Origin: Solimonas sp. K1W22B-7
GTDB taxonomy: Bacteria > Pseudomonadota > Gammaproteobacteria > Nevskiales > Nevskiaceae
DNA length: 64,000 bases
Direction: 5' to 3'
Assembly (NCBI RefSeq): GCF_003428335.1
Contig: NZ_CP031704.1
Span: forward strand, 5,158,071-5,222,070
In this document: piece after piece, positions 1-64,000 of the stretch
How the letters are laid out: each line of letters opens with the position of its first letter
Numbering within the stretch: position 1 is the stretch's first letter
Translations under genes and position numbers: made by a program
The notes under the pieces: model-generated
Database searches by the model: none
What the model saw: the letters and a program-made list of their open reading frames with translations, nothing else
What the model was told of the DNA's origin: nothing

Positions 1-1746
1 GCGCGACAGCTCCATCTTTTCTTCGACGCGCGGCTTGAACGTGGCCCAGAACTCGGCCAGCAGCGGCGTCCACTGCTTTTCGCCGCGCGAGACGGAGTCG
101 AGGTCGTCTTCGAGGCGGGCGGTGAACTCGTAGTCCACGTACTGCTCGAAATGGTCGGTGAGGAACTTGCAGACGATCATGCCGACGTCGGTCGGCACGA
201 AGGCCTTGCCTTCCAGGCGCACGTAGTCGCGGCCCTGCAGGGTCGAGATGATCGTGGCGTAGGTGGACGGACGGCCGATATCGAATTCTTCCAGCGTCTT
301 GACCAGGCTGGCTTCGGTGTAGCGCGGCGGCGGCTGGGTGAAGTGCTGTTCCGGCAGCAGTTCCAGCAGCTTGACGCGCTCGCCCTCGACCAGCACCGGC
401 AGGCGCTTGTCGTCCTCGTCGCCTTCGTCGCGGTCTTCCGGATCCTGGGCGCGGATGTCGTAGGCGGCCAGGAAGCCGGGGTCCACCAGCACCGAGCCGT
501 TGGCGCGGAAAGCATGCTTGTCGCTGGCGCGCAGCTCGGCGCTGACGGTGTCGAAGATCGCGGCCTCCATCTGCGAGGCGACGGTGCGCTTCCAGATCAG
601 CTCGTAGAGCTTGGCCTGGTCGGGCTTGAGGAACTGCGCCACCTGCCTGGGCAGGCGCGCGGCCGAGGTCGGGCGCACGGCTTCATGCGCTTCCTGGGCG
701 TTCTTGGACTTGGCCTTGTAGGTGCGCGGCTCCGCCGGCAGGGCGCCGGCGCCGTACTGCAGCTGGATGACGTTGCGGATGTCCTTGATCGCATCCTGCG
801 CCAGGCTCACCGAGTCGGTACGCATGTAGGTGATCAGGCCGACGGTGTCGCCGCCGATGTCCACGCCTTCATACAGCTGCTGCGCCGTCTGCATCGTGCG
901 CTTGGAAGTGAACCCGAGCTTGCGATTGGCTTCCTGCTGCAGCGTCGAGGTGGTGAAGGGCGCGCCCGGGTTGCGGCGGCGCTGCTTTTTCTCGATCGAC
1001 TTGACCAGCAGCGTGCCGCCGGCCGCGGCCAGGATCTTTTCCTTCGCCGCCTCGGCACCGCCGGCGTCGCTCAGCGTGAACTGCTCGACCTTCTTGCCGT
1101 CGAGCTCGATCAGCTTGGCGCTGAAGGCCTGCGGTGCCTTTTCGGCACGCGCATCCAGCGACCAGTATTCCTGCGGCTTGAACGCGCGGATCTCGAGCTC
1201 GCGCTCGCAGATCAGCCGCAGCGCCGGCGACTGCACCCGGCCGGCGGACAGGCCCGGCTGCACCTTGCGCCACAGCAGCGGCGACAGGTTGAAGCCCACC
1301 AGGTAGTCCAGCGCGCGGCGCGCCTGCTGCGCGTTGACCAGGTCCTGCGAGATCTCGCGCGGATTGCGGATCGCCTCCTGCACCTCGCGCTGCGTGATTT
1401 CATAGAACACCACGCGCTTGACCGGCTTGCCCTTGAGCGCGTTCTTCTCGCGCAGCAGCTCGGCCAGGTGCCAGGAAATGGCCTCACCCTCGCGATCAGG
1501 GTCGGTCGCCAGCCAGAGCTCGTCGGCGTCCTTGAGCGCGGCGATGATCGCGCGGACGTGTTTCTCGTTGCGCTCGATGATCTGGTACTTCATGGCGAAG
1601 CCGTTCGCGGTATCGACGGCGCCATCCTTGGGCACGAGATCGCGCACGTGGCCATAGGAGGCCAGCACCTCGAAGTCCTTGCCCAGGTATTTCTTGATCG
1701 TCTTGGCCTTGGCAGGCGACTCGACGATGACCAGGTTCTTAGTCAT
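1..1746 (-). CDS. topA: DNA topoisomerase I (3' end beyond the window)
   Basis: Type IA topoisomerase that relaxes negative supercoils through a transient 5'-phosphotyrosine bond. The first 582 codons are present; the C-terminal part, with any zinc-finger repeats, lies left of position 1. The N-terminus starts MTKNLVIVESPAKAKTI, with the Toprim glutamate at E9 and the Toprim acidic motif DPDREGE at about residues 82-88. The active-site tyrosine is in GLITYMRTDS at about Y307. The ATG at 1744-1746 is the natural start because it falls exactly at the family N-terminus. The gene is followed on its 5' side by smg, the usual neighbour in many gammaproteobacteria. Identity is near certain; only the C-terminal architecture is unknown. 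Confidence 0.97.
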   Translation of the reverse strand, partial: MTKNLVIVESPAKAKTIKKYLGKDFEVLASYGHVRDLVPKDGAVDTANGFAMKYQIIERNEKHVRAIIAALKDADELWLATDPDREGEAISWHLAELLREKNALKGKPVKRVVFYEITQREVQEAIRNPREISQDLVNAQQARRALDYLVGFNLSPLLWRKVQPGLSAGRVQSPALRLICERELEIRAFKPQEYWSLDARAEKAPQAFSAKLIELDGKKVEQFTLSDAGGAEAAKEKILAAAGGTLLVKSIEKKQRRRNPGAPFTTSTLQQEANRKLGFTSKRTMQTAQQLYEGVDIGGDTVGLITYMRTDSVSLAQDAIKDIRNVIQLQYGAGALPAEPRTYKAKSKNAQEAHEAVRPTSAARLPRQVAQFLKPDQAKLYELIWKRTVASQMEAAIFDTVSAELRASDKHAFRANGSVLVDPGFLAAYDIRAQDPEDRDEGDEDDKRLPVLVEGERVKLLELLPEQHFTQPPPRYTEASLVKTLEEFDIGRPSTYATIISTLQGRDYVRLEGKAFVPTDVGMIVCKFLTDHFEQYVDYEFTARLEDDLDSVSRGEKQWTPLLAEFWATFKPRVEEKMELSR

Positions 1747-1817
1747 TTAAATAATGCGCTCGGCGCGGCGGGCCATTGCCCGCAGGGGCCTGCTTATATG
1801 CGGAAGCCGCGCCCGAT

Positions 1818-1844
1818 GTCCAGCGCCGGTTTTCGGCGCTGGAC
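1818..1844 (-). terminator. perfect 11-bp hairpin downstream of smg
   Basis: GTCCAGCGCCG and CGGCGCTGGAC form a perfect stem around a 5-base loop, 15 nt after the smg stop codon. There is no T-run on the minus strand, so it may be a weak or Rho-assisted terminator, or an RNA-stabilising 3' hairpin between smg and topA. Confidence 0.4.
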
Positions 1845-1859
1845 GGGCAAGTCACTGAT

Positions 1860-2327
1860 TCAGTGCAGAAATTCGCCGCTGTAGTAGACCATCTCCTCGA
1901 GATGGGCAAAGGCGTCTTCCGCGTCGGGCTCGTTCATCAGCACCAGCAGGCAGACCCATTTGACCCTTTCGAGGTCGATTTCCTCGTTCAGCGCCATCAG
2001 TCGGTCGATCACCAGCTCGCGCGCCTGGGCGCCGAAAATCCCCAGCTGCTCCAGGTACATGATGAAGCCGCGCACCTCGGTGGAGAGCTTGGACAGCTCC
2101 TCACGGGCGTAGACGCGAATGGCACCGCCGGGGCTGAAGACGATCGGCAACTGCCGCTGCTGCGCCAGGCCATCGACCCAGTCGAAGGCATGGGCCACTT
2201 CCTGGTCGGGGAATCCGGCCGCGGTCAATTCGTCGCGCAGGTTGACCTGGTTGTCGGAGTCGGAGAACTCACCTTCCTGGTAGTTCTCGAATAGGTACAT
2301 CAGCACATCCAGTACGGTCTCTTTCAT
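1860..2327 (-). CDS. smg: Smg family protein (DUF494)
   Basis: A 155-residue acidic cytoplasmic protein of the Smg/DUF494 family, which has no established biochemical role. The family N-terminus (MKETVLDVLMYLFENY) is well conserved, as is the C-terminal segment ending YYSGEFLH. Length matches the family. It lies between dprA and topA, the standard gammaproteobacterial context, and is transcribed with them on the minus strand. The ATG at 2325-2327 is preceded by CCGGAGCG, a plausible ribosome binding site. An AT-rich upstream region supplies its own promoter (see 2428-2455), so it may be expressed independently of dprA. Confidence 0.93.
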   Translation of the reverse strand: MKETVLDVLMYLFENYQEGEFSDSDNQVNLRDELTAAGFPDQEVAHAFDWVDGLAQQRQLPIVFSPGGAIRVYAREELSKLSTEVRGFIMYLEQLGIFGAQARELVIDRLMALNEEIDLERVKWVCLLVLMNEPDAEDAFAHLEEMVYYSGEFLH

Positions 2328-2427
2328 GAAACGCTCCGGTTGCTGTGTGTGTTTTTAATGTATTTCAAAGCAAAATTGTTGAGAAAGAGTGAAATTCCTA
2401 CGCGCCCCCTTCCGTTCTGTGATTTTT

Positions 2428-2455
2428 AATATAACCAACCATATTTATGTTGCAA
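2428..2455 (-). promoter_or_regulatory. putative sigma-70 promoter for smg in an AT-rich intergenic region
   Basis: Reading the minus strand, TTGCAA (2455-2450) and TATATT (2433-2428) are separated by 16 bp, about 100 bp upstream of the smg start. The surrounding 2328-2492 gap is strikingly AT-rich compared with the rest of the window. No transcript evidence is available. Confidence 0.45.
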
Positions 2456-2492
2456 TTAATCACGGGTGCGTCCAAGACCCATTGTGCAGCAT

Positions 2493-3590
2493 TCATGCCG
2501 GAACGCGCAGCCGCTGGTAGGCCCCGCCGGCTGCGGCGGCCACCTCGCCCGACAGCTCCAGCGCCAGCAGCGCCTCGCCGAAAGCCGCGGCATCCAGCCC
2601 GCAGGCCGCCTGCAATTGATCGAAGGATTGCGGTTCGGTTCCCAGGCATTCCAGCAGCCGCGCCTGTGCCGGGTCTTCGGGCGCGGCGCTCGCGGCCAGG
2701 GTCTCGCGGCGCTGGCGCAGCTGCGGCGCGATCTCCTCGAGGATGTCGTCGATCGACTCCACCAGCTTGGCACCCTGGCGGATCAGGCGGTGGCAGCCGC
2801 GCGCCTGCGGGTTGTGGATGGAGCCCGGAATGGCAAACACCTCGCGCCCCTGCTCGTTGGCATAGCGCGCCGTGATCAGCGAGCCCGACTCCGGCGCCGC
2901 CTCCACCACCAGCACGCCCAGCGCCAGGCCCGAGATGATGCGGTTGCGCCGCGGAAAATGCTCCGGCAGCGCCGGCACGCCGATCGGGAACTCCGAGATC
3001 ATCAGCCCCTCGCGCACGATGTCGTGGGCCAGTTCGCGATGCCGGGCGGGGTAGACCCGGTCCAGGCCGGTGGCGCAGACCGCGATGGTCATGCCGCCAG
3101 CCTCCAGCGCGCCGCGATGCGCCGCGCCGTCGATGCCCAGCGCCAGGCCGCTGGTGATGCACAGCCCGCGCCGCGCCAGTTCGGCGGCGAAGGCACGGGC
3201 GTTCTCCAGGCCCTGCGGCGTGGCCGAGCGCGCGCCGACGATGGCGAGCTGGGGCAGCGCCAGCAGGTCCGGGTCCCCCTGGCAGAACAGCGCCGCCGGC
3301 GCCGAGGCGATCTCGCGCAGGCGCTGCGGGTAGCGCGGGTCCTCCAGCGTCAGCAGGCTGCGCCCGGGGCGCTCCAGCCAGGCCAGGTCCAGCGCCACGC
3401 CCTCGGGATCGCCGGTGGCGAAGAACTGCAGGGTCTCGTCGCCCAGGCCCAGGGGGCGCAGCGACATGGGCGAGGCCGCCAGCGCGGCCTCGGCGGAGCC
3501 GAAGGTGGCGACCAGGCGGGCGACGGCCACGCCGCCGATGCCGGGCGCCCGCAGCAGCGTCAGCCAGGATTGAAGGGGTGGGAGGTTCAC
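2493..3590 (-). CDS. dprA: DNA-processing protein DprA
   Basis: DprA/Smf loads RecA on incoming single-stranded DNA during natural transformation. From this start the protein has 365 residues: an N-terminal helix-hairpin-helix-like segment (LLRAPGIGG), a central Rossmann-like DNA-binding domain carrying IVGARSATPQG, TSGLALGIDGAAHRG and FPRRNRIISGLA, and a C-terminal winged-helix region. A longer frame could begin at a TTG at 3626, but that codon lies inside the strong hairpin at 3612-3658. The GTG at 3590 fits the family N-terminus better. The gene lies between smg and tsaP, as in Pseudomonas. Presence of dprA is not proof of natural competence, because it is widespread. Confidence 0.94.
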   Translation of the reverse strand: MNLPPLQSWLTLLRAPGIGGVAVARLVATFGSAEAALAASPMSLRPLGLGDETLQFFATGDPEGVALDLAWLERPGRSLLTLEDPRYPQRLREIASAPAALFCQGDPDLLALPQLAIVGARSATPQGLENARAFAAELARRGLCITSGLALGIDGAAHRGALEAGGMTIAVCATGLDRVYPARHRELAHDIVREGLMISEFPIGVPALPEHFPRRNRIISGLALGVLVVEAAPESGSLITARYANEQGREVFAIPGSIHNPQARGCHRLIRQGAKLVESIDDILEEIAPQLRQRRETLAASAAPEDPAQARLLECLGTEPQSFDQLQAACGLDAAAFGEALLALELSGEVAAAAGGAYQRLRVPA

Positions 3591-3611
3591 GCGACAAGCC
3601 TGAAACAGAAA

Positions 3612-3668
3612 GCCCGCCGGCTGCAAGCTGTCTTTGAGACAGCTGCCGCGCGGCGGGCCTGGTTTTTT
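3612..3668. terminator. strong bidirectional terminator hairpin between tsaP and dprA
   Basis: Two 21-base arms (3612-3632 and 3638-3658) pair with few mismatches around a TTTGA loop. On the plus strand the stem is followed by GGTTTTTTT; on the minus strand by TTTCTGTTT. It probably ends tsaP transcription, which would mean dprA has its own promoter or relies on readthrough. Confidence 0.75.
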
Positions 3669-3678
3669 TGATACGGCC

Positions 3679-4857
3679 TTAGTCGAGGCGGACGTGGCTG
3701 CCCGGGTTCACCGTGCGGTCCTTGGCGTGGATCGGCCGGATCGCCGACATCACCAGGGCGTAGGAGACGCGATCCTCGGTCTTGAACACCATGATCTGGC
3801 CGGCGTAGGTCTCCGGCAGCGCATGCCAGGCGACGCCGTGCGGATCCTTCGCACTACGGCCGGCCTGCAGCACGTCCAGCACGTGGCCGGCCTCCAGCCC
3901 GTCGCGCGCGCCCTTGCTGAGGGTCACGACCTGGAACTGGCCGATCTGCGACACGCCGTCGAACACCGACAGGATGCGGCCACTGATCTTCTTCGGCGGC
4001 ATGTGCGGATAGAAGTTGGACTCGAAGGTGTCGAGCAGCGGCTTGATCAGGTAATCGCCGGCGCGCGCCTCGCGGTAGCTCTTGGTCAGCACGATGGTGC
4101 CGGGCTCGGCGAACTCGCGCACCTCGGCCTGTGCCACCGGGATGGCCTCGTAGCCGAGAACCTCGTTGCTGTCCGGGTCGATGTAGCTCGGGCCCAGGCG
4201 CACCGCCTCCAGGGTCGTGCCATGGCTGCGCTTGAGCTTGCGCACATAGGCACCATTGCCGTCGGCACCGACGATATGCAGGTCGACGAAGTCCAGGATG
4301 TACGGCGCCTGCTTGATCTGGTCCATCGTGACCAGGCGCGGGCTGTGCAGGAAGTCGCGGATGGCGTCGAGCGGGATCGCCGGGATCGCCGAGGACAGGT
4401 CCGACTCGCGGATGCGCGGCGAAGCGCGGTCCGAAGGCAGTTCGCGCTCCACCTGCGGGCGGCCGTGGCGCCAGATCAGGGTCAGCACGTCGCCCGGGTA
4501 GATCAGGTGTGGATTCTTGACCTGGTCGTTGACGATCCAGACCTCGGGCCACTGCCAGGGCTCCACCAGGAATTTCTGCGAGATGCCCCACAGGGTGTCG
4601 CCCTTCTTGACGACGTAGCGCATCGGCGCGTCCTCGCGGACACCGACGTCGGAGGCGGTTGCGCCGCTTTCCGCTGCGCTCAGTCCTTCCACCTCGGCCT
4701 GCAAGGGCTGTGGCGAATACGAGGACGGCCGCGACGCGGCGGCGCTCCCGGTATTGGAGGAACTGCGCTCCCCTGGGGTCACCGCACAACCGGCCGCTAG
4801 CGCGGCCGTGGCGAGAGCCACAGCTTGAAGACTGGATAAAACGCTATACTTCCGCAT
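3679..4857 (-). CDS. tsaP: LysM-domain lipoprotein, TsaP-like (type IV pilus secretin-associated)
   Basis: A 392-residue exported protein. The N-terminus has a lipoprotein-type signal with lipobox LAAGC (Cys about residue 24), then a Ser/Ala-rich spacer. A LysM domain follows at about residues 78-127 ([16 protein letters not shown] to [10 protein letters not shown]), and then a long C-terminal domain. LysM binds peptidoglycan. In Pseudomonas the gene between dprA and def (PA0020) encodes TsaP, which helps anchor the type IV pilus secretin ring. Synteny and domain order here match that protein. The ATG at 4857 is chosen over an upstream in-frame start because GGGGAAGG sits at ideal spacing and the signal peptide then begins correctly. 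The lipobox is a point to check, since TsaP is not generally described as a lipoprotein. Confidence 0.82.
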
Positions 4858-4965
4858 GGCGACACCTTCCCCGCGGTTGCGCCGGATTTGCAGCAAACTC
4901 TAGATGAGTCAATCGCTTGCCGTCAAATCCAACAGTCGTTTCTAAGTTGTAGGCTGGTTCCTGAC

Positions 4966-5484
4966 ATGGCATTACTCGAAATCCTGCAGCATCCCGATCC
5001 GCGCCTGCGGCAAAAAGCCGCCCCGGTGACGCAGTTTGACGCCGAATTGCAGCGCCTGATCGACGACATGTTCGAAACCATGTACGCCGCCCCCGGCGTG
5101 GGTCTGGCGGCCACCCAGGTGGGCATCGCCAGGCGCCTCGCGGTGATGGATACCGCCGAGGACAAGGCCCAGCCCAAGCCCCTGGTGATCATCAACCCCG
5201 AAATCTTCGACGCCGGCGACCGTCAGACCATGGACGAAGGCTGTCTTTCGGTGGCCGGCTACAGCGACAAGGTCGAACGCTACAACAAGCTCAGGATGCG
5301 CGCACTGGACCGCAATGGCCAGCCCTTCGAGCTGGCGGCCGAGGGCCTCATGGCGCAGGCGATCCAGCACGAGATCGACCACCTCGACGGCAAGCTCTAC
5401 ATCGACTACCTCTCCAGCCTCAAGCGCGAGCGCCTGCGCAAGAAGCTGGAGAAGGAAGCGCGCCACAAGGCCGCATCCCGCTGA
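4966..5484 (+). CDS. def: peptide deformylase
   Basis: Metal-dependent enzyme that removes the formyl group from the N-terminal methionine of new proteins. The protein has 172 residues and all three catalytic motifs: GVGLAATQ (44-51), EGCLS (91-95) and HEIDH (135-139). Cys93, His135 and His139 are the metal ligands and Glu136 is the catalytic base. The ATG at 4966 ([15 protein letters not shown]) matches the family start; the frame is open further upstream but without homology. It is divergent from tsaP, and its TGA overlaps the fmt ATG by one base, so the two genes, which act at opposite ends of the formyl-Met cycle, are translationally coupled. Confidence 0.98.
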
Positions 5485-6407
5485 TGCGCCTGGTCTTCGC
5501 CGGCACGCCGCCCTTCGCGGTCGCGGCGCTGGACGCCCTCCACGCAGCGGGTCACGAAATCGTCGGCGTCTACACCCAGCCCGACCGCCCCGCCGGGCGC
5601 GGCCAGAAGCTCCTGCCCTCGCCGGTGGCGCAGCGCGCCACGGAACGGGGCCTGCCGGTCTTCAAGCCCGAGAAGCTGCGCGGCGACGCGGTGGAAGAAC
5701 TGCGCGCGCTGGCCCCCGAGCTGATGGTGGTGGTGGCCTATGGCCTGCTGCTGCCGCAGGCGGTGCTGGATATCCCCCGCCATGGCTGCTTCAACATCCA
5801 CGCCTCGCTGCTGCCGCGCTGGCGCGGTGCCGCGCCGATCCAGCGCGCGATCGAGGCCGGCGACACCCAGACCGGCGTGACGATCATGCGCATGGATGCC
5901 GGCCTGGACACCGGCCCGATGCTGCTGGAAGAAAGCCTGCCGATCACCGCGGAGACCACCGGCGCATTGCTGCACGACCAGCTGCAGACCCTCGGCAGCC
6001 GGCTGATCGTGGAAGCCGTGGCGCTCCTGCAGCGCGGCGAGCTGCAGGAGCGCGCGCAGCCGGCCGAGGGCGCCACCTACGCCCGCAAGCTGAGCAAGGA
6101 AGAGGTCCGCGTGGACTGGACACGGCCGGCGCAGCAGATCGCGCGCAGCATCCGCGCCTTCAACCCGGTGCCGGTGGCCTGGAGCGAGCTGGGCGGCGAG
6201 CGCCTGCGCCTGTGGCTGGCGCAGGCCGAGCCGGGCGATGCCGGCGCGGCGCCGGGCACGATCGTCGCGGCGGATGCGCGCGGCATTGCGGTGGCGGCGG
6301 GTGAAGGCCTCGTGCGCCTGCAGCAGCTGCAGTGGCCGGGCGGCAAGCCGCAGGACGCGGCCCAGGCCGCACGCGGCCGCAAGCTCGAGGGAGAGCGCTT
6401 CGCATGA
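5484..6407 (+). CDS. fmt: methionyl-tRNA formyltransferase
   Basis: Transfers a formyl group from 10-formyl-tetrahydrofolate to initiator Met-tRNA. The protein has 307 residues, with the N-terminal catalytic fold ([16 protein letters not shown]), the folate-binding and catalytic stretch NIHASLLPRWRG followed by APIQRAI, and a C-terminal OB-fold domain. Length is normal. It starts on the last base of def and its stop overlaps the next small gene by four bases (ATGA), giving a tight def-fmt-small-gene operon. In Pseudomonas rsmB follows fmt; here rsmB is about 12 kb away. Confidence 0.97.
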   Translation: MRLVFAGTPPFAVAALDALHAAGHEIVGVYTQPDRPAGRGQKLLPSPVAQRATERGLPVFKPEKLRGDAVEELRALAPELMVVVAYGLLLPQAVLDIPRHGCFNIHASLLPRWRGAAPIQRAIEAGDTQTGVTIMRMDAGLDTGPMLLEESLPITAETTGALLHDQLQTLGSRLIVEAVALLQRGELQERAQPAEGATYARKLSKEEVRVDWTRPAQQIARSIRAFNPVPVAWSELGGERLRLWLAQAEPGDAGAAPGTIVAADARGIAVAAGEGLVRLQQLQWPGGKPQDAAQAARGRKLEGERFA

Positions 6408-6595
6408 GCGGCCCAGCCCCCTTCCGCTATCCCACGCCGGAGGAAACCGACCTGCCGCCCTACCCGGACCAGCCGGACTGCTGCAACGGCGGCTGCGCCG
6501 TCTGCGTGCTGGAAGGCTGGCCCGAGGAAGTGCAGGCCTGGAAGGAGAAGGTGGAAGAGATCCGGGCGAAGCGCGCGATCAAAACAGACCCGTAG
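6404..6595 (+). CDS. oxidoreductase-like domain protein (OXLD1-type small Cys-rich protein)
   Basis: A 63-residue protein with the compact motif DCCNGGCAVCVLEGW followed by an acidic helix. This is the signature of the 'oxidoreductase-like' N-terminal domain family (PF09791 type), also seen in eukaryotic OXLD1. Four cysteines in nine residues suggest metal or Fe-S binding, but no function is established. The ATG at 6404 overlaps the fmt stop (ATGA), so it is translationally coupled to fmt. Its own TAG stop lies inside the start of a dispersed repeat (6590-6658). Confidence 0.75.
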   Translation: MSGPAPFRYPTPEETDLPPYPDQPDCCNGGCAVCVLEGWPEEVQAWKEKVEEIRAKRAIKTDP

Positions 6596-6658
6596 GATGC
6601 TGGTGAGCGCAGCGAACCGCATCAGACGAGAGGCGCGCGCCGCGATTGATGCTACGGG
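6590..6658. repeat. dispersed intergenic repeat with inverted ends (CCCGTAG...CTACGGG)
   Basis: A roughly 69-bp element bounded by CCCGTAGGATGC and GATGCTACGGG and containing GGTGAGCGCAGCGAACCGC. The core GGTGAGCGCAGCGAA recurs at about 27825 and 28017, and in diverged form at about 12537. Similar sequences are common intergenic repeats in proteobacteria. It separates the def-fmt operon from a less GC-rich orphan gene. Confidence 0.65.
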
Positions 6659-6697
6659 CTGTTGAAGAAGAAATGTACAGGTAAATGGGGAAGGCCC

Positions 6698-7030
6698 GTG
6701 ATACAGGAATTTGACGCGTTCTGTCGTAAGCATGGGCTAGCATTGGATGAAATGTTGACTCTCCAAGGGGGAGGATTTGGTGACTTCCAGCGGGTTTACA
6801 GAGGCCCGGAAATATCCCTTCGGCTAACATCGGATCGGGGCCAATTTCATATCGAGGTGGCAGCTTCGAAGCCGAAAATCGATGGCTGGCGGGATATTTT
6901 GGCTGTGTCTGCCGACCTAGTCCCCGGCTTCAAGGTGGAAAGAACTACGTCGGCCTATTCCGGCCTGAGAGCTCTTGATGAAAGCTATCGTGCTTTCGTT
7001 GAACGGGTGCTGGCCTTGTCAAGGAAGTAA
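6698..7030 (+). CDS. hypothetical protein, less GC-rich orphan
   Basis: A predicted cytoplasmic protein of 110 residues, of no family I recognise. It begins at a GTG at 6698 preceded by GGGGAAGG, a near-ideal ribosome binding site; a TTG at 6662 is the alternative. The product is mixed charged and hydrophobic with no signal peptide or membrane segment. Codon use is visibly less GC-rich than in its neighbours (ATT, GAA and TTT are common), suggesting acquisition by transfer. Its size and isolation would fit an immunity- or antitoxin-like role, but nothing in the sequence shows that. Confidence 0.55.
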   Translation: MIQEFDAFCRKHGLALDEMLTLQGGGFGDFQRVYRGPEISLRLTSDRGQFHIEVAASKPKIDGWRDILAVSADLVPGFKVERTTSAYSGLRALDESYRAFVERVLALSRK

Positions 7031-7104
7031 GACAAGTCCCCCTCAAGGGACTATCACAGATGGGGCACGGTATCGCAGCCCGCGCGATGACTCACCGTCC
7101 CCTG

Positions 7105-10100
7105 TTACGCACCCAACAACAGCTCCATGCTCTCCGGCGGCATCGCCGCCCCCAGCAGATTGCCCTGCACCACGTCGCAGCGGTGCTCGCGCAGGAAGCC
7201 CAGCTGCTGCTGCGTCTCCACCCCCTCGGCCACCACCTGCAGGCCCAGGGTGCGGGCCAGCGCGATGATGGCCTTGCAGATCGCCGCGTCGCTGTCGTCG
7301 ACGCTGATGTCGCGCACGAAGGTCTGGTCCACCTTGAGCCGGCTCAGCGGGAAGCGCTGCAGGTAGGCCAGCGACGAATAGCCGGTGCCGAAGTCGTCCA
7401 GTGCCAGCTTCACGCCCATGCCGCGGATCTCGCGCAGGATGCGCACCACGCGCTCGACGTCCTGCATCAGTACCGACTCGGTGACCTCCAGTTCCAGCCA
7501 TTCCGGATCCATGCCGCTGGCGCGCAGCGCACGCTCGACCTTGGCGACGATGTCGCGGCGGTAGAGCTGGAAACCCGACAGGTTCACCGACACCGGCAGC
7601 GGCTTGAGGCCGCGCAGCTGCCAGGCGCGGTTCTGGCGGCAGGCCTCGTTCAGCACCCAGTCGCCGATCTCCTCGATCAGGCCGCTCTCCTCGGCGACGC
7701 GGATGAACTGGCCCGCCAGCAGCAGGCCGCGCTGCGGATGCTGCCAGCGGATCAGCGCCTCCATCGCCAGCACCTCGCCGGTGGCGGTGTCGAACTGCGG
7801 CTGGTAGTGCAGGCGGAACTCGCCGTGCTTGAGCGCGCTGCGCAGGTCGTTCTCGATGCGCAGGAACTCGCGCACGCGCGCATTCATGTCGGCGGTGAAG
7901 AACTGCAGGCTGTTGCGGCCGGAATTCTTGGCCACGTACATCGCGGCGTCGGCGTTCTTCAGCAGGCTTTCGGCGTCTTCGCCGTCGCCCGGATACATGG
8001 CGATGCCGATGCTGCAGGTGACGCTGAGCAGGTGCTGGTCGATGGTCAGCGGCTGCTCCACGCTGGCCAGCATGCGGGTGGCGATCTGCGATACCTGCTC
8101 GGCATCGTGAACCTCCGGCAGCACCACCACGAACTCGTCGCCGCCGTGGCGCGCCAGCGTGTCCTTGGCGCGCACGCAGATGCCGAGGCGGCGCGCCATT
8201 TCCTGCAGCAGGGTGTCGCCGGTGCCGTGGCCCAGCGAGTCGTTGATGTTCTTGAAGCGGTCGATGTCGATGAACATCACCGCGAACGGCCGTTGCGCCG
8301 CCTGCGCCAGGCACAGCACTTCATCCAGCCGGCTGGCCAGCGTCGAGCGGTTGGGCAGGCCGGTGAGGGCGTCGCTCTGCGCCAGGTAGCGGATGCGGTC
8401 CTCGGCGGTCTTGCGCGCCTCGATGTCGGTGCTGACCACCACGTAGTACTGCGGCCGCGCGTCGGACGAGCGGATCGCCGAGACCGTGCAGTCGGCCCAG
8501 GCATGGCGGCCGCCGGCGGCGCGGAAGCGCTTCTCGATACGGTAGCTGTCTCGCCGGCCGGCCTCCACGTCGCGGAACAGCTCCAGCTCGCGTGGTACTT
8601 CCTCGGGATGGGTCAGGGACGGAAAGTCCATGCTGCGCAGCGCCTCGGCGGAGTAGCCGAGCTGGGCCTGGAAGGCGGCATTGCTCTGCAGGATGCGGCC
8701 GCGCGCATTGGCGAAGGCGATGCCGGTGCTGGCGCTCTCGAAGATGCCGCGGAAGCGCTCCTCGCTCTCGCGCAATGCCGTCTCGCCGCGCTGGCGCTGC
8801 TCCACCTCGCCGGACAGCGCGCGGTTCTTCTGCTCCAGCTCGTCGGTGCGTTCGCCGACCAGTTGCTCGACGCGCGCGGCACGGCCGGTGAGCACCAGCA
8901 GGAAGCCGCCGAGCAGGCCGGAGAACAGGAACACGCCGGCCTGGGTGATCCAGGCCTGCAGCGAGCGGTGCGATTGCAGGTATTCGTTGCCGGCGATCAC
9001 CTGCAGGCTCCAGCGCGCCGGGCCGAAGACCAGCTCGCCCTCGTGCACCAGGCTGTTGGCGTCGCGCGGCGGCAGGCTGCCACGGCTGCTGTAGAGCAGC
9101 CGGCGTGCGGCGGGGCCCTGGCGGTCCAGCAGCACCACGTCGACGCCGCGGGGCAGGCCGGCGCCCAGCACCTGCGGCATCAGCGCTTCGAACTGCAGCA
9201 CCGCGAACACGACGCCGTCGAGGCGATAGCCGGAATCCGGCAGCTCGCGCCCCAGGGGCGCCGCCACCAGCACGCCCGGCGCCCGCGTGGCGCCCGACTG
9301 CGGCAGCTCGCGCGACACCGCCAGCGAGCGCGACAGCGCCATGCCGCCCAGCAGGTCGCGTTGCGCGGCGTCGGCGGCCAGGTCGTAGCCGATCAGGCCC
9401 TGGTTGCCATCGCGCGGCATGATGTAGGTCACCGGGTAGTGCTCGCCCGGCAGGCGTGGCGCCCAGCCCAGCAAGCGGACACCCGGGGTATTCAGCAGCT
9501 GCCCGCCGGCGAAGGCGACGAAGTCGTCCGGCGTGACCTGGGAGGACGCGCGGTAGAAATCGCCCAGCGTGCGCACCGCCCGCTCCGCGCCGCCGAGCTG
9601 CTCCGCCAGGCGTCGCTGCACCGCTTCGGCCTGCTCGGAGAAGGCGTTGCGGATGCGTCCGCTTTCGACCAGGTTGGTCTGCTGCACCACCAGCGCGCCC
9701 AGCAGCACCGACACCGCGACCGAACCGACCACGGTCGGCAGGCGGCGCTGCCAGCTGCGGCGGCGCTCCAGCGCCCAGACCACCAGCAGCGGCGCGATCA
9801 GGAACACGCCCATGGTGTCGCCGACCCACCAGGTGAAGCCGTTGAACAGCAGGTCGCCGGCGACCACCTTGCCGCTGACATGGAGCGTCAGGGTACCGAC
9901 GGTGGCGGCGATGACGCAGGACAGCGCGCCGCCCAGCAGCATGAAGCGCAGCACTGCCGGGCCCGAGTCCAGCATGCTCGGCCAGCCGACATGGCGGCGG
10001 ATCAGCGTGGCGCCGCAGACCGCCTGCAGGCTGGAGCCGCTGGCGATGGCCGCGGCGATCATCATGCCGTCGGCCGACAGGCTGCCGCTGACCTTGTAGC

Positions 10101-10407
10101 CGACCGCGCAGTTGAGCAGCAGCGAGCCCAGCCAGACGCCGGGCCAGAGGCCGCGCCCCCACAGTAGCAACAGGGCCAGGGAAATGCCGGAAGGCGGCCA
10201 GATCGCGGTGGCGTAACCCGGCGGCTGCGCCAGCTTCAGGCCCAGCCAGCCGGTGATGAAGTACAGCAACACCAGCACCAGCAGCCGCCAGCCGGTCCCG
10301 GCCAGCGTCGCCGCCGGCCCGGCGACGTGCCGGCGCAGGTCGTCGGCAGCGGCTTCACCGCGGTCGGCGGGGCCGGTCCGCGGTTCGCTGAGGTCCAGGA
10401 ATCTCAT
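7105..10407 (-). CDS. membrane-bound GGDEF-EAL protein with MASE1-like, CHASE-like and PAS domains
   Basis: A 1100-residue c-di-GMP signalling protein. Six to seven hydrophobic segments at about residues 39-250 resemble a MASE1 sensor. A periplasmic CHASE-like domain follows (about 260-460), then one more membrane helix, a coiled coil and a PAS domain (about 545-660). The GGDEF domain has an intact RHGGDEF at about residue 757, with an RxxD inhibitory site (RAKD) five residues before it. The EAL domain has ALIRW after the EAL motif at about residue 882, plus NLSGFQ, EVTES, DDFGTGYSS and the catalytic Lys in LKVDQ. Both cyclase and phosphodiesterase sites therefore look intact, and the net activity cannot be predicted. 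It is monocistronic, divergent from the VAT1-like gene. Confidence 0.93.
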   Translation of the reverse strand: MRFLDLSEPRTGPADRGEAAADDLRRHVAGPAATLAGTGWRLLVLVLLYFITGWLGLKLAQPPGYATAIWPPSGISLALLLLWGRGLWPGVWLGSLLLNCAVGYKVSGSLSADGMMIAAAIASGSSLQAVCGATLIRRHVGWPSMLDSGPAVLRFMLLGGALSCVIAATVGTLTLHVSGKVVAGDLLFNGFTWWVGDTMGVFLIAPLLVVWALERRRSWQRRLPTVVGSVAVSVLLGALVVQQTNLVESGRIRNAFSEQAEAVQRRLAEQLGGAERAVRTLGDFYRASSQVTPDDFVAFAGGQLLNTPGVRLLGWAPRLPGEHYPVTYIMPRDGNQGLIGYDLAADAAQRDLLGGMALSRSLAVSRELPQSGATRAPGVLVAAPLGRELPDSGYRLDGVVFAVLQFEALMPQVLGAGLPRGVDVVLLDRQGPAARRLLYSSRGSLPPRDANSLVHEGELVFGPARWSLQVIAGNEYLQSHRSLQAWITQAGVFLFSGLLGGFLLVLTGRAARVEQLVGERTDELEQKNRALSGEVEQRQRGETALRESEERFRGIFESASTGIAFANARGRILQSNAAFQAQLGYSAEALRSMDFPSLTHPEEVPRELELFRDVEAGRRDSYRIEKRFRAAGGRHAWADCTVSAIRSSDARPQYYVVVSTDIEARKTAEDRIRYLAQSDALTGLPNRSTLASRLDEVLCLAQAAQRPFAVMFIDIDRFKNINDSLGHGTGDTLLQEMARRLGICVRAKDTLARHGGDEFVVVLPEVHDAEQVSQIATRMLASVEQPLTIDQHLLSVTCSIGIAMYPGDGEDAESLLKNADAAMYVAKNSGRNSLQFFTADMNARVREFLRIENDLRSALKHGEFRLHYQPQFDTATGEVLAMEALIRWQHPQRGLLLAGQFIRVAEESGLIEEIGDWVLNEACRQNRAWQLRGLKPLPVSVNLSGFQLYRRDIVAKVERALRASGMDPEWLELEVTESVLMQDVERVVRILREIRGMGVKLALDDFGTGYSSLAYLQRFPLSRLKVDQTFVRDISVDDSDAAICKAIIALARTLGLQVVAEGVETQQQLGFLREHRCDVVQGNLLGAAMPPESMELLLGA

Positions 10408-10528
10408 GGGGCCAAGCTACAGGCAAGGTCCCCGGGCGGGCAGTAGATACTATGTACCCGCGGCACCTTCTCCGGCCGCCATCGCCGCCGCTCGTCGCAA
10501 ACCACCCGCAAACCGAAGCAACCCCACC

Positions 10529-11560
10529 GTGCAAGCCATCGTCATCGACCGTCCCGGCAGCTACCACCGCCTGCAGCTGCGCGAGCTGCCCGACCCGCAA
10601 CCGCGCCCCGGCGAACTGCGCATCGCGGTGCAGCACAGCGGCGTCAACTACGCCGACTGCGTCATCCGCATGGGCCTCTACGAGTCCGCCAAGCGCCTGG
10701 TCGGCTGGCCCATCACCCCCGGCTTCGAGGTCGCGGGCTTGATCGACGCCGTGGGCGATGGCGTGGACGGCTGGCGCCCCGGCGACCGCGTGCTGGCCGT
10801 GACCCTGTTCGGCGGCTATGCCAGCCGCCTCTGCGTGCCGGCGGTGCAGGCCTTCCGCATCCCCGCCGCGCTGGACACCGCGCAGGCCGCCGCCCTGCCG
10901 ACGATCTTCCTGACCGCCTGGTTCGCGCTGCACGAACTGGCCCACCTGCGCCGCGGCGAGCGCGTGCTGGTGCATTCCGCCGCCGGCGGCGTCGGCAGCG
11001 CCGCCGTGCAGCTGGCCGCCCAGGCCGGCACCGAGGTTACCGCCGTGGTCGGCGGCGCGCACAAGCGCGAGCTGCCGCAGCGCCTGGGCGCGCGCCACGT
11101 CATCGTGAAATCCGAGCAGGCGCTGTGGGCCGAGGCCGGGCGCATCGCTCCCGGCGGCTACGACGTGATCCTGGACCCCAACGGCGTCGAGACCCTGGGC
11201 CAGAGCTATGCCCACCTCGCGCCGCTGGGCCGCCTGGCGATCTACGGCTTCCACACCATGCTGCCGCGCCAGGGGGGCCGCCCCAACTGGCCCAAGCTGG
11301 CCTGGGACTGGCTGCGCACGCCGCGCTTCGACCCGCTCAAGCTCACCGTGGAGAACCGCAGCGTGCTGGGCTTCAACCTCAGCTTCCTCAGCGAGCGCGC
11401 CGACCTGCTGCTGCCGGCGATGACGCAGATCCTGGCCGGCATCGAGGCCGGCCGCCTGCAGCCGCCGCCGCTGGCGATCTACCCGCTGTCCGCCGTCGCC
11501 GAGGCGCACCACGCCCTGGAATCCGGCCAGACCCAGGGCAAGCTGATCCTGGCGCCCTGA
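10529..11560 (+). CDS. zinc-independent medium-chain dehydrogenase/reductase, VAT1-like
   Basis: A 343-residue NAD(P)H-dependent oxidoreductase of the quinone-reductase/VAT1 branch of the MDR superfamily. The N-terminal GroES-like domain includes HSGVNYADCVIRMGLY and TPGFEVAG. The Rossmann domain carries the nucleotide loop HSAAGGVGSAAVQLA. The C-terminal GRLAIYGFHTMLP and RSVLGFNL stretches are typical of VAT1-like proteins. The zinc ligands of alcohol dehydrogenases are absent. The GTG at 10529 is chosen because the conserved N-terminus starts there. Its substrate is unknown; quinones or alpha,beta-unsaturated carbonyls are likely from the family. It lies 56 bp before the deaminase gene. 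Confidence 0.88.
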   Translation: MQAIVIDRPGSYHRLQLRELPDPQPRPGELRIAVQHSGVNYADCVIRMGLYESAKRLVGWPITPGFEVAGLIDAVGDGVDGWRPGDRVLAVTLFGGYASRLCVPAVQAFRIPAALDTAQAAALPTIFLTAWFALHELAHLRRGERVLVHSAAGGVGSAAVQLAAQAGTEVTAVVGGAHKRELPQRLGARHVIVKSEQALWAEAGRIAPGGYDVILDPNGVETLGQSYAHLAPLGRLAIYGFHTMLPRQGGRPNWPKLAWDWLRTPRFDPLKLTVENRSVLGFNLSFLSERADLLLPAMTQILAGIEAGRLQPPPLAIYPLSAVAEAHHALESGQTQGKLILAP

Positions 11561-11616
11561 AACCTGTTGAAAACCAGACCATGCCTGACACAAGCTGCGC
11601 GCCGGGGGAAAACACC

Positions 11617-12162
11617 ATGAGCGAAATCTTGCCGGACACCGACACCTACTACATGGGCATTGCCTTCGCCGTGCGCGAAAAGGCCAACTGCACCGGCAAC
11701 CGCGTAGGTGCCGTGATCGTCAAGGAAAACCGGGTGATCTCCACCGGCTACAACGGCGTGCCCGAAGGCATGACCAACTGCCTGGACGGCGGCTGCCTGC
11801 GCTGCCGCAACCCCAACGGCCAGTTCGCCTCCGGCGTCGGCTACGACCTCTGCATCTGCGTCCACGCCGAACAGAACGCCCTGCTGTCCGCCGCCCGCTT
11901 CGGCATCTCGGTACAGGACGCCACGCTCTACACCACCATGCAGCCCTGCTTCGGCTGCGCCAAGGAAATGCTGCAGGCCAAGATCAGGCAGGTGCTCTAC
12001 GTACACCCCTGGACGCCGAGCGATCCCGATCCCGAGATGGACCGCATGAAGAAGTCGGAGTACGACCGAATCGTGACGCGCTTGGGGGCGAAGCAGTTGA
12101 AGGTGGAGGATGCAAGGGCGGTGTGGGCGGTGACGAGCCTCAGGAAGGCGCCGCTGGTGTGA
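11617..12162 (+). CDS. dCMP deaminase-family zinc enzyme
   Basis: A 181-residue member of the cytidine/deoxycytidylate deaminase superfamily. The zinc site is intact: HAEQNAL supplies the His ligand and catalytic Glu, and PCFGC supplies two Cys ligands. Extra cysteines (CLDGGCLRCRN) match the dCMP deaminase/ComEB type, which can bind a second zinc. dCMP deaminase converts dCMP to dUMP for thymidylate synthesis; this substrate is inferred from family membership. The ATG at 11617 is preceded by GGGGGAAA; the in-frame ATG at 11581 lacks a comparable site. It probably shares a transcript with the upstream reductase gene and the short gene downstream. Confidence 0.85.
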   Translation: MSEILPDTDTYYMGIAFAVREKANCTGNRVGAVIVKENRVISTGYNGVPEGMTNCLDGGCLRCRNPNGQFASGVGYDLCICVHAEQNALLSAARFGISVQDATLYTTMQPCFGCAKEMLQAKIRQVLYVHPWTPSDPDPEMDRMKKSEYDRIVTRLGAKQLKVEDARAVWAVTSLRKAPLV

Positions 12163-12168
12163 TGCGTG

Positions 12169-12435
12169 ATGGATACCAAGGATAGAGATGGCAACTCGAT
12201 CGTCGTAGGCTCACATGTTCAGGTGCTCTCTGTTCCGGCTCTGGATTTCGAGCCAGACGAAGCGGAAAGGGTGCAGTCCATGCTCGGCGATGTGCTTGAG
12301 GTCTATGAAATAGATCTTTATGGCCAAGCCTGGGTGGAGAAGTGGTGGCATCTCGACTCTGGCGAGAGCACTTCTCATAGCCTCGCACTTCGCAGCGATG
12401 AAATGGTGCTATCCAAACCAAAGGCAGGTAGCTAG
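12169..12435 (+). CDS. small hypothetical protein, less GC-rich
   Basis: An acidic 88-residue protein with no signal peptide or membrane helix and no family I recognise. Predicted beta-strands (NSIVVGSHVQVLSV) suggest a small barrel fold, but this is only a guess. It begins six bases after the deaminase stop; GTG at 12166 and ATG at 12169 are alternative starts. Base composition is clearly lower in GC than flanking genes. It is followed immediately by dispersed repeats (12440-12905). Confidence 0.6.
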   Translation: MDTKDRDGNSIVVGSHVQVLSVPALDFEPDEAERVQSMLGDVLEVYEIDLYGQAWVEKWWHLDSGESTSHSLALRSDEMVLSKPKAGS

Positions 12436-12439
12436 CAGC

Positions 12440-12505
12440 GTAGGTGCGCACCGCGCACGCGGGGCAGCCCTTGCTGGGTTCAACGGTGCGCGATGCGCAC
12501 CCTAC
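12440..12505. repeat. hairpin-forming dispersed repeat, GGTGCGC type, copy 1
   Basis: GTAGGTGCGCACCGCGCAC at the left end pairs with GGTGCGCGATGCGCACCCTAC at the right end around a short GC-rich loop. A second copy lies at 27658-27723. In both cases the element directly follows a small, less GC-rich gene. Confidence 0.75.
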
Positions 12506-12517
12506 AGACGGCGCTGC

Positions 12518-12905
12518 TTGTGTCTTCCAATGGCTTGGTGAGCGTAAGCGAATGCTTTTGATGGTCCGGGTTCCCTCGTAGCGGCGCCCGCACAGGGGTC
12601 GGGCGCAGGGGTCGAGCCGGACAGGATGTCCGGCCGAGGACACGCAGGCCATGGATGGCCTGTGTGTCCGACCCCTCAGCGACCGACCACTGGGCGGGGC
12701 ACCCCGCGTAAGCGGGGCGCCGATACAAGGGTACGTTTTCTTTTGGTTACTTTTCTTTGTCGTATAACAAAGATAAAGTAACTCGCCCTTAGGCGAAATA
12801 CACCTCCAGAGAAACGCGGCTCCTGACCGGCGTAGTCGCCGGCACCACCGCTGTGCGCGTGCCTCGATACACCGCTGCGCGGCACTCGGCATGATCGGTT
12901 CGGCT
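12518..12905. repeat. about 390-bp dispersed intergenic element, copy 1
   Basis: This stretch is closely similar over its whole length to 27996-28386 (a few substitutions and small indels). Landmarks in order are CTTCCAATGGCTTGGTGAGCG, a segment rich in GGGTCGGGCG/GGATGTCCGGCC palindromes, GGGTACGTTTTCT, an imperfect stem-loop (GTTACTTTTCTTTG pairing with CAAAGATAAAGTAAC) and a 3' end CCTCGATACACCGCTGCG. Open frames across it are not conserved as proteins. It has no transposase or obvious target-site duplication. Together with 12440-12505 it fills the gap 12436-12921. Confidence 0.8.
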
Positions 12906-12921
12906 TTGGACGTCCAAAATG

Positions 12922-12949
12922 AAAAGGCCGCGATCTCTCGCGGCCTTTT
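12922..12949 (-). terminator. intrinsic terminator of the CocE-like gene
   Basis: AAAAGGCCGCGA and TCGCGGCCTTTT form a perfect 12-bp stem with a 4-base loop, 22 nt after the stop codon. On the minus strand the stem ends in TTTT followed by CATTTTGG. Confidence 0.85.
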
Positions 12950-12971
12950 GCACATCAACGAATCAGAAAGC

Positions 12972-14864
12972 TCAACGCGGCGCCTCGATCGCCGACACCG
13001 GCACCACCGGCACCACCACGCTCGACGGATGCTCGCGATCGCTGCGCACCGTCAGCACGCCCAGCAGCTGATCGAGCAGGTCCGTCACCGGCGGCAGGCC
13101 ATGCGGGAAGTCCGAGGTGCTGATCGCGATGCGCAGGCTGTGGCCCTGCTTGATCACCGTGCTGGTCGGGAAGATCTCCACGCTGGCCAGCACCGGCTCG
13201 CCGGCGGTCAGCGGCTGGCGCGAAGCCTCGGTGTAGGGGTGCCAGGGCTGGATCATCACGCCGCGCAGCAGGCGCGAGCGCGACACGTCCACCTCGCGCA
13301 TCGAAGCGGTGAGGATGCCGTTGGTCAGCTCCTGCGACGTGCCCTCGGGGCTCACGTCGGTGATGCGCGCGGCGATGCCGGCGTCGGCCATCGCGGAGGA
13401 AATCCACAGGTCGGCCTGGATCGGACCGTTGATGTAGTAGTCCTTGTCCATCGGCGCGGTGGTATAGGTCACGGCGCCCAGCAGTGGCAGCTCGTTGATC
13501 CCGTTGTCGCCCTGGAGGCAGCCCACCGGCAGCGGGATCAGGCCCAGGATACCGGCGGTCCACTGGCTGGTGCTGAGCGAGCAGAGCCCGGCGACCGGAA
13601 TCGGCAGCGTGATGTGGCTGGCCTCGTCGGCGGCCGGCAGCTCGCGCGTCAGGCTGTTGTCGCCGCGCAAGTACCAGCGCTCGGCGCGGGCCTGCGGGTG
13701 CGGCCAGTCATTGGCGATCGAGTAATGGCCTTCGCCCGTGAGGAACTGCGTGACGTTGGGCACGCGCTCGGCACCGGTCGGCAGGCCCTTGAGATACTTG
13801 TCGAACCACATCAGCGCGATGTGATCCAGGTTCGGCACGCCGTCCAGCGGCAGGCCGGCGCCGGTGGAGGCGGTCAGGTGCTGCCAGGGGCCGATCAGCA
13901 GCTTGGTGGTGGTGTTGCGCTTGATCACCTCGTACAGCATCGGCTCGCCGCGCTGGAAGATGTCGTTGAGACCACCGACGATGAAGGTCGGCACCTTGAC
14001 GCGATCCGCCACCTCGATCGGCGAGCGCGTGCGCCAGAAGTCGCTGTCGTAGTTGCGGTCGTTGGTCCCGAGCGCGGCGCTCAGGATCGTCGGCACCTGG
14101 AAACGCAGCACCGCGTCCACGGCATGGTCGATCGAGGTGAACGGCGTACTCAGCTGCGCCTCGGCGGGCAGCACGCCCAGGCCGGTGACCAGCGCCATCC
14201 ACAACGGGATGAAGCCGACGTTGACCTGGCCGCCGGAGAACACGATATCGCGGTAGGCGTCGCCCATCGGCACGATCGCGAACACGGTCTTGTGCGCGGG
14301 GTGCTGGTGCGCGGCGGTGAAGATCTGGGTGATGCCCATGAACGAGGGGCCCCAGGTGCCGACCTTGCCGTTGCTCCAGGGCTGTACGGCGACCCAGTCC
14401 ATCACTTCCTTGTAGTCCAGCTGCTCGCGCTCGCTGAACGCCTCCCAGTCGCCCTCGGAGACACCGGTGCCGCGCACGTCGACCGCGACGTGGGCGTAGC
14501 CGCGCTGCACGAAGTAGCTGTTGAAGGTGGGGAAGGCGGGGATGACCGTGGCCAGGCTCTTGTTGTAGCCGGTCTGGGTCAGGATCACCGGCATCCGCAC
14601 GTTGATCACATTGCCTTCGGCGTCCTCCGGCAGCGCGACCTTGACCGACAGCTTCACGCCGTCGCTCATCTCGATCTTCTGCTCCGGCAGCTGCTGCATG
14701 CCGGCAAATTCCTCGCTGCGGTCGTAGTCGAACCACTTGGCGCTGGCGGAGCCGCCGCCGGGCGTGCCGCTGTCACCCTCCACGCTCTCGGAAGAACTGC
14801 AGGCAGCGAGAAACAGCGACAGGACGACCGCGAGCGCGGACGCCCGCAAGGATGACTTCGACAT
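12972..14864 (-). CDS. CocE/NonD family secreted hydrolase (lipoprotein)
   Basis: A 630-residue alpha/beta-hydrolase of the X-Pro dipeptidyl-peptidase S15/CocE group. It has a lipoprotein signal (lipobox LAAC, followed by SSSES), so it is probably anchored on the periplasmic side or in the outer membrane. The catalytic Ser is in GTWGPSFMG at about residue 174. The Asp in GGLNDIF and the His in GPWQH complete the triad. A jelly-roll PepX_C-like domain occupies about residues 390-630. Family members hydrolyse esters, amides or acyl groups; the substrate here is unknown. The ATG at 14864 has GGAGGAG eight bases upstream, whereas the upstream in-frame ATG at 14888 would put that site inside the coding region. 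The gene is monocistronic, with its own terminator. Confidence 0.9.
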   Translation of the reverse strand: MSKSSLRASALAVVLSLFLAACSSSESVEGDSGTPGGGSASAKWFDYDRSEEFAGMQQLPEQKIEMSDGVKLSVKVALPEDAEGNVINVRMPVILTQTGYNKSLATVIPAFPTFNSYFVQRGYAHVAVDVRGTGVSEGDWEAFSEREQLDYKEVMDWVAVQPWSNGKVGTWGPSFMGITQIFTAAHQHPAHKTVFAIVPMGDAYRDIVFSGGQVNVGFIPLWMALVTGLGVLPAEAQLSTPFTSIDHAVDAVLRFQVPTILSAALGTNDRNYDSDFWRTRSPIEVADRVKVPTFIVGGLNDIFQRGEPMLYEVIKRNTTTKLLIGPWQHLTASTGAGLPLDGVPNLDHIALMWFDKYLKGLPTGAERVPNVTQFLTGEGHYSIANDWPHPQARAERWYLRGDNSLTRELPAADEASHITLPIPVAGLCSLSTSQWTAGILGLIPLPVGCLQGDNGINELPLLGAVTYTTAPMDKDYYINGPIQADLWISSAMADAGIAARITDVSPEGTSQELTNGILTASMREVDVSRSRLLRGVMIQPWHPYTEASRQPLTAGEPVLASVEIFPTSTVIKQGHSLRIAISTSDFPHGLPPVTDLLDQLLGVLTVRSDREHPSSVVVPVVPVSAIEAPR

Positions 14865-15001
14865 AAGGGGAACTCCTCCGGACAACATATGAATCTAGTA
14901 ATGACCCATTATGAAGCGCCGCTCGGAATCGTTCCATCGTTTGCAGCCGCTCCGGGTGTCCGCCGCCCCCGCTTGCTGCCCCCGGGTTTCCCTGACGAGC
15001 C

Positions 15002-15748
15002 CTACAGGGCCAGCTCCTCCGGGTCCGCCGCCTCGGCCAGTTCGTAGCGCAGCACGAAATCGCGAGACGCGATGCGCTGGCCCGGCGCCAGCGCGATGTC
15101 CCAGGCCCAGGGCGAGCGCGGCTGTGCCTTCAGCTTGTGGCTGCGGCTGCTGACGCTGCGCACCGGCAGGCTGCCGTGCAGGGCCACCTTCAGCGACAGG
15201 CGCTCCGGCGTGATGGCCGCGCCGCTGCCCTGCGCCAGCGGCAGCACCAGCTCATGCACGCCGCGGAAGGTGGGCACGGTCTGGCGATAGCGCAGGGTGA
15301 TGCGGATCGGCTGGCCGGGCGGCAGCTCGGCCAGGCGCTGCACGAACTCCTGAGCGCGGTCGCCGGCGGCGGTCTTGTGCATGCGCAGCGCCGCGTCGGG
15401 CAGCGCCGTCTCGGCGCCGTCGCCGATCGCCAGGCGCATTTCCTGTACCGCAGCATCGCGGAACAGCGGAAACCGGTAGCAGGCCTCCAGCGCCTGCCGG
15501 TGGGGGTTGAAGAAGACCTGCACCACCGTGATCTCGGCACGGTCGCCACGGATATCGGCGCGGATTTCAGTGCGGGTGCCGGGAAGCTCGCGGGCATCGA
15601 CCGCCACCAGCGTGCCGGCGATGGGCTGCGCGGCCTGGGCCATGGCGGCCAGCACCGGCAGCAGGAACAGCGCCAGGACGAAGACCAGGAACAGCAGGCC
15701 GCGACGGCGCAGGCCGGGGCTGCTGTGATCGGTGGTGACGGTGTGCAT
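15002..15748 (-). CDS. membrane-anchored VIT-domain protein lacking a vWA domain
   Basis: A 248-residue exported protein. An N-terminal hydrophobic segment (about residues 17-40) acts as a signal or anchor. A VIT (vault/inter-alpha-trypsin) domain follows, shown by VFFNPHRQALEACYRFPLF and a PPGQPIRITLRYRQT segment. A region with SSRSHKL and RDFVLRYELAEA resembles the stretch that in bacterial VIT-vWA proteins comes just before the von Willebrand A domain. Here the protein stops there: no MIDAS motif, no vWA and no sorting signal. The ATG at 15748 has AGGGAG upstream. It is divergent from a small membrane protein and a two-component system. Function unknown; a truncated or specialised relative of sortase-target VIT-vWA proteins is my best reading. 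Confidence 0.7.
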   Translation of the reverse strand: MHTVTTDHSSPGLRRRGLLFLVFVLALFLLPVLAAMAQAAQPIAGTLVAVDARELPGTRTEIRADIRGDRAEITVVQVFFNPHRQALEACYRFPLFRDAAVQEMRLAIGDGAETALPDAALRMHKTAAGDRAQEFVQRLAELPPGQPIRITLRYRQTVPTFRGVHELVLPLAQGSGAAITPERLSLKVALHGSLPVRSVSSRSHKLKAQPRSPWAWDIALAPGQRIASRDFVLRYELAEAADPEELAL

Positions 15749-15914
15749 CGCGGGAACTCCCTGTGGTACGGGGAGCAGTTTCCGGGGTGCCGGTGCAAGC
15801 TTTCGCCGCCTCCGGTGCAAAGCCCGAGGAAGATTGTGCAATTGCAGTGCAGGCGGCGTTTTGCGCCCGGAATGGCGGCTAGGCTGCATCGCCCTCAACC
15901 CCCGGAAGCCGCAG

Positions 15915-16280
15915 ATGCCCCCACCCAGACCTCATCCCGCCACCCGGCACGGCCTCGGCCTGGGCCGGGCCTTCTGGCGGGTCTTCGTGCTCTGCGGCCA
16001 CGGCTTCCTGCTGTTGATGCTGGCCCTGCTCTGCGCGGCGCAGGACCTGGGATGGGAGGCGAACCAGCGCGCCATGTTCCTGCTCCTGCTGCTGGCACCG
16101 CTGCTGATGATGCTGACGGCGATCCCGGTCCTGCGCGCACCGGATCGCGGCGAGGGCCCGCTGTGGCATGTCCTCGCCAAGGGCTGGGCGGTACTGGTCA
16201 CCGCCGCGTGGCTGCCCCTGATGCCCCTGGCCCTGCTGCTCCTCGCCTCCGCCCTGGCCCGGGAGGGCCTGCCGTTTTGA
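15915..16280 (+). CDS. small integral membrane protein, unknown function
   Basis: A 121-residue protein with three predicted membrane helices (about residues 22-43, 53-70 and 88-112) and no recognised domain. The ATG at 15915 has GGAAG six bases upstream. It lies divergent from the VIT-domain gene and 83 bp before the response regulator, so it may belong to the same regulon or operon as the two-component pair. The open frame extends further upstream but without a start supported by a binding site. Confidence 0.6.
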   Translation: MPPPRPHPATRHGLGLGRAFWRVFVLCGHGFLLLMLALLCAAQDLGWEANQRAMFLLLLLAPLLMMLTAIPVLRAPDRGEGPLWHVLAKGWAVLVTAAWLPLMPLALLLLASALAREGLPF

Positions 16281-16363
16281 ACCCGAACCTCCGCAGCCCG
16301 CTTGCCCCGCCCCCCGCGCTTATCGGTAGGATGCCGCCACTCCCATCGCCGCAATGCCCGAGC

Positions 16364-17053
16364 ATGCAAACGATCCTGGTCGTAGACGACGATCCCAATA
16401 TCCGCGAGGTGGTCTGCTTCGCGCTGCAGAAAGCCGGCTTCCGCACGGTCACGGCCGACAACGGCGCGCAGGCGCTGCAGCGCCATGCCAGCGAGCGGCC
16501 CGACCTGGTGGTGCTGGACATCACCATGCCGGAGCTGGACGGCACCGAGGTCTGCCGCCGCCTGCGCGCCGATGCCACGCAGAAGCAGGCGCCGATCATC
16601 TTCCTCAGCGCGCGCGACGACGAGGTCGACCGCATCATCGGCCTGGAGCTGGGCGGCGACGACTACATGGCCAAGCCCTTCTCGCCACGCGAGCTGGTGG
16701 CGCGCGTCCGCGCCTGCCTGCGCCGCTACAGCGCCCCGCCCACGCCGGCCCCGCAGCGCCTGCAGCACGGCCGCCTGAGCCTGGACCCGGAGCAGTACAA
16801 GGCCTGGTGGGACGACCGGGAGATCGTGCTGACGCTGACCGAGTTCGGCATCCTGCGCACACTGATGGCCCGGCCCGGCCGCGTCTGCACCCGCGACCTG
16901 CTGATGGGCGAAGCCTACGAGCTGCACAAGATCGTCAGCGACCGCACCATCGACAGCCACGTGCGGCGCGTGCGGGCCAAGCTGGAGGCGGTGGGGATCG
17001 ATCCGATAGAAACGGTCCACGGCATCGGCTACAAGCTCGGGCCTTGCACTTGA
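16364..17053 (+). CDS. OmpR-family response regulator
   Basis: A 229-residue two-component regulator. The receiver domain has the acidic pocket DDD at 8-10, phospho-acceptor D52 in VVLDITMP, the conserved Thr/Ser in FLSARD and the Lys in AKPFS. The C-terminal winged helix (about 130-229) ends GIGYKLG, as in OmpR/PhoB. The receiver's EVDRIIGLELGGDDY stretch resembles CreB-type regulators. The ATG at 16364 gives the standard N-terminus MQTILVVDDD. The stop codon overlaps the start of the kinase gene, so the pair is translationally coupled. Target genes cannot be read from the sequence. Confidence 0.93.
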   Translation: MQTILVVDDDPNIREVVCFALQKAGFRTVTADNGAQALQRHASERPDLVVLDITMPELDGTEVCRRLRADATQKQAPIIFLSARDDEVDRIIGLELGGDDYMAKPFSPRELVARVRACLRRYSAPPTPAPQRLQHGRLSLDPEQYKAWWDDREIVLTLTEFGILRTLMARPGRVCTRDLLMGEAYELHKIVSDRTIDSHVRRVRAKLEAVGIDPIETVHGIGYKLGPCT

Positions 17054-18699
17054 GGAATCTGTTGCGCTTCCGGCTGCGCAGCATCCTGCTGCTCACCAAC
17101 CTGGTGATCCTGGCGCTGCCGCTGGGCGGCATCACCTGGCTGCGGCTGTACGAGAGCGCGCTGATCCGCCAGACCGAGTCGGAACTGATCGCGCAGGGCG
17201 CCTTCGTCGCCGCCACCTACCGCGCCATCGCCGAGCGCCTGACCGCGCCGGACAGCGGCGACCCCATCGCCGCCAACCGCATGCTGGAGGACTACGGCTA
17301 CGTGCTGGTGACGCCGCCGCTGGAGCGCGACCCCGGCGACCGCTGGCGGCCGCGCGCACCGGTGCTGGACCTGGCCGACGACCGCATCCTGCCGACCGCA
17401 CCGCCGCCGGCGGAAGGCGTCGACACCGCCGACCCGCTGGCCTGGCGCATCGGCCAGGAGCTCAACCCGATCCTGCGGCAGGCCCAGCGCACCACCCTGG
17501 CCGGCATCACCGTGGTGGACTATCGCGGCGTGATCGTCGCCTCCACCCAGGATGGCGGCGGCGACGAACTGGGCCTGTCCCTGCTCAACCACGAGGAAGT
17601 GCAGCAGGCCCTGGGCGGCAAGGCCGCCAGCACCCTGCGCGCGCGCCGCAGCGGCCAGCCGGCGCCGCCCCTGGATTCGATCAGCCGCAGCGCCCGCCTG
17701 CGGGTCTACGTCACCGAGCCAATCGTGCGCGAGGGCCGCGTGCTGGGCGCCGTCATGCTGGTGCGCACGCCCGCCAACCTGCGTCATGCCATCGAGGGCA
17801 AGCGCCAGCCGCTGATCGCCGCGGGCCTGGCGCTGCTCGGCCTGGTGCTGGCGCTGACCCTGTTCAGCGCCCTGACCATCAGCCGCCCGGTGCGCCAGTT
17901 GGTGCAGCAGGCGCATCGCGCCGCGCGCGGCGAGACCGGCGCGGTGACGCCGCTGCGCCATCCCGGCACGCAGGAGATCGCCGAGCTGTCGGAGACCGTG
18001 GCGACGATGGCCCGGACGCTGGAGCAGCGCGCGCAGTACATCCGCGACTTCGCCGCGCACGTCTCGCACGAGTTCAAGACGCCGCTGACCGCGATCCAGG
18101 GCTCGGTGGAGCTGCTGCGCGAGCACGACGCCGAGATGTCGCCCGAGGAGCGCACGCGCTTCCTCGACATCCTCACCCAGGACGCGCGGCGCCTGGAGAA
18201 CCTGGTGCGCAAGCTGCTGGAGCTGGCGCGCGCCGACGTGATGCGCGTGGGCGACGAGTCCTGCGACCTGGCCCTGGTGCTGTCCGGTGTCGCCGAGCGC
18301 CAGCGCGGCCTGGGCCTCAAGGTGGAGCTGCAGGGGCGCGGCGACAGCGCCACGGCGGCGATGGCACCGGAGACGCTGGACTCGATCCTCGGCAACCTGC
18401 TGGACAACGCCCGTCACCACGGCGGTGCCGACGTCACGGTGAGCCTGTCCTGGGCCCTGGACGCCGGCAGCCAGCCGCCCTGCGCGGTGGTCACGGTGGC
18501 CGACGACGGCCAGGGCATCTCCGCCGCCAATGCCGAGCGCATCTTCGAGCCCTTCTTCACCACCCGCCGCAGCAGCGGCAACACCGGCCTGGGCCTGGCG
18601 ATCATCCGCTCGCTGCTGACGGCGCATGGCGGCGGGATCGAGCGGGTGCCGGCGGCGCGCGGAGCATGCTTCAGGGTCAAGGTGCCGCTCAAGACATAG
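17050..18699 (+). CDS. membrane sensor histidine kinase
   Basis: About 549 residues. A first membrane helix at about 8-28 and a second at about 257-277 bracket a large periplasmic sensor domain of some 230 residues. A HAMP linker follows, then a dimerisation domain with HVSHEFKTPL (phospho-His about residue 340). The ATPase domain has NLLDNARHHG (N box), DDGQGI (G1) and GLGLAI (G2). It is the partner of the upstream regulator. No ATG is available at the expected site; TTG at 17050, overlapping the regulator stop, is the likely start, with TTG at 17044 as an alternative. The topology resembles ChvG/CreC-type kinases. The signal sensed is unknown. Confidence 0.9.
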   Translation: MRNLLRFRLRSILLLTNLVILALPLGGITWLRLYESALIRQTESELIAQGAFVAATYRAIAERLTAPDSGDPIAANRMLEDYGYVLVTPPLERDPGDRWRPRAPVLDLADDRILPTAPPPAEGVDTADPLAWRIGQELNPILRQAQRTTLAGITVVDYRGVIVASTQDGGGDELGLSLLNHEEVQQALGGKAASTLRARRSGQPAPPLDSISRSARLRVYVTEPIVREGRVLGAVMLVRTPANLRHAIEGKRQPLIAAGLALLGLVLALTLFSALTISRPVRQLVQQAHRAARGETGAVTPLRHPGTQEIAELSETVATMARTLEQRAQYIRDFAAHVSHEFKTPLTAIQGSVELLREHDAEMSPEERTRFLDILTQDARRLENLVRKLLELARADVMRVGDESCDLALVLSGVAERQRGLGLKVELQGRGDSATAAMAPETLDSILGNLLDNARHHGGADVTVSLSWALDAGSQPPCAVVTVADDGQGISAANAERIFEPFFTTRRSSGNTGLGLAIIRSLLTAHGGGIERVPAARGACFRVKVPLKT

Positions 18700-18719
18700 A
18701 AGCAGGCGATAATGGCGGG

Positions 18720-20009
18720 ATGAAACCCTCCCGCAACAGCCGCGTGAACGCTGCGCGTATCGTGGCCCGCGTCATGCTCGGCCACTCCCTCGACGAGTGC
18801 TATGCGGGCCTGCCGCCGGACCTGCTGGACCTGCCCTTCACCAAGGCCCTGGTCTACGGCGTGATCCGCGACCACCGCCTGCTGTCGGCGCTGCTCGACC
18901 GCCTGCTCGACAAGCCGCTGTCGCCCGATCCCCTGCTGCACGCCCTGCTGCTCTGCGGCCTGTACCAGCTGCGCTCGATGGACGTGGCCGACCATGCGGC
19001 ACTCAATGAAACCGTCGCGGCGGTCGAGGAACTCAAGTTCTCGCCGGCGCGCGGACTGGTCAACGCCGTGTTGCGCCGCTACCAGCGCGAGGGCAAGGCG
19101 CTGGACGCCCAGCTGCCGGCCGATCCGGCGCTGCGCAGCTCGCATCCCGACTGGCTCGCCGGCAAGCTCGAGGCCGACTGGCCGCACGACTGGCAGAGCC
19201 TGCTCGCCGCCAACAACCGCCAGGGGCCGATGACCCTGCGGATCAACCGCCGCGAGATGTCGCGCGACACCTGGCTGCAGCGCGCCCGCGAGATCGGTAT
19301 CGGCGTGCAGCCCCTCGACGACTGCCCCGACGCGGTGATGCTCGACGAGGCGCGGCCGGTGGCGAAGATCCCCGGCTTCAACTCGGGCCAGGTCTCGGTG
19401 CAGGACGCCTCCGCGCAGCTCGCCGCCGACCTGATGGACCTGCGCTACGGCCAGCGCGTGCTCGACGCCTGCGCCGCGCCGGGTGGCAAGACCGCGCACA
19501 TGCTGGAGCGGCAGGCGCTGGAGCTGACCGCGCTGGACAGCGACAGCCGCCGCCTGGTCCGCGTCGACGAAAACCTGCGCCGCCTCAAGCTCAAGGCCCT
19601 GCTCGTCACCGGCGACGCCGGCACGCCCGCCAAGTGGTGGGACCGCAAGCTCTACGACCGCATCCTGATCGACGCCCCCTGCTCCGGCACCGGCGTCATC
19701 CGGCGCCACCCCGACATCAAGTGGCTGCGCCGCAAGACCGACATCCCGCAGCTGCAGCTGCAGCAGCTGCGCCTGCTCAAGGCCCTGTGGCCGCTGCTGG
19801 CCCCGGGCGGGCGCCTGGTCTACGCCACCTGCTCGACCCTGCGCGCCGAGGGCGACGAGGTGATGGGCCGCTTCCTGTCGCTGTCCGAAGACCAGCAGGC
19901 GACGAAGATCGACGCCGACTGGGGCGAGGCCACCGAGTTCGGCCGCCGCATCGCGCCCGGCGACATGCACGACGGCTTCTACTACGCGGTGCTGGACAAG
20001 GCCGTCTGA
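18720..20009 (+). CDS. rsmB: 16S rRNA (cytosine-967-C5)-methyltransferase RsmB-like
   Basis: A 429-residue S-adenosylmethionine-dependent RNA m5C methyltransferase. The N-terminal NusB-like helical domain (about 1-140) is followed by the Rossmann catalytic domain with DACAAPGGKTAHML (SAM binding), DAPCSGTG (motif IV Cys) and ATCST (motif VI nucleophile Cys). This layout matches RsmB, which methylates C967 of 16S rRNA in E. coli. It starts at ATG 18720, 20 bp after the kinase stop. In many gammaproteobacteria rsmB follows fmt; here it has moved away from that operon. A related m5C methyltransferase specificity cannot be fully excluded. Confidence 0.88.
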   Translation: MKPSRNSRVNAARIVARVMLGHSLDECYAGLPPDLLDLPFTKALVYGVIRDHRLLSALLDRLLDKPLSPDPLLHALLLCGLYQLRSMDVADHAALNETVAAVEELKFSPARGLVNAVLRRYQREGKALDAQLPADPALRSSHPDWLAGKLEADWPHDWQSLLAANNRQGPMTLRINRREMSRDTWLQRAREIGIGVQPLDDCPDAVMLDEARPVAKIPGFNSGQVSVQDASAQLAADLMDLRYGQRVLDACAAPGGKTAHMLERQALELTALDSDSRRLVRVDENLRRLKLKALLVTGDAGTPAKWWDRKLYDRILIDAPCSGTGVIRRHPDIKWLRRKTDIPQLQLQQLRLLKALWPLLAPGGRLVYATCSTLRAEGDEVMGRFLSLSEDQQATKIDADWGEATEFGRRIAPGDMHDGFYYAVLDKAV

Positions 20010-20066
20010 GGGCTCGCCCCACTGGCGGCAACATTCCGGAACGCCGGCGGCGTTAGACTCGGGCCC

Positions 20067-20543
20067 ATGGATACGCTCGAGACCTGGGAGTTCCTCAGCT
20101 ACGTGGTGACCGTGGTCGGCCTGCCGCTGGCCATCGGCGTGTTCGTCTACGAGCAGCGCAAGGAACGGCACAACGAGGAAGAGGAGATCTACCAGCAGCT
20201 CTCCGACGAATACGCCGACTTCCTGCGCCTGGTGCTCGAGCATTCCGATCTGCACCTGTTCCGCCGCGTAGGCCCGCCGCCCGAGCTCAGCGAGGAGCAG
20301 CAGGAACGCAAGGGCGTGCTGTTCGACCTGCTGATCTCGCTGTTCGAGCGCGCCTACCTGCTGGTCTACGAGGACGACATGCCGCGGCAGACGCGGCGCA
20401 TGTGGCAGAGCTGGGAGGACTACATGCGCGAGTGGTGCCGGCGCGAGGACTTCCGCTCGGCGTTGCCGGAACTGCTGCGCGGCGAGGACGAGGACTTCTG
20501 CCGCCACATCCAGCGTATCGCGGCGGAAATCACCCCCCATTGA
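20067..20543 (+). CDS. conserved membrane-anchored hypothetical protein
   Basis: A 158-residue protein with one N-terminal membrane helix (about residues 10-27, FLSYVVTVVGLPLAIGVFVY) followed by a highly charged cytoplasmic helical domain rich in Glu and Arg (EQRKERHNEEEEIY). The pattern suggests a single-pass inner-membrane protein with a cytoplasmic coiled or helical domain. I recognise the type as common in proteobacteria, but not with a function. It follows rsmB by 57 bp on the same strand. Confidence 0.75.
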   Translation: MDTLETWEFLSYVVTVVGLPLAIGVFVYEQRKERHNEEEEIYQQLSDEYADFLRLVLEHSDLHLFRRVGPPPELSEEQQERKGVLFDLLISLFERAYLLVYEDDMPRQTRRMWQSWEDYMREWCRREDFRSALPELLRGEDEDFCRHIQRIAAEITPH

Positions 20544-20659
20544 GGGTGTGCCACGCCCCCCATCAGGGGCGTGCTGAACGAGGCCTGGAATCCCTAGTCT
20601 GGCCGTAGCGGTCCGGGTACTCCCCGGAGCGTACGACAACCATGCGAGAGGGAATTCAT

Positions 20660-21736
20660 ATGCGTAGCACATCGATCCTGGCCGCCAGCCTCGCGCTGCT
20701 GGCCGCCGTCACCACCGGCATCGCCGCGGCCGAGGACGCCGCCGCAACCACCGCCTCCGCGTCCGCCGCGCTGGACCCGGACGCCTACTTCAAGGGCCAG
20801 ACCGGCGGCACCTTCGGCAAGAGCGTCACCACCGTCCTGCTGCCCAAGAGCAAGCGCGTGGCCGTGGCCGGCTTCCGCGTGGTGTTCATCAACTACAACA
20901 CGATCAGCGCCCAGGTGCGCGCCAGCTACCTGCCGGGCCGCGACACCAGCGGCGCCAAGGCCTCGATGAACGTCACGCTCGAGGGCGTCGACAGCGCCAC
21001 CCTGCAGGCGATCACCGACAAGGCCTACGCCGACTTCCTGGCGCAGCTCGCCGCCGCCGGCCGCGAGGTGGTACCGGCCTCCGAGCTGGCCAGCTTCCAC
21101 GCCGAGGTGGAGCCCAGCGCGCAGCCCTACACCAAGGAAGTCCTGGGCGCGAAGGGCACCGCCTTCGCCCCGACCGGCACGCCGCTGTTCTTCACCTACG
21201 CCGACGCCGGCTGGACCGACAAGACGCCCTTCAACCAGAAGAGCTACCGCCTGCTGGCGCCGCTGTCGGAAAAGCTGCAGGCCATCGTCGTCGCGCCGCT
21301 GATCGTGGTGGACTTCGCCAACATGAGCAGCAGCGGCAACCGCTCGGGCCTGATGGCGCGCGACGCCGAGGTCGGCGCCTCGCTGGCCATGGCGGTCAAG
21401 GCCTTCACCACGCCGATGATCCGCGCCGAGGAATCCCGCAGCGGCATGACCTCCAAGGGCGAAGAGGCCAATGCCTCGCTGCAGCAGGGCATCGGCAGCG
21501 AGCTGGCCTTCGGCACCCTGCAGAAGGTCGAGGAGAGCGACAACAAGGGCAGCAAGGGCCTGGTCGACATGGTGGGCGGATTCATGGGCATGGCCAATGC
21601 CGGCGGCGCCGCGCGCAGCAAGTCCAGCAACACCGCCAGGACCGACAACGCCGCCTACAGCGCCGCGTCGCTGGACGCAATCGGCCGCAGCACGGCGACC
21701 TTCGCGGCCTGGTTCCAGAAATACCCGGCGCCGTAA
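20660..21736 (+). CDS. secreted protein of unknown function
   Basis: A 358-residue protein with a clear Sec signal peptide (MRSTSILAASLALLAAVTTGIAA, cleaved after about residue 24 before EDAA). The mature part is Ala/Ser-rich, with repeated mixed alpha/beta segments and no cysteines, lipobox or membrane helix, so it is probably periplasmic or surface-exposed. No family is recognised. The ATG at 20660 is chosen over the in-frame ATG at 20642, because the signal peptide then starts normally and GAGAGGG lies upstream. It ends in a strong terminator shared with the convergent gene. Confidence 0.75.
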   Translation: MRSTSILAASLALLAAVTTGIAAAEDAAATTASASAALDPDAYFKGQTGGTFGKSVTTVLLPKSKRVAVAGFRVVFINYNTISAQVRASYLPGRDTSGAKASMNVTLEGVDSATLQAITDKAYADFLAQLAAAGREVVPASELASFHAEVEPSAQPYTKEVLGAKGTAFAPTGTPLFFTYADAGWTDKTPFNQKSYRLLAPLSEKLQAIVVAPLIVVDFANMSSSGNRSGLMARDAEVGASLAMAVKAFTTPMIRAEESRSGMTSKGEEANASLQQGIGSELAFGTLQKVEESDNKGSKGLVDMVGGFMGMANAGGAARSKSSNTARTDNAAYSAASLDAIGRSTATFAAWFQKYPAP

Positions 21737-21754
21737 CCCCCGCAGGCCGGATGC

Positions 21755-21788
21755 GGAAAGGGCGCCGATCGGCGCCCTTTCCGTTTGC
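21755..21788. terminator. bidirectional terminator between convergent genes
   Basis: GGAAAGGGCGCC (21755-21766) and GGCGCCCTTTCC (21771-21782) form a perfect 12-bp stem around GATC. The plus strand continues GTTTGCC. It serves the secreted-protein gene on the plus strand and probably the minus-strand gene ending at 21803. Confidence 0.75.
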
Positions 21789-21802
21789 CTGAGACCGTGG
21801 AC

Positions 21803-22447
21803 CTACTTGCGCCGCAGGAACCACAGCAGGAACGCAACCGCCATGGCGATCCACAGCATGCGCAACGACAGGAAGGTCTCCAGGAGCGAGGTGTTCGGCA
21901 TGCCCGACCAGACCTGCACGTGCACACTCTCGATGCGGATGTTGTCGGCGCGGATCAGCGTCAGCACCGGCGCCGCCTTCTGGCTTTCCTTGAAACTGAA
22001 GCCGCCGCCGGTCGCGGTGACCAGGATGCCCTCACCGGCCTTCACTCCCTTCTGCGACAGGCCGGACACCGGCTTCTGCGTCTCCATCCCCCCTTCCTTG
22101 ACCCAGCCCGCCATCCACATGCTGGCCATGTCGCCGTCCTGCCGGGCCATGCCCTTGAGGGTCACGACGAGGGTGTGGGGGTTGGTATCCGACTCCACCT
22201 GCACGTCCTCGCCCAGCCACTTCTCGCCGTCGGCGAAGGCCATGTTTTCCAGGGGGCTGAGGTCCGGCCGGGACACCGGGGGCTTGATCCCGTTGAAGCG
22301 CTCCACGACGTCGTCGGGCAGGTCGAACTCGGCGACCAGGGTCTTGCCGTAGGTCTTGCTGCTGGCCGGCGGCGGGCCGCCCTTGTCGGCGAAGGAAGCG
22401 GGAATGAAGAGGAACAACCCGGCGAACAGGATGGCTGACTTGCGCAC
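21803..22447 (-). CDS. exported protein with C-terminal membrane anchor, unknown function
   Basis: A 214-residue protein with a signal peptide (MRKSAILFAGLFLFIPASFA) and a C-terminal hydrophobic helix capped by basic residues (about 194-214, ending FLLWFLRRK). This topology places a roughly 170-residue domain in the periplasm, tethered at its C-terminus. The ending resembles sorting or tail-anchor signals but lacks PEP-CTERM or LPXTG motifs. The start is GTG at 22447, with AGGAA upstream. No domain is recognised. Confidence 0.7.
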   Translation of the reverse strand: MRKSAILFAGLFLFIPASFADKGGPPPASSKTYGKTLVAEFDLPDDVVERFNGIKPPVSRPDLSPLENMAFADGEKWLGEDVQVESDTNPHTLVVTLKGMARQDGDMASMWMAGWVKEGGMETQKPVSGLSQKGVKAGEGILVTATGGGFSFKESQKAAPVLTLIRADNIRIESVHVQVWSGMPNTSLLETFLSLRMLWIAMAVAFLLWFLRRK

Positions 22448-22679
22448 TGCGGTTCCTTGTATCTTGCTGTTTTTGAAAAGATGTTTTCGAATGGTAGTGC
22501 TTCCGCCGCGCGCCGGCCAGTGACGCGGGGAGCGCCCGGCGCCTGGCGCGGTTCAGGCTGCGGACGACGCACGCCCTGGACCGAACCGTAACATTGCGGC
22601 GCTAGCCTGTGTTTTTGTCCATGCCCGAGGTGCGAGACGCGATGATCCAGACCGGCGCTTCTTCAGTCCCCGTCGCCAC

Positions 22680-24131
22680 ATGAGCTGGCCCATCCTCCTG
22701 GGCACCGCCGCGCTGGCGGTCGCGTCGCTGTTTGCCTGTGGCCACGCACTGCTGCGCAAGCGCGATCCGCGGGCAGCCTGGGGCTGGATCGTGGGAGTGC
22801 TGCTGCTGCCGGGTTTCGGCGCGCTGCTGTACTTCCTGTTCGGCGTCAATCGCGTGGAGACCCGCGCGCACCAGCTGCGTCCGCCGCGGCATACCCTGGG
22901 CCGCGGCGTGGGCCTGGATCATCTGCGTGACGCGCGCCACCAGCGCCCGCGCGGGCACGAAAAGCCGGCGGTGCCGGGCCGCTTCGCGCAACTGGCGCGC
23001 ACCACCGACATCATCACGCGGCGCGCCTTGCTGGACGGCAACCTGCTGCAGCCGCTGTTCAACGGCGAGGAAGCCTACCCGGCCATGCTCGCGGCGATCG
23101 CGGGCGCGCAGCGCTCGGTATTGCTGGCCAGCTACATCTTCGACATGGACAAGGTCGGCGAGCAGTTCGTCGCGGCCCTGGTGGCCGCCCGGCAGCGCGG
23201 GGTCCGGGTCTGCGTGCTGGTGGACGGCTACGCCGAGTTGAGCCTGCGGCGCCCCTGCGCCAGCCGCCGCATGCGGAAACTCGGGCTCGAGGCCCTGCGC
23301 TTCCATCCACCCACGCTGCTGCCGCCCTCCTTCCACATCAACCTGCGCAACCATCGCAAGCTGCTGATCGTGGACGGCGAACTGGGCTACACCGGCGGCA
23401 TGAACATCGGCCTGCGCCACATGGCGCAGGACCCGGAGAACCCGCACCCGGAAACCGACATGCACTTCGAGCTGCGCGGCCCGGTGGTGCAGCAGCTGGC
23501 GGAGGTCTTCGCCGAGGACTGGCGCTATGCCGGCGGCGGCGACTGCCCCTGCCCGGAACAGCCGGCGCCGGAGATCGAGGGTGGCGCGATCTGCCGTGTC
23601 ATCACCGACGGTCCCAACGAGGACCTGGGACAGCTGACACTGGTGCTGCTGGCCGCGCTGGCTGCCGCGCGGCGGCGCGTGCGCATCATGACGCCCTACT
23701 TCCTGCCGCCGCGCGAACTGGTGGCGGCGATGGAGGCCGCGGTGCTGCGCGGGGTGCATATCCAGATCATCCTGCCCTCACGCTCCGACCTGGACAAGGT
23801 CCGCCGCGCGATGCGCCACATCCTGCCGGAGCTGATCATCCGCGGCATGCGCATCTACTACCAGCCGCCGCCCTTTGCGCATGGCAAGCTGCTGATCGTG
23901 GACGATCGCTATGTGCTGCTGGGCTCCGCCAACCTCGATCCGCGCAGCCTGCGTCTCAACTTCGAACTGATGGTGGAAGTCTACGACCGCAGCTTCGCCG
24001 TGCGGATGGAGCAGCACTTCAGGGGCCTGCGCCTGCGCTCCAAGCTGCAGCACGCCAAGGAACTGCAGAAGCGGCCGCTGCCCTCGCGGCTCTACGACGC
24101 CTTCTGGTGGCTGTTCTCGCCATACCTGTAG
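22680..24131 (+). CDS. cls: cardiolipin synthase (phospholipase D family)
   Basis: A 483-residue inner-membrane enzyme that condenses phosphatidylglycerol into cardiolipin. Two N-terminal hydrophobic segments (about residues 3-20 and 34-56, PLDc_N type) are followed by two phospholipase D domains. Both catalytic HKD motifs are intact: HRKLLIVD at about residue 225 and HGKLLIVD at about 401. The family's GSANLDPRSLRLNFE stretch is present. It is convergent with a diguanylate cyclase gene, and a large palindrome separates the two. Confidence 0.93.
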   Translation: MSWPILLGTAALAVASLFACGHALLRKRDPRAAWGWIVGVLLLPGFGALLYFLFGVNRVETRAHQLRPPRHTLGRGVGLDHLRDARHQRPRGHEKPAVPGRFAQLARTTDIITRRALLDGNLLQPLFNGEEAYPAMLAAIAGAQRSVLLASYIFDMDKVGEQFVAALVAARQRGVRVCVLVDGYAELSLRRPCASRRMRKLGLEALRFHPPTLLPPSFHINLRNHRKLLIVDGELGYTGGMNIGLRHMAQDPENPHPETDMHFELRGPVVQQLAEVFAEDWRYAGGGDCPCPEQPAPEIEGGAICRVITDGPNEDLGQLTLVLLAALAAARRRVRIMTPYFLPPRELVAAMEAAVLRGVHIQIILPSRSDLDKVRRAMRHILPELIIRGMRIYYQPPPFAHGKLLIVDDRYVLLGSANLDPRSLRLNFELMVEVYDRSFAVRMEQHFRGLRLRSKLQHAKELQKRPLPSRLYDAFWWLFSPYL

Positions 24132-24153
24132 AGGCCGCGAGAAGCACGGAGTG

Positions 24154-24217
24154 GCCGCGGATCACGCGGATGAACGCGGATAAAAATCCGTGTCATCCGC
24201 GTGATCCGCGGCAAAAA
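24154..24217. terminator. long palindrome acting as bidirectional terminator or dispersed repeat
   Basis: Arms of about 27 bp (24154-24181 and 24185-24212) pair almost perfectly around AAA, with internal iterations of CGCGGAT. The plus strand has no T-run after the stem, while the minus strand enters it after GACTTTTT. Similar CGCGGAT-rich palindromes recur in related genomes as intergenic repeats. It lies between the convergent cls and cyclase genes. Confidence 0.65.
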
Positions 24218-24251
24218 GTCTTTCTCGAAAGTCGCCAGAGAGGGGACCTGG

Positions 24252-25244
24252 CTACTCGAACCAGGCGATCACCCGGTTGCGGCCCTCGCGCTTGGCCTGG
24301 TACAGCGCGGCGTCGGCGTGGCGCAGCAGCTCGGCCAGGTCGCGCGTGGTCGGCAGCAGCGTGGAGACACCGATGCTGACGGTGTAGGAAATCTCGCGGT
24401 CCTGTGCGCTGATGCGCTGGTGGGCGATCTTCAGGCGCATGCGCTGCGCCATCTCCATCGCCGCCTGCTTGTTGGCGCGCGGCAGCAGGATGGCGAACTC
24501 CTCGCCGCCAAGGCGGCCCACCGAATCGATCTTGCGCAGGCCGGCACTGCAAGTGCGCGCCAGGCCGATGATCGCGGTGTCGCCCACCTCGTGCCCGTAG
24601 GTATCGTTGATCTTCTTGAAGTGGTCGATATCCAGCATCGCCAGCGACAGCGGCTCGGCGAAACGGCGCGCGCGTTCGATCTCCTGCTGCGCGGTCTCGT
24701 TGAAATGGCCGCGGTTGAACACGCCGGTGAGCGGATCGCGCGTGGCGCGCTGGTACAGCCGCTCCTCGCGCTGCTTCTGCTCGCTGATGTCGTGGAACAC
24801 CTCGACGAAGCCCAGGATCTCGCCAGCCTCGTCGCGCACCGCGTCCAGCGTGCTGAGCGCATGGAACTCCTCGCCACCGATGCGGCGGCGCAGGTGCTCG
24901 TCGCGGCAATGACGGTTGTTGGCGGCGAAGTCCAGGTTGCGCAGCGCCAGGCCCTCGCGCTGGGCCTGCTCGGCGAACAGGGCGCTGAAATGCTGCCCCA
25001 CCACCTCGCGCTCGCCGAACCCGGTGAGGTTCTCCGCGCCGATGTTCCAGCTCTGCACCCGGCCTTCGCGGTCCATCAGGTAGATGCCGAAGGCCGTGAC
25101 GGTGCGCACCATCTCGGCATAGCGGCCCGGCTCGCTGCGCAGCAGCGCCTCGTGGCGGCCCGGATCGAATTCACCCGCTTCGGCGCGCGGCTCGCCCCGG
25201 GTCATCGGGTAGACCTTGCCGGCTTTCCAGTTCATTACGCTCAT
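24252..25244 (-). CDS. PAS-GGDEF diguanylate cyclase
   Basis: A soluble protein of 330 residues. A PAS domain at about 40-155 (AFGIYLMDREGRVQSWNIGAE) is followed by a PAC-like segment and a GGDEF domain (about 165-330). The active site is GGEEF, with an RxxD inhibitory site (RKID) exactly five residues upstream; DIDHFKKIND carries the metal-binding Asp. An active cyclase subject to c-di-GMP feedback is expected. The PAS resembles heme- or flavin-type sensors, but no cofactor residue can be assigned. ATG at 25244 and ATG at 25235 are both possible starts. Confidence 0.92.
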   Translation of the reverse strand: MSVMNWKAGKVYPMTRGEPRAEAGEFDPGRHEALLRSEPGRYAEMVRTVTAFGIYLMDREGRVQSWNIGAENLTGFGEREVVGQHFSALFAEQAQREGLALRNLDFAANNRHCRDEHLRRRIGGEEFHALSTLDAVRDEAGEILGFVEVFHDISEQKQREERLYQRATRDPLTGVFNRGHFNETAQQEIERARRFAEPLSLAMLDIDHFKKINDTYGHEVGDTAIIGLARTCSAGLRKIDSVGRLGGEEFAILLPRANKQAAMEMAQRMRLKIAHQRISAQDREISYTVSIGVSTLLPTTRDLAELLRHADAALYQAKREGRNRVIAWFE

Positions 25245-25324
25245 GGCCCTGATTCTAGACCTCCCGGGGACAGCGGCCTATCCGCCGGCGGGGGCGGCGC
25301 GGGTAGGAAAGCGCCGACGCCCCG

Positions 25325-26215
25325 TCAGGGCAGGATCGCGGCCAGGGCACCGGGCAGCTCGGGGTAGCGGAAGGCAAACCCTTCCTCCCGTGCCCGCTGG
25401 GGCAGCACCTTCTGGCCCGTCAGGAGAAGATCGGCCATGCCGCCCACCATGGTCTTCAGCACCCAGCCCGGCATCGGCAGCAGGGCGGGCTTGCCCAGGG
25501 CGCGGCCCAGCTCCCGGGCAAACTGCGCATTGGTCACCGGCTCGGGCGCCGTACCGTTGTAGACCCCCTTGCAGCGCTCGTTGTCCAGCAGCCACAGGAT
25601 CATCGCCACCAGGTCCTCGCGGTGAATCCAGGACATCCACTGCCGGCCGTTGCCCAGCGGCCCGCCCAGGCCCATGCGGAAGGCTGGCAGCATCTTCGCC
25701 AGCGGCCCGCCGTCGCGCTCCAGCACCAAGCCGGTGCGCAGCAGGCAGACCCGCACGCCCAGCTTCTCGGCCTTGCGCGCCTCCGCCTCCCAGGCGCGGC
25801 ACAGCTGCGACTGGAACTCGTCGTAGCCGCCGGAGGTGGAATGCTCGCTCAGGGCCTCGTCGCCGCGGGCGCCGTACCAGCCGATGGCGGAGCCGGAGAC
25901 GATCACCCTGGGCCGGTCCTCGGTATTGCGCAGATGGTCGACCATGCGCCGCGTCACCTGCACGCGGCTGTCGGTGAACTGCTGCAGCCGCTCCTCGTTC
26001 CAGCGGTGCTCCGCCAGGTTCTCGCCGGCCAGGTTGATCAGGGCATCGTAGCCGCCGATGCCGTCCATCTTCATCGCCACGCGGGTGCCGAAAGGCAGGT
26101 CCCTGGCCTTGCCGCCGTTGCGCGTCAGCACGGTGACCTCGTAGTCGCGGCCGAGCAGCGCCGCGCACAGCGGCCTGCCGATGAATCCGGTACCGCCGGT
26201 GACCAGCACGTGCAT
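25325..26215 (-). CDS. TIGR01777-family NAD(P)-dependent epimerase (SDR39U1/YfcH-like)
   Basis: A 296-residue extended short-chain dehydrogenase-like protein. The nucleotide-binding motif VTGGTGFIGRPL is at about residues 5-16. SGSAIGWYGARGDE, with the family's characteristic Tyr, and NGTAPEPVTN are hallmarks of the TIGR01777 group. A C-terminal DUF1731-like segment ends the protein. E. coli YfcH and human SDR39U1 are relatives of uncertain substrate. The ATG at 26215 has GAGAGGAGG just upstream, which decides the start over an in-frame upstream codon. Divergent from rarD. Confidence 0.9.
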   Translation of the reverse strand: MHVLVTGGTGFIGRPLCAALLGRDYEVTVLTRNGGKARDLPFGTRVAMKMDGIGGYDALINLAGENLAEHRWNEERLQQFTDSRVQVTRRMVDHLRNTEDRPRVIVSGSAIGWYGARGDEALSEHSTSGGYDEFQSQLCRAWEAEARKAEKLGVRVCLLRTGLVLERDGGPLAKMLPAFRMGLGGPLGNGRQWMSWIHREDLVAMILWLLDNERCKGVYNGTAPEPVTNAQFARELGRALGKPALLPMPGWVLKTMVGGMADLLLTGQKVLPQRAREEGFAFRYPELPGALAAILP

Positions 26216-26346
26216 GGAGCCTCCTCTCCTGTTCCGGCGCATAAGTTAACGCGCTGGCGCGGATGACGCATCGTCCCGTCTCCGGCACACTGCGCGCCGC
26301 CCGCAGCCCCGCCGCCATGAACGCCCCCAGCCCCACCGCAGACCGG

Positions 26347-27240
26347 ATGGACCAGACCCGCAAGGGACTGGCCGCCGCGCTGGGCGCCTACCTGATCTGG
26401 GGCCTGTTCCCGCTGTACTGGAAACTGCTGGCCACGGTGCCGGCCGTGCAGACCATGGCGCACCGCACCGTCTGGTGCGCGTTGCTGGTGGCGCTATGGC
26501 TGGGCTTCCGCGAAGGCTACGGCTGGTTGCGCGAACTGCCGCGCCGCACGGTCGGCATGCTGCTGATCAGCGCCCTGCTGATCGCCTGCAACTGGTGGCT
26601 CTACATCTGGGCCGTCACCGCCGGCCACATCGTCGAAACCAGCCTGGGCTACTTCATCAATCCGCTGCTGAGCGTGCTGCTCGGCGTGTTCGTGCTGCGC
26701 GAGCGCCTGCGTCCCCTGCAATGGCTGGCCGTGGCCATCGCCGCCATCGGCGTCATCTACATGACCCTGCAAGCCGGCCGCCTGCCCTGGATCGCCCTGG
26801 CCATCGCCGCCAGCTTCGGCGGCTACGGTTTATGGCGAAAGCTGATGCCGGTGTCCGCCGTGCAGGGCCTGGCCGTGGAAAGCGGCCTGCTGTTCCTGCC
26901 CGCGCTGATCGCGCTGCTGTGGTTTGAACACAAAGGCAGCGGCACCTTCGGCCACCACGGCCTGCACACCGACCTGCTCCTCGCCTTCGGCGGCTTCGTC
27001 ACCGCCCTGCCCCTGGTCTGGTTCGCCTACGGCGCCAGACGCATCCCGCTGTCGACGGTCGGCCTGCTGCAGTACATCACCCCGACGCTGCAACTGATGT
27101 GCGGCGTGCTGGTGTTCCACGAACCCTTCCTGCCGATGCACTGGGTGGGCTTCGGGCTGATCTGGAGCGCGCTGGCGGTGTATGCGATGGAGGGGCTGTG
27201 GCGGATGCGGCGCGGAACCGCGCAGCCAGGAATTCCATGA
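26347..27240 (+). CDS. rarD: EamA-family transporter RarD
   Basis: A 297-residue integral membrane protein with about ten helices arranged as two EamA repeats. The N-terminus MDQTRKGLAAALGAYLIWG aligns with RarD of E. coli (296 residues), which supports the ATG at 26347; ATG at 26317 is an alternative. RarD was named for chloramphenicol sensitivity, but its natural substrate is not established. The stop codon overlaps the start of the DUF4279 gene (ATGA). Confidence 0.88.
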   Translation: MDQTRKGLAAALGAYLIWGLFPLYWKLLATVPAVQTMAHRTVWCALLVALWLGFREGYGWLRELPRRTVGMLLISALLIACNWWLYIWAVTAGHIVETSLGYFINPLLSVLLGVFVLRERLRPLQWLAVAIAAIGVIYMTLQAGRLPWIALAIAASFGGYGLWRKLMPVSAVQGLAVESGLLFLPALIALLWFEHKGSGTFGHHGLHTDLLLAFGGFVTALPLVWFAYGARRIPLSTVGLLQYITPTLQLMCGVLVFHEPFLPMHWVGFGLIWSALAVYAMEGLWRMRRGTAQPGIP

Positions 27241-27650
27241 CACGCCTTGCCCGATCCATGTTAGGCCTGCGCATCTTCGGTGACGACCTTGATCCCGACG
27301 AGGTGACGGCATTGCTTGGCTGCAGGCCCACCAAGGCTTTTCGCAAAGGGGACCTCAGCCACGCAAAGTCCGAACGCTCGGTGCCTAGAGTTACCGGAAG
27401 ATGGAGTCTGAACGCAGAACCTCGAACTCCCGAGGACTTCGACGGCCAGATCGCCGATATTTTCTCGAATCTCACCGACGACCTGACCGTCTGGGCGAAG
27501 CTCGGCCAGCGATTCAGGATCGACCTTTTCTGCGGCGGATTCATGGGCGACTCCAACGAAGGCTTCTCCCTGTCGGTGCAATCGCTGCGCACGCTGGCGG
27601 ACAGGGGCGTCGAGTTCGGGCTGGACCTCTACGCGCCGGATACCGAATAG
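27237..27650 (+). CDS. DUF4279 domain protein
   Basis: A 137-residue soluble protein matching the DUF4279 pattern: RIFGDDLDPDEVTALLGC at the start, a central W and DLxxxI segment, then DLFCGGFM and NEGFSLS. The conserved C-terminus is a LADRGVEFGLDLYAP-like end. Function is unknown. It is translationally coupled to rarD by an ATGA overlap but is less GC-rich (TTT, GAA and ATT codons), so it may be a later arrival. A cluster of dispersed repeats begins eight bases after its stop. Confidence 0.85.
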   Translation: MTRLARSMLGLRIFGDDLDPDEVTALLGCRPTKAFRKGDLSHAKSERSVPRVTGRWSLNAEPRTPEDFDGQIADIFSNLTDDLTVWAKLGQRFRIDLFCGGFMGDSNEGFSLSVQSLRTLADRGVEFGLDLYAPDTE

Positions 27651-27657
27651 CAACTAG

Positions 27658-27723
27658 TAGGGTGCGCATCGCGCACGCGGGGCAATCTCGGCCAAGCCCC
27701 ATGGTGCGCGGTGCGCACCCTAC
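27658..27723. repeat. hairpin-forming dispersed repeat, GGTGCGC type, copy 2
   Basis: GTAGGGTGCGCATCGCGCAC pairs with GGTGCGCGGTGCGCACCCTAC around CGGGGCAATCTCGGCCAAGC. This is the counterpart of 12440-12505, with a different loop. Confidence 0.75.
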
Positions 27724-27729
27724 AGTGAC

Positions 27730-28051
27730 GTAGAGTGGGCAAACGTCTTCATGTTTGCCCACGCGGGGGGCGCACGAGCCGGCGAATACTGCGCACTAAA
27801 CCTTGTTGTGTCTTCCAATGGCTTGGTGAGCGCAGCGAATGCTTTTGACGTTCCGGGGTGATCTGTCGCGCTTTGGCGATGACTCAATGTCATCGCCTGC
27901 GGCAGTGAAGTAGGGTGGGCAAACGTCTTCAAGTTTGCCCACGCGGGCGCACACGATCGCGTGAGTAACGCTACGAATACTGCGCACCAAACCTTCTTGT
28001 ATCTTCCAATGGCTTGGTGAGCGCAGCGAATGCTGTTGATGTTCCGGGTTC
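27730..28051. repeat. tandem pair of about 135-bp units containing TGGGCAAAC hairpins
   Basis: Two related units lie at about 27730-27858 and 27909-28051. Each begins with a hairpin (GTGGGCAAACGTCTTCA then GTTTGCCCAC), continues through GAATACTGCGCAC and AAACCTT, and ends CTTCCAATGGCTTGGTGAGCG. A short spacer with GATGACTCAATGTCATC (another inverted repeat) separates them. The second unit runs into the 390-bp element. No protein frame is conserved between them. Confidence 0.75.
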
Positions 28052-28386
28052 CCTCGTAGCGGCGCCCGCGCAGGGGTCGGGCGCAGGGGTCGAGCCGGAC
28101 AGGATGTCCGGCCGAGGACACACAGGCCATGGATGGCCTGTGTGTCCGACCCCGTCCGCGCTCGACCACTGTGCGGGGCACCCCGCTTCAGCGGGGCGCC
28201 GATACAAGGGTACGTTTTCTCTTGGTTACTTACTCTTTGACGTATATCAAAGAGAAGTAACTCGCCCTTGGGCGAAATAGACCTCCAGAGAGCCGCGGCT
28301 CCTGACCGGCCTCGTGGCCGGCGTTACCGACAAGCTGCGGCGCGTGCCTCGATACACCGCTACGCGGCACTCGGCATGAACGGTTC
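27996..28386. repeat. about 390-bp dispersed intergenic element, copy 2
   Basis: Near-full copy of 12518-12905 in the same orientation. The stem-loop region reads GGTTACTTACTCTTTGACG then CAAAGAGAAGTAACTCGCC. Several differences between copies fall on both sides of the stem, consistent with structure being kept. It occupies the rest of the 27651-28405 gap; no gene is supported there. Confidence 0.8.
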
Positions 28387-28405
28387 GTGTTTTTCTCGGA
28401 TGAAC

Positions 28406-29389
28406 CTAATACCCCGGCTCCGCCCCCGGCAACGCCGCCGCATCCACCCCCTGCGCCCGCAGATGACTCACCAGCGTCTCGGTATGCCCATGCATCGCCA
28501 GTACCCGCTTCGCCCCGCTCTGCCCGATGCTCAGCAACAGCCCCTCCCAGTCCGCGTGATCGGACAGGACGAACCCGCGATCGAATGACTCACGCCGCGC
28601 ATCGCGACTCATCCAGCCCGACGCAAAGCCGCAGCGATACGGCCGGAAGCGCTTCATCCACGGCGTCCCCCGCGCACCCGGCGGCGCCAGGATCAGCTGG
28701 CCCTTGAAATCGGTGTCGCGCGGCGGCGCCACGGCCGACTCGGTCGGCAGCATCTTCACGCCCGCCTTGCGGTAGATCTCCACCAGCGGCGCCATCGAGC
28801 CATGCACCCAGGCCTTGCCGTCGGTGTAGCGCGTCAGCTCCGCGAGGATGCGCTGCGCCTTGCCCAGCGCGTAGCAGAACATCACGGAGGCCTGGCCCTC
28901 GGCGGCGTTGCCCTGCCACCACTCGTGGATCTCGCGCGCCGTCTCCGAGGCCAGCGGCCAGCGGTACTCGGGCAGGCCGAAGGTCGCCTCGGTGACGAAC
29001 ACGTCGCAGGGCACCGGCTCGAAGGCCGTGCAGGTGGGATCGTCGTCGCGCTTGTAGTCGCCGGAGATCACCCAGACCTGGCCCTCGGCCTCGATGCGCA
29101 CCTGCGCCGAGCCCAGCACGTGTCCGGCCGGGTGCAGCGACACGCGCGCCGCGCCGATCTGCACCGGCTGGCCCCAGTCCAGCGCGTTGATCCAGGTCTT
29201 GGCGCCGATGCGCGCGCGCAGCAGCGCCTCGCCCTCGCGGCTGGACCAGTACTGCATGGAACCCGTACGCGCATGGTCGCCATGCGCATGCGTGATCACG
29301 GCGCGCGCCACCGGCTTGGCGGGGTCGATGTAGAAATCGCCGGCCGGGCAGTACAGGCCCGACGGGCGCATCACCACTAAGTCGCTCAT
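28406..29389 (-). CDS. ligase-associated DNA exonuclease (metallo-beta-lactamase fold)
   Basis: A 327-residue metallo-beta-lactamase/beta-CASP type nuclease. The metal motif THAHGDHAR, the later SGDYKRDDDP, a conserved EATFG and the C-terminal SDHADWEGLL and MHGHTE segments identify the 'ligase-associated DNA exonuclease' family. That family is usually encoded beside an ATP-dependent DNA ligase and a helicase. Here it is instead fused translationally to waaA: its ATG overlaps the waaA TGA. No ligase gene is in the window. It probably acts in DNA end processing, inferred from the family alone. Confidence 0.88.
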   Translation of the reverse strand: MSDLVVMRPSGLYCPAGDFYIDPAKPVARAVITHAHGDHARTGSMQYWSSREGEALLRARIGAKTWINALDWGQPVQIGAARVSLHPAGHVLGSAQVRIEAEGQVWVISGDYKRDDDPTCTAFEPVPCDVFVTEATFGLPEYRWPLASETAREIHEWWQGNAAEGQASVMFCYALGKAQRILAELTRYTDGKAWVHGSMAPLVEIYRKAGVKMLPTESAVAPPRDTDFKGQLILAPPGARGTPWMKRFRPYRCGFASGWMSRDARRESFDRGFVLSDHADWEGLLLSIGQSGAKRVLAMHGHTETLVSHLRAQGVDAAALPGAEPGY

Positions 29390-30633
29390 GCCCGGTCCAG
29401 CAGTGCCAGCAGCTTCTGCAGGGCGCCGCGGTTGGCGGCGACGGCATGGCGGCCGGCCTCGCCCATCGTGCCGCGCAGCACGTCGTCGCAGAGCAGGCGC
29501 GCCAGCGCGTCGACCAGTTGGCCGGCGTCGATCACCTGCTCGGCCGCATGCTCGTCGAGCAGCAGGTCGCGGGCGGCGATGAAGTTGTGCATCTGCGGGC
29601 CGAACAGCACCGGCAGGCCCAGGGCCGCCGGCTCCAGCACGTTGTGCCCGCCCACCGGTACCAGGCTGCCGCCGACAAAGGCGACGTCGGCGGCGGCGAA
29701 GTAGGCAAACATCTCGCCCATGCTGTCGCCCAGCAGCACTTCCACCGTGATGGCCTCGCCATTCCAGGCGCTGCGGCGGATGCAGCCGTAGCCCTGCTTC
29801 GCCACCAGCTTCGCCACCGCGTCGAAGCGCTGCGGATGCCGCGGCACCAGGATCAGCACGGCCTCGGGAATCTGCCCGCGCAGCGCGCGGTGCGCGGCCA
29901 GCGCCGCCTCTTCCTCGCCCTCGTGGGTGCTGGCGGCGATCCAGGCCGGGCGCCCGGCCAGGGCACTGCGCAGGCGCTCGCCCAGCGCCAGCTGCGCCTC
30001 CGGCACGGCGAGGTCGAACTTGATGTTGCCCATGGTGCTGACGCGCGGCGCGCCGAGCTGGCGGAAGCGTTCGGCGTCGGCGTCGCTCTGCGCCGCCACC
30101 TCCGTGCAATCCGACAGCACCGAGCCGGCAAAGCCGCGCACGCGGCCATAGCCCCGGAACGAGCGCGGCGACAGGCGCGCATTGGCCACCAGCAGCGGGA
30201 TGCGGCGCCGCGCCAGCGCGCGGAACAGGTTGGGCCAGAGTTCGGTTTCCATCACCACCACGCGGCGCGGGCGCATGCGCTCGATGTAGCGCGCGACCAC
30301 GTCGGGCAGGTCGTAGGGCAGGTAGGTATGCAGCACCTGCGGGCCCAGGGCCTCCGACACGCGCTGCGAGCCGGTGGGGGTCATCGTGGTGACCAGCACG
30401 CGGCCCTCGCCATGGCGCGCCACCAGGGCACGGATCAGCGGCAGGGCGGCCAGCGACTCGCCCACGGACACGGCATGGACCCAGGCCTCCACCGGCTGCG
30501 ACGGGGCCTCGACGAAGCCGAAGCGCTCGCCCCAGCGGCAGCGGTAGGCAGGCAGGTCGAAGCCCTTCCACCACAGGCGCAGCAGGACCAGCGGGGTGAT
30601 CAGGTACAGCAGGCAGGAGTAGAGCAGACGCAT
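29386..30633 (-). CDS. waaA: 3-deoxy-D-manno-octulosonic acid transferase
   Basis: A 415-residue inner-membrane-associated glycosyltransferase that adds Kdo to lipid A precursor. An N-terminal anchor (about residues 3-20) precedes a GT-B fold. The family landmarks WVHAVSVGESLAALPLI (with the conserved catalytic Glu), METELWPN, GNIKFD, PRHPQRF and GGSLVPVGGHNVLEPA are all present. The ATG at 30633 is preferred to an upstream TTG. It is divergent from lpxL, another lipid A gene, with only 56 bp between them, so the two may share a control region. Confidence 0.96.
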   Translation of the reverse strand: MRLLYSCLLYLITPLVLLRLWWKGFDLPAYRCRWGERFGFVEAPSQPVEAWVHAVSVGESLAALPLIRALVARHGEGRVLVTTMTPTGSQRVSEALGPQVLHTYLPYDLPDVVARYIERMRPRRVVVMETELWPNLFRALARRRIPLLVANARLSPRSFRGYGRVRGFAGSVLSDCTEVAAQSDADAERFRQLGAPRVSTMGNIKFDLAVPEAQLALGERLRSALAGRPAWIAASTHEGEEEAALAAHRALRGQIPEAVLILVPRHPQRFDAVAKLVAKQGYGCIRRSAWNGEAITVEVLLGDSMGEMFAYFAAADVAFVGGSLVPVGGHNVLEPAALGLPVLFGPQMHNFIAARDLLLDEHAAEQVIDAGQLVDALARLLCDDVLRGTMGEAGRHAVAANRGALQKLLALLDRA

Positions 30634-30689
30634 CGCGAAAGGATATGCCAACAAGCGCGCCCCGCGGCGCCGGCCGCTACAATTCGCGG

Positions 30690-31610
30690 ATGGCCGATCG
30701 TCAATTCAGGACTGCCTTCCTCTCGCCCCGCTACTGGCCGACCTGGTTCGGCATCGGGCTCATGCGCCTGCTGTGCCTGCTGCCGCTGCCTTGGCTGGTG
30801 GGCCTGGGCGCCGGCCTCGGCCGCTGCCTCGGGCACATCATCCCCGGCCGCCGCCACGTCGTGCGGCGCAACCTCGAGGTCTGCTTCCCGCAGCTGCAGG
30901 CGGCGGAACGCGAAAAGATGGTGGACGAGCACTTCGCGGCGCTGGGCGCCGGTGTGTTCGAGGCGGCGCTGGCCTGGTTCGCCTCCGACGAGAAGCTGCG
31001 GCCGCATGGCGAGGTGGTGGGGCTGGAGCACCTGGACGCGGCCATGAAGGACGGCCACGGCGTGCTGCTGCTGACCGGGCACTTCACCACCCTGGAGCTG
31101 GGCGCCCGCTACCTGTGCCTTGCAAACCGCCCGTTCCACGCCATGTACCGGCCGTACAAGAACAAGGTGATGGACCACTACATGCACCACTGGCGCGAGG
31201 CCCGGTCCGGCCTGCCGGCGCTGCCGCGCGAGGACCTGCGCAAGCTGGTGAAGGCGCTGCGCGAGGGCCGCCGCATCTGGTATGCGCCGGACCAGACCCT
31301 GGACCGCCGCAACGCCGTGTTCGCCCCCTTCTTCGGCCACCCCGCCCTGACCATCAGCGCCACCGGGCGCCTGGCGCAGATGGGCCGGGCCCGGGTGGTG
31401 CCGTATTTCCCGGCGCGGGTGAACGGGCGCTACCGCGTGACCTTCTTCCCGGCGCTGGAGCAGTTTCCGGGCGAGGACGAACTGGCCGACACCACCCGGA
31501 TCAACCAGGTCCTGGAGGAAGGGGTCCAGCTCGCGCCGGCCCAGTACTTCTGGGTCCATCGCCGCTTCAAGAAGCGGCCGCCCGGCACAGCGGACGTGTA
31601 TAAGCGTTAA
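30690..31610 (+). CDS. lpxL: lipid A biosynthesis acyltransferase (LpxL-like)
   Basis: A 306-residue inner-membrane late acyltransferase. A single N-terminal hydrophobic segment follows FLSPRYWPTWFGIGL. The catalytic HX4E-type motif is in TGHFTTLELGAR. Strong matches to E. coli LpxL include HVVRRNLEVCFP, WYAPDQ and the C-terminal FWVHRRFKKRPPG. LpxL adds a secondary lauroyl chain to Kdo2-lipid IVA; whether this copy prefers laurate cannot be read. TACAAT just before the ATG at 30690 looks like a -10 element, implying a very short leader. Confidence 0.92.
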   Translation: MADRQFRTAFLSPRYWPTWFGIGLMRLLCLLPLPWLVGLGAGLGRCLGHIIPGRRHVVRRNLEVCFPQLQAAEREKMVDEHFAALGAGVFEAALAWFASDEKLRPHGEVVGLEHLDAAMKDGHGVLLLTGHFTTLELGARYLCLANRPFHAMYRPYKNKVMDHYMHHWREARSGLPALPREDLRKLVKALREGRRIWYAPDQTLDRRNAVFAPFFGHPALTISATGRLAQMGRARVVPYFPARVNGRYRVTFFPALEQFPGEDELADTTRINQVLEEGVQLAPAQYFWVHRRFKKRPPGTADVYKR

Positions 31611-31700
31611 CTCCGCGAGTCGGAGCGCAGCTTCTACGCTCGCGTTGCTGATATATTTGGCGGCATACCAATTCAGACCCAATTGCCCGAGGTCGGCGTG

Positions 31701-32657
31701 ATGCTCAAGTTCTGCCGTATCGCTGCTGCTGCGATCGTTTTCGCTTCTGCTCCCGTGCTGGCTGCCAGCGTCGCCGAAGAGGCCCAGTCCCTGCTCAACC
31801 AGGGCAACGCCGCCGACGCCCTGCGCAAGGTGGAAACCCATCTGCAGGCCAACCCGCAGGACGCACAGGCGCGCTTCGTGCGCGGCCTCGCCCTGGTGCG
31901 TCTCAACCGCACCGAGCAGGCGATCCGGGTCTTCGCCGACCTGACCCGCGACTACCCGCAACTGCCCGAGCCCTACAACAACCTCGCCGTGCTTTATGCA
32001 CAGCAGGGCGACTACGAGCGCGCCCGCGATGCCCTGGAAGCCGCCCTGGCCACGCACCCGAGCTACGCCACCGCCCACGAGAACCTGGGCGACATCTACG
32101 CCGCCCTGGCCGGCGCGTCCTACAACCGCGCCCTGATGCTGGACCCGGGCAACGGCGCCCTGCGCCGCAAGCTGGGCCTGGTCGGCCAGCTCGACAACAC
32201 CCCCAGCGATCCGGCCACCACGGTCGCCGCCCCGGCTCCGCGCGCTGCGCCGGCCCCGGCCGCCGCCGCCCCGATGCCGCCGCCGGCCGCCGCCCCGGCC
32301 GCCACCGAGGTCGATGCCGCCACCACCCAGGCCGTCAACGCGACCCTGGCCAGCTGGTCCCAGTCCTGGGCCGGCAAGAACCTCGAAGCCTACTTCGCGC
32401 TCTACGCGCCGGACTTCCAGCCCGAGGGCGGCCTTAGCCGCGGCGCCTGGGAGGCCCAGCGCCGTGACCGCATCACCCGCCCGAAGCGCATCAGCGTCAA
32501 GGCCGTGAACCCGCAGATCACCCGCGCCGGCGACACGCTGCGCGTCAGCTTCCGCCAGGACTACGAGTCCGACGCCTTCTCCGACCAGGTCAGCAAGACC
32601 CTGGAACTGAAGCAGGTGGGCGGCAGCTGGAAGATCAGCCGCGAATACACGCGCTGA
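31701..32657 (+). CDS. periplasmic TPR protein with C-terminal NTF2-like (Cds6-type) domain
   Basis: A 318-residue exported protein. It has a signal peptide (MLKFCRIAAAAIVFASAPVLAAS), three to four tetratricopeptide repeats (about 25-150, such as AIRVFADLTRDYPQLPEPYN) and a long Pro/Ala linker (about 175-210). A C-terminal domain of about 100 residues starts near VNATLASWSQSWAGKNLEAY. The same domain type ends the next gene's L,D-transpeptidase (IESWRRRWSARDTEAYLAFY). In H. pylori Csd6-type proteins an NTF2-like domain accompanies the transpeptidase. The neighbouring genes probably act together on peptidoglycan. ATG at 31701 is chosen so the signal peptide starts properly. Confidence 0.82.
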   Translation: MLKFCRIAAAAIVFASAPVLAASVAEEAQSLLNQGNAADALRKVETHLQANPQDAQARFVRGLALVRLNRTEQAIRVFADLTRDYPQLPEPYNNLAVLYAQQGDYERARDALEAALATHPSYATAHENLGDIYAALAGASYNRALMLDPGNGALRRKLGLVGQLDNTPSDPATTVAAPAPRAAPAPAAAAPMPPPAAAPAATEVDAATTQAVNATLASWSQSWAGKNLEAYFALYAPDFQPEGGLSRGAWEAQRRDRITRPKRISVKAVNPQITRAGDTLRVSFRQDYESDAFSDQVSKTLELKQVGGSWKISREYTR

Positions 32658-32689
32658 GCTGACCGCTGGTCGACCCTAGCCAAGCTTCG

Positions 32690-33997
32690 ATGCCAGGTCG
32701 CTACACCCTGTGGATAGCCCTGCTATCCGCCCTGGCCGCGGTGTGTTTCACCGCGCTCGGTGCCACGTTCCTGCTGCCGCAGCTGGCGTCGAAGCAGGCC
32801 GCGCCGGTGAGCGTGTCGCTGGCCTCGCTGACGGTCTCGCTGCCGCCCCCGCCTGTCCCCAACGCCGCCCGGCCGGCCGCGCCGAAGCGGGTCGCCTGGC
32901 AGGATGACGGCCAGCCGATCGACGCCGAGCAGGCCTTCGGCCAGGCCATCGCCAAGCTGGAGTCCGGCCAGGCCGGCGAAGCGCTGAGCCTGCTGCAGGA
33001 CATCACGCACAAGCAGCCGGACTTCCTGCCGGCACGCCCGGTCTACCGCGAGCTGCTCGCCGCCGCCGAAGTCGGCGTCCCCGACGAGAAGCGGTTGCGC
33101 GAACTGGCCGAGGAAAGCCGCATCCGCCTGGCCAGCGAAAAGGCCGTGCCGCCGGAGGGCTCGGTGCCCAACGCCGTGCTGCAGCTGCCGGATTCGCACC
33201 GCCACCTGCTGGTCACCGACCTGCAGCGCGCGCGGCTCTACGTCTTCGAGAACCAGGGCGGCAAGCTCAAGCTGCTGCGCCACCACTACGCCGCCATGGG
33301 CAAGAACGGCGCCGGCAAGGAAGCGCGCGGCGACAACCGCACGCCGATCGGCGTGTACCACATCACCGGCTGGCTGCGCGACGAGAACCTGCCCGAGATG
33401 TACGGCTCCGGCGCCTGGCCGACCAACTACCCGAACCCCTGGGACGTCTTCAAGCGCCGTACCGGCCACGGCATCTGGCTGCATGGCGTGCCGCGCGACA
33501 CCGAAAGCCGCGCGCCGCGCTCCAGCGAAGGCTGCGTCACCATGGCCAACGACGACCTGCTCTCGCTCAAGCCCTACATCGAGCTGGGCGACACGCCGGT
33601 GGTGCTGAGCAACGAGCTGCAGTGGGTCACGCCGGAGGCGCAGCAGCAGGAACGCGAGGAATTCGTCGAGCGCATCGAAAGCTGGCGCCGCCGCTGGTCC
33701 GCCAGGGACACCGAAGCCTACCTGGCCTTCTACGGCCCGGGATTCACCGTCAGCGGCATGAACCTGCAGGAGTTCACCGCGCACAAGAAGCGCGTCAACG
33801 CCGGCAAGAAGTTCATCGAGGTGAAGCTGTCCGACATCAGCCTCTACCGCTACCCCGGCGGCGATGCACCGCTGCTGCTGGCGGAATTCACCATGGACTA
33901 CCGCAGCGACAACTTCAGGCAGCACAGCCGCAAGCAGCAGTTCTGGAAGCAGGATGCCGAGGGTGTGTGGAAGATTTTCAGGGAAGAGAATCTCTGA
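32690..33997 (+). CDS. L,D-transpeptidase (YkuD domain) with C-terminal NTF2-like domain
   Basis: A 435-residue envelope enzyme anchored by one N-terminal helix (about 7-30). After a Pro-rich linker and a helical TPR-like segment comes the YkuD catalytic domain (about 165-305). Its HGVP...SSEGCVTM signature carries the catalytic His (about 264) and Cys (about 281). A C-terminal NTF2-like domain (about 325-435) ends the protein. YkuD enzymes make 3-3 peptidoglycan crosslinks, attach lipoproteins or trim tetrapeptides; the Csd6-like architecture suggests carboxypeptidase or transpeptidase action in cell shape. It follows the TPR gene by 32 bp. Confidence 0.9.
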   Translation: MPGRYTLWIALLSALAAVCFTALGATFLLPQLASKQAAPVSVSLASLTVSLPPPPVPNAARPAAPKRVAWQDDGQPIDAEQAFGQAIAKLESGQAGEALSLLQDITHKQPDFLPARPVYRELLAAAEVGVPDEKRLRELAEESRIRLASEKAVPPEGSVPNAVLQLPDSHRHLLVTDLQRARLYVFENQGGKLKLLRHHYAAMGKNGAGKEARGDNRTPIGVYHITGWLRDENLPEMYGSGAWPTNYPNPWDVFKRRTGHGIWLHGVPRDTESRAPRSSEGCVTMANDDLLSLKPYIELGDTPVVLSNELQWVTPEAQQQEREEFVERIESWRRRWSARDTEAYLAFYGPGFTVSGMNLQEFTAHKKRVNAGKKFIEVKLSDISLYRYPGGDAPLLLAEFTMDYRSDNFRQHSRKQQFWKQDAEGVWKIFREENL

Positions 33998-34061
33998 ACT
34001 TGTAGTGCGCTCGCTCGTCGCGAGTCAGCAGCCGCGCTTTGCTCCTTCACCCCCTTCCTTA

Positions 34062-34209
34062 CCGTTCATGCCGAGTAGCCGGCGCAGCGGGCGTATCGAG
34101 GCACGGCAGCACAGGTCCGGCTGGCCCCTCGATACGCCGCTACGCGGCACTCGGGATGAACGGTTCGGCGAGGATCGGACGAGGTCGCGAGCAAGCTCGC
34201 TCCTACATT
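34062..34209. repeat. palindromic repeat related to the end of the 390-bp element, plus a REP-like motif
   Basis: Arms at 34062-34104 and 34126-34173 are imperfect inverted copies of the sequence CCTCGATACRCCGCTACGCG that ends both copies of the 390-bp element. Immediately after it, at 34184-34209, lies a short REP-like motif, TCGCGAGCAAGCTCGCTCC, of the kind common in Pseudomonas. No gene is supported in 33998-34238. Confidence 0.7.
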
Positions 34210-34223
34210 TCGAAGCGCGCAAA

Positions 34224-34255
34224 TGAAGAAGGCCGCTTTTAGCGGCCTTCATTCC
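34224..34255. terminator. terminator overlapping the stop codon of the M14 peptidase gene
   Basis: GAAGGCCGC (34228-34236) and GCGGCCTTC (34242-34250) pair around TTTTA. On the minus strand the loop contains the TAA stop of the peptidase gene and the stem is followed by TTCATTTG. It may also end transcription of the L,D-transpeptidase gene on the plus strand. Confidence 0.75.
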
Positions 34256-35237
34256 CACCATTCCAGGGATGATCACCCAGCCGCTGATACAAGGCCGGCT
34301 CACCCTTGGGCAGGTTCACCTCCAGCCAGCGCAGCATGTCGTTCCAGATGCGCTGCGACTGCGCCGCCGCCGGCATGATGCCCGCGTGCGGCAGCTCCAG
34401 CGTGATCACCGGCAGGCCGATGTAGGTGCCGGCGTAGTTGCCCAGCGAACCGGGATAGGTGCCGAGCTGGTGCAGGTGCAGGTAGCCGAAGTTCTCCGGC
34501 GCCTGCGCCGGTCCGTCGTAGTCGAGCAGGCCATAGGGCGCATGCACCGAGACGACGGCATCCGGACGGAAACTCTTGATCGCATCGTCCAGCCAGCGGC
34601 TCTCCGGCTCCGACAGCGGTGCCGGGCCGGGGTAGCGGCGCGGATCCTTGCGCGTGCGGTTTTCCCAGTAGGCCAGCGCTTCGGACTTCCAGTCCGGGGT
34701 GAGGAAGTTGCGGTTCAGGTCCACGCCGCGGGCATTCACGCGGGTCGGCGGGCGCTGCAGCATGCCGTCCGGGTTCACGCAGGGCGCGACACGCCAGTGG
34801 AAGGGCTGGTCCTGCTTGGTCTCCAGTTCCTTCATCCACTGGAACACGGTGCTGACCGAGGACAGCTCGTCACCGTGGATGCCGCCGATCAGCAGGATGC
34901 GGCGCGGCGTGCCCTTGCGCGCGGTGGGCGCAAAGTCGCGCCACAGGATCGGCAGGCCGTTGACGCTGCGGCCGCCGCTGGGGCGCAGGCCGGCATTGAG
35001 GCAGGGCTCCACGCCGACACTCTGCAGGCGGCCGCCGATCAGCTCGCAGGCCTTCTGCATGGAAGCCAGCGGCAGCGCGCGATCGGCCTTGGCACTGCCC
35101 GCTGCGGGCGCCGGTGCTCCCGGTGCCGGCGGCGGGCGCGGCTGCTGCTGGGCATGGGCGTTGGCAACGCCCACAACAAAAAGCCCGGCAAGGAGCCGGG
35201 CCAACCAGCGGTAGTGGCCGCGCTTAGCGACCGCCAC
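34239..35237 (-). CDS. M14-family zinc carboxypeptidase, MpaA-like
   Basis: A 332-residue exported metallopeptidase. A signal segment at about residues 11-29 precedes a Pro/Ala-rich stretch. The zinc site is GGIHGDE (His and Glu) plus the His in VSVHAPYG. NARGVDLNRNF is the substrate-binding motif and the catalytic Glu is in ITLELPH. The closest known type is murein peptide amidase MpaA, which removes gamma-D-Glu-meso-DAP bonds in peptidoglycan recycling; here a signal peptide suggests periplasmic action. GTG at 35237 has AAGGA upstream and the gene overlaps the end of dsbA by 14 bp. Confidence 0.85.
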   Translation of the reverse strand: MAVAKRGHYRWLARLLAGLFVVGVANAHAQQQPRPPPAPGAPAPAAGSAKADRALPLASMQKACELIGGRLQSVGVEPCLNAGLRPSGGRSVNGLPILWRDFAPTARKGTPRRILLIGGIHGDELSSVSTVFQWMKELETKQDQPFHWRVAPCVNPDGMLQRPPTRVNARGVDLNRNFLTPDWKSEALAYWENRTRKDPRRYPGPAPLSEPESRWLDDAIKSFRPDAVVSVHAPYGLLDYDGPAQAPENFGYLHLHQLGTYPGSLGNYAGTYIGLPVITLELPHAGIMPAAAQSQRIWNDMLRWLEVNLPKGEPALYQRLGDHPWNGGNEGR

Positions 35238-35874
35238 GTTCCTTGCGAACCTTGGCCACCAGGAAATTGACGACCTTGAGCATGCCTTCGTTGCTGCCCG
35301 CCATGGAGGCGCTGGTCATGTACTTGCCGCCCACCACCACCACCGGGACGCTGGTGATGCCGTAGTCCTTGGACAGCTGCTCGGACTTGCGGAAGCGCGC
35401 ATCGACGGCGAAGCCCTTGAAGCTGTTGGCGAACAGGTCGGGCATCAGGCCGGTGGTGCGGTTGAACACCGCGGCAATCTGCTCTTCCTTGTCCAGCGGG
35501 ATGTTTTCCTTGTGGATCGCATCGAACAGCGCCGGGTGCATCTTGTCCAGCACGTTCAGCGACTCGGCGGTGTAGAAGGCCTTGGCGTGCATCACGCCGG
35601 CCGGCCGGCCCAGGGTGTTGGGCACGCGCACGAAGTCCACGTCCGCCGGCTTCGCCTTGGCCCAGGCGCTGATCGCCGGGTCCAGGGCGTAGCAGTGCGG
35701 GCAGCCGTACCAGAAGAACTCCTCGACCAGGATGCGCTTCTTGTCGGCCGGAGCCTGGACCTCTCGCACCTGCTTGAACTGCTTGCCGTCGGCATACGAA
35801 GGCTCCTGCGCCGAGCAGGCGAGGGCCGTCATGGCGAGGAAAACAGCAGTCAGGTAGCGGGCGAAGACGCGCAT
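35224..35874 (-). CDS. dsbA: thiol:disulfide interchange protein DsbA
   Basis: A 216-residue periplasmic oxidase that introduces disulfides into exported proteins. It has a signal peptide ending near ALACSAQ, the thioredoxin-fold active site FFWYGCPHCYALDP (CPHC), the inserted helical domain, and the cis-Pro loop TSVPVVVV. The sequence before Cys (ALAC) is not a canonical lipobox, so ordinary signal peptidase I cleavage is likely. It lies between cytochrome c4 and the M14 gene, in the conserved engB/cc4/dsbA neighbourhood. Confidence 0.95.
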   Translation of the reverse strand: MRVFARYLTAVFLAMTALACSAQEPSYADGKQFKQVREVQAPADKKRILVEEFFWYGCPHCYALDPAISAWAKAKPADVDFVRVPNTLGRPAGVMHAKAFYTAESLNVLDKMHPALFDAIHKENIPLDKEEQIAAVFNRTTGLMPDLFANSFKGFAVDARFRKSEQLSKDYGITSVPVVVVGGKYMTSASMAGSNEGMLKVVNFLVAKVRKERGGR

Positions 35875-35914
35875 GAAGAATCCTTGGGGACGTGTTGGGC
35901 TATATAACGCAGAT

Positions 35915-36553
35915 CTACTGCAGGCCGTTGACGTAGGAAGCCAGTGCGTCGATTTCCTTGTCGGACAGCTTGGCTGCGACAGCGGCCATCATCTTCTGGT
36001 TCCCGTCCGGCAGCTCGCCCTTCAGGCCCAGGTCGCGGTAGGCGCGCAGGCGCGTGGCGACGTAGGTGGCGTGCTGGCCACCCAGGCGCGGGTAGGCGGC
36101 GGCACCGTTGCCGCTGCCGGCGGGGCCGTGGCAGGCGGCGCAGGCCGGCAGGGCGCGGTCCTTGTTGCCGGCGCGGTACAGGGGCTGGGCGGTGGCCACG
36201 GCGTCCTTGCTGGCGACGCCGGGGGCCGGCTTCTGCAGCGTGTAGTGGGCGGCGAGGTCACGCATGTCCTGCTCGCTCAGCGCGGCGACCTGGCCCTGCA
36301 TGACCGGGTTCTGGCGGGCACCGGTCTTGAAGGCCTTGAGCTGCTCGAAGATGAAGCGCGAGCTCTGGCCGGCCAGCTTGGGCCATTCCGGCATGGCGCT
36401 GTTGCCGTTGGGGCCGTGGCAGGCGCCGCAGGCGGCGGACTTGGTGGCACCGGCAGCGGCATCGCCCTGCGTGAAAGGGTCTTTCTTCGCCGGGGCTTCC
36501 GCCAGAACGGACAGCGGTGCGCACAGGGCTAGGACAAGCAGGACGCGCTTCAT
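35915..36553 (-). CDS. diheme cytochrome c4
   Basis: A 212-residue periplasmic cytochrome with two class I c-type domains. The signal peptide (MKRVLLVLALCAPLSVLA) is followed by heme-binding motifs CGACH and CAACH about 105 residues apart; Met residues in each half can serve as axial ligands. Cytochrome c4 passes electrons from the bc1 complex to terminal oxidases. ATG at 36553 is preceded by GGGAG. It is divergent from engB and probably cotranscribed with dsbA, 40 bp away, as in Pseudomonas. Confidence 0.94.
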   Translation of the reverse strand: MKRVLLVLALCAPLSVLAEAPAKKDPFTQGDAAAGATKSAACGACHGPNGNSAMPEWPKLAGQSSRFIFEQLKAFKTGARQNPVMQGQVAALSEQDMRDLAAHYTLQKPAPGVASKDAVATAQPLYRAGNKDRALPACAACHGPAGSGNGAAAYPRLGGQHATYVATRLRAYRDLGLKGELPDGNQKMMAAVAAKLSDKEIDALASYVNGLQ

Positions 36554-36652
36554 CTGTAAAACTCCCGAAAATATCTCGACGGTGGCTCGCGCAAGGCTGG
36601 CTGGGAAGCGCGACAATAGATTCAAACCCGAATTCTACATGGCCGACGCCCG

Positions 36653-37297
36653 ATGCTGAATCCCTTTGCGCAAGCTGGCTTCATCCTTTCCTGTGCCCGC
36701 CTCGACCAGTTGCCGGTCGACGCCCTGCCGGAAATCGCCTTTGCCGGCCGTTCCAACGCCGGAAAATCCAGCGCCATGAACCTGATCTGCAGCCAGAAAC
36801 AGCTGGCCCGGGTCAGCAAGACCCCCGGCCGCACCCAGCTGATCAACCTGTTCGGGGTGCCGGGGGGCCGCTTCGCCGACCTGCCCGGCTACGGCTACGC
36901 CGAGGTGCCCGAACAGGTCCGCCGCGACTGGGGCAAGCTGATCGGCCAGTACCTGGAGGGGCGCCAGAACCTGGTCGGGATCGTCCTGATCATGGACATC
37001 CGCCACCCCATGACCGACTACGACAAGCAGATGCTGGCCTGGGCCGGCCACCGCGGCCTGCGCGTCCACTGCCTGCTGACCAAGGCCGACAAGCTCGGCT
37101 TCGGCGCCGCCAAGACCCAGCTGCTCAAGGTCCAGAAGGAACTGGGCGAGGACGCCACCGGCCAGCTGTTCTCCTCCGAAACCCGCCAGGGCCTGCCGGA
37201 AGCGCAGAAGCTGCTGCGGGACTGGATCGGGATCGATGAGACGGCGACGTTTGCCAAAGTTGGTGGTGGACTTGGGGAGCTGACGCCCAAGGCGTAG
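36653..37297 (+). CDS. engB: ribosome biogenesis GTPase EngB (YihA/YsxC)
   Basis: A 214-residue TrmE-Era-type GTPase needed for large ribosomal subunit assembly. G1 is AGRSNAGKSS, G3 is DLPGYGYA, G4 is TKADK and the G5-like segment is FSSETR. Length and start match the family; GACAAT upstream is a plausible -10 element. It converges on polA across a 500-bp gap that holds repeats and a probable small RNA, as yihA converges on polA-spf in E. coli. Confidence 0.96.
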   Translation: MLNPFAQAGFILSCARLDQLPVDALPEIAFAGRSNAGKSSAMNLICSQKQLARVSKTPGRTQLINLFGVPGGRFADLPGYGYAEVPEQVRRDWGKLIGQYLEGRQNLVGIVLIMDIRHPMTDYDKQMLAWAGHRGLRVHCLLTKADKLGFGAAKTQLLKVQKELGEDATGQLFSSETRQGLPEAQKLLRDWIGIDETATFAKVGGGLGELTPKA

Positions 37298-37306
37298 CCT
37301 TTATAG

Positions 37307-37491
37307 CCCCTCGCCCGCTTGCGGGAGAGGGCGTTTTGCTTACTGGGGAGTGACTCAATGTCACTCCCCAGCCCGGCAAAACGCGGGAGAGGGCTTCTGT
37401 AAAACCCCGCTCCGTTCAACACGGCCACCTTTTACAGAAACCCTCTCCCGGCCTCCGGCCACCCTCTCCCGCTCGCGGGAGAGGGGACAGA
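37307..37491. repeat. composite palindromic repeat, GGGAGAGGG/TTCTGTAAA type, copy 1
   Basis: Nested inverted repeats: CCCGCTTGCGGGAGAGGG at the left, a perfect hairpin CTGGGGAGTGA...TCACTCCCCAG (37343-37371) inside GCGTTTTGC...GCAAAACGC, then TTCTGTAAAA...TTTTACAGAA and CCCTCTCCCGCTCGCGGGAG. A shorter relative lies at 42092-42225. It follows engB by nine bases and may end its transcript. No open frame here is supported. Confidence 0.75.
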
Positions 37492-37528
37492 AAAGTTTGG
37501 TTGGAACTTCCCGCTTTTCCGCCGCACA

Positions 37529-37568
37529 AATAAAAATGCCCAGTGAACCGGGGGAGGATTCACTGGGC
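37529..37568 (-). terminator. strong intrinsic terminator of the candidate small RNA
   Basis: A perfect 10-bp stem, GCCCAGTGAA/TTCACTGGGC, with loop TCCTCCCCCGG, is followed on the minus strand by ATTTTTATTTG. No annotated gene other than polA lies upstream on this strand, and polA has its own hairpin 23 nt after its stop. Confidence 0.88.
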
Positions 37569-37645
37569 AACTGCTCCGGCTTGGGGGCGCCGGATACCGT
37601 CCAGGGAGTCGAGACGGTTGAGTGTGACAGGGAGAATCAGCACTC
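37529..37645 (-). ncRNA. candidate small RNA with C-rich hairpin loops (Spot 42 position)
   Basis: A transcript of about 117 nt is predicted from the promoter at 37651-37680 to the terminator at 37529-37568. Four hairpins can form. GAGTG/CACTC has a loop containing TTCTCCCTG. ACCGTC/GACGGT has a loop containing GACTCCCTG. TCCGGC/GCCGGA has loop GCCCCCAA. The terminator stem GCCCAGTGAA/TTCACTGGGC has loop TCCTCCCCCGG. Every loop exposes a C-rich run able to pair with Shine-Dalgarno sequences. No coding frame with a start site and binding site fits. The gene sits downstream of polA, on the same strand, and converges on engB, exactly as spf (Spot 42) does in E. coli. C-rich loops also recall sX13 of Xanthomonas. 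Sequence homology to these was not testable here. Confidence 0.68.
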
Positions 37646-37650
37646 GAAGG

Positions 37651-37680
37651 ATTAGATGGGGTCGTGCCCGCTAAGTTCAA
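37651..37680 (-). promoter_or_regulatory. sigma-70-type promoter of the candidate small RNA
   Basis: On the minus strand TTGAAC (37680-37675) and TCTAAT (37656-37651) are 18 bp apart. TCTAAT matches the -10 consensus at five of six bases. Transcription would begin near 37645. Confidence 0.6.
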
Positions 37681-37700
37681 TGGAATTTCGAACTCCCAGA

Positions 37701-37732
37701 AAAGTGTTTTATTCGATAAAATAAAACACTTT
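37701..37732. repeat. AT-rich perfect inverted repeat upstream of the small RNA promoter
   Basis: AAAGTGTTTTAT (37701-37712) and ATAAAACACTTT (37721-37732) are perfect 12-base arms around an AT-rich 8-base spacer. It lies 21 bp upstream of the -35 element of the candidate small RNA. It could be an operator or a second polA terminator stem; low GC makes it stand out. Confidence 0.55.
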
Positions 37733-37757
37733 CAAAACATATCGTTAGCTAAGCAAC

Positions 37758-37778
37758 AATTGCCGCTGTGCGGCAATT
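37758..37778 (-). terminator. probable polA terminator
   Basis: AATTGCCGC and GCGGCAATT form a perfect 9-bp stem with a 3-base loop, 23 nt after the polA stop codon. The minus strand continues GTTGCTTAG, a weak U-tract. Confidence 0.65.
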
Positions 37779-37800
37779 TCAAACTATAAATCGTTCTTTT

Positions 37801-40578
37801 TCAGCTGCTTGCGTGCCCTTCTGCCTCATGGGCGGCATCCCAGTTGGAACCGGTGCCCCAGTCCGCCACCAGCGGTACCTCCAGGGCCGCCACGCGGCAC
37901 ATCAACCCTGCGATCTCCGGGGCCTGCGCCTTGAGCACGGCCGCCGGGCCCTCGAAAACCAGCTCGTCGTGCACCTGCATGATCATGCGGATGTCCGGCA
38001 GGTTTTCGCGCAGGTGGCGCTGCAGCGTGATCATCGCCTTCTTGATCAGGTCCGCCGCGGTGCCCTGCAGCGGGGCGTTGATCGCGGTGCGTTCGGCGTA
38101 TTGGCGCAGGCCCTGGTTCCGGGAGTTGATGTTGGGCAGGTAGAGGCGGCGGCCGAACAGGGTCTCGACATAGCCCGTCTCGTGCGCCTGCACGCGGGTT
38201 TCGTCCATGAAGCGCTTCACGCCGGGATAGCGGCCGAAGAAGCGGTCGATGTAGTCCTGGGCCTCGCCGCGCGGAATCGCCAGCTGGCGCGCCAGGCCGA
38301 AGGCCGACATGCCGTAGATCAGGCCGAAGTTGATCGCCTTGGCGGCGCGGCGCTGCTCGGCACCGGTTTCCTCCAGCGTCAGGCCGAAAACCTCGGCGGC
38401 GGTGGCGCGGTGGATGTCCAGGCCACGGCGAAAAGCATCCTGCAGGCGCTCGTCGCGCGAGAAATGCGCCATCAGGCGCAGCTCGATCTGCGAGTAATCG
38501 ATCGACAGCAGGTCATTGCCGGCCTCGTGCACGAAGGCCTGGCGGATGCGCCGGCCCTCGGCCGTGCGCACCGGGATGTTCTGCAGGTTGGGGTCCGACG
38601 AGGACAGGCGCCCGGTGGCGGCGATGGCCTGGCCGTAGGAGGTGTGGACGCGGCCGGTGCGCGCGTTCACCGCCAGCGGCAGCTGGTCGGTGTAGGTGGA
38701 GCGCAGCTTCTGCATGCCGCGCCAGTCCAGGATCAGGCGCGGCAGCGGGTGCTGCGCGGCCAGCTCTTCCAGCACGTCTTCGGCGGTGGAGGGATCGCCC
38801 TTGGGCGTCTTGCCCAGCACCGGCAGCTGCAGCTTCTCGAACAGGATGGTCTGCAGCTGCTTGGGCGAGCCCAGGTTGAACTCGCCGCCGGCCTGCTCGA
38901 AGGCAGCCTTCTGCAGCTCGTCCATGCGCTGCGCCAGCTCGCCGCTGATCTTGCGCAGCAGCGCCACGTCGAGCTTGACGCCGGCCTGCTCCATCGACGC
39001 CAGCACCGGCACCAGCGGCATCTCGATCTCTTCGTAGACCTTCAACAGCGCCGGGTCGGCCAGCAGCTTCGGATGCAGCACCTGGTGCAGTCGCAGCGTG
39101 ATGTCGGCGTCTTCGGCGGAATAGGCGGCGGCCTGGTCCAGCGCGACCTGGTTGAAGGTCAGCTGGTTCTTGCCCTTGCCGGCGACGTCCTCGAACTTGA
39201 TCGTGCGATGGCCCAGGTATTTTTCGGCCAGCGTGTCCATGTCGTGGCGGTTGCCGGCGGCGTCGAGCACGTAGCTTTGCAGCATGGTGTCCTGGGCCAG
39301 GCCCTGCACCACGATGCCGTGCTGCGCCAGCACGTTGATGTCGAACTTGGCGTGCTGCGCCAGCTTCGGGATCGCGGGATCTTCCAGCACGCTGCGCAGG
39401 CGCTCGCGCAGCGCTGCCAGCTTCAGCTGCTCGGGTGCGCCCAGGTAGTTGTGCGCCAGCGGCAGGTACCAGCCCTGCCCGGCTTCCACCGAGAAGGCCA
39501 GGCCGACGAGATTGGCGGCGTTGGACTCCAGCGAGTCGGTCTCGGTGTCGAAGCACACCAGCGGCGCGGCGCGCAGGCGCGCGATCATGGCGTCGAAGGC
39601 GGCCTCGTCGAGCACGCATTCGACCTGCGTCGGCTGGACGTTGGCGGCCGGCGGTGGCGGAGTCTCGGGCGCGGCGGCAGGCACGGACGGCGCAGGGTCC
39701 TGCGGTGCCGGCGCGTCGGCGGGTCGCGACAGTTCGTCGGCCCAGCGGTTGAAGCCGAGGCGGCGGTACAGCGCGGCGAGCACGCCGGTGTCGGGCTCCT
39801 GCGGGCGCAGCTCGTCCAGCGTCACCGGCAGCGGCACTTCGCAATGGATCGTCGCCAGCTCGCGCGACAGCGGCAGCTTGGGCAGGGCCTCGCGCAGCTT
39901 CTCGCCGACCTTGCCGCCGACCTTGTCGGCCTGCGCCACGAGCTTGTCGAGCGTGCCGTATTCCGTGATCCACTTGGCGGCGGTCTTGGGGCCGACGCTG
40001 GGCACGCCCGGGATGTTGTCGACCGTGTCGCCCATCAGGGTGAGGTAGTCGATGATGCGCTCGGGCGGCACGCCGAATTTCTCGACCACGCCGGCCGGGT
40101 CCATGCGGACGTTCTTCATGGTGTCCAGCAGGTGCACGCTGTCGTTGACCAGCTGCGCCATGTCCTTGTCGCTGGTGACGATCAGCACCGGCCGGCCGAT
40201 GGCACAGGCCTGCTTCGTCAGCGTGCCGATGACGTCGTCGGCCTCGTAGCGCTCCACCGCCAGCACCGGCAGGCCCATGGTGCGCAGCATCTCGGTCACC
40301 AGCGGGAACTGCGACAGCAGATCCTCCGGGGTCTCGCTGCGATTGGCCTTGTACTCGGGGTAGAGCTCGTTGCGGAACACGTCGCCGCGCGGGTCGAACA
40401 CCACGCAGAAGTATTCCGGCGCGTATTCCTTCATCAGCTTGCGCAGCATGTTGCCCATGCCGTAGACGGCGCCGGTGGGCTGGCCGTCCGGCGCGGTCAG
40501 CGGCGGCAGGGCATGGAAGGCACGGAACAGCCAGGACGAGCCGTCGATCAGGATCAGCGGCTTGTCCGTGTCGTTCAT
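37801..40578 (-). CDS. polA: DNA polymerase I
   Basis: A 925-residue repair and Okazaki-fragment polymerase. The 5'-nuclease domain covers about 1-290 (LIDGSSWLFRAFHALPP, YEADDVIGTL, SDKDMAQLV). A Pro/Ala linker precedes the 3'-5' exonuclease domain, whose catalytic residues look intact (FDTETDSLE, HAKFDINVL, YSAEDADITL), so proofreading should work. The polymerase domain has motif A DYSQIELRLMAH, the O-helix RRAAKAINFGLIYG and motif C VHDELVFE. The ATG at 40578 overlaps the lysA stop (ATGA), so polA is translationally coupled to lysA. That arrangement is unusual; polA is generally separate in E. coli and Pseudomonas. Confidence 0.97.
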   Translation of the reverse strand: MNDTDKPLILIDGSSWLFRAFHALPPLTAPDGQPTGAVYGMGNMLRKLMKEYAPEYFCVVFDPRGDVFRNELYPEYKANRSETPEDLLSQFPLVTEMLRTMGLPVLAVERYEADDVIGTLTKQACAIGRPVLIVTSDKDMAQLVNDSVHLLDTMKNVRMDPAGVVEKFGVPPERIIDYLTLMGDTVDNIPGVPSVGPKTAAKWITEYGTLDKLVAQADKVGGKVGEKLREALPKLPLSRELATIHCEVPLPVTLDELRPQEPDTGVLAALYRRLGFNRWADELSRPADAPAPQDPAPSVPAAAPETPPPPAANVQPTQVECVLDEAAFDAMIARLRAAPLVCFDTETDSLESNAANLVGLAFSVEAGQGWYLPLAHNYLGAPEQLKLAALRERLRSVLEDPAIPKLAQHAKFDINVLAQHGIVVQGLAQDTMLQSYVLDAAGNRHDMDTLAEKYLGHRTIKFEDVAGKGKNQLTFNQVALDQAAAYSAEDADITLRLHQVLHPKLLADPALLKVYEEIEMPLVPVLASMEQAGVKLDVALLRKISGELAQRMDELQKAAFEQAGGEFNLGSPKQLQTILFEKLQLPVLGKTPKGDPSTAEDVLEELAAQHPLPRLILDWRGMQKLRSTYTDQLPLAVNARTGRVHTSYGQAIAATGRLSSSDPNLQNIPVRTAEGRRIRQAFVHEAGNDLLSIDYSQIELRLMAHFSRDERLQDAFRRGLDIHRATAAEVFGLTLEETGAEQRRAAKAINFGLIYGMSAFGLARQLAIPRGEAQDYIDRFFGRYPGVKRFMDETRVQAHETGYVETLFGRRLYLPNINSRNQGLRQYAERTAINAPLQGTAADLIKKAMITLQRHLRENLPDIRMIMQVHDELVFEGPAAVLKAQAPEIAGLMCRVAALEVPLVADWGTGSNWDAAHEAEGHASS

Positions 40579-41819
40579 GAGATCAGGCTCTCGCCGCGCA
40601 GCAGGTCGTCGATGGTTTCGCGTGCGCGCGCCAGGTGGGCGCGGTCGCCATCGACCATCACCTCGGCGGCACGGCCGCGGCTGTTGTAGTTGGAGGCCAT
40701 CACGAAACCGTAGGCGCCGGCGCCGCGCACCGCCAGCAGGTCGCCTTCCTGGATGCACAGCGCGCGGTCCTTGCCGAGCCAGTCGCCGGTCTCGCAGACC
40801 GGGCCGACCAGGTCGTATTCCTGCGTCACGCCCTCGCGCGGCGCCACCGGCACGATGTCCATCCAGGCCTGGTACAGCGTCGGCCGGATCAGGTCGTTCA
40901 TGGCGGCGTCGATCACAGCGAAGTGCTTCTCGCCGCTGTCCTTGATCGCCTCGACGCGAGTCACCAGCAGGCCGGCATTGGCAGCGATCGCGCGGCCCGG
41001 CTCGGTCAGCACACGCAGGCCGCGGCCGGCGAGCTTCGGCAGCAGGGCATTGGCCCAGTCCGCCGGCAGCGGCGCGACTTCATCCTTGTAGCGCACGCCC
41101 AGGCCGCCGCCGACGTCGATGTGGCGCAGGCGGATGCCCGCGGCCTGCAGGCGGTCGACCAGGCCCAGCACCTTGTCCAGCGATTCCAGCAGCGGCGAGA
41201 TGTCGAGCAGCTGCGAGCCGATGTGGCTGGCGATGCCGAGGATCTCGATGCCGCGCATCGTCGCCGCCTCGCGGTACAGCGCCTCCGCGGTGCTGAAGTC
41301 GACGCCGAACTTGTTCTTCTTCAGGCCCGTGGAGATGTACGGGTGGGTCTTGGGGTCGACGTCCGGGTTGACGCGCAGCGCGATCGGCGCACGGCGGTCC
41401 AGCGACTGCGCGACGCGGTCCAGCCGGCGCAGCTCGGAGGCCGACTCGACGTTGAAGCAGTAGATGCCCAGGCCCAGGGCCTCGCGCATCTCGGCCTCGG
41501 TCTTGCCGACACCGGAGAACACCACCCGGCCGGCGCTGCCGCCGGCGCGCAGCACGCGCTGCAGCTCGCCGCCGGAAACGATGTCGAAGCCGGCCCCGGC
41601 CAGGGCCAGGGTCTGCAGCACGGCGAGATTGGAGTTGGCCTTCACCGCGTAGCAGACCATGTGCTCGACCGGCGCCAGGGCGCTGTCGAAAGCCCGGTAG
41701 CGCTCGAGCAGGGCGTTGCGCGAGTACAGGTACAGCGGCGTGCCGTGGCTTGCGACGAGGTCGGCCACGGGAATCTGCTCGGCCAGCAGCTGGCCGTCGC
41801 GATAGGTGAAAGCGTCCAC
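40575..41819 (-). CDS. lysA: diaminopimelate decarboxylase
   Basis: A 414-residue PLP enzyme of fold type III that converts meso-diaminopimelate to lysine. The PLP lysine is in YAVKANSN at about residue 59. GGGLGVRY and EPGRAIAANAG bind phosphate, and CETGDWLGKDR carries the active-site Cys of the partner subunit. The GTG at 41819 (MDAFTYRDG) matches the usual start of the family and shares a base with the lptM stop (TAGTG). Tight overlap on both sides gives an lptM-lysA-polA operon. Confidence 0.96.
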   Translation of the reverse strand: MDAFTYRDGQLLAEQIPVADLVASHGTPLYLYSRNALLERYRAFDSALAPVEHMVCYAVKANSNLAVLQTLALAGAGFDIVSGGELQRVLRAGGSAGRVVFSGVGKTEAEMREALGLGIYCFNVESASELRRLDRVAQSLDRRAPIALRVNPDVDPKTHPYISTGLKKNKFGVDFSTAEALYREAATMRGIEILGIASHIGSQLLDISPLLESLDKVLGLVDRLQAAGIRLRHIDVGGGLGVRYKDEVAPLPADWANALLPKLAGRGLRVLTEPGRAIAANAGLLVTRVEAIKDSGEKHFAVIDAAMNDLIRPTLYQAWMDIVPVAPREGVTQEYDLVGPVCETGDWLGKDRALCIQEGDLLAVRGAGAYGFVMASNYNSRGRAAEVMVDGDRAHLARARETIDDLLRGESLIS

Positions 41820-42049
41820 TAGGGTTTTACCGGGGTGTTTTCGGAGGAATTCCTGGGCTTGGCCACGGCCGACGGCGGCGCCTCGGGCGGCTGTTCGGCA
41901 GCCGCGCCCGCCGGCGGATGCGCCACGGCAGGCGGCGGCGCCTGCGGCACCGGCGGCTTGTGCTTTTCCGGCAGGTACAGCGGACCGGCCTGGCCGCAGG
42001 CGGCCAGCGAGACAATCAGGGGCAGGGCGTAGGGCAGCAGCTTGTTCAT
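41819..42049 (-). CDS. lptM: LPS translocon maturation chaperone LptM (YifL-like lipoprotein)
   Basis: A 76-residue lipoprotein. Signal and lipobox are MNKLLPYALPLIVSLAAC, followed directly by the family's GQAGPLYLP motif and a Pro/Ala-rich tail. In E. coli LptM assists oxidation and assembly of the LptD-LptE translocon in the outer membrane. It precedes lysA, as in many gammaproteobacteria. The start ATG at 42049 gives the standard N-terminus. Upstream lies a dispersed repeat (42092-42225), so its promoter must be in or next to that element. Confidence 0.9.
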   Translation of the reverse strand: MNKLLPYALPLIVSLAACGQAGPLYLPEKHKPPVPQAPPPAVAHPPAGAAAEQPPEAPPSAVAKPRNSSENTPVKP

Positions 42050-42091
42050 GACGACGCTCCGGGGGCGGCAAGTGTAGCAAGTTGCTATCCG

Positions 42092-42225
42092 TCCCCTCTC
42101 CCGTGTGCGGGAGAGGGTGCCTGAAAGGCGGGAGAGGGTTTCTGTAGAGGGCCGCCAGGCAGAGCCGTCTTCAGATTTACAGAAACCCTCTCCCCCAGCC
42201 CCTCTCCCGCAAGCGGGAGAGGGGC
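42092..42225. repeat. composite palindromic repeat, GGGAGAGGG/TTCTGTA type, copy 2
   Basis: CCCTCTCCCGTGTGCGGGAG begins the element; TTTCTGTA and TTTACAGAAA mark its inner arms and CCCTCTCCC/GGGAGAGGGG the outer ones. It shares its main building blocks with 37307-37491. It fills most of the divergent gap between lptM and the esterase gene. Confidence 0.75.
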
Positions 42226-42250
42226 GCATTGGCCATGTAAAATCCGCCCC

Positions 42251-42925
42251 ATGAAAAAGCACGAAACGGCGGACGCGGTACGACTGGAGCCGGATGCCCC
42301 GGCGGATGCGACGGTGATCTGGCTGCATGGCCTGGGCGCGGACGGGCATGATTTCGTGCCCATCGTCCCGGCGCTGGGACTGCCCCCCGGGCACCGCATC
42401 CGCTTCCTGTTCCCGCACGCAAAGATCCAGCCGGTGACGATCAACGGCGGCATGCCGATGCCCGCCTGGTACGACATCCCGGCGCTGGATCGCGACAGCC
42501 GCCAGGACGAGGCCGGCCTGCGCGAGTCGGAGAAACGCATCGCCGGACTGATCGATGCCGAGATCGCCGCCGGCATTGCGGCGCGGCGCATCGTCCTGGC
42601 GGGGTTCTCGCAGGGCGGCGCCATCACCCTGCACCTGGGCGTGCGCTACCCGCAACAACTGGGGGGCCTGATCGCCCTGTCCACCTACATGCCGCTGCAC
42701 CAGAAGGTGCAGACCGAGATTCACCCCGAGAGCTTCAAGACGCCGATCTTCATGGCGCATGGCCGCTTCGACCCCGTCGTGGCCTTCAACTGGGGGTCGG
42801 ACTCGGCGCGCGGCCTGCGTGCCGCCGGCTACGAGCTGGAATGGCACGAGTACGCGATGCAGCACGAGGTCTGTGCCGAGGAAATCGAGCGGATCGGAGC
42901 CTGGCTGCTGGAGCGGCTGGGGTAA
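42251..42925 (+). CDS. carboxylesterase (alpha/beta hydrolase, acyl-protein thioesterase-like)
   Basis: A 224-residue cytosolic serine hydrolase of the phospholipase/carboxylesterase family. The nucleophile is in LAGFSQGGAI at about residue 118, the acid in HGRFDPVV and the His in YAMQHEVC. The N-terminal VIWLHGLGADGHDF forms the oxyanion hole. Relatives such as Pseudomonas EstB hydrolyse short-chain esters. The ATG at 42251 gives the usual length. TAAAAT 14 bp upstream may be a -10 element. Convergent with tamB, with 12 bp between stops. Confidence 0.9.
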   Translation: MKKHETADAVRLEPDAPADATVIWLHGLGADGHDFVPIVPALGLPPGHRIRFLFPHAKIQPVTINGGMPMPAWYDIPALDRDSRQDEAGLRESEKRIAGLIDAEIAAGIAARRIVLAGFSQGGAITLHLGVRYPQQLGGLIALSTYMPLHQKVQTEIHPESFKTPIFMAHGRFDPVVAFNWGSDSARGLRAAGYELEWHEYAMQHEVCAEEIERIGAWLLERLG

Positions 42926-42937
42926 GCGGCGCGGAGC

Positions 42938-45900
42938 CTAGCGCTCGATCGTGTACAGCAGGTCGCCGCCGGCCTCGACGCCGGACTCGGTCTGCAGCTT
43001 GAAGCCATGGCCGAGGTCGTAGGCCAGCTTGAACAGGTTGCCGGGCTGGAAGATGCCGATGCCGTAGCTGACGTAGAGCTTCGGCGACAGGTACTTGCCC
43101 ACGGTGAGCCGCGCCTGGTCGGAGGTCTCGCCGGGCTTGGAGCCCACGGAGATGTCGTCCAGGCCGATGCTGCTGCGCAGGCGGCCGGCGAGGAAGTCGC
43201 CGCCGCTGAGGCCCAGGGCCAGCGCGGCGTTGGCCAGCATGCTGCGGTCGCCCTCGGTGTTGTTGCTTTGCTCCATCGGCCGGCCGAGGATCAGCCAGGA
43301 CAGCTGCTGCTGCTGGATCATCGACGGCGTCGAGTAGAGGCTGAACTGCGGCTTGTCCAGCGTGCCGCGCACGCTGACGCCGACGGTCACATCGTCGGTG
43401 GGCTTGCGCTCGGCGCGCAGCTCCAGCAGCGGCTTGGTGATGAAGCCGCCGTTGTAGATCAGCTTGCCGGTCTCGATGCTCAGGTCCTGGCCGTAGGCCT
43501 TGTAGCGGCCGCCGGTAAGGCTGATCTCGCCGGCGGCGCGGGTGTCGCGGCCGGTCTCCTCGTAGATGGTGATGCCGCCGCCGAGCTTGGTGGTGAGGCC
43601 GTAGCCCTTGAAGCTGACCTTGTCGCCGAGCTTCAGCCGCACCTCGGCCAGCAGCTTGAGCAGGCCGCCCGGCTCGGGCACGCGGCCGTCGCGGCCGACG
43701 ATCACCTGGTCGGAGCTGGGGCCGATGCCGGTGTTGATATCGGCCGGCGTGATCTCGGCGCGCGGCACCAGCACCTCGCCGGTGACCTGCAGCTGGCGCT
43801 TCTGCAGGCCCAGCTTCAGGTCCGGCGAGATCCAGACCTTGGCGCTGGGAATGCGCGCCGCCTGGAAGTCCTTGCCGCTGACGCGGATGTCGGCCTGCAC
43901 CGGGTCGCTGCGCGGGTCGATGCGGCCGGCGATGCGGATTTCACCGCCGCCGGAGGAACCGGAGATGTCGAGGTCGAGCACGCCCTCGGAGCCGCCGCGC
44001 AGGCTGCCCTTGAGGTCGCCGATCTCGATGCCGGGCGTGGCCAGGCGCAGCTTGCCGTCGCGCAGCGCCAGTTCACCCTGCACCAGCGGCTGCTCCAGCG
44101 TGCCGCCGAGCTTGAACTGGCCGCCGATGGAACCTTCCACCGAGGTCACCTCGGTGGTGAACAGGCGCAGCCAGGTCAGTTCCGGCAGTTCCACCTGCAA
44201 CTCGCCGGACAAGGGCCGCTGCACCAGCAGCGCCCCGGGGCCCAGGCGGGCGTCGAGCTTCGCCAGGCCCTGCGCAAACGGCAGGTCCAGCTTCGCGCGC
44301 AGCGAGTCGCCTTCCTGCAGCAGCTGCGCGGTGCCGGGCTTGAACTCGAACAGCTTGCGCTCGTTGACGCTCCAGTGGCCGGCGCTGGTGGCGAGGTCGG
44401 CGCGCAGCACGGCAATCTGGCCGGCGGGCGTGAGATCCAGCTGGCCGTCGCCGTCGATCCTGCCCTCCACCTCCCAGCCCTTGGGCAGGAAGGGCTGCAG
44501 GTAGGCGTAGGCGAAGTCTTCAAGCCGGAAGGCCAGGCGCTGCTGGCGCGCATCGCGCAGCAGCCTCAGGCAGGCGCGTGCAGGGGCGCTGCCCCAGCAG
44601 GCCGGCGCCAGCGATTGCGCGGTGGCGGACAGCTCCAGCGCCGCCGGCTGTTCCAGCGTCCAGGCGGCGAGCTGCACCGGCGCCAGGCGGCCGCTGGCGA
44701 GCTGGCCGTGCCAGGTCTGCCGCTGCAGGTCGGCGGCACCGCGCAGTGCCAGTTCGGCATCGCCCTGGTCGGTGTCGGCCGCCAGCTTCAGTTCATGTTT
44801 TGCCAGGCTGCCGTCGAGCTCCAGCGCGGCGCTGTGGAGGACCAGGCCGGCGCGTGCGTCGGCGACCTTCAGGCGTACGCGGTTGTTGCGACGCAGGTCC
44901 AGGTCGCCATCGAGCAGCAGGCTGGCGACGCTGATTTCGCCGGCGGCCAGGCCACGGCCATCGACGGTCGCCTGCAGCTTCCAGTCCTCCGGATTGCTGC
45001 TGGCGCGCAGGTCGGCGTCGGCCTGCAGCTTCAGCGTGGCCAGGCCGTATTGCTGGTAGTGCAGCCGCTGCGCCTCGGCCTGCAGCCTGACGCGTGGGCC
45101 TTCCACCGGGCCCTGTGCCTGCGCGCGCGCCTGCACGCGGCCGCCGAGGCCGGGCCACAGCGGCGCCAGGTCGCTGCTGGCCAGCTCCGCCCTGGCGTCC
45201 AGCAGCGGCCAGACCTGGCCGCTGGCCTTGAGTTGCGTCGGCCCGCTGCGCAGCTCGGCCCGCGCCAGCGTCAGCGTGTCGTCGGCGTAGAGCCCCTCGG
45301 CCTTCAGGTCGAGGCGATACTGGCGCCAGATCGAATCGAACAGTTCGGCGCGGAAATCGATGCGCGGCTTGTCGCCGTCCATCTGCGTCTGCACGCGGAA
45401 GCGGCCATTGACCACGCCCGCCAGCGCCGGCATCAGCTGCTCGGGGTGGATGTTGCGCATCTCGCCCTCGGCATCGACGCGCAGCTGCGGCGCCCAGGCG
45501 ATGTCGGCCTTCGCGTCGAGCTTGCCGCCCAGCCCCTTGGCCTGCAGGCGCTGCAGGCGCAGCGTCTCCGCCGTGCCCTCGCCCTCGGCCTCGAGGTCCA
45601 CCGCGGCGCGGGCCTCGGCAAAGCGCGCCTTGAGCCGGTAGGCATAGGACTCCAGCGAACCCTTGATCGCCGCTTCACCCTGCGGGCTGGTCAGCAGGGT
45701 TTCACCCAACAAGGGCCAGCGCAGCTCGCGCCAGCGCAGCGTGGCGTCGAACTCGCCGGCATAGGCGTACTCGCCACTCAGCTCGGCAGCACCCGGCCCG
45801 CTGAGCTTCAGCTGCTTCACCTGCACGCGCTCCGGCGACATCAGCAGCTCGGCCTCGGCCTGCAGCGGTCCGGTTTGCGGCAGCGTGGCCGTCAGCTTGC

Positions 45901-46387
45901 GCAGTTCGATGCGGCGGCCGATCCAGCGCAGGTCCAGGGCGATGGCGTCGATCTGCAGCGCTGGCTGTTCACCGGGCAACTGCAGGCGCAGCCGCTGCAC
46001 CCCGGCCTTGACCACGCGCAGGCCCAGCGGCAGCTCGCTGATCGGCGGCGAGTCTTCCTCGTCCGGCGGCGTATCGCGGACCTGCACGTCGACCGTGCCG
46101 GCCTGCAGGTCGACGATGCGCAGGCGTCCGCGCAGCAGGGAGCGCGGGCGCCAGCGCAGCGAGACCCGGTCGATCTCCACGCGCACGCTGTCGTCTTCGT
46201 AATGCAGGCCACGCAGTTCCAGCGGGCTCAGCAGCGAGCCCTCCACCGCTTCGATGCGCAGGCCCGGCACCCAGGCCTGCGCCTGTTCGGCGGCATAGCG
46301 CGTGCCGGCCGGCGTGCCGAGCAGCCAGGCTGCCAGCAGCGGCGGCAGCAGCAACAGGGCCAGCAGCACCAGCAGCGCGCGCTTCAC
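42938..46387 (-). CDS. tamB: translocation and assembly module protein TamB
   Basis: A 1149-residue, inner-membrane-anchored, periplasm-spanning protein. One N-terminal helix (about 3-23) is followed by a long beta-rich region of AsmA/TamB type. The C-terminal DUF490 domain is shown by GGRYKAYGQDLSIETGKLIYNG, LILGRPMEQ and a final beta segment near KLYVSYGIGIF. With TamA it moves lipids and some autotransporters to the outer membrane. The ATG overlaps the tamA stop by four bases, giving a tamA-tamB operon. It is a little shorter than E. coli TamB (about 1260). Confidence 0.94.
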   Translation of the reverse strand: MKRALLVLLALLLLPPLLAAWLLGTPAGTRYAAEQAQAWVPGLRIEAVEGSLLSPLELRGLHYEDDSVRVEIDRVSLRWRPRSLLRGRLRIVDLQAGTVDVQVRDTPPDEEDSPPISELPLGLRVVKAGVQRLRLQLPGEQPALQIDAIALDLRWIGRRIELRKLTATLPQTGPLQAEAELLMSPERVQVKQLKLSGPGAAELSGEYAYAGEFDATLRWRELRWPLLGETLLTSPQGEAAIKGSLESYAYRLKARFAEARAAVDLEAEGEGTAETLRLQRLQAKGLGGKLDAKADIAWAPQLRVDAEGEMRNIHPEQLMPALAGVVNGRFRVQTQMDGDKPRIDFRAELFDSIWRQYRLDLKAEGLYADDTLTLARAELRSGPTQLKASGQVWPLLDARAELASSDLAPLWPGLGGRVQARAQAQGPVEGPRVRLQAEAQRLHYQQYGLATLKLQADADLRASSNPEDWKLQATVDGRGLAAGEISVASLLLDGDLDLRRNNRVRLKVADARAGLVLHSAALELDGSLAKHELKLAADTDQGDAELALRGAADLQRQTWHGQLASGRLAPVQLAAWTLEQPAALELSATAQSLAPACWGSAPARACLRLLRDARQQRLAFRLEDFAYAYLQPFLPKGWEVEGRIDGDGQLDLTPAGQIAVLRADLATSAGHWSVNERKLFEFKPGTAQLLQEGDSLRAKLDLPFAQGLAKLDARLGPGALLVQRPLSGELQVELPELTWLRLFTTEVTSVEGSIGGQFKLGGTLEQPLVQGELALRDGKLRLATPGIEIGDLKGSLRGGSEGVLDLDISGSSGGGEIRIAGRIDPRSDPVQADIRVSGKDFQAARIPSAKVWISPDLKLGLQKRQLQVTGEVLVPRAEITPADINTGIGPSSDQVIVGRDGRVPEPGGLLKLLAEVRLKLGDKVSFKGYGLTTKLGGGITIYEETGRDTRAAGEISLTGGRYKAYGQDLSIETGKLIYNGGFITKPLLELRAERKPTDDVTVGVSVRGTLDKPQFSLYSTPSMIQQQQLSWLILGRPMEQSNNTEGDRSMLANAALALGLSGGDFLAGRLRSSIGLDDISVGSKPGETSDQARLTVGKYLSPKLYVSYGIGIFQPGNLFKLAYDLGHGFKLQTESGVEAGGDLLYTIER

Positions 46388-48129
46388 AGGCCCACCCGGA
46401 TGCCGAGGTGCAGGCGCAGCCCGCTTTCGCCGCCGTCCAGCGGGTGGGCGACGTCGGCCTGGATGTAGCCCACCGGCGAGCGGTAGCGCGCGCCGATGCC
46501 GATGCCCTGGAACAGCTTGGGCATGACGTCGTCGTCGGCACCGCCGGCGTCATAGAACACCGCCGCGCCCCATTTGTCCCAGAAGTAGTAGTCGCTCTCC
46601 AGGCTGAAGCCGGCCAGGAACTTGCCGCCCACCACCTTGCCGTCGGCATCCTTCGGCCCGATCGACTGGTAGGAGTATCCCCGCACCGACTGGTCGCCAC
46701 CGGCGAAAAAGCGCTGCGAGGCCGGCAGGTCGGAGAAGTCGTCGACGATGTTGGCGCCGTACTCGATGCGGCCCAGCACGCGGCCCTTGCGCGACCAGGG
46801 ATACACCCCGCGCAGGATGCCATGGGCCTGCACGAAGCTGGCGCTGGACAGCGCGCCCTTCTGCGCGCCGTGCGAGTCCAGGAACAGCGCCCAGCCGCGC
46901 CGCGTCAGGATCTGGTCGTTGAGTTCGCTGCGGTTGAGCTCGATGCCGGGCATCAGCAGGTCGGCAGTCTGGACCCTGTCCGACAGCTCCGATTCTTCAT
47001 GCTCGAAGCTCAGGTACCACTTGCGCTTCCAGTGCCCGGGGAAGCGGTTGAGGCTGGTGTTGAGCACGTACTTGAGGCTTTCGCCGTCCTCGTAGCGCTC
47101 GGTCTGCACGGCACCGCCGAAGCCCCAGTACTCGCCCGGCTTGCGTCCCAGGGGGACGCGGTACTCGCCGCTGGCGTTGTTCTTGATCTGCGACAGCTGC
47201 ACTTCGGCATGCAGCTTGTGGCCTTCGCGGTTGAAGTAGCGCACGTCGTTGGCCACCGAGGCGCGGGCACCGGTGTCGGTGCCGTAGCCCACGCCGAAGT
47301 CCCACTTGCGCTTGGGACGCGGCGTGGTGCGGATCAGCATCGGGATGCGCTGGTCCTTGGCCTGTTCCCGCTGCGGATCGATCTCGACGCTCTGGAAGTA
47401 GTCCAGATCGGTCAGCGCGAACTGGGTGTCGACCAGCTTCTGCGGATCGAAGGGCTCGCCTGGCTCGATCGTGACGTAGCGCTCGGCGATGCCCGGCTTG
47501 AGATTGGTCTGCTCCACCGTCACCGGCCCGAAGAAGTAGCGCGGCCCGGTGCTGAGGATCAACTCGATCTCGGCGCTGCGCTCCTCAGGGTTGACCCGCA
47601 GCTGCGAGCTGACGAAGGCGGCGTCGAGGTAGCCCTCGGCATAGGCGGCCTGCGCCAGGCGGGTCTTGGCCTCTTCGTACTGGCTGTGCTGCAGGCGTTC
47701 GTAGGTGGTCAGCGGAAAGCGCCGGAAGACGCGGCGGAAGATGCGGTCCTTCTGGCCCTCGCCCTCCACCTCGACGTCGATGCGGGTGATCAGGGTCGGC
47801 AGCCCCTTGTCGATGGTGTAGCGCGCCTTCCAGTCCGGGGCCTGCCCCTCCAGCACCGACTCGATCTTCGGGCTGTAGTAGCCGAAGGGCTGCAGGGCCC
47901 CGCGGATGTCCTCCCCGGCGCGCGCATGCAGGCCTTCCACCAGCAGGTCGTCCAGGTCCGGCGACTGGGCGGCGGCGCGGATGCGCAGGCGCAGCTCGAC
48001 GTTGTCCTTCTCCACCCCCTCCAGCCCCAGCACCTCGACCTCGATACCGGCCTGCGCCGCGCCCGCCCACAGCAGGAGCGCGGAAAGCAGCCAGCGGCAG
48101 CGGCGGGATGGCAGGGGGGTGGAGGTCAC
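46384..48129 (-). CDS. tamA: outer-membrane translocation and assembly module protein TamA
   Basis: A 581-residue Omp85-family protein. A signal peptide (about 1-27, ending GAAQAG) is followed by three POTRA domains (about 28-265) and a C-terminal 16-strand beta-barrel. The barrel's loop-6 motif is seen in FFAGGDQSVRGYSYQSIGP and the protein ends in a strand with terminal GIRVGL. The start is GTG at 48129; no strong binding site is visible, so a nearby alternative is possible. It forms an operon with tamB. Confidence 0.95.
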   Translation of the reverse strand: MTSTPLPSRRCRWLLSALLLWAGAAQAGIEVEVLGLEGVEKDNVELRLRIRAAAQSPDLDDLLVEGLHARAGEDIRGALQPFGYYSPKIESVLEGQAPDWKARYTIDKGLPTLITRIDVEVEGEGQKDRIFRRVFRRFPLTTYERLQHSQYEEAKTRLAQAAYAEGYLDAAFVSSQLRVNPEERSAEIELILSTGPRYFFGPVTVEQTNLKPGIAERYVTIEPGEPFDPQKLVDTQFALTDLDYFQSVEIDPQREQAKDQRIPMLIRTTPRPKRKWDFGVGYGTDTGARASVANDVRYFNREGHKLHAEVQLSQIKNNASGEYRVPLGRKPGEYWGFGGAVQTERYEDGESLKYVLNTSLNRFPGHWKRKWYLSFEHEESELSDRVQTADLLMPGIELNRSELNDQILTRRGWALFLDSHGAQKGALSSASFVQAHGILRGVYPWSRKGRVLGRIEYGANIVDDFSDLPASQRFFAGGDQSVRGYSYQSIGPKDADGKVVGGKFLAGFSLESDYYFWDKWGAAVFYDAGGADDDVMPKLFQGIGIGARYRSPVGYIQADVAHPLDGGESGLRLHLGIRVGL

Positions 48130-48293
48130 GGCATCTGAATTGCTTGGGTTCTTATTATTGACGTAGCGGCCGCAAGTTTGAACCGCGAGGCCTCACGGCG
48201 TCTTTCAAACTGCCGTCAGCCACTGCAATATTGTGGCTTCACAGTGAAGTGACGGCGCCTGATTTCGACAGCCGCCTTGCCAGGGAGTGCCCC

Positions 48294-49334
48294 ATGCAGC
48301 AGAAGCTGACCCTCGTCATCGGCAGCAAAACCCTATCCAGCTGGTCGCTCAGACCCTGGCTGTTCCTGCGCCACCACGAGGTGCCGTTCGAGGAAATCCT
48401 GGTGCCCCTGGGCCAGCGGGACAGCCGCGCGCGCATCCTGGAGCATTCTCCCAGCGGCAAGCTGCCCTGCCTGCTGCAGGGGCCGCTGAAGGTCTGGGAG
48501 TCGCTGGCGATCTGCGAATACGCCGCCGAGACGCTGGCCCTGCCGCTGGCCTGGCCGATGGACCCGGCGGCGCGGGCACTGGCCCGGGCCATGAGTACCG
48601 AGATGCATGCCGGCTTCGCCGAACTGCGGCGCGAACTGCCTTTCGACGCGCTGCGCAAGCCGGAACCGCTGCAGGTCGGCGCCGGAGCGGCTGCCGACAT
48701 CGCCCGCGTGCGCGCGCTGTGGCGCGAGGCGCGCAGCCAGCACGGCCGCGGCGGACCCTGGCTGTTCGGGCGCTTCGGCATCGCCGACGCGATGTTCGCG
48801 CCGGTGGCGCTGCGCTTCCACGCCTACGCCGTGAACCTGGACGGCCCTGAGCGCGAGTATGTCTTCAATGTGCTGATGCACCCGGCGGTGCAGGACTGGC
48901 TGGACGCGGCGACGCTGGAGCAGCCGATCCGCGAGACCCCGGCCGAGCGCACCGCGGAGTTCCTGGTGGCCGCCGAGCCGGAACCCGCCCCCGCGCTGGT
49001 GCCAGCGCCAGAACCGGAACTGCCGGCCACCACGATCGAGATCGTGCCCGCGCCGTTGCCGCCGACACCGGCTCCGGTCGCGGCGGAGCCGTTGCGCCTG
49101 GATCCGGAACTGCTGACCCCGATCGCTTCGCCGCGCTACTTCGACGACCCCGCCGAAGCCTCGGCCGAGGATGACGCCGCCATGCGGGCGACGCTGGAAG
49201 AGCTGACGCGTCCGCGTGCCGCCACCGTGAGAACCGCCGGCACCATGCTGGTGATCGACAGCACCCCGGCCGCCGAAGCCACCGGCGGCGGCGAGCCGAT
49301 GCAGAAGCTGCGGTCCTTCATCCTGCCGCCCTGA
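48294..49334 (+). CDS. glutathione S-transferase-like protein with long C-terminal extension
   Basis: A 346-residue protein. The first 220 residues are a GST: an N-terminal thioredoxin-like domain (KTLSSWSLRPWLFLRHHEVPFEE, with the glutathione-binding Ser) with PSGKLPCL and WESLAICEY, then a helical domain with RFGIADAMFAPVALRF. The remaining 125 residues are rich in Pro, Ala and Glu (EPEPAPALVPAPEPELP) and look disordered, which is not typical of GSTs. ATG at 48294 is supported by GGGAG upstream. Substrate unknown. Confidence 0.87.
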   Translation: MQQKLTLVIGSKTLSSWSLRPWLFLRHHEVPFEEILVPLGQRDSRARILEHSPSGKLPCLLQGPLKVWESLAICEYAAETLALPLAWPMDPAARALARAMSTEMHAGFAELRRELPFDALRKPEPLQVGAGAAADIARVRALWREARSQHGRGGPWLFGRFGIADAMFAPVALRFHAYAVNLDGPEREYVFNVLMHPAVQDWLDAATLEQPIRETPAERTAEFLVAAEPEPAPALVPAPEPELPATTIEIVPAPLPPTPAPVAAEPLRLDPELLTPIASPRYFDDPAEASAEDDAAMRATLEELTRPRAATVRTAGTMLVIDSTPAAEATGGGEPMQKLRSFILPP

Positions 49335-49348
49335 AGGGGGCGGCGCCC

Positions 49349-50281
49349 TCAGCGCAGCTTCAGGCGCGCCTGCGGCGGCGGTGCTTCCGGGATTTCGGCG
49401 GGGCGGTCGGCCGCCTGGATGCGATAGCCCTTCTGCCTGAGCAGTGCGACCAGGCCGTCGGGCCCGTAGAGATGCGCGGCGCCGACGATGATCAACTGCG
49501 GCTTGTCGCCGTCGAGCGCGCCCTGCAGGCGCTGCAGCCAGGCGCGATTGCGCCCGGCCAGCAGGCGTTCGTAGATTGCCGGCGTGCGGGCCTTGAGCTG
49601 GGCACCCAGTTCCTCCAGCGCGGCACCATTGCCCTCGCGCCAGGTGCGCAGCAGGTCGGCCGGCTCGCTGCCGGCCTCGATCAGTTCGTCGACGGTGGCG
49701 GCGAGGATCTGTTCGGACTGCGCCGCCGAGGTGTCGGTGAACAAGGCCAGATGCGCCTGCGGCTCCTCCAGCCAGTGCACCGGCTTTTCGTCGGTCACGG
49801 CACGCTTGTAGAACTGCTGGTCGATGCCCAGCTCGGCGCGAAAGCCGGCGTGCTGGTAGCTGAACAGCTCCAGCGACAGGGCGCAGAACCAGGCGCGGAA
49901 GGGCTCGCACATCGCCATCGGCATGCCGACGCTGCCGGCGCGGCGTACCAGGCGCTCGTACAGCGCCGGGGCGACGCTGGCCTTCAGCGGCTTGTCGGCC
50001 TTGGCGGCGGCGAGCAGCTTCGACTGCAGGTCGGGGCTGGACAGCGCCGCGATGTCGCTCTCGAACACCAGTTCGGCTGAACGCAGGTAGGCCTGCTCCA
50101 GGCCGTCGGGCAGCTGCTCGGCGTCGGCCGGCAGCAGGTGCACCGAACCCAGCAGGTAGTGCTTTGCCTTGGGGCCGTCCACCTCCCACAGGAAGGGTGC
50201 GCGCGACGGCCCCTCGGCCAGCGCCGGAACGGCGCTCAGCGTGCACAGCAGGGGCAGCAGCCAGCTTCGGAAAGTCTTCAT
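49349..50281 (-). CDS. TraB/GumN family protein
   Basis: A 310-residue exported protein. A signal peptide (MKTFRSWLLPLLCTLSAVPALA) precedes a TraB/PrgY/GumN domain marked by LLGSVHLLP near the start, ERLLAGRNRAWLQRL in the middle and VGAAHLYGPDGLVALL near the end. These conserved His and Glu residues are thought to form a metal-dependent peptidase-like site related to Tiki proteins, but biochemical function is uncertain. It is followed by an isomerase gene on the same strand. Confidence 0.88.
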   Translation of the reverse strand: MKTFRSWLLPLLCTLSAVPALAEGPSRAPFLWEVDGPKAKHYLLGSVHLLPADAEQLPDGLEQAYLRSAELVFESDIAALSSPDLQSKLLAAAKADKPLKASVAPALYERLVRRAGSVGMPMAMCEPFRAWFCALSLELFSYQHAGFRAELGIDQQFYKRAVTDEKPVHWLEEPQAHLALFTDTSAAQSEQILAATVDELIEAGSEPADLLRTWREGNGAALEELGAQLKARTPAIYERLLAGRNRAWLQRLQGALDGDKPQLIIVGAAHLYGPDGLVALLRQKGYRIQAADRPAEIPEAPPPQARLKLR

Positions 50282-50286
50282 GTCGG

Positions 50287-50970
50287 TCAGCGCGGCCTCT
50301 GCGCGCTAGGGCGCACCTGCAGCCAGGCCGCGTGGTCTTCGCGATGGCCCAGGGGATCGCGGCCCTGCAGGAACAGGTCCATGTACTCCAGATCGTCGAA
50401 ACCCCAGAACAGTTCCGCCTTTCCCGCAGGATCCTGCGCCAGCATCGCCGGTACGCCGAAGATGCCGGCGGCCACCGCGGCCTCGGTGTTGTCGCGCAGG
50501 CGGTCCTTGACCGGGCCCGAGGCGGCCTCGCTGAGCCAGGTGTCGGCGTCCAGGCCGGTCTCGGCCAGCACCGCGCGCAGGGCCTCGGTATCGCTGACCG
50601 GGCGGCTCTCGGCCCAGGCGGCGCGGAACAGCGCGTCGATCAGCTTCAGTCTCTGCTCGCCGGGCTGGCCGCAGCAGGCCAGGCGCAGCGGCAGCAGCGG
50701 GTTGAAGGGGTGGGAATGCGGCGGCGCCAGCGGGATACCCAGCTGCCGCGCCTTGCGCAGTACGTTCCAGATCATCCACTGGTTCTTGGCCGGCACCTCG
50801 GCCGGCCCCTTCTGGCCGTGGGCGTTGAGCAGGCCGGCGAACAGCACCGGCACCGGTTCCAGCAGCAGGCCGTGGCGCTGCGCCAGCGCCGGCACGCGGT
50901 TCCAGGCAAGCCAGGCGTTGTGCGAGATGAAGTCGAAGAAGAAATAGAGCCGGCGCGGGTCGTCAAACAT
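50287..50970 (-). CDS. 2-hydroxychromene-2-carboxylate isomerase/kappa-GST family protein
   Basis: A 227-residue DsbA-like thioredoxin-fold protein with the [15 protein letters not shown]-terminus of the HCCA isomerase and kappa-class GST group; the Ser in FIS corresponds to the glutathione-activating position. GVPAMLAQ is the cis-Pro loop and [11 protein letters not shown] is typical of the C-terminus. HCCA isomerase acts in naphthalene degradation, but no catabolic neighbours are present, so the substrate is open. The ATG at 50970 overlaps the ttcA end by eight bases. Confidence 0.85.
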
Positions 50971-51853
50971 TGACGGTCCCGTCGGCGGTGCCATCGGCTT
51001 CGGCACCCGGCATCAGCCAGTCGGTGCCGGCACGGGTGTCGCCGCCCAGGCTGGCGAAGTCGAACAGCTTGGGGTCGGCCAGCTGCGAGGGCGCGACATT
51101 GGTCAGCGAGGCGAACACCTGCTCGATGCGCGCCGGATGCTCCTTCTCCCAGGCTTCCATCATGCGGCGCACCTGCTTGCGCTGCAGCTGCTCCTGCGAA
51201 CCGCAGAGGTTGCAGGGGATGATGGGGAAGGCCTTGAGCCGGGCGTAGGCAGCGATGTCGCGCTCGCGGCAATAGGCCAGCGGGCGGATCACGACGTTGC
51301 GGCCGTCGTCGGACTGCAGCTTGGGCGGCATCGCCGAGAGCTTGCCGCCGTGGAACAGGTTGAGGAAGAAGGTGGCGACGATGTCGTCCTTGTGGTGCCC
51401 CAGCGCGATCTTGGTGAACCCGTGCTCGGCGGCGTAGCTGTACAGCGAGCCGCGGCGCAGCCGCGAGCACAGCGAGCACATGGTCTTGCCTTCCGGAATC
51501 ACGCGCTTGACCACCGAGTAGGTGTCCTGCTCGATGATGTGCCAGGGCACGCCCAGGGCCTTCAGGTACTCCGGCAGGACGTGCTCGGGGAAGTCGGGCT
51601 GCTTCTGGTCCAGGTTCACGGCCAGCAGCTCGAACTTCACCGGCGCCTTCTGCTGCAGCTGCAGCAGCATGTCCAGCATGGTGTAGCTGTCCTTGCCGCC
51701 GGACAGGCAGACCATGACGCGATCGCCATCGACGATCATGTTGTAGTCCATGATCGCCTGGCCTACCTGGCGGCGCAGGCGCTTGTTGAGCTTGTTCTGC
51801 TCCAGCTGGAGCGTGCGGGCATCCTGCTGGACGTCACGGGCTACGGCAGACAT
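50963..51853 (-). CDS. ttcA: tRNA 2-thiocytidine biosynthesis protein TtcA
   Basis: A 296-residue ATP-dependent tRNA sulfurtransferase that thiolates C32. The PP-loop is [12 protein letters not shown]. The paired cysteine motifs CSLCSR and CNLCGSQ bind an Fe-S cluster. Length is normal. ATG at 51853 is preceded by a usable site. It overlaps the downstream isomerase gene, so the two are cotranscribed. Confidence 0.96.
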
Positions 51854-51931
51854 CGGTACAGCCTTGTTTCTGGGGGCGACCGCACTATTGTGGCACGTCG
51901 GCTCCCCCGGCGGCCTTGGCCAAGGAGCCTG

Positions 51932-52198
51932 TCAGCGCGCCGGAAGGCGCCGGAGCAACTCGGCCTGGTCCAGGCCCTCGATCTCCAGCAGCTTGCCGGC
52001 CTGGGTTTCACCGCGCAGGACGCGGATGCGCGACCTGGGCACGCCGAGGGCCTCGGACAGCAGGGCGATGACGGCCTGGTTGGCCTTGCCCTTCTCGGGG
52101 ACGGCGGTGACGCTGACCTTGAGGGTTTCACCCATCCAGCCCGTCACGGCATCCCGCGAGGCCTTGGGGCTGACCTTGAGCTGCAGGCGGGCGGTCAT
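51932..52198 (-). CDS. DUF167 (YggU) family protein
   Basis: An 88-residue protein of the YggU/DUF167 family: LKVSPKASRDAV at the start and VPEKGKANQAVIALLSEALG in the middle are diagnostic. The fold is known from structural genomics but its function is not. Divergent from slyD across a 63-bp gap. Confidence 0.9.
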   Translation of the reverse strand: MTARLQLKVSPKASRDAVTGWMGETLKVSVTAVPEKGKANQAVIALLSEALGVPRSRIRVLRGETQAGKLLEIEGLDQAELLRRLPAR

Positions 52199-52222
52199 TC
52201 AGCGGCTGATCCGGGTCGCTTC

Positions 52223-52231
52223 TGCTAGCAT
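52223..52231 (+). promoter_or_regulatory. extended -10 element for slyD
   Basis: TGCTAGCAT, 31 bp upstream of the slyD ATG, has the TG of an extended -10 and is followed by GTCGGCCCTTTTT. The rubA leader at 63511 has a near-identical arrangement (TGCTAACAT, then CGCCGCCCTTTTT). Confidence 0.45.
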
Positions 52232-52261
52232 GTCGGCCCTTTTTCGCTCCAGGGCAGAGCC

Positions 52262-52744
52262 ATGCAAGCCGCAGAAAATTCCGTCGTTTCCATGCATTAC
52301 ACGCTGACCAACGCCAAGGGCGAAGTGATCGACAGCTCCCAGGGCAGCGATCCGCTGACCTACCTGCACGGCGCCGGCAACATCATCCCGGGCCTGGAAA
52401 AGGCCCTGCTCGGCAAGCAGGCCGGCGACAAGCTGCAGGTCACGGTGTCGGCGGCCGAAGGCTACGGCGAGCGTGACGACAGCCTGATCCAGCAGGTGCC
52501 CAAGCGCGCCTTCCAGGGCGTGCCGAACATCGAGCCGGGCATGACCTTCCACGCCCAGAGCAGCCAGGGCCCGATGCGGGTCATGGTGACCGCGGTGCAG
52601 GGCGACATGGTCACGGTCGACGGCAACCACCCGCTGGCCGGCGAAACGCTGAACTTCGACGTGGAAATCACCGAAGTGCGCGCGGCCACGCTGGAAGAGA
52701 TCGCGCACGGCCACGCCCACGGCGCCGGCGGCCACCACCACTAA
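52262..52744 (+). CDS. slyD: FKBP-type peptidyl-prolyl isomerase, SlyD-like
   Basis: A 160-residue cytosolic prolyl isomerase and chaperone. The FKBP domain is split by an insert-in-flap domain (about 70-125), as in SlyD. The N-terminus reads VVSMHYTLTNAKGEVIDSS. The C-terminal tail HGHAHGAGGHHH is a metal-binding His tail like that of E. coli SlyD, though shorter. It probably also handles nickel. Start ATG at 52262 follows CAGGGCAGAGCC. Confidence 0.93.
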   Translation: MQAAENSVVSMHYTLTNAKGEVIDSSQGSDPLTYLHGAGNIIPGLEKALLGKQAGDKLQVTVSAAEGYGERDDSLIQQVPKRAFQGVPNIEPGMTFHAQSSQGPMRVMVTAVQGDMVTVDGNHPLAGETLNFDVEITEVRAATLEEIAHGHAHGAGGHHH

Positions 52745-52765
52745 GCGGACAACGGGGGATTCCCG

Positions 52766-53683
52766 CTACCGCGCCAGGTCCGGCGCGTAGCGGGCGTCCC
52801 AGCCGTCGCGCTGGCCGACGATGCGGCGGTCCTGCCACAGCACGAAGGCCTTGGTCCGCAGGGCCTTGCCGACGTCGCTGACCGCCAGCTCCAGGCTGCT
52901 GGCCATGCGCAGGTTGCCGCTGCTCCATTCGCTGCGCCCGGTCTTGCTGCGGCGCAGCTGCGGGTACTGGCCGCGGAAGCTGTCGAGGTAGGGTTGCGCG
53001 GCCTTCGGCCGGAATTCCACCTCGAACAGGCGATCGTTGAAGAACTGCAGGGTCAGCCCGCCGATCTGGCCCAGGTGCTTGTATTCCTCGACCGTCACGC
53101 GGTCCAGGTCATAGGGCGGGAATTCCTCCGGCACCCTGCGATGGTTGGTACTCAGCGAGGGCTGGTACCCGGCCTTCTCCAGCGCGGCGTAGACGCTGTC
53201 GACATTGGCATAGCTGCGGAATGCCATCAGCTCGATGGCCGAACTCTCGACCTTGGTATAGGCCTGGTAATCCGAAACCTGGTGGACCTCGATCTCCTCG
53301 ATGACCTCGGCCGGCTTCGCCGGCACGGCGCTGGCGGTGGCCGGAGCGGCCGCCGGGGCGGGGGCCACGGGAGCGGGGGCGGGTTCGGGGGCAGGAACAG
53401 GAGCAGGCGGCGGGACCACCGGGGCCGGGGCCGACGGCGCCACCACCACCTCTTCGACCGGCGCCGGGGCGGGTGCAAGCTCGGCCGGCGCACTGGCTTC
53501 CACCGGCGGGGCTGCGGCCACTTCCGGCGGCGCGCTGCCGCTGCTGCCGGCCAACTGGCGCACCCATAGCGCCACCATGATCAGCACGGCGCCACCGGCC
53601 AGCCAGCGCAGCGGCCGCCACTTGCGCCACCAGTCGGGCGGAGAGAAGGGATCCTTTTGCGGCTTGCGTGCGGTCTTTTCCAT
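52766..53683 (-). CDS. inner-membrane-anchored protein with Pro/Ala linker, unknown function
   Basis: A 305-residue protein. A short basic N-terminus and one membrane helix (about 27-45, LAGGAVLIMVALWV) are followed by a Pro/Ala/Val-rich linker of about 85 residues (PAPAPVEEVVVAPSAPAPV) and a periplasmic globular domain of about 170 residues. This layout is typical of envelope proteins that cross the periplasm. No family is recognised in the C-terminal domain. It is convergent with slyD. Confidence 0.75.
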   Translation of the reverse strand: MEKTARKPQKDPFSPPDWWRKWRPLRWLAGGAVLIMVALWVRQLAGSSGSAPPEVAAAPPVEASAPAELAPAPAPVEEVVVAPSAPAPVVPPPAPVPAPEPAPAPVAPAPAAAPATASAVPAKPAEVIEEIEVHQVSDYQAYTKVESSAIELMAFRSYANVDSVYAALEKAGYQPSLSTNHRRVPEEFPPYDLDRVTVEEYKHLGQIGGLTLQFFNDRLFEVEFRPKAAQPYLDSFRGQYPQLRRSKTGRSEWSSGNLRMASSLELAVSDVGKALRTKAFVLWQDRRIVGQRDGWDARYAPDLAR

Positions 53684-53779
53684 GACCCCGCGATTAGAGC
53701 CTGTCGGCCTGCGCCCGGCAACTGGTCGGGCACACGACGCGCGATTCTCCGACAGCGCCCGCCCACCGCCCAGGTCGGG

Positions 53780-54235
53780 CTATACCCTTGGCCGTGGCCC
53801 GATGCGCAGATTGATCAGGCCCAAATGGATCTCGCGCATGAAGCACAGCAGGCCGGTGATGAAGGCCAGCATCGCGGCGATGAACAGGAAGGCCACCACG
53901 GCGAAGGCATTGAGGTCGAACACCGCCGAGACGAACAGGGTCACCACCACCAGCGCCACAAGCAGGGCGCAGCCGACGCAGCAGCCGATGGCGACCTGCA
54001 GGTAGCGCGCGCGGCGCGCCAGCACCCGCAGCTCGGCCTGGTAGGCGATATCGGGCGCGACCGGGTCGGCAGCAGCGGGAAAGCGCTCTTCCAGCTTGCG
54101 CGCCTTGTCGATCACCCGCGCCAGGCGGTTGGTCAGCACGCCGAGCATGGAGCCGATGCCGGCCAGCAGGAACACCGGCGCCACCGCCAGCTGGATCGTG
54201 TGGGCGATCGACAGGACCTGACCTTCCTCGACCAT
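53780..54235 (-). CDS. DUF2721 family membrane protein
   Basis: A 151-residue integral membrane protein with three predicted helices (about 12-32, 80-105 and 112-138) and the family's VLTNRLARVIDKARKLE segment after the first helix. Function unknown. ATG at 54235 has AGGGG upstream; it lies 10 bp downstream of the metH stop on the same strand and may be cotranscribed. Confidence 0.86.
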   Translation of the reverse strand: MVEEGQVLSIAHTIQLAVAPVFLLAGIGSMLGVLTNRLARVIDKARKLEERFPAAADPVAPDIAYQAELRVLARRARYLQVAIGCCVGCALLVALVVVTLFVSAVFDLNAFAVVAFLFIAAMLAFITGLLCFMREIHLGLINLRIGPRPRV

Positions 54236-54245
54236 GGCGTCCCCT

Positions 54246-58022
<3,777 letters not shown>

Positions 58023-58263
58023 GGCGGGCGGCACGGCTAAAAGAGGGCAATTGTATCCGTTAATGCGGATGGGCGGATGCTGACGCTCTTTTCACGAATC
58101 CGGACCTGATGCATAGTTCAGGTAGGCCACGGGCCTGCCGCCCGGCCGTTTCGGCTGCGGTGCGGCAAGTTGGCATGGCACAAGACTTTTCTGAATTCGA
58201 TTGCAACATGGGCGTTTCTGCCAGAACATGGAAAATGGTTCCCGCGACCGGGGACGTGACGGC

Positions 58264-60543
58264 ATGAGCGCCCAGGTCCACTCACTCTACCCCGGCCAGC
58301 AGGGGCTCAACAGCCTCGCCCCGGAGGCAGCCGGCGAGTTGCTGCGCGAACTGCGCGGCTTGGTGATGCGCGGCCTGGGCGAGCGCCTGGGGCGCATGTT
58401 CAACGGCGCCGACGACCTGCTGTTCGACATGAGCGAGCGCGCGGCCAACAACGACCAGCAGCGCGTCTACTTCGACACCATGCGCGCGATCCGCCTCGGC
58501 CGGGCGCGCATCGCCGAGCAGTACGAAACCCGCATCCGTGAATCCTTCGAGACCCTCGGGGTGCAGGTCAACGGCGAACAGGCGGACCCCGGCGAAGTCG
58601 ATTTCGAGAACCTGGCCCTGCTGGAAAGCGATGACCTGGAAGAGTCGATCGCCCTGTCCAACATGTCCGGCCGCGCCGAGACCGCCTACCAGAACGCGCT
58701 GTTCGAGCTGGAGAAGCGCCTGGAGTGGCTGGGCAAGCACAGCCCGCTGCAGCTGCCGCTGACGGCGATAGGGCCGGCCGGCTTCTGCGAGGCCTTCCGC
58801 GCCTCGCTCAAGGTGCTGGAGATCGAGTTCAGCATCAAGCTGGTGCTGTACAAGCTCTATGAGCGCCTGGTGATCGGCGATCTCGGATCCCTCTATGGCG
58901 AGATCCTGGCCCTGTTCGACCGCTTCGGCATCCACCCGGAAAAGAAGACCGGGCCGCGCAAGGCGAATGCCGCCATGGGTGGCGTGGGTGGCGCGGCGGC
59001 CGGCGCGGGCGGTCTCGCCGGCGGCCCGCCGCCGGCCAGCCTGCCGGGCCCGCTGCCCTCGCTGGACGAACAGACCCTGGGCCTGCTGCAGCAGTTCGGC
59101 GCGCAGTTCCCCGGCATGGGTGCCGGCGGCATGGGCGGACTGCCGGGCGCCGCGATGGGCGCCATGGGCGGCGGCATCCCCGGCTTCGGTGGAATGCAGG
59201 GCGGCCAGGCCTATCCCGGCGCGGTGCTGGGCAATGCCTACGCCGACGCCATGCTCGCCTCGGAGCTGATGTCCGCTGCGCGCGGCCAGAGCGTGCAGGG
59301 CCTGGACCCTGGCCACGCCTGGGCGATGACGCAGCGCGCCGGCCTGGTCGGGCGCATGTTCAACGAGATCGTTGCCGACCCGAACCTGCCGCGCGGGGTC
59401 ACCGGCGCCATGGAAGACCTGCGCTTCCCGGTGATCAAGACCGCACTGTCCGACGTCAGCTTCTTCTCCGATCCGCAGCACCCGGTGCGCTCGCTGATCA
59501 ACGACCTCGCCTCGATGGCGGCGTCGACGCGTGCCGGCGGCGCGCCCGCGGTGCAGCGCTTCGAGGAACTGGCGCGCAAGGTCAAGCAGCAGTTCGACCT
59601 CAATGCCGAGACCGTGCGGCCCAAGGCCCGCGAGGCGGCGCCGCTGGAGGAAAGCGACATCGAACGCTTCCTCGACCAGCAGATCGCCCATGGCCGCGAG
59701 CGCCGCCAGGCGATCGTCGAGAAGGTGCGCAAGGTCGTCTCGCAGGAACTGGAGCTGAACACGCTGACGCAGCCGGTGCCCGAGACCCTGGAGCCGCTGC
59801 TGCGCTCCGGCTGGGGTCCGATGATGGCGATGCGCCTGCTGCGCCACGGCCACGACAGCGAGGTCTGGCGCGCCGGCATGGAATTGCTGCACCGCGTGCT
59901 GTTCGCGCTGAACCCGAAATCCCCGAACGCCCGCACCGCCGCCGAGCGCGAGGCCCTGCGCCGCGACATCGGCGTGGCGCTGGCCGAGGTCGGCATGCCG
60001 GAAGACCGCATCGACCCGCTGCTGACCGGCCTGGAACAGGCCCTGGACGACGTCCATCACGACGCCGAGGAAGCGGTGAAGCGCCAGTCGCGGGAAGAGG
60101 CTGAAGCAGCCGAGGCGGCGGTGAAGAAAGCCAAGGCCAAGGCCAAGGGCAAGGTCAAGGAAGCCGCGACCATCGCCGTGCCGCCGCCGCCGGAACCGGC
60201 ACCGGAGCCGGCACCGGCACCGGCCGCGGCAATCCCGTCGCCCGAGCAGATGCTCGAGCAGTTGCTGCAGGTCGGCAGCTGGTTCCGCGTTTACGACCGT
60301 TCCAACCACGACACCCGCTGGCTCAAGGTCACTTCCTGGTACCCGCAGACCCAGCGCGTGTCGTTTGCCGAGTTCGACGGCAAGAACGTGCTGACGCTGC
60401 ACACCAAGGACCTCTTCGAGGACCTGATCAGCGGCCGCTCCGAACCCATCGACAGCGCGCCGGCGACCCTGAACCTGCTCAAGGTGCTGCGCGAGCAGAA
60501 CCAGCCGCCGGCAGCTGCACCCGCCGCCGAACCGGCGGGCTGA
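58264..60543 (+). CDS. DUF1631 family protein
   Basis: A 759-residue soluble protein of the DUF1631 family, sometimes mislabelled thymidine phosphorylase. It contains a helical N-terminal region (LLRELRGLVMRGL), a Gly/Met/Ala-rich low-complexity insert at about residues 240-330 and a charged Lys/Ala segment at about 615-650. A C-terminal PilZ-like beta module of about 70 residues (VGSWFRVYDRSNHDTRWLKV) ends the conserved part. PilZ-like parts in the family suggest a c-di-GMP link, but binding residues RxxxR are not evident. The ATG at 58264 is preferred; the frame is open upstream with ATG at 58228. Confidence 0.85.
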   Translation: MSAQVHSLYPGQQGLNSLAPEAAGELLRELRGLVMRGLGERLGRMFNGADDLLFDMSERAANNDQQRVYFDTMRAIRLGRARIAEQYETRIRESFETLGVQVNGEQADPGEVDFENLALLESDDLEESIALSNMSGRAETAYQNALFELEKRLEWLGKHSPLQLPLTAIGPAGFCEAFRASLKVLEIEFSIKLVLYKLYERLVIGDLGSLYGEILALFDRFGIHPEKKTGPRKANAAMGGVGGAAAGAGGLAGGPPPASLPGPLPSLDEQTLGLLQQFGAQFPGMGAGGMGGLPGAAMGAMGGGIPGFGGMQGGQAYPGAVLGNAYADAMLASELMSAARGQSVQGLDPGHAWAMTQRAGLVGRMFNEIVADPNLPRGVTGAMEDLRFPVIKTALSDVSFFSDPQHPVRSLINDLASMAASTRAGGAPAVQRFEELARKVKQQFDLNAETVRPKAREAAPLEESDIERFLDQQIAHGRERRQAIVEKVRKVVSQELELNTLTQPVPETLEPLLRSGWGPMMAMRLLRHGHDSEVWRAGMELLHRVLFALNPKSPNARTAAEREALRRDIGVALAEVGMPEDRIDPLLTGLEQALDDVHHDAEEAVKRQSREEAEAAEAAVKKAKAKAKGKVKEAATIAVPPPPEPAPEPAPAPAAAIPSPEQMLEQLLQVGSWFRVYDRSNHDTRWLKVTSWYPQTQRVSFAEFDGKNVLTLHTKDLFEDLISGRSEPIDSAPATLNLLKVLREQNQPPAAAPAAEPAG

Positions 60544-60669
60544 GCGCAGCCCGCGCCGCTCGTCCGGGCGGCGCTACCGTTCATTTCACATGAATTGACC
60601 GTCTGGTCCGTTCGTCCGTCGCCGACGTCCCGCCGTCGGCGATCGCCACTCTGCCGGGATCCCCGGGGG

Positions 60670-60780
60670 TAGTCTGTACCTACGGCTGACGAAGACCTTC
60701 CGCAAGCGCCCCCCGGCCCCGGAAACTTCAACGGCCAAACTCTCCCCCAACCCGGATCCCCAACCACCGGGTTCTTGAAC
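60670..60780 (+). other. C-rich structured region downstream of the DUF1631 gene
   Basis: Between the DUF1631 stop and the terminator at 60781 are hairpins with C-rich loops: TTCCG/CGGAA enclosing GCGCCCCCCGGCCC, and ACCCGG/CCGGGT enclosing ATCCCCAACCA. A CTCTCCCCCAA stretch lies between them. The arrangement resembles the candidate small RNA at 37529-37645. No convincing promoter is visible, so it could be a 3' untranslated region instead. Confidence 0.35.
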
Positions 60781-60809
60781 GGCCTGGTGCAAACCAGGCC
60801 GCTTTTTTT
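60781..60809 (+). terminator. intrinsic terminator
   Basis: GGCCTGG and CCAGGCC pair around TGCAAA and are followed by GCTTTTTTT on the plus strand. It lies 237 bp downstream of the DUF1631 stop, unusually far for that gene's own terminator. Confidence 0.88.
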
Positions 60810-60833
60810 GCGCGCTCGCCGGGATTTTGTTAT

Positions 60834-60862
60834 TTAAACTTTCATTTTGAATGAAAGTTTAA
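60834..60862 (-). terminator. AT-rich perfect palindrome, probable terminator of the SDR operon
   Basis: TTAAACTTTCATT and AATGAAAGTTTAA are perfect 13-base arms around TTG, 31 bp after the minus-strand SDR stop. The minus strand continues ATAACAAAATCC. Its low GC content contrasts with the surroundings; an operator role is possible but the convergent position favours termination. Confidence 0.55.
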
Positions 60863-60892
60863 TATTTAATAACGTCTCCCGACCCCATCGAG

Positions 60893-61669
60893 TCAGAAGC
60901 CGGACAACCAGGCCACCACGCGACGCGTCAGCGCGCGGGGGCTCAGGCGGGTCGCCAGGTCCATCGCCCAGGCCTGCAGGCCGACGGTCCAGTGGGTACG
61001 GCCCGGCCGGTTCGCCGCGCGCCACACCGTGTCGGCGACATTCTGCGGCGTCAGGCGCACGCCCATCGAGTCCAGGCTGCGCGCGCTGCCGGCGCCGACC
61101 GCGTCGATCATCGCGGTGCGCACGTACAGCGGCCAGATGTCCATCACGGCGACGCCCAGCGGCTGCCACTCCACCTGCAGCGCCTCGGTCAGGCCGCGCA
61201 CCGCGAACTTGGTGGCGGAGTACACCGCCAGCGAGGGCGCGCCGTAGATCGCCGAGGCCGAGGCCATGTTGATCAGCCGCGCGCCGGGGGTCTGCTTCAG
61301 GTATGGCAGCGCGGCATGGCAGCCATTGATCACGCCCTTGAAGTTCACGTCGACCTGCCAGTGCTGCTTCGCCAGCGGGATATCGCCGAAAGCCCCGCTG
61401 ACCAGCACGCCGGCATTGTTCAGCAGCACGTCGAGGCGGCCGCCGCTGGCGGCAAAGAAAGCCGCCAGCGTGGCGTCCCAGGCGGCCGGATCGGTGACGT
61501 CGAGCTTCGCCGACCAGCCCTGGGCGCCGAATTGCCGCGCCAGTGCGCTCGCGCCAGCCTCGTCGATGTCGCAGACGCCGACGAACCAGCCCTCGCGCGC
61601 AAAGCGCTCGGCGCAGGCGCGGCCGATGCCGGCGGCGGCGCCGGTGATCAGGATGGCCGAACGGGTCAT
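60893..61669 (-). CDS. short-chain dehydrogenase/reductase
   Basis: A 258-residue classical SDR. TGAAAGIGRACAERFA binds the dinucleotide, NNAG is present, and the active site has Ser in SASAIYG and YSATK (Tyr and Lys). It is the last gene of an operon of SDR, esterase and SDR; its ATG overlaps the esterase stop (ATGA). Substrate unknown. The context with a lipase-like esterase and rubredoxin nearby suggests lipid or hydrophobic alcohol metabolism, which is inference. Confidence 0.9.
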   Translation of the reverse strand: MTRSAILITGAAAGIGRACAERFAREGWFVGVCDIDEAGASALARQFGAQGWSAKLDVTDPAAWDATLAAFFAASGGRLDVLLNNAGVLVSGAFGDIPLAKQHWQVDVNFKGVINGCHAALPYLKQTPGARLINMASASAIYGAPSLAVYSATKFAVRGLTEALQVEWQPLGVAVMDIWPLYVRTAMIDAVGAGSARSLDSMGVRLTPQNVADTVWRAANRPGRTHWTVGLQAWAMDLATRLSPRALTRRVVAWLSGF

Positions 61670-62562
61670 GCCCAACGCTCCCTGAGCCAGGCGGCGATGC
61701 CTTCCAGCGATTCGGCGGCGGCGCGCAGCAGCCCGGCGTGCACCTGGAAGACGTGCCAGTAGCCGTCCCAGCGGCGGAAACTGACCTCGACACCGACGGC
61801 CTCGGCCGCTTCGCAGAGGCCTTCGGCGTCGGACAACAGGATCTCGTTGCTGCCGACCTCGATGCGCAGCGGCGGCAGGCCGGTGAGATCGGCCGCCAGC
61901 AGGTGCACGCGCGGATCGTCTGCCTCGACGCCGCCGCGGAAGTCGGCGCCGGTCAGGCGCGCCCACTTCGGCGTCAGCATCGGGTCACGCGCACCGATGC
62001 GCTCGACGCTTTCGCCGTCCAGGCCGGCATCGGCCCAGGGCGACAGCAGCACGGCTGCGGCCGGCTGCGGCAAGCCGATCTCGCGCAAGGCCAGCAGCAG
62101 CGATAGCGCCAGGTGACCGCCGGCGGAGTCGCCGGCCACGGCGATGCACTCTGCGGCCACGCCGTGATCCAGCAGGGCGCGATAGGCGGCCAGCGCGTCC
62201 TGCAGCTGCGCCGGATAGGCATGCTCCGGCGCCAGGCGGTATTCCGGCACGTAGACCGTGGCCCCGGTGAGCCGCGCCAGGCGGCCGGTGATCGCCCGGT
62301 GCGTGCGCGGCGAGCCCATGAAGTAGCCGCCGCCATGCAGGTAGAGGATGACGCTGCGGTTGAGCTGCGCATGGGCGCGTACGCGCTCGGCGGGACGGCC
62401 GCCCAGGGTCGTCGCTTCGTAGCGGCAGTCGCGCGGCGCCAGCATCGCCCGTGAGGTCAGTTCCAGCCAGCGGCGGCGCAGCCCCAGGGGCAGGCGCGGG
62501 TTGAACGCCGGCTTGATCGTGCCGCGCAGGACGGGCGGAATGAGTTTTTGCATCACCGGCAT
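61666..62562 (-). CDS. alpha/beta hydrolase of the hormone-sensitive lipase family
   Basis: A 298-residue esterase or lipase. The oxyanion motif HGGGYFMGS and the nucleophile elbow GDSAGGHLA are typical of the HSL family. The acid residue lies in VGSNEILLSD, where a Glu appears to take the Asp position, and the His is in YWHVF. It begins with an ATG one base after the upstream SDR stop and overlaps the downstream SDR start, so the three genes form one tight operon. Short-chain ester hydrolysis is expected. Confidence 0.9.
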   Translation of the reverse strand: MPVMQKLIPPVLRGTIKPAFNPRLPLGLRRRWLELTSRAMLAPRDCRYEATTLGGRPAERVRAHAQLNRSVILYLHGGGYFMGSPRTHRAITGRLARLTGATVYVPEYRLAPEHAYPAQLQDALAAYRALLDHGVAAECIAVAGDSAGGHLALSLLLALREIGLPQPAAAVLLSPWADAGLDGESVERIGARDPMLTPKWARLTGADFRGGVEADDPRVHLLAADLTGLPPLRIEVGSNEILLSDAEGLCEAAEAVGVEVSFRRWDGYWHVFQVHAGLLRAAAESLEGIAAWLRERWA

Positions 62563-62563
62563 A

Positions 62564-63394
62564 TCAGTTGGCCTTGTCCTTGATCTTGTCCTTCATGAAG
62601 CGCGCGATCAGCGGCTGGTAGCCGATGCCGAGCAGGCGCGCCAGCCATTCGATGACCACGGCGTCGCCGCCGACCAGGATGCGCGGGCGGTTGGCGCGGA
62701 TGCCGCGCACGATGATCGCGGCGGCCTGCTCCGGCGTGGTGCGCGCCAGCTTCTCGAACTCGCTGCCGAGATCGCGATCCTTGACCGACTCGCCCTTGCG
62801 CGCGGTGCGCGCGATGTTGGTGCGGATGCCGCCGGGGTGCACGCAGCTGACCTGCACCGGGTGGCCCTCCATCGTCATCTCCAGGCGCAGTGCCTCGGTG
62901 TAGCCGCGCACGCCGAACTTGGCGGCGTTGTAGGCAGCGTTGCCGGGGGCGCCGATCAGGCCGAAGACGCTGGAGACGTTGACGACGTGGCCGTCGCCGG
63001 AGGCGATCAGCTGGGGCAGGAAGGCCTGGGTGCCGTAGGTGACGCCCCAGAAGTTGATGCCCATGAGCCATTCGAAGTCGGCCCAGGAGGTCTCGTCGGC
63101 CCGCGCCGCCACCGACACGCCGGCGTTGTTGAGCACCAGGTTGGCGTTGCCGAAGTCGCGCTTGACGTCCTCGGCATGGGCGTAGACCGCCTCGCGCTTC
63201 GAGACGTCCAGGGCGTAGCCGCGGGCCTCGATCCCCAGGGCCTCGCAGGCGGCGACCGTGCCGGCGAGACCGGCCTGGCTGACGTCGGACAGGGCCAGGC
63301 GACAGCCGGCGCGGCCCAGTTCCAGCGCGCAGGCCCGGCCGATACCGCTGCCGGCACCGGTGATGACGGCCACTTTTCCCATCAATTGCTTCAT
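62564..63394 (-). CDS. short-chain dehydrogenase/reductase
   Basis: A 276-residue classical SDR and first gene of the three-gene operon. It has TGAGSGIGRACALEL, NNAG and the YNAAK active site with the Ser in VSSVFG. A C-terminal segment of about 40 residues (LARLLGIGYQPLIARFMKDK) looks amphipathic and may associate with membranes. Its sequence is only moderately like the operon's other SDR, so they are not a recent duplication. Divergent from rubA. Confidence 0.9.
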   Translation of the reverse strand: MKQLMGKVAVITGAGSGIGRACALELGRAGCRLALSDVSQAGLAGTVAACEALGIEARGYALDVSKREAVYAHAEDVKRDFGNANLVLNNAGVSVAARADETSWADFEWLMGINFWGVTYGTQAFLPQLIASGDGHVVNVSSVFGLIGAPGNAAYNAAKFGVRGYTEALRLEMTMEGHPVQVSCVHPGGIRTNIARTARKGESVKDRDLGSEFEKLARTTPEQAAAIIVRGIRANRPRILVGGDAVVIEWLARLLGIGYQPLIARFMKDKIKDKAN

Positions 63395-63510
63395 TTTCCG
63401 GCTTCTCCCCCGATTTTTGCGGGCGATCTTGGCATGGAATGAGCTTCTGGGGCTGACCCGGCCAACGTCGCCCGGCGGCCCCAGGGCGAACGTGGACTCG
63501 GCGGCGGGTC

Positions 63511-63519
63511 TGCTAACAT
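63511..63519 (+). promoter_or_regulatory. extended -10 element for rubA
   Basis: TGCTAACAT lies 39 bp upstream of the rubA ATG, with CTTTTT in the leader. No good -35 is spaced correctly, in keeping with an extended -10 promoter. Confidence 0.45.
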
Positions 63520-63558
63520 TCGCCGCCCTTTTTACCCCTGACGACGGTTGGAACCAGC

Positions 63559-63723
63559 ATGCGCAAGTGGCGCTGTCTCATCTGTGATTTCGAATACGAC
63601 GAGGCCAAGGGCCTTCCCGACGAGGGCATTGCCCCCGGCACGCGCTGGGAGGACATCCCGGACAGCTGGACCTGCCCGGACTGCGGCGCCTCCAAGGCCG
63701 ACTTCGACATGGTCCCGGCGTGA
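63559..63723 (+). CDS. rubA: rubredoxin
   Basis: A 54-residue iron-sulfur electron carrier: [18 protein letters not shown] and [11 protein letters not shown] supply the four Cys ligands of a single iron. It matches the length of Pseudomonas aeruginosa-type rubredoxins, which deliver electrons to alkane hydroxylase (AlkB). The rubredoxin reductase gene begins within its stop codon (GTGA). No alkB is in the window. ATG at 63559 is the only sensible start. Confidence 0.95.
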
Positions 63724-64000
63724 GCGCTCCGCTCACGATCCTCGGCAGCGGACACGCCGGCATCACGCTGGCCCGCGACCTGCGGAAACTGGCGCCTGAG
63801 CTGCCCCTGCGGCTGATCACGCGCGAGGATGGGCACTACTACTACAAGCCGGACCTGTCCAAGGCCTTCGCGGCCGGCAAGGACGCGGACGGCCTGATCA
63901 AGAATCCGCTGGAGCAGCTCGTGGAGCAGCTCAAGGCGGAGGTACTGGTGCGCAAGGACGTGACCGCGATCGACCCGGCGGCGCATGCCGTGCAGGTCGA
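63720..64000 (+). CDS. rubB: rubredoxin reductase (3' end beyond the window)
   Basis: Flavoprotein that reduces rubredoxin with NADH. Only the first 93 codons are visible. They show the FAD-binding motif [16 protein letters not shown] and [16 protein letters not shown], typical of this family. The GTG start overlaps the rubA stop by four bases, so the two are translationally coupled. No in-frame stop appears before the right edge. Confidence 0.92.

Follow-up and report, generated by a model that had tools for sequence, protein, structure and literature searches.

Spot 42 (RF00021) of E. coli is a σ70/CRP-controlled sugar regulator encoded in the arrangement polA-spf-yihA. In Pseudomonas, ErsA (Pseudomon-1, RF01719) is encoded between polA and engB, depends on σ22, responds to envelope stress, and represses the porin gene oprD, according to the accessible part of one report (PMC8575079), and the part available of another likewise gives the σ22 dependence (PMC5819304). 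For sX13 (RF02232) of the Xanthomonadaceae, the accessible part of PMC3771888 describes constitutive expression, regulation of the hfq mRNA, and repression that depends on the C-rich loops as well as on G-rich motifs near start codons. For the anti-hemB family (RF02837; ncS04) of Burkholderia, the table in the available part of PMC5688073 lists no change of ncS04 in seven conditions. Rfam lists ErsA, sX13, and anti-hemB without a clan. In a literature search that left most subscription papers outside, we found none naming sX13 and ErsA together and none naming Solimonas with a small RNA.

The window (the whole stretch of DNA analyzed here, 64,000 nucleotides from Solimonas sp. K1W22B-7) carries a small RNA gene between polA and engB that is comparatively well supported and whose expression is predicted (Table 1). 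The first-pass annotation had proposed a small RNA with four C-rich hairpin loops at this position, and all of its elements are found in place, including the perfect terminator stem, polA upstream on the same strand, and engB converging as in E. coli polA-spf-yihA. The segment folds to -53.5 kcal/mol, compared with -30.5 +/- 3.4 kcal/mol for shuffled sequences (z = -6.7), and 0 of 200 shuffles were as low. As RNA, the loops of hairpins 1 to 4 read CUCCCUG, CUCCCUG, CCCCCAAG, and CCUCCCCC. This small RNA adds a new branch to a known kind; its promoter is corrected here, and its distribution is far wider than first supposed. It probably acts in trans in the envelope-stress response, driven by RpoE and blocking G-rich ribosome-binding sites with its loops; transcription, RpoE dependence, pairing of the loops with Shine-Dalgarno sequences, and target classes are predictions here. 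The basis of this reading is the structure, the covariation, the conserved promoter motif, the synteny, and the RpoE orthologue.

Table 1. Predicted parts of the small RNA locus and its neighbors (window coordinates)
Feature	Position	Strand	Remarks
Small RNA gene	37529-37645	minus	~117 nt; predicted 5' end; fold z -6.7, covariation over 37 relatives
-35 element GAACTT	37673-37678	minus	σE/AlgU-type; sequence and conservation upstream of homologues
-10 element TCTAA	37652-37656	minus	16 bases from -35; sequence and conservation upstream of homologues
Hairpin 1	37620-37645	minus	CTCCCTG in loop at 37628-37634; helix 1: two-sided changes in 4/6 pairs, 97.7% of cells paired
Hairpin 2	37597-37617	minus	ACTCCCTGG in loop; CTCCCTG at 37602-37608; helix 2: two-sided changes in 4/7 pairs, 96.9% of cells paired
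Hairpin 3	37575-37594	minus	CCCCCAAG in loop; CCCCC at 37583-37587; fold
Hairpin 4, intrinsic terminator stem	37538-37568	minus	10 perfect pairs, then ATTTTTATTTG; loop CCTCCCCC, CCCCC at 37550-37554; helix 4: two-sided changes in 11/12 pairs
Terminator U-tract ATTTTTATTTG	37527-37537	minus	sequence
polA	37801-40578	minus	upstream neighbor, same strand as small RNA; ORF; tblastn query recovers PolA beside homologues
engB (ysxC/yihA)	36653-37297	plus	converging neighbor; ORF; tblastn query recovers EngB beside homologues

Other structured elements lie in the window as well. Between polA and the promoter, at ~37695-37727, an AT-rich inverted repeat (AAAGTGTTTTATT / AATAAAACACTTT) is partly retained in close relatives and may be either the polA terminator or an upstream promoter element. 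Between the small RNA and engB, at 37300-37490, hairpins with GGGAGAGGG/CCCTCTCCC are members of a repeat, the cores of which occur 146 and 139 times in 1.6 Mb. Two Rfam TwoAYGGAY matches (12609-12675 and 28084-28156) are near-identical copies of one hairpin element. Because one of its cores, GGCCATGGATGGCC, occurs 13 times in all on the two strands of 1.6 Mb of the own genome, the pair is more probably an interspersed repeat than two separate small RNAs.

The first-pass annotation had expected compensatory stem changes if the RNA were real, and lack of conservation of promoter, hairpins, and loops if it were not; the former were found, and all three parts are conserved in relatives. A pattern derived from the small RNA and searched in named genomes returned 32 stretches, mainly from Solimonas, Nevskia, Hydrocarboniphaga, and Panacagrimonas with a few records otherwise labelled. 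Among these stretches, L046, L045, and L042, all from records named Solimonas, repeat the RNA sequences of the same-genus loci L002-L004, which points to a Solimonas-type bacterium for the window. DNA similarity alone matched the RNA in 24 of 61 genomes, own included. In the alignment of 37 members, 94.4% of the pair cells of the given structure (30 pairs) are standard, compared with at most 46% for slid structures. Changes on both sides occur in 19 of the 30 pairs (13.0 in shuffles; 0 of 500 shuffles as high) and in 158 cells (49.0 in shuffles), and the covariation score is 0.435, versus 0.211 after shuffling and a maximum of 0.096 for slid structures. RNAalifold, run on the same alignment, gives 26 pairs with two-sided changes in 19. 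The CTCCCT of the hairpin 2 loop is invariant across the 37 members. Hairpin 3 has 81.1% of its cells paired and zero two-sided changes in this alignment, a low result that arises because 17 of the 37 rows are aligned one column off; once the wider set is aligned to the model, hairpin 3 shows two-sided changes as well.

That model, R1, is a covariance model built from the 37-member alignment, and its E-values are rough by construction. It scores the window copy, which is among its building sequences, at 111 bits. At E <= 0.001, R1 finds the RNA in 59 of 61 sampled genomes of the order, the own genome among them; of the good genomes 54 of 55 match, and 21 of 21 genera are represented. At least two matches occur in 26 of the 61 genomes, and no genome has more than six. 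Across the class, 113 of 369 genomes, from 89 of 272 genera, contain an R1 match at E <= 0.01. The idea of a lineage-specific regulator, which the first reading of the sequence had entertained, is contradicted by this spread. The family is not universal either, because only 10 of 239 genomes in a phylum sample matched, one of them outside the class. Arrays of five to six copies are found in order-mates (L321, L322, L323) on stretches that also contain PolA and EngB; CTCCCTG is kept in 16 of 16 of these copies and CCCCC in 15 of 16, and hairpin 1 is variable. For promoters, loops, and neighbors, R1 was searched on 100 of the 110 loci of the set (L189-L198 left out; hit genomes G084, G410, and G412 outside the set), giving 116 matches.

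σE promoters follow a consensus of the type GGAACTT-N16-TCTNA. The promoter of the window RNA had been annotated as TTGAAC (37675-37680), 18 bp, and TCTAAT (37651-37656); these letters are there, but the σ70-type reading of them is not supported, and GAACTT-N16-TCTAA of the σE/AlgU (RpoE) type is the better reading of the sequence. The block conserved among homologues consists of GAACTT, 16 bases, and TC, which we take to be the RpoE/AlgU consensus, and the two bases preceding it vary (GG, GT, TT, CT, CG). In a first set of loci, scanned with a permissive expression (GAAC[TC][TA], spacer 15-17, several -10 forms), a motif of σE type occurs in 45 of 55 rows; of the ten misses, two come from a second register of one RNA already counted and one from truncation at a contig end. 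The tandem copies in L011, L039, L052, L058, and L060 each have their own σE-type motif. Of the 116 homologues, 98 have a motif score of at least 8.5 and 72 a score of at least 9. The corresponding expectations per shuffled set are 6.65 and 0.7, and the stretch immediately upstream gives 3 of 116 and 0. The start of the -35 element is fixed 29-34 nt before the R1 match in 84 of 116 homologues at the lower score and 61 of 116 at the higher (1.0 and 0.15 in shuffles), and the spacer is 16 in 74 of the 84. R1 extends only about two bases upstream of the RNA and so cannot have selected for the promoter.

The own genome encodes one RpoE orthologue (TIGR02939, 296.6 bits; curated cut-off 236.15), and the ORF after rpoE resembles RseA, as named by eye. 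Both features of the class of σE-dependent small RNAs, the promoter type and an RpoE orthologue, are present. The strict σE motif shows no enrichment in the own genome as a whole (4 sites versus 5 for the reversed control) or in front of the genes called in 1.6 Mb (1 versus 2 in the control). The other three strict sites precede a SIMPL-type gene, hfq, and yajC, named by eye from translations. On the minus strand of L062 (~1501-1528), GAACTT-N17-TCTGA occurs close to where miaA ends, ahead of hfq, these genes also being named by eye.

The two variable bases in front of the conserved block are incompatible with a TTGAAC -35 element. This weighs against a loop-acting small RNA with a constitutive σ70 promoter and a partial resemblance to σE promoters, even though TTGAAC-N18-TCTAAT can be read as a weak σ70 promoter, a σE-type motif was sought but not found in front of the own rpoE, and constitutive expression is what the accessible part of PMC3771888 describes for sX13. 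The σE motif is missing at both sX13 loci examined, which also counts against transferring that mode of expression to the window RNA. We consider σ70 control unlikely.

The loops of the small RNA are its most exposed part in the predicted fold, and putative binding of Shine-Dalgarno sequences by them is plausible. CCC occurs in 318 of 447 apical loops of the 116 homologues, compared with 34 of 650 flanking controls and 55 of 318 after shuffling, an excess that is partly circular given the C-rich loops that went into R1; CTCCCTG occurs in 78 of the 116. Targets were sought in 1.6 Mb of the own genome with home-made, crude gene calls and signal-peptide rule. For loop 1, an enrichment of signal-peptide genes among 1152 called genes (10 of the top 30 versus 3.1 expected) was rejected, as many calls were apparently spurious frames and the signal was not significant after filtering to 313 genes. 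Among these 313, no loop significantly favors signal-peptide genes (p = 0.17, 0.41, 0.58, and 0.37 for loops 1 to 4), and scrambled loops 1, 2, and 4 performed as well as the real ones. The exact complement CAGGGAG occurs in seven ribosome-binding regions, four of them of signal-peptide genes versus 1.6 expected (p = 0.047, uncorrected), but plain GGAG shows a similar excess (41 of 152 versus 34.0 expected, p = 0.039). The unclear outcome of this test, together with an RNA that is nearly wholly paired and repeats its loops, would also suit loops that serve as a protein-binding site, or as a sponge for another G-rich RNA, instead of blocking ribosome-binding sites. We find that doubtful: sX13 needs its C-rich loops together with G-rich motifs near starts for repression, in the available part of PMC3771888, and R1 matches sX13 loci.

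Synteny is an independent proof of the family, because R1 contains no protein information. By tblastn, with flanks of mostly 1.5-2.5 kb and some contigs ending early, PolA and/or EngB flank the RNA in 86 of 100 loci, own included (both 46, EngB only 23, PolA only 17). Nearly all of these have PolA upstream, encoded in the same direction as the RNA, with EngB converging from downstream; the arrangement is reversed in L079, L086, L120, and L176, PolA is downstream and opposite in L157, and both are downstream in L170. The 14 loci with neither include four (L091, L123, L140, L156) with matches to cytochrome c4 and DsbA, the next genes in the window; in the flanks of the remaining ten, tblastn found none of the four proteins. 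In one further locus set, 25 of 35 copies carry the motif by a fixed expression. Of 13 copies with no PolA or EngB within ~1 kb, seven (L324, L325, L329, L330, L332, L335, L339) retain the σE-type motif and six lack it. R1 matches distant from polA/engB are also seen at L173, L188, L134, L155, and L184, in the vicinity of genes for ribose-5-phosphate isomerase A, a BamE-domain protein, a PLD-domain protein, a GGDEF protein, and an alpha/beta hydrolase, respectively, and these are relocated copies or chance.

In most loci with PolA detected, the RNA is encoded after polA and in the same direction, as would be expected of a mere end of polA transcription, with a 3' UTR structure and terminator but no separate RNA. 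Such an origin is very improbable in view of the conserved promoter between polA and the RNA, the separate promoters of tandem copies, the 23 of 100 loci with EngB but no PolA in the flank (some flanks being short), and the motif retained away from both genes. A second role as the messenger of a small peptide, as annotated for spfP within E. coli spf, was rejected and has next to no likelihood, since the closed 27-codon frame from GTG in the window copy is matched by closed frames of at least 12 codons in only 7 of 37 members (24-29 codons, all GTG), and any ATG in the first 110 nt occurs in only 12 of 37.

At gathering thresholds, Rfam has zero matches at 37529-37645, its two matches in the window being located elsewhere; at a permissive threshold, the best match is anti-hemB and the second sX13. 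The first-pass annotation had chosen ErsA and sX13 as comparators, rightly. R1 matches sX13 loci and, weakly, ErsA. Like ErsA, the window RNA combines the polA-engB intergenic place with a σE/AlgU-type promoter and has a C-rich loop in the terminator hairpin. ErsA follows polA in 4 of 4 Pseudomonadaceae loci scanned, and in 19 of 25 loci of this family polA is followed by a σE/AlgU-type motif. R1 matches 2 of these 25 loci at E < 0.01 (L221, 28.5 bits; L202, 18.9 bits), and seven further loci, including L206, at E 0.04-0.63. With so few Pseudomonadaceae loci matched by R1, the case for kinship with ErsA depends less on the model than on place and promoter.

With sX13, the window RNA shares the place directly downstream of polA, stable hairpins, C-rich apical loops, and a terminator. 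It has four hairpins, whereas sX13 has three stem-loops and an unstructured 5' end, as described in the part of PMC3771888 available. When the Rfam models suggested in the first-pass annotation were applied at the window locus, sX13 gave 23.0 bits (E 0.04), below its gathering cut-off of 50, and ErsA (RF01719) and Spot_42 had zero matches up to E = 10. Class-wide, the sX13 model matches 16 of 369 genomes, three above the cut-off, and 0 of 14 controls. R1 coincides with 3 of 3 sX13 matches above the cut-off and 12 of 21 at E <= 0.01. The link to Spot 42 stands for position, with the same orientations as in polA-spf-yihA; kinship in sequence was rejected, R1 also being unmatched to E. coli spf up to E = 10.

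Anti-hemB has the loop CUCCCUG in common with the window RNA, and its model matches there at full length with 45.5 bits (E 2.3e-9), narrowly below the cut-off of 49.5. The match covers hairpins 2-4, and the model is without hairpin 1. Under stricter filters, the anti-hemB and sX13 models have zero matches in the own genome. The direct neighbors of the window RNA are polA and engB. Of the 150 class-wide anti-hemB matches listed, 93 coincide with R1. Among the 22 above the cut-off, R1 reaches 10 and misses 12, so that anti-hemB has a core beyond the reach of R1. Eight of the 10 carry a promoter motif of at least 8.5, the exceptions being L142 and L177. L177, the strongest anti-hemB locus, lies near hemB (ALAD); PolA and EngB were not found in its flanks, and the motif is missing. 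As a class-wide marker, the anti-hemB model was discarded: it matches 202 of 369 genomes at E <= 0.01, with only 20 above the cut-off. Its weak matches are partly chance, because 4 of 14 named control genomes match, none above the cut-off. The missing motif at L177 and at both sX13 loci agrees with constitutive sX13 and with ncS04 being unchanged in seven conditions.

The window copy matches R1, which it helped to build, has at least two C-rich loops, and shows polA/engB synteny, the features by which we assign members of this superfamily. The window RNA, sX13, anti-hemB, and ErsA seem to us to be branches of one superfamily that Rfam keeps apart. Tentatively, an ancestral RpoE-dependent small RNA at polA-engB may have been widely kept in the broad Gammaproteobacteria, which include the Burkholderiales in the GTDB grouping. 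ErsA, sX13, and anti-hemB might descend from it, sX13 and the hemB-side anti-hemB branches having lost the RpoE promoter and been rewired, and several lineages of the order having multiplied the gene to up to six copies.

We propose that outer-membrane stress would release RpoE (σE/AlgU) from its anti-sigma factor, and that freed RpoE would transcribe the small RNA gene from GAACTT-N16-TCTAA. Hairpin 4 would end transcription, and the small RNA would accumulate. Almost wholly paired, it would have little except its loops free, and these (CUCCCUG twice, CCCCCAAG, and CCUCCCCC) may pair with G-rich ribosome-binding regions. A group of mRNAs, among them most likely those for envelope and secreted proteins, would then be translated less.

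One model detects the RNA of the polA-engB locus in almost every genome sampled from the order and in 89 of 272 sampled genera of the class. Its σE-type promoter predicts when the small RNA would be made. In addition, it links RNAs that are listed separately in Rfam and suggests a testable rule: the same place and the same C-rich loops, with the σE switch missing in some branches. Genomes with up to six copies would allow a test of dose versus loop variety.
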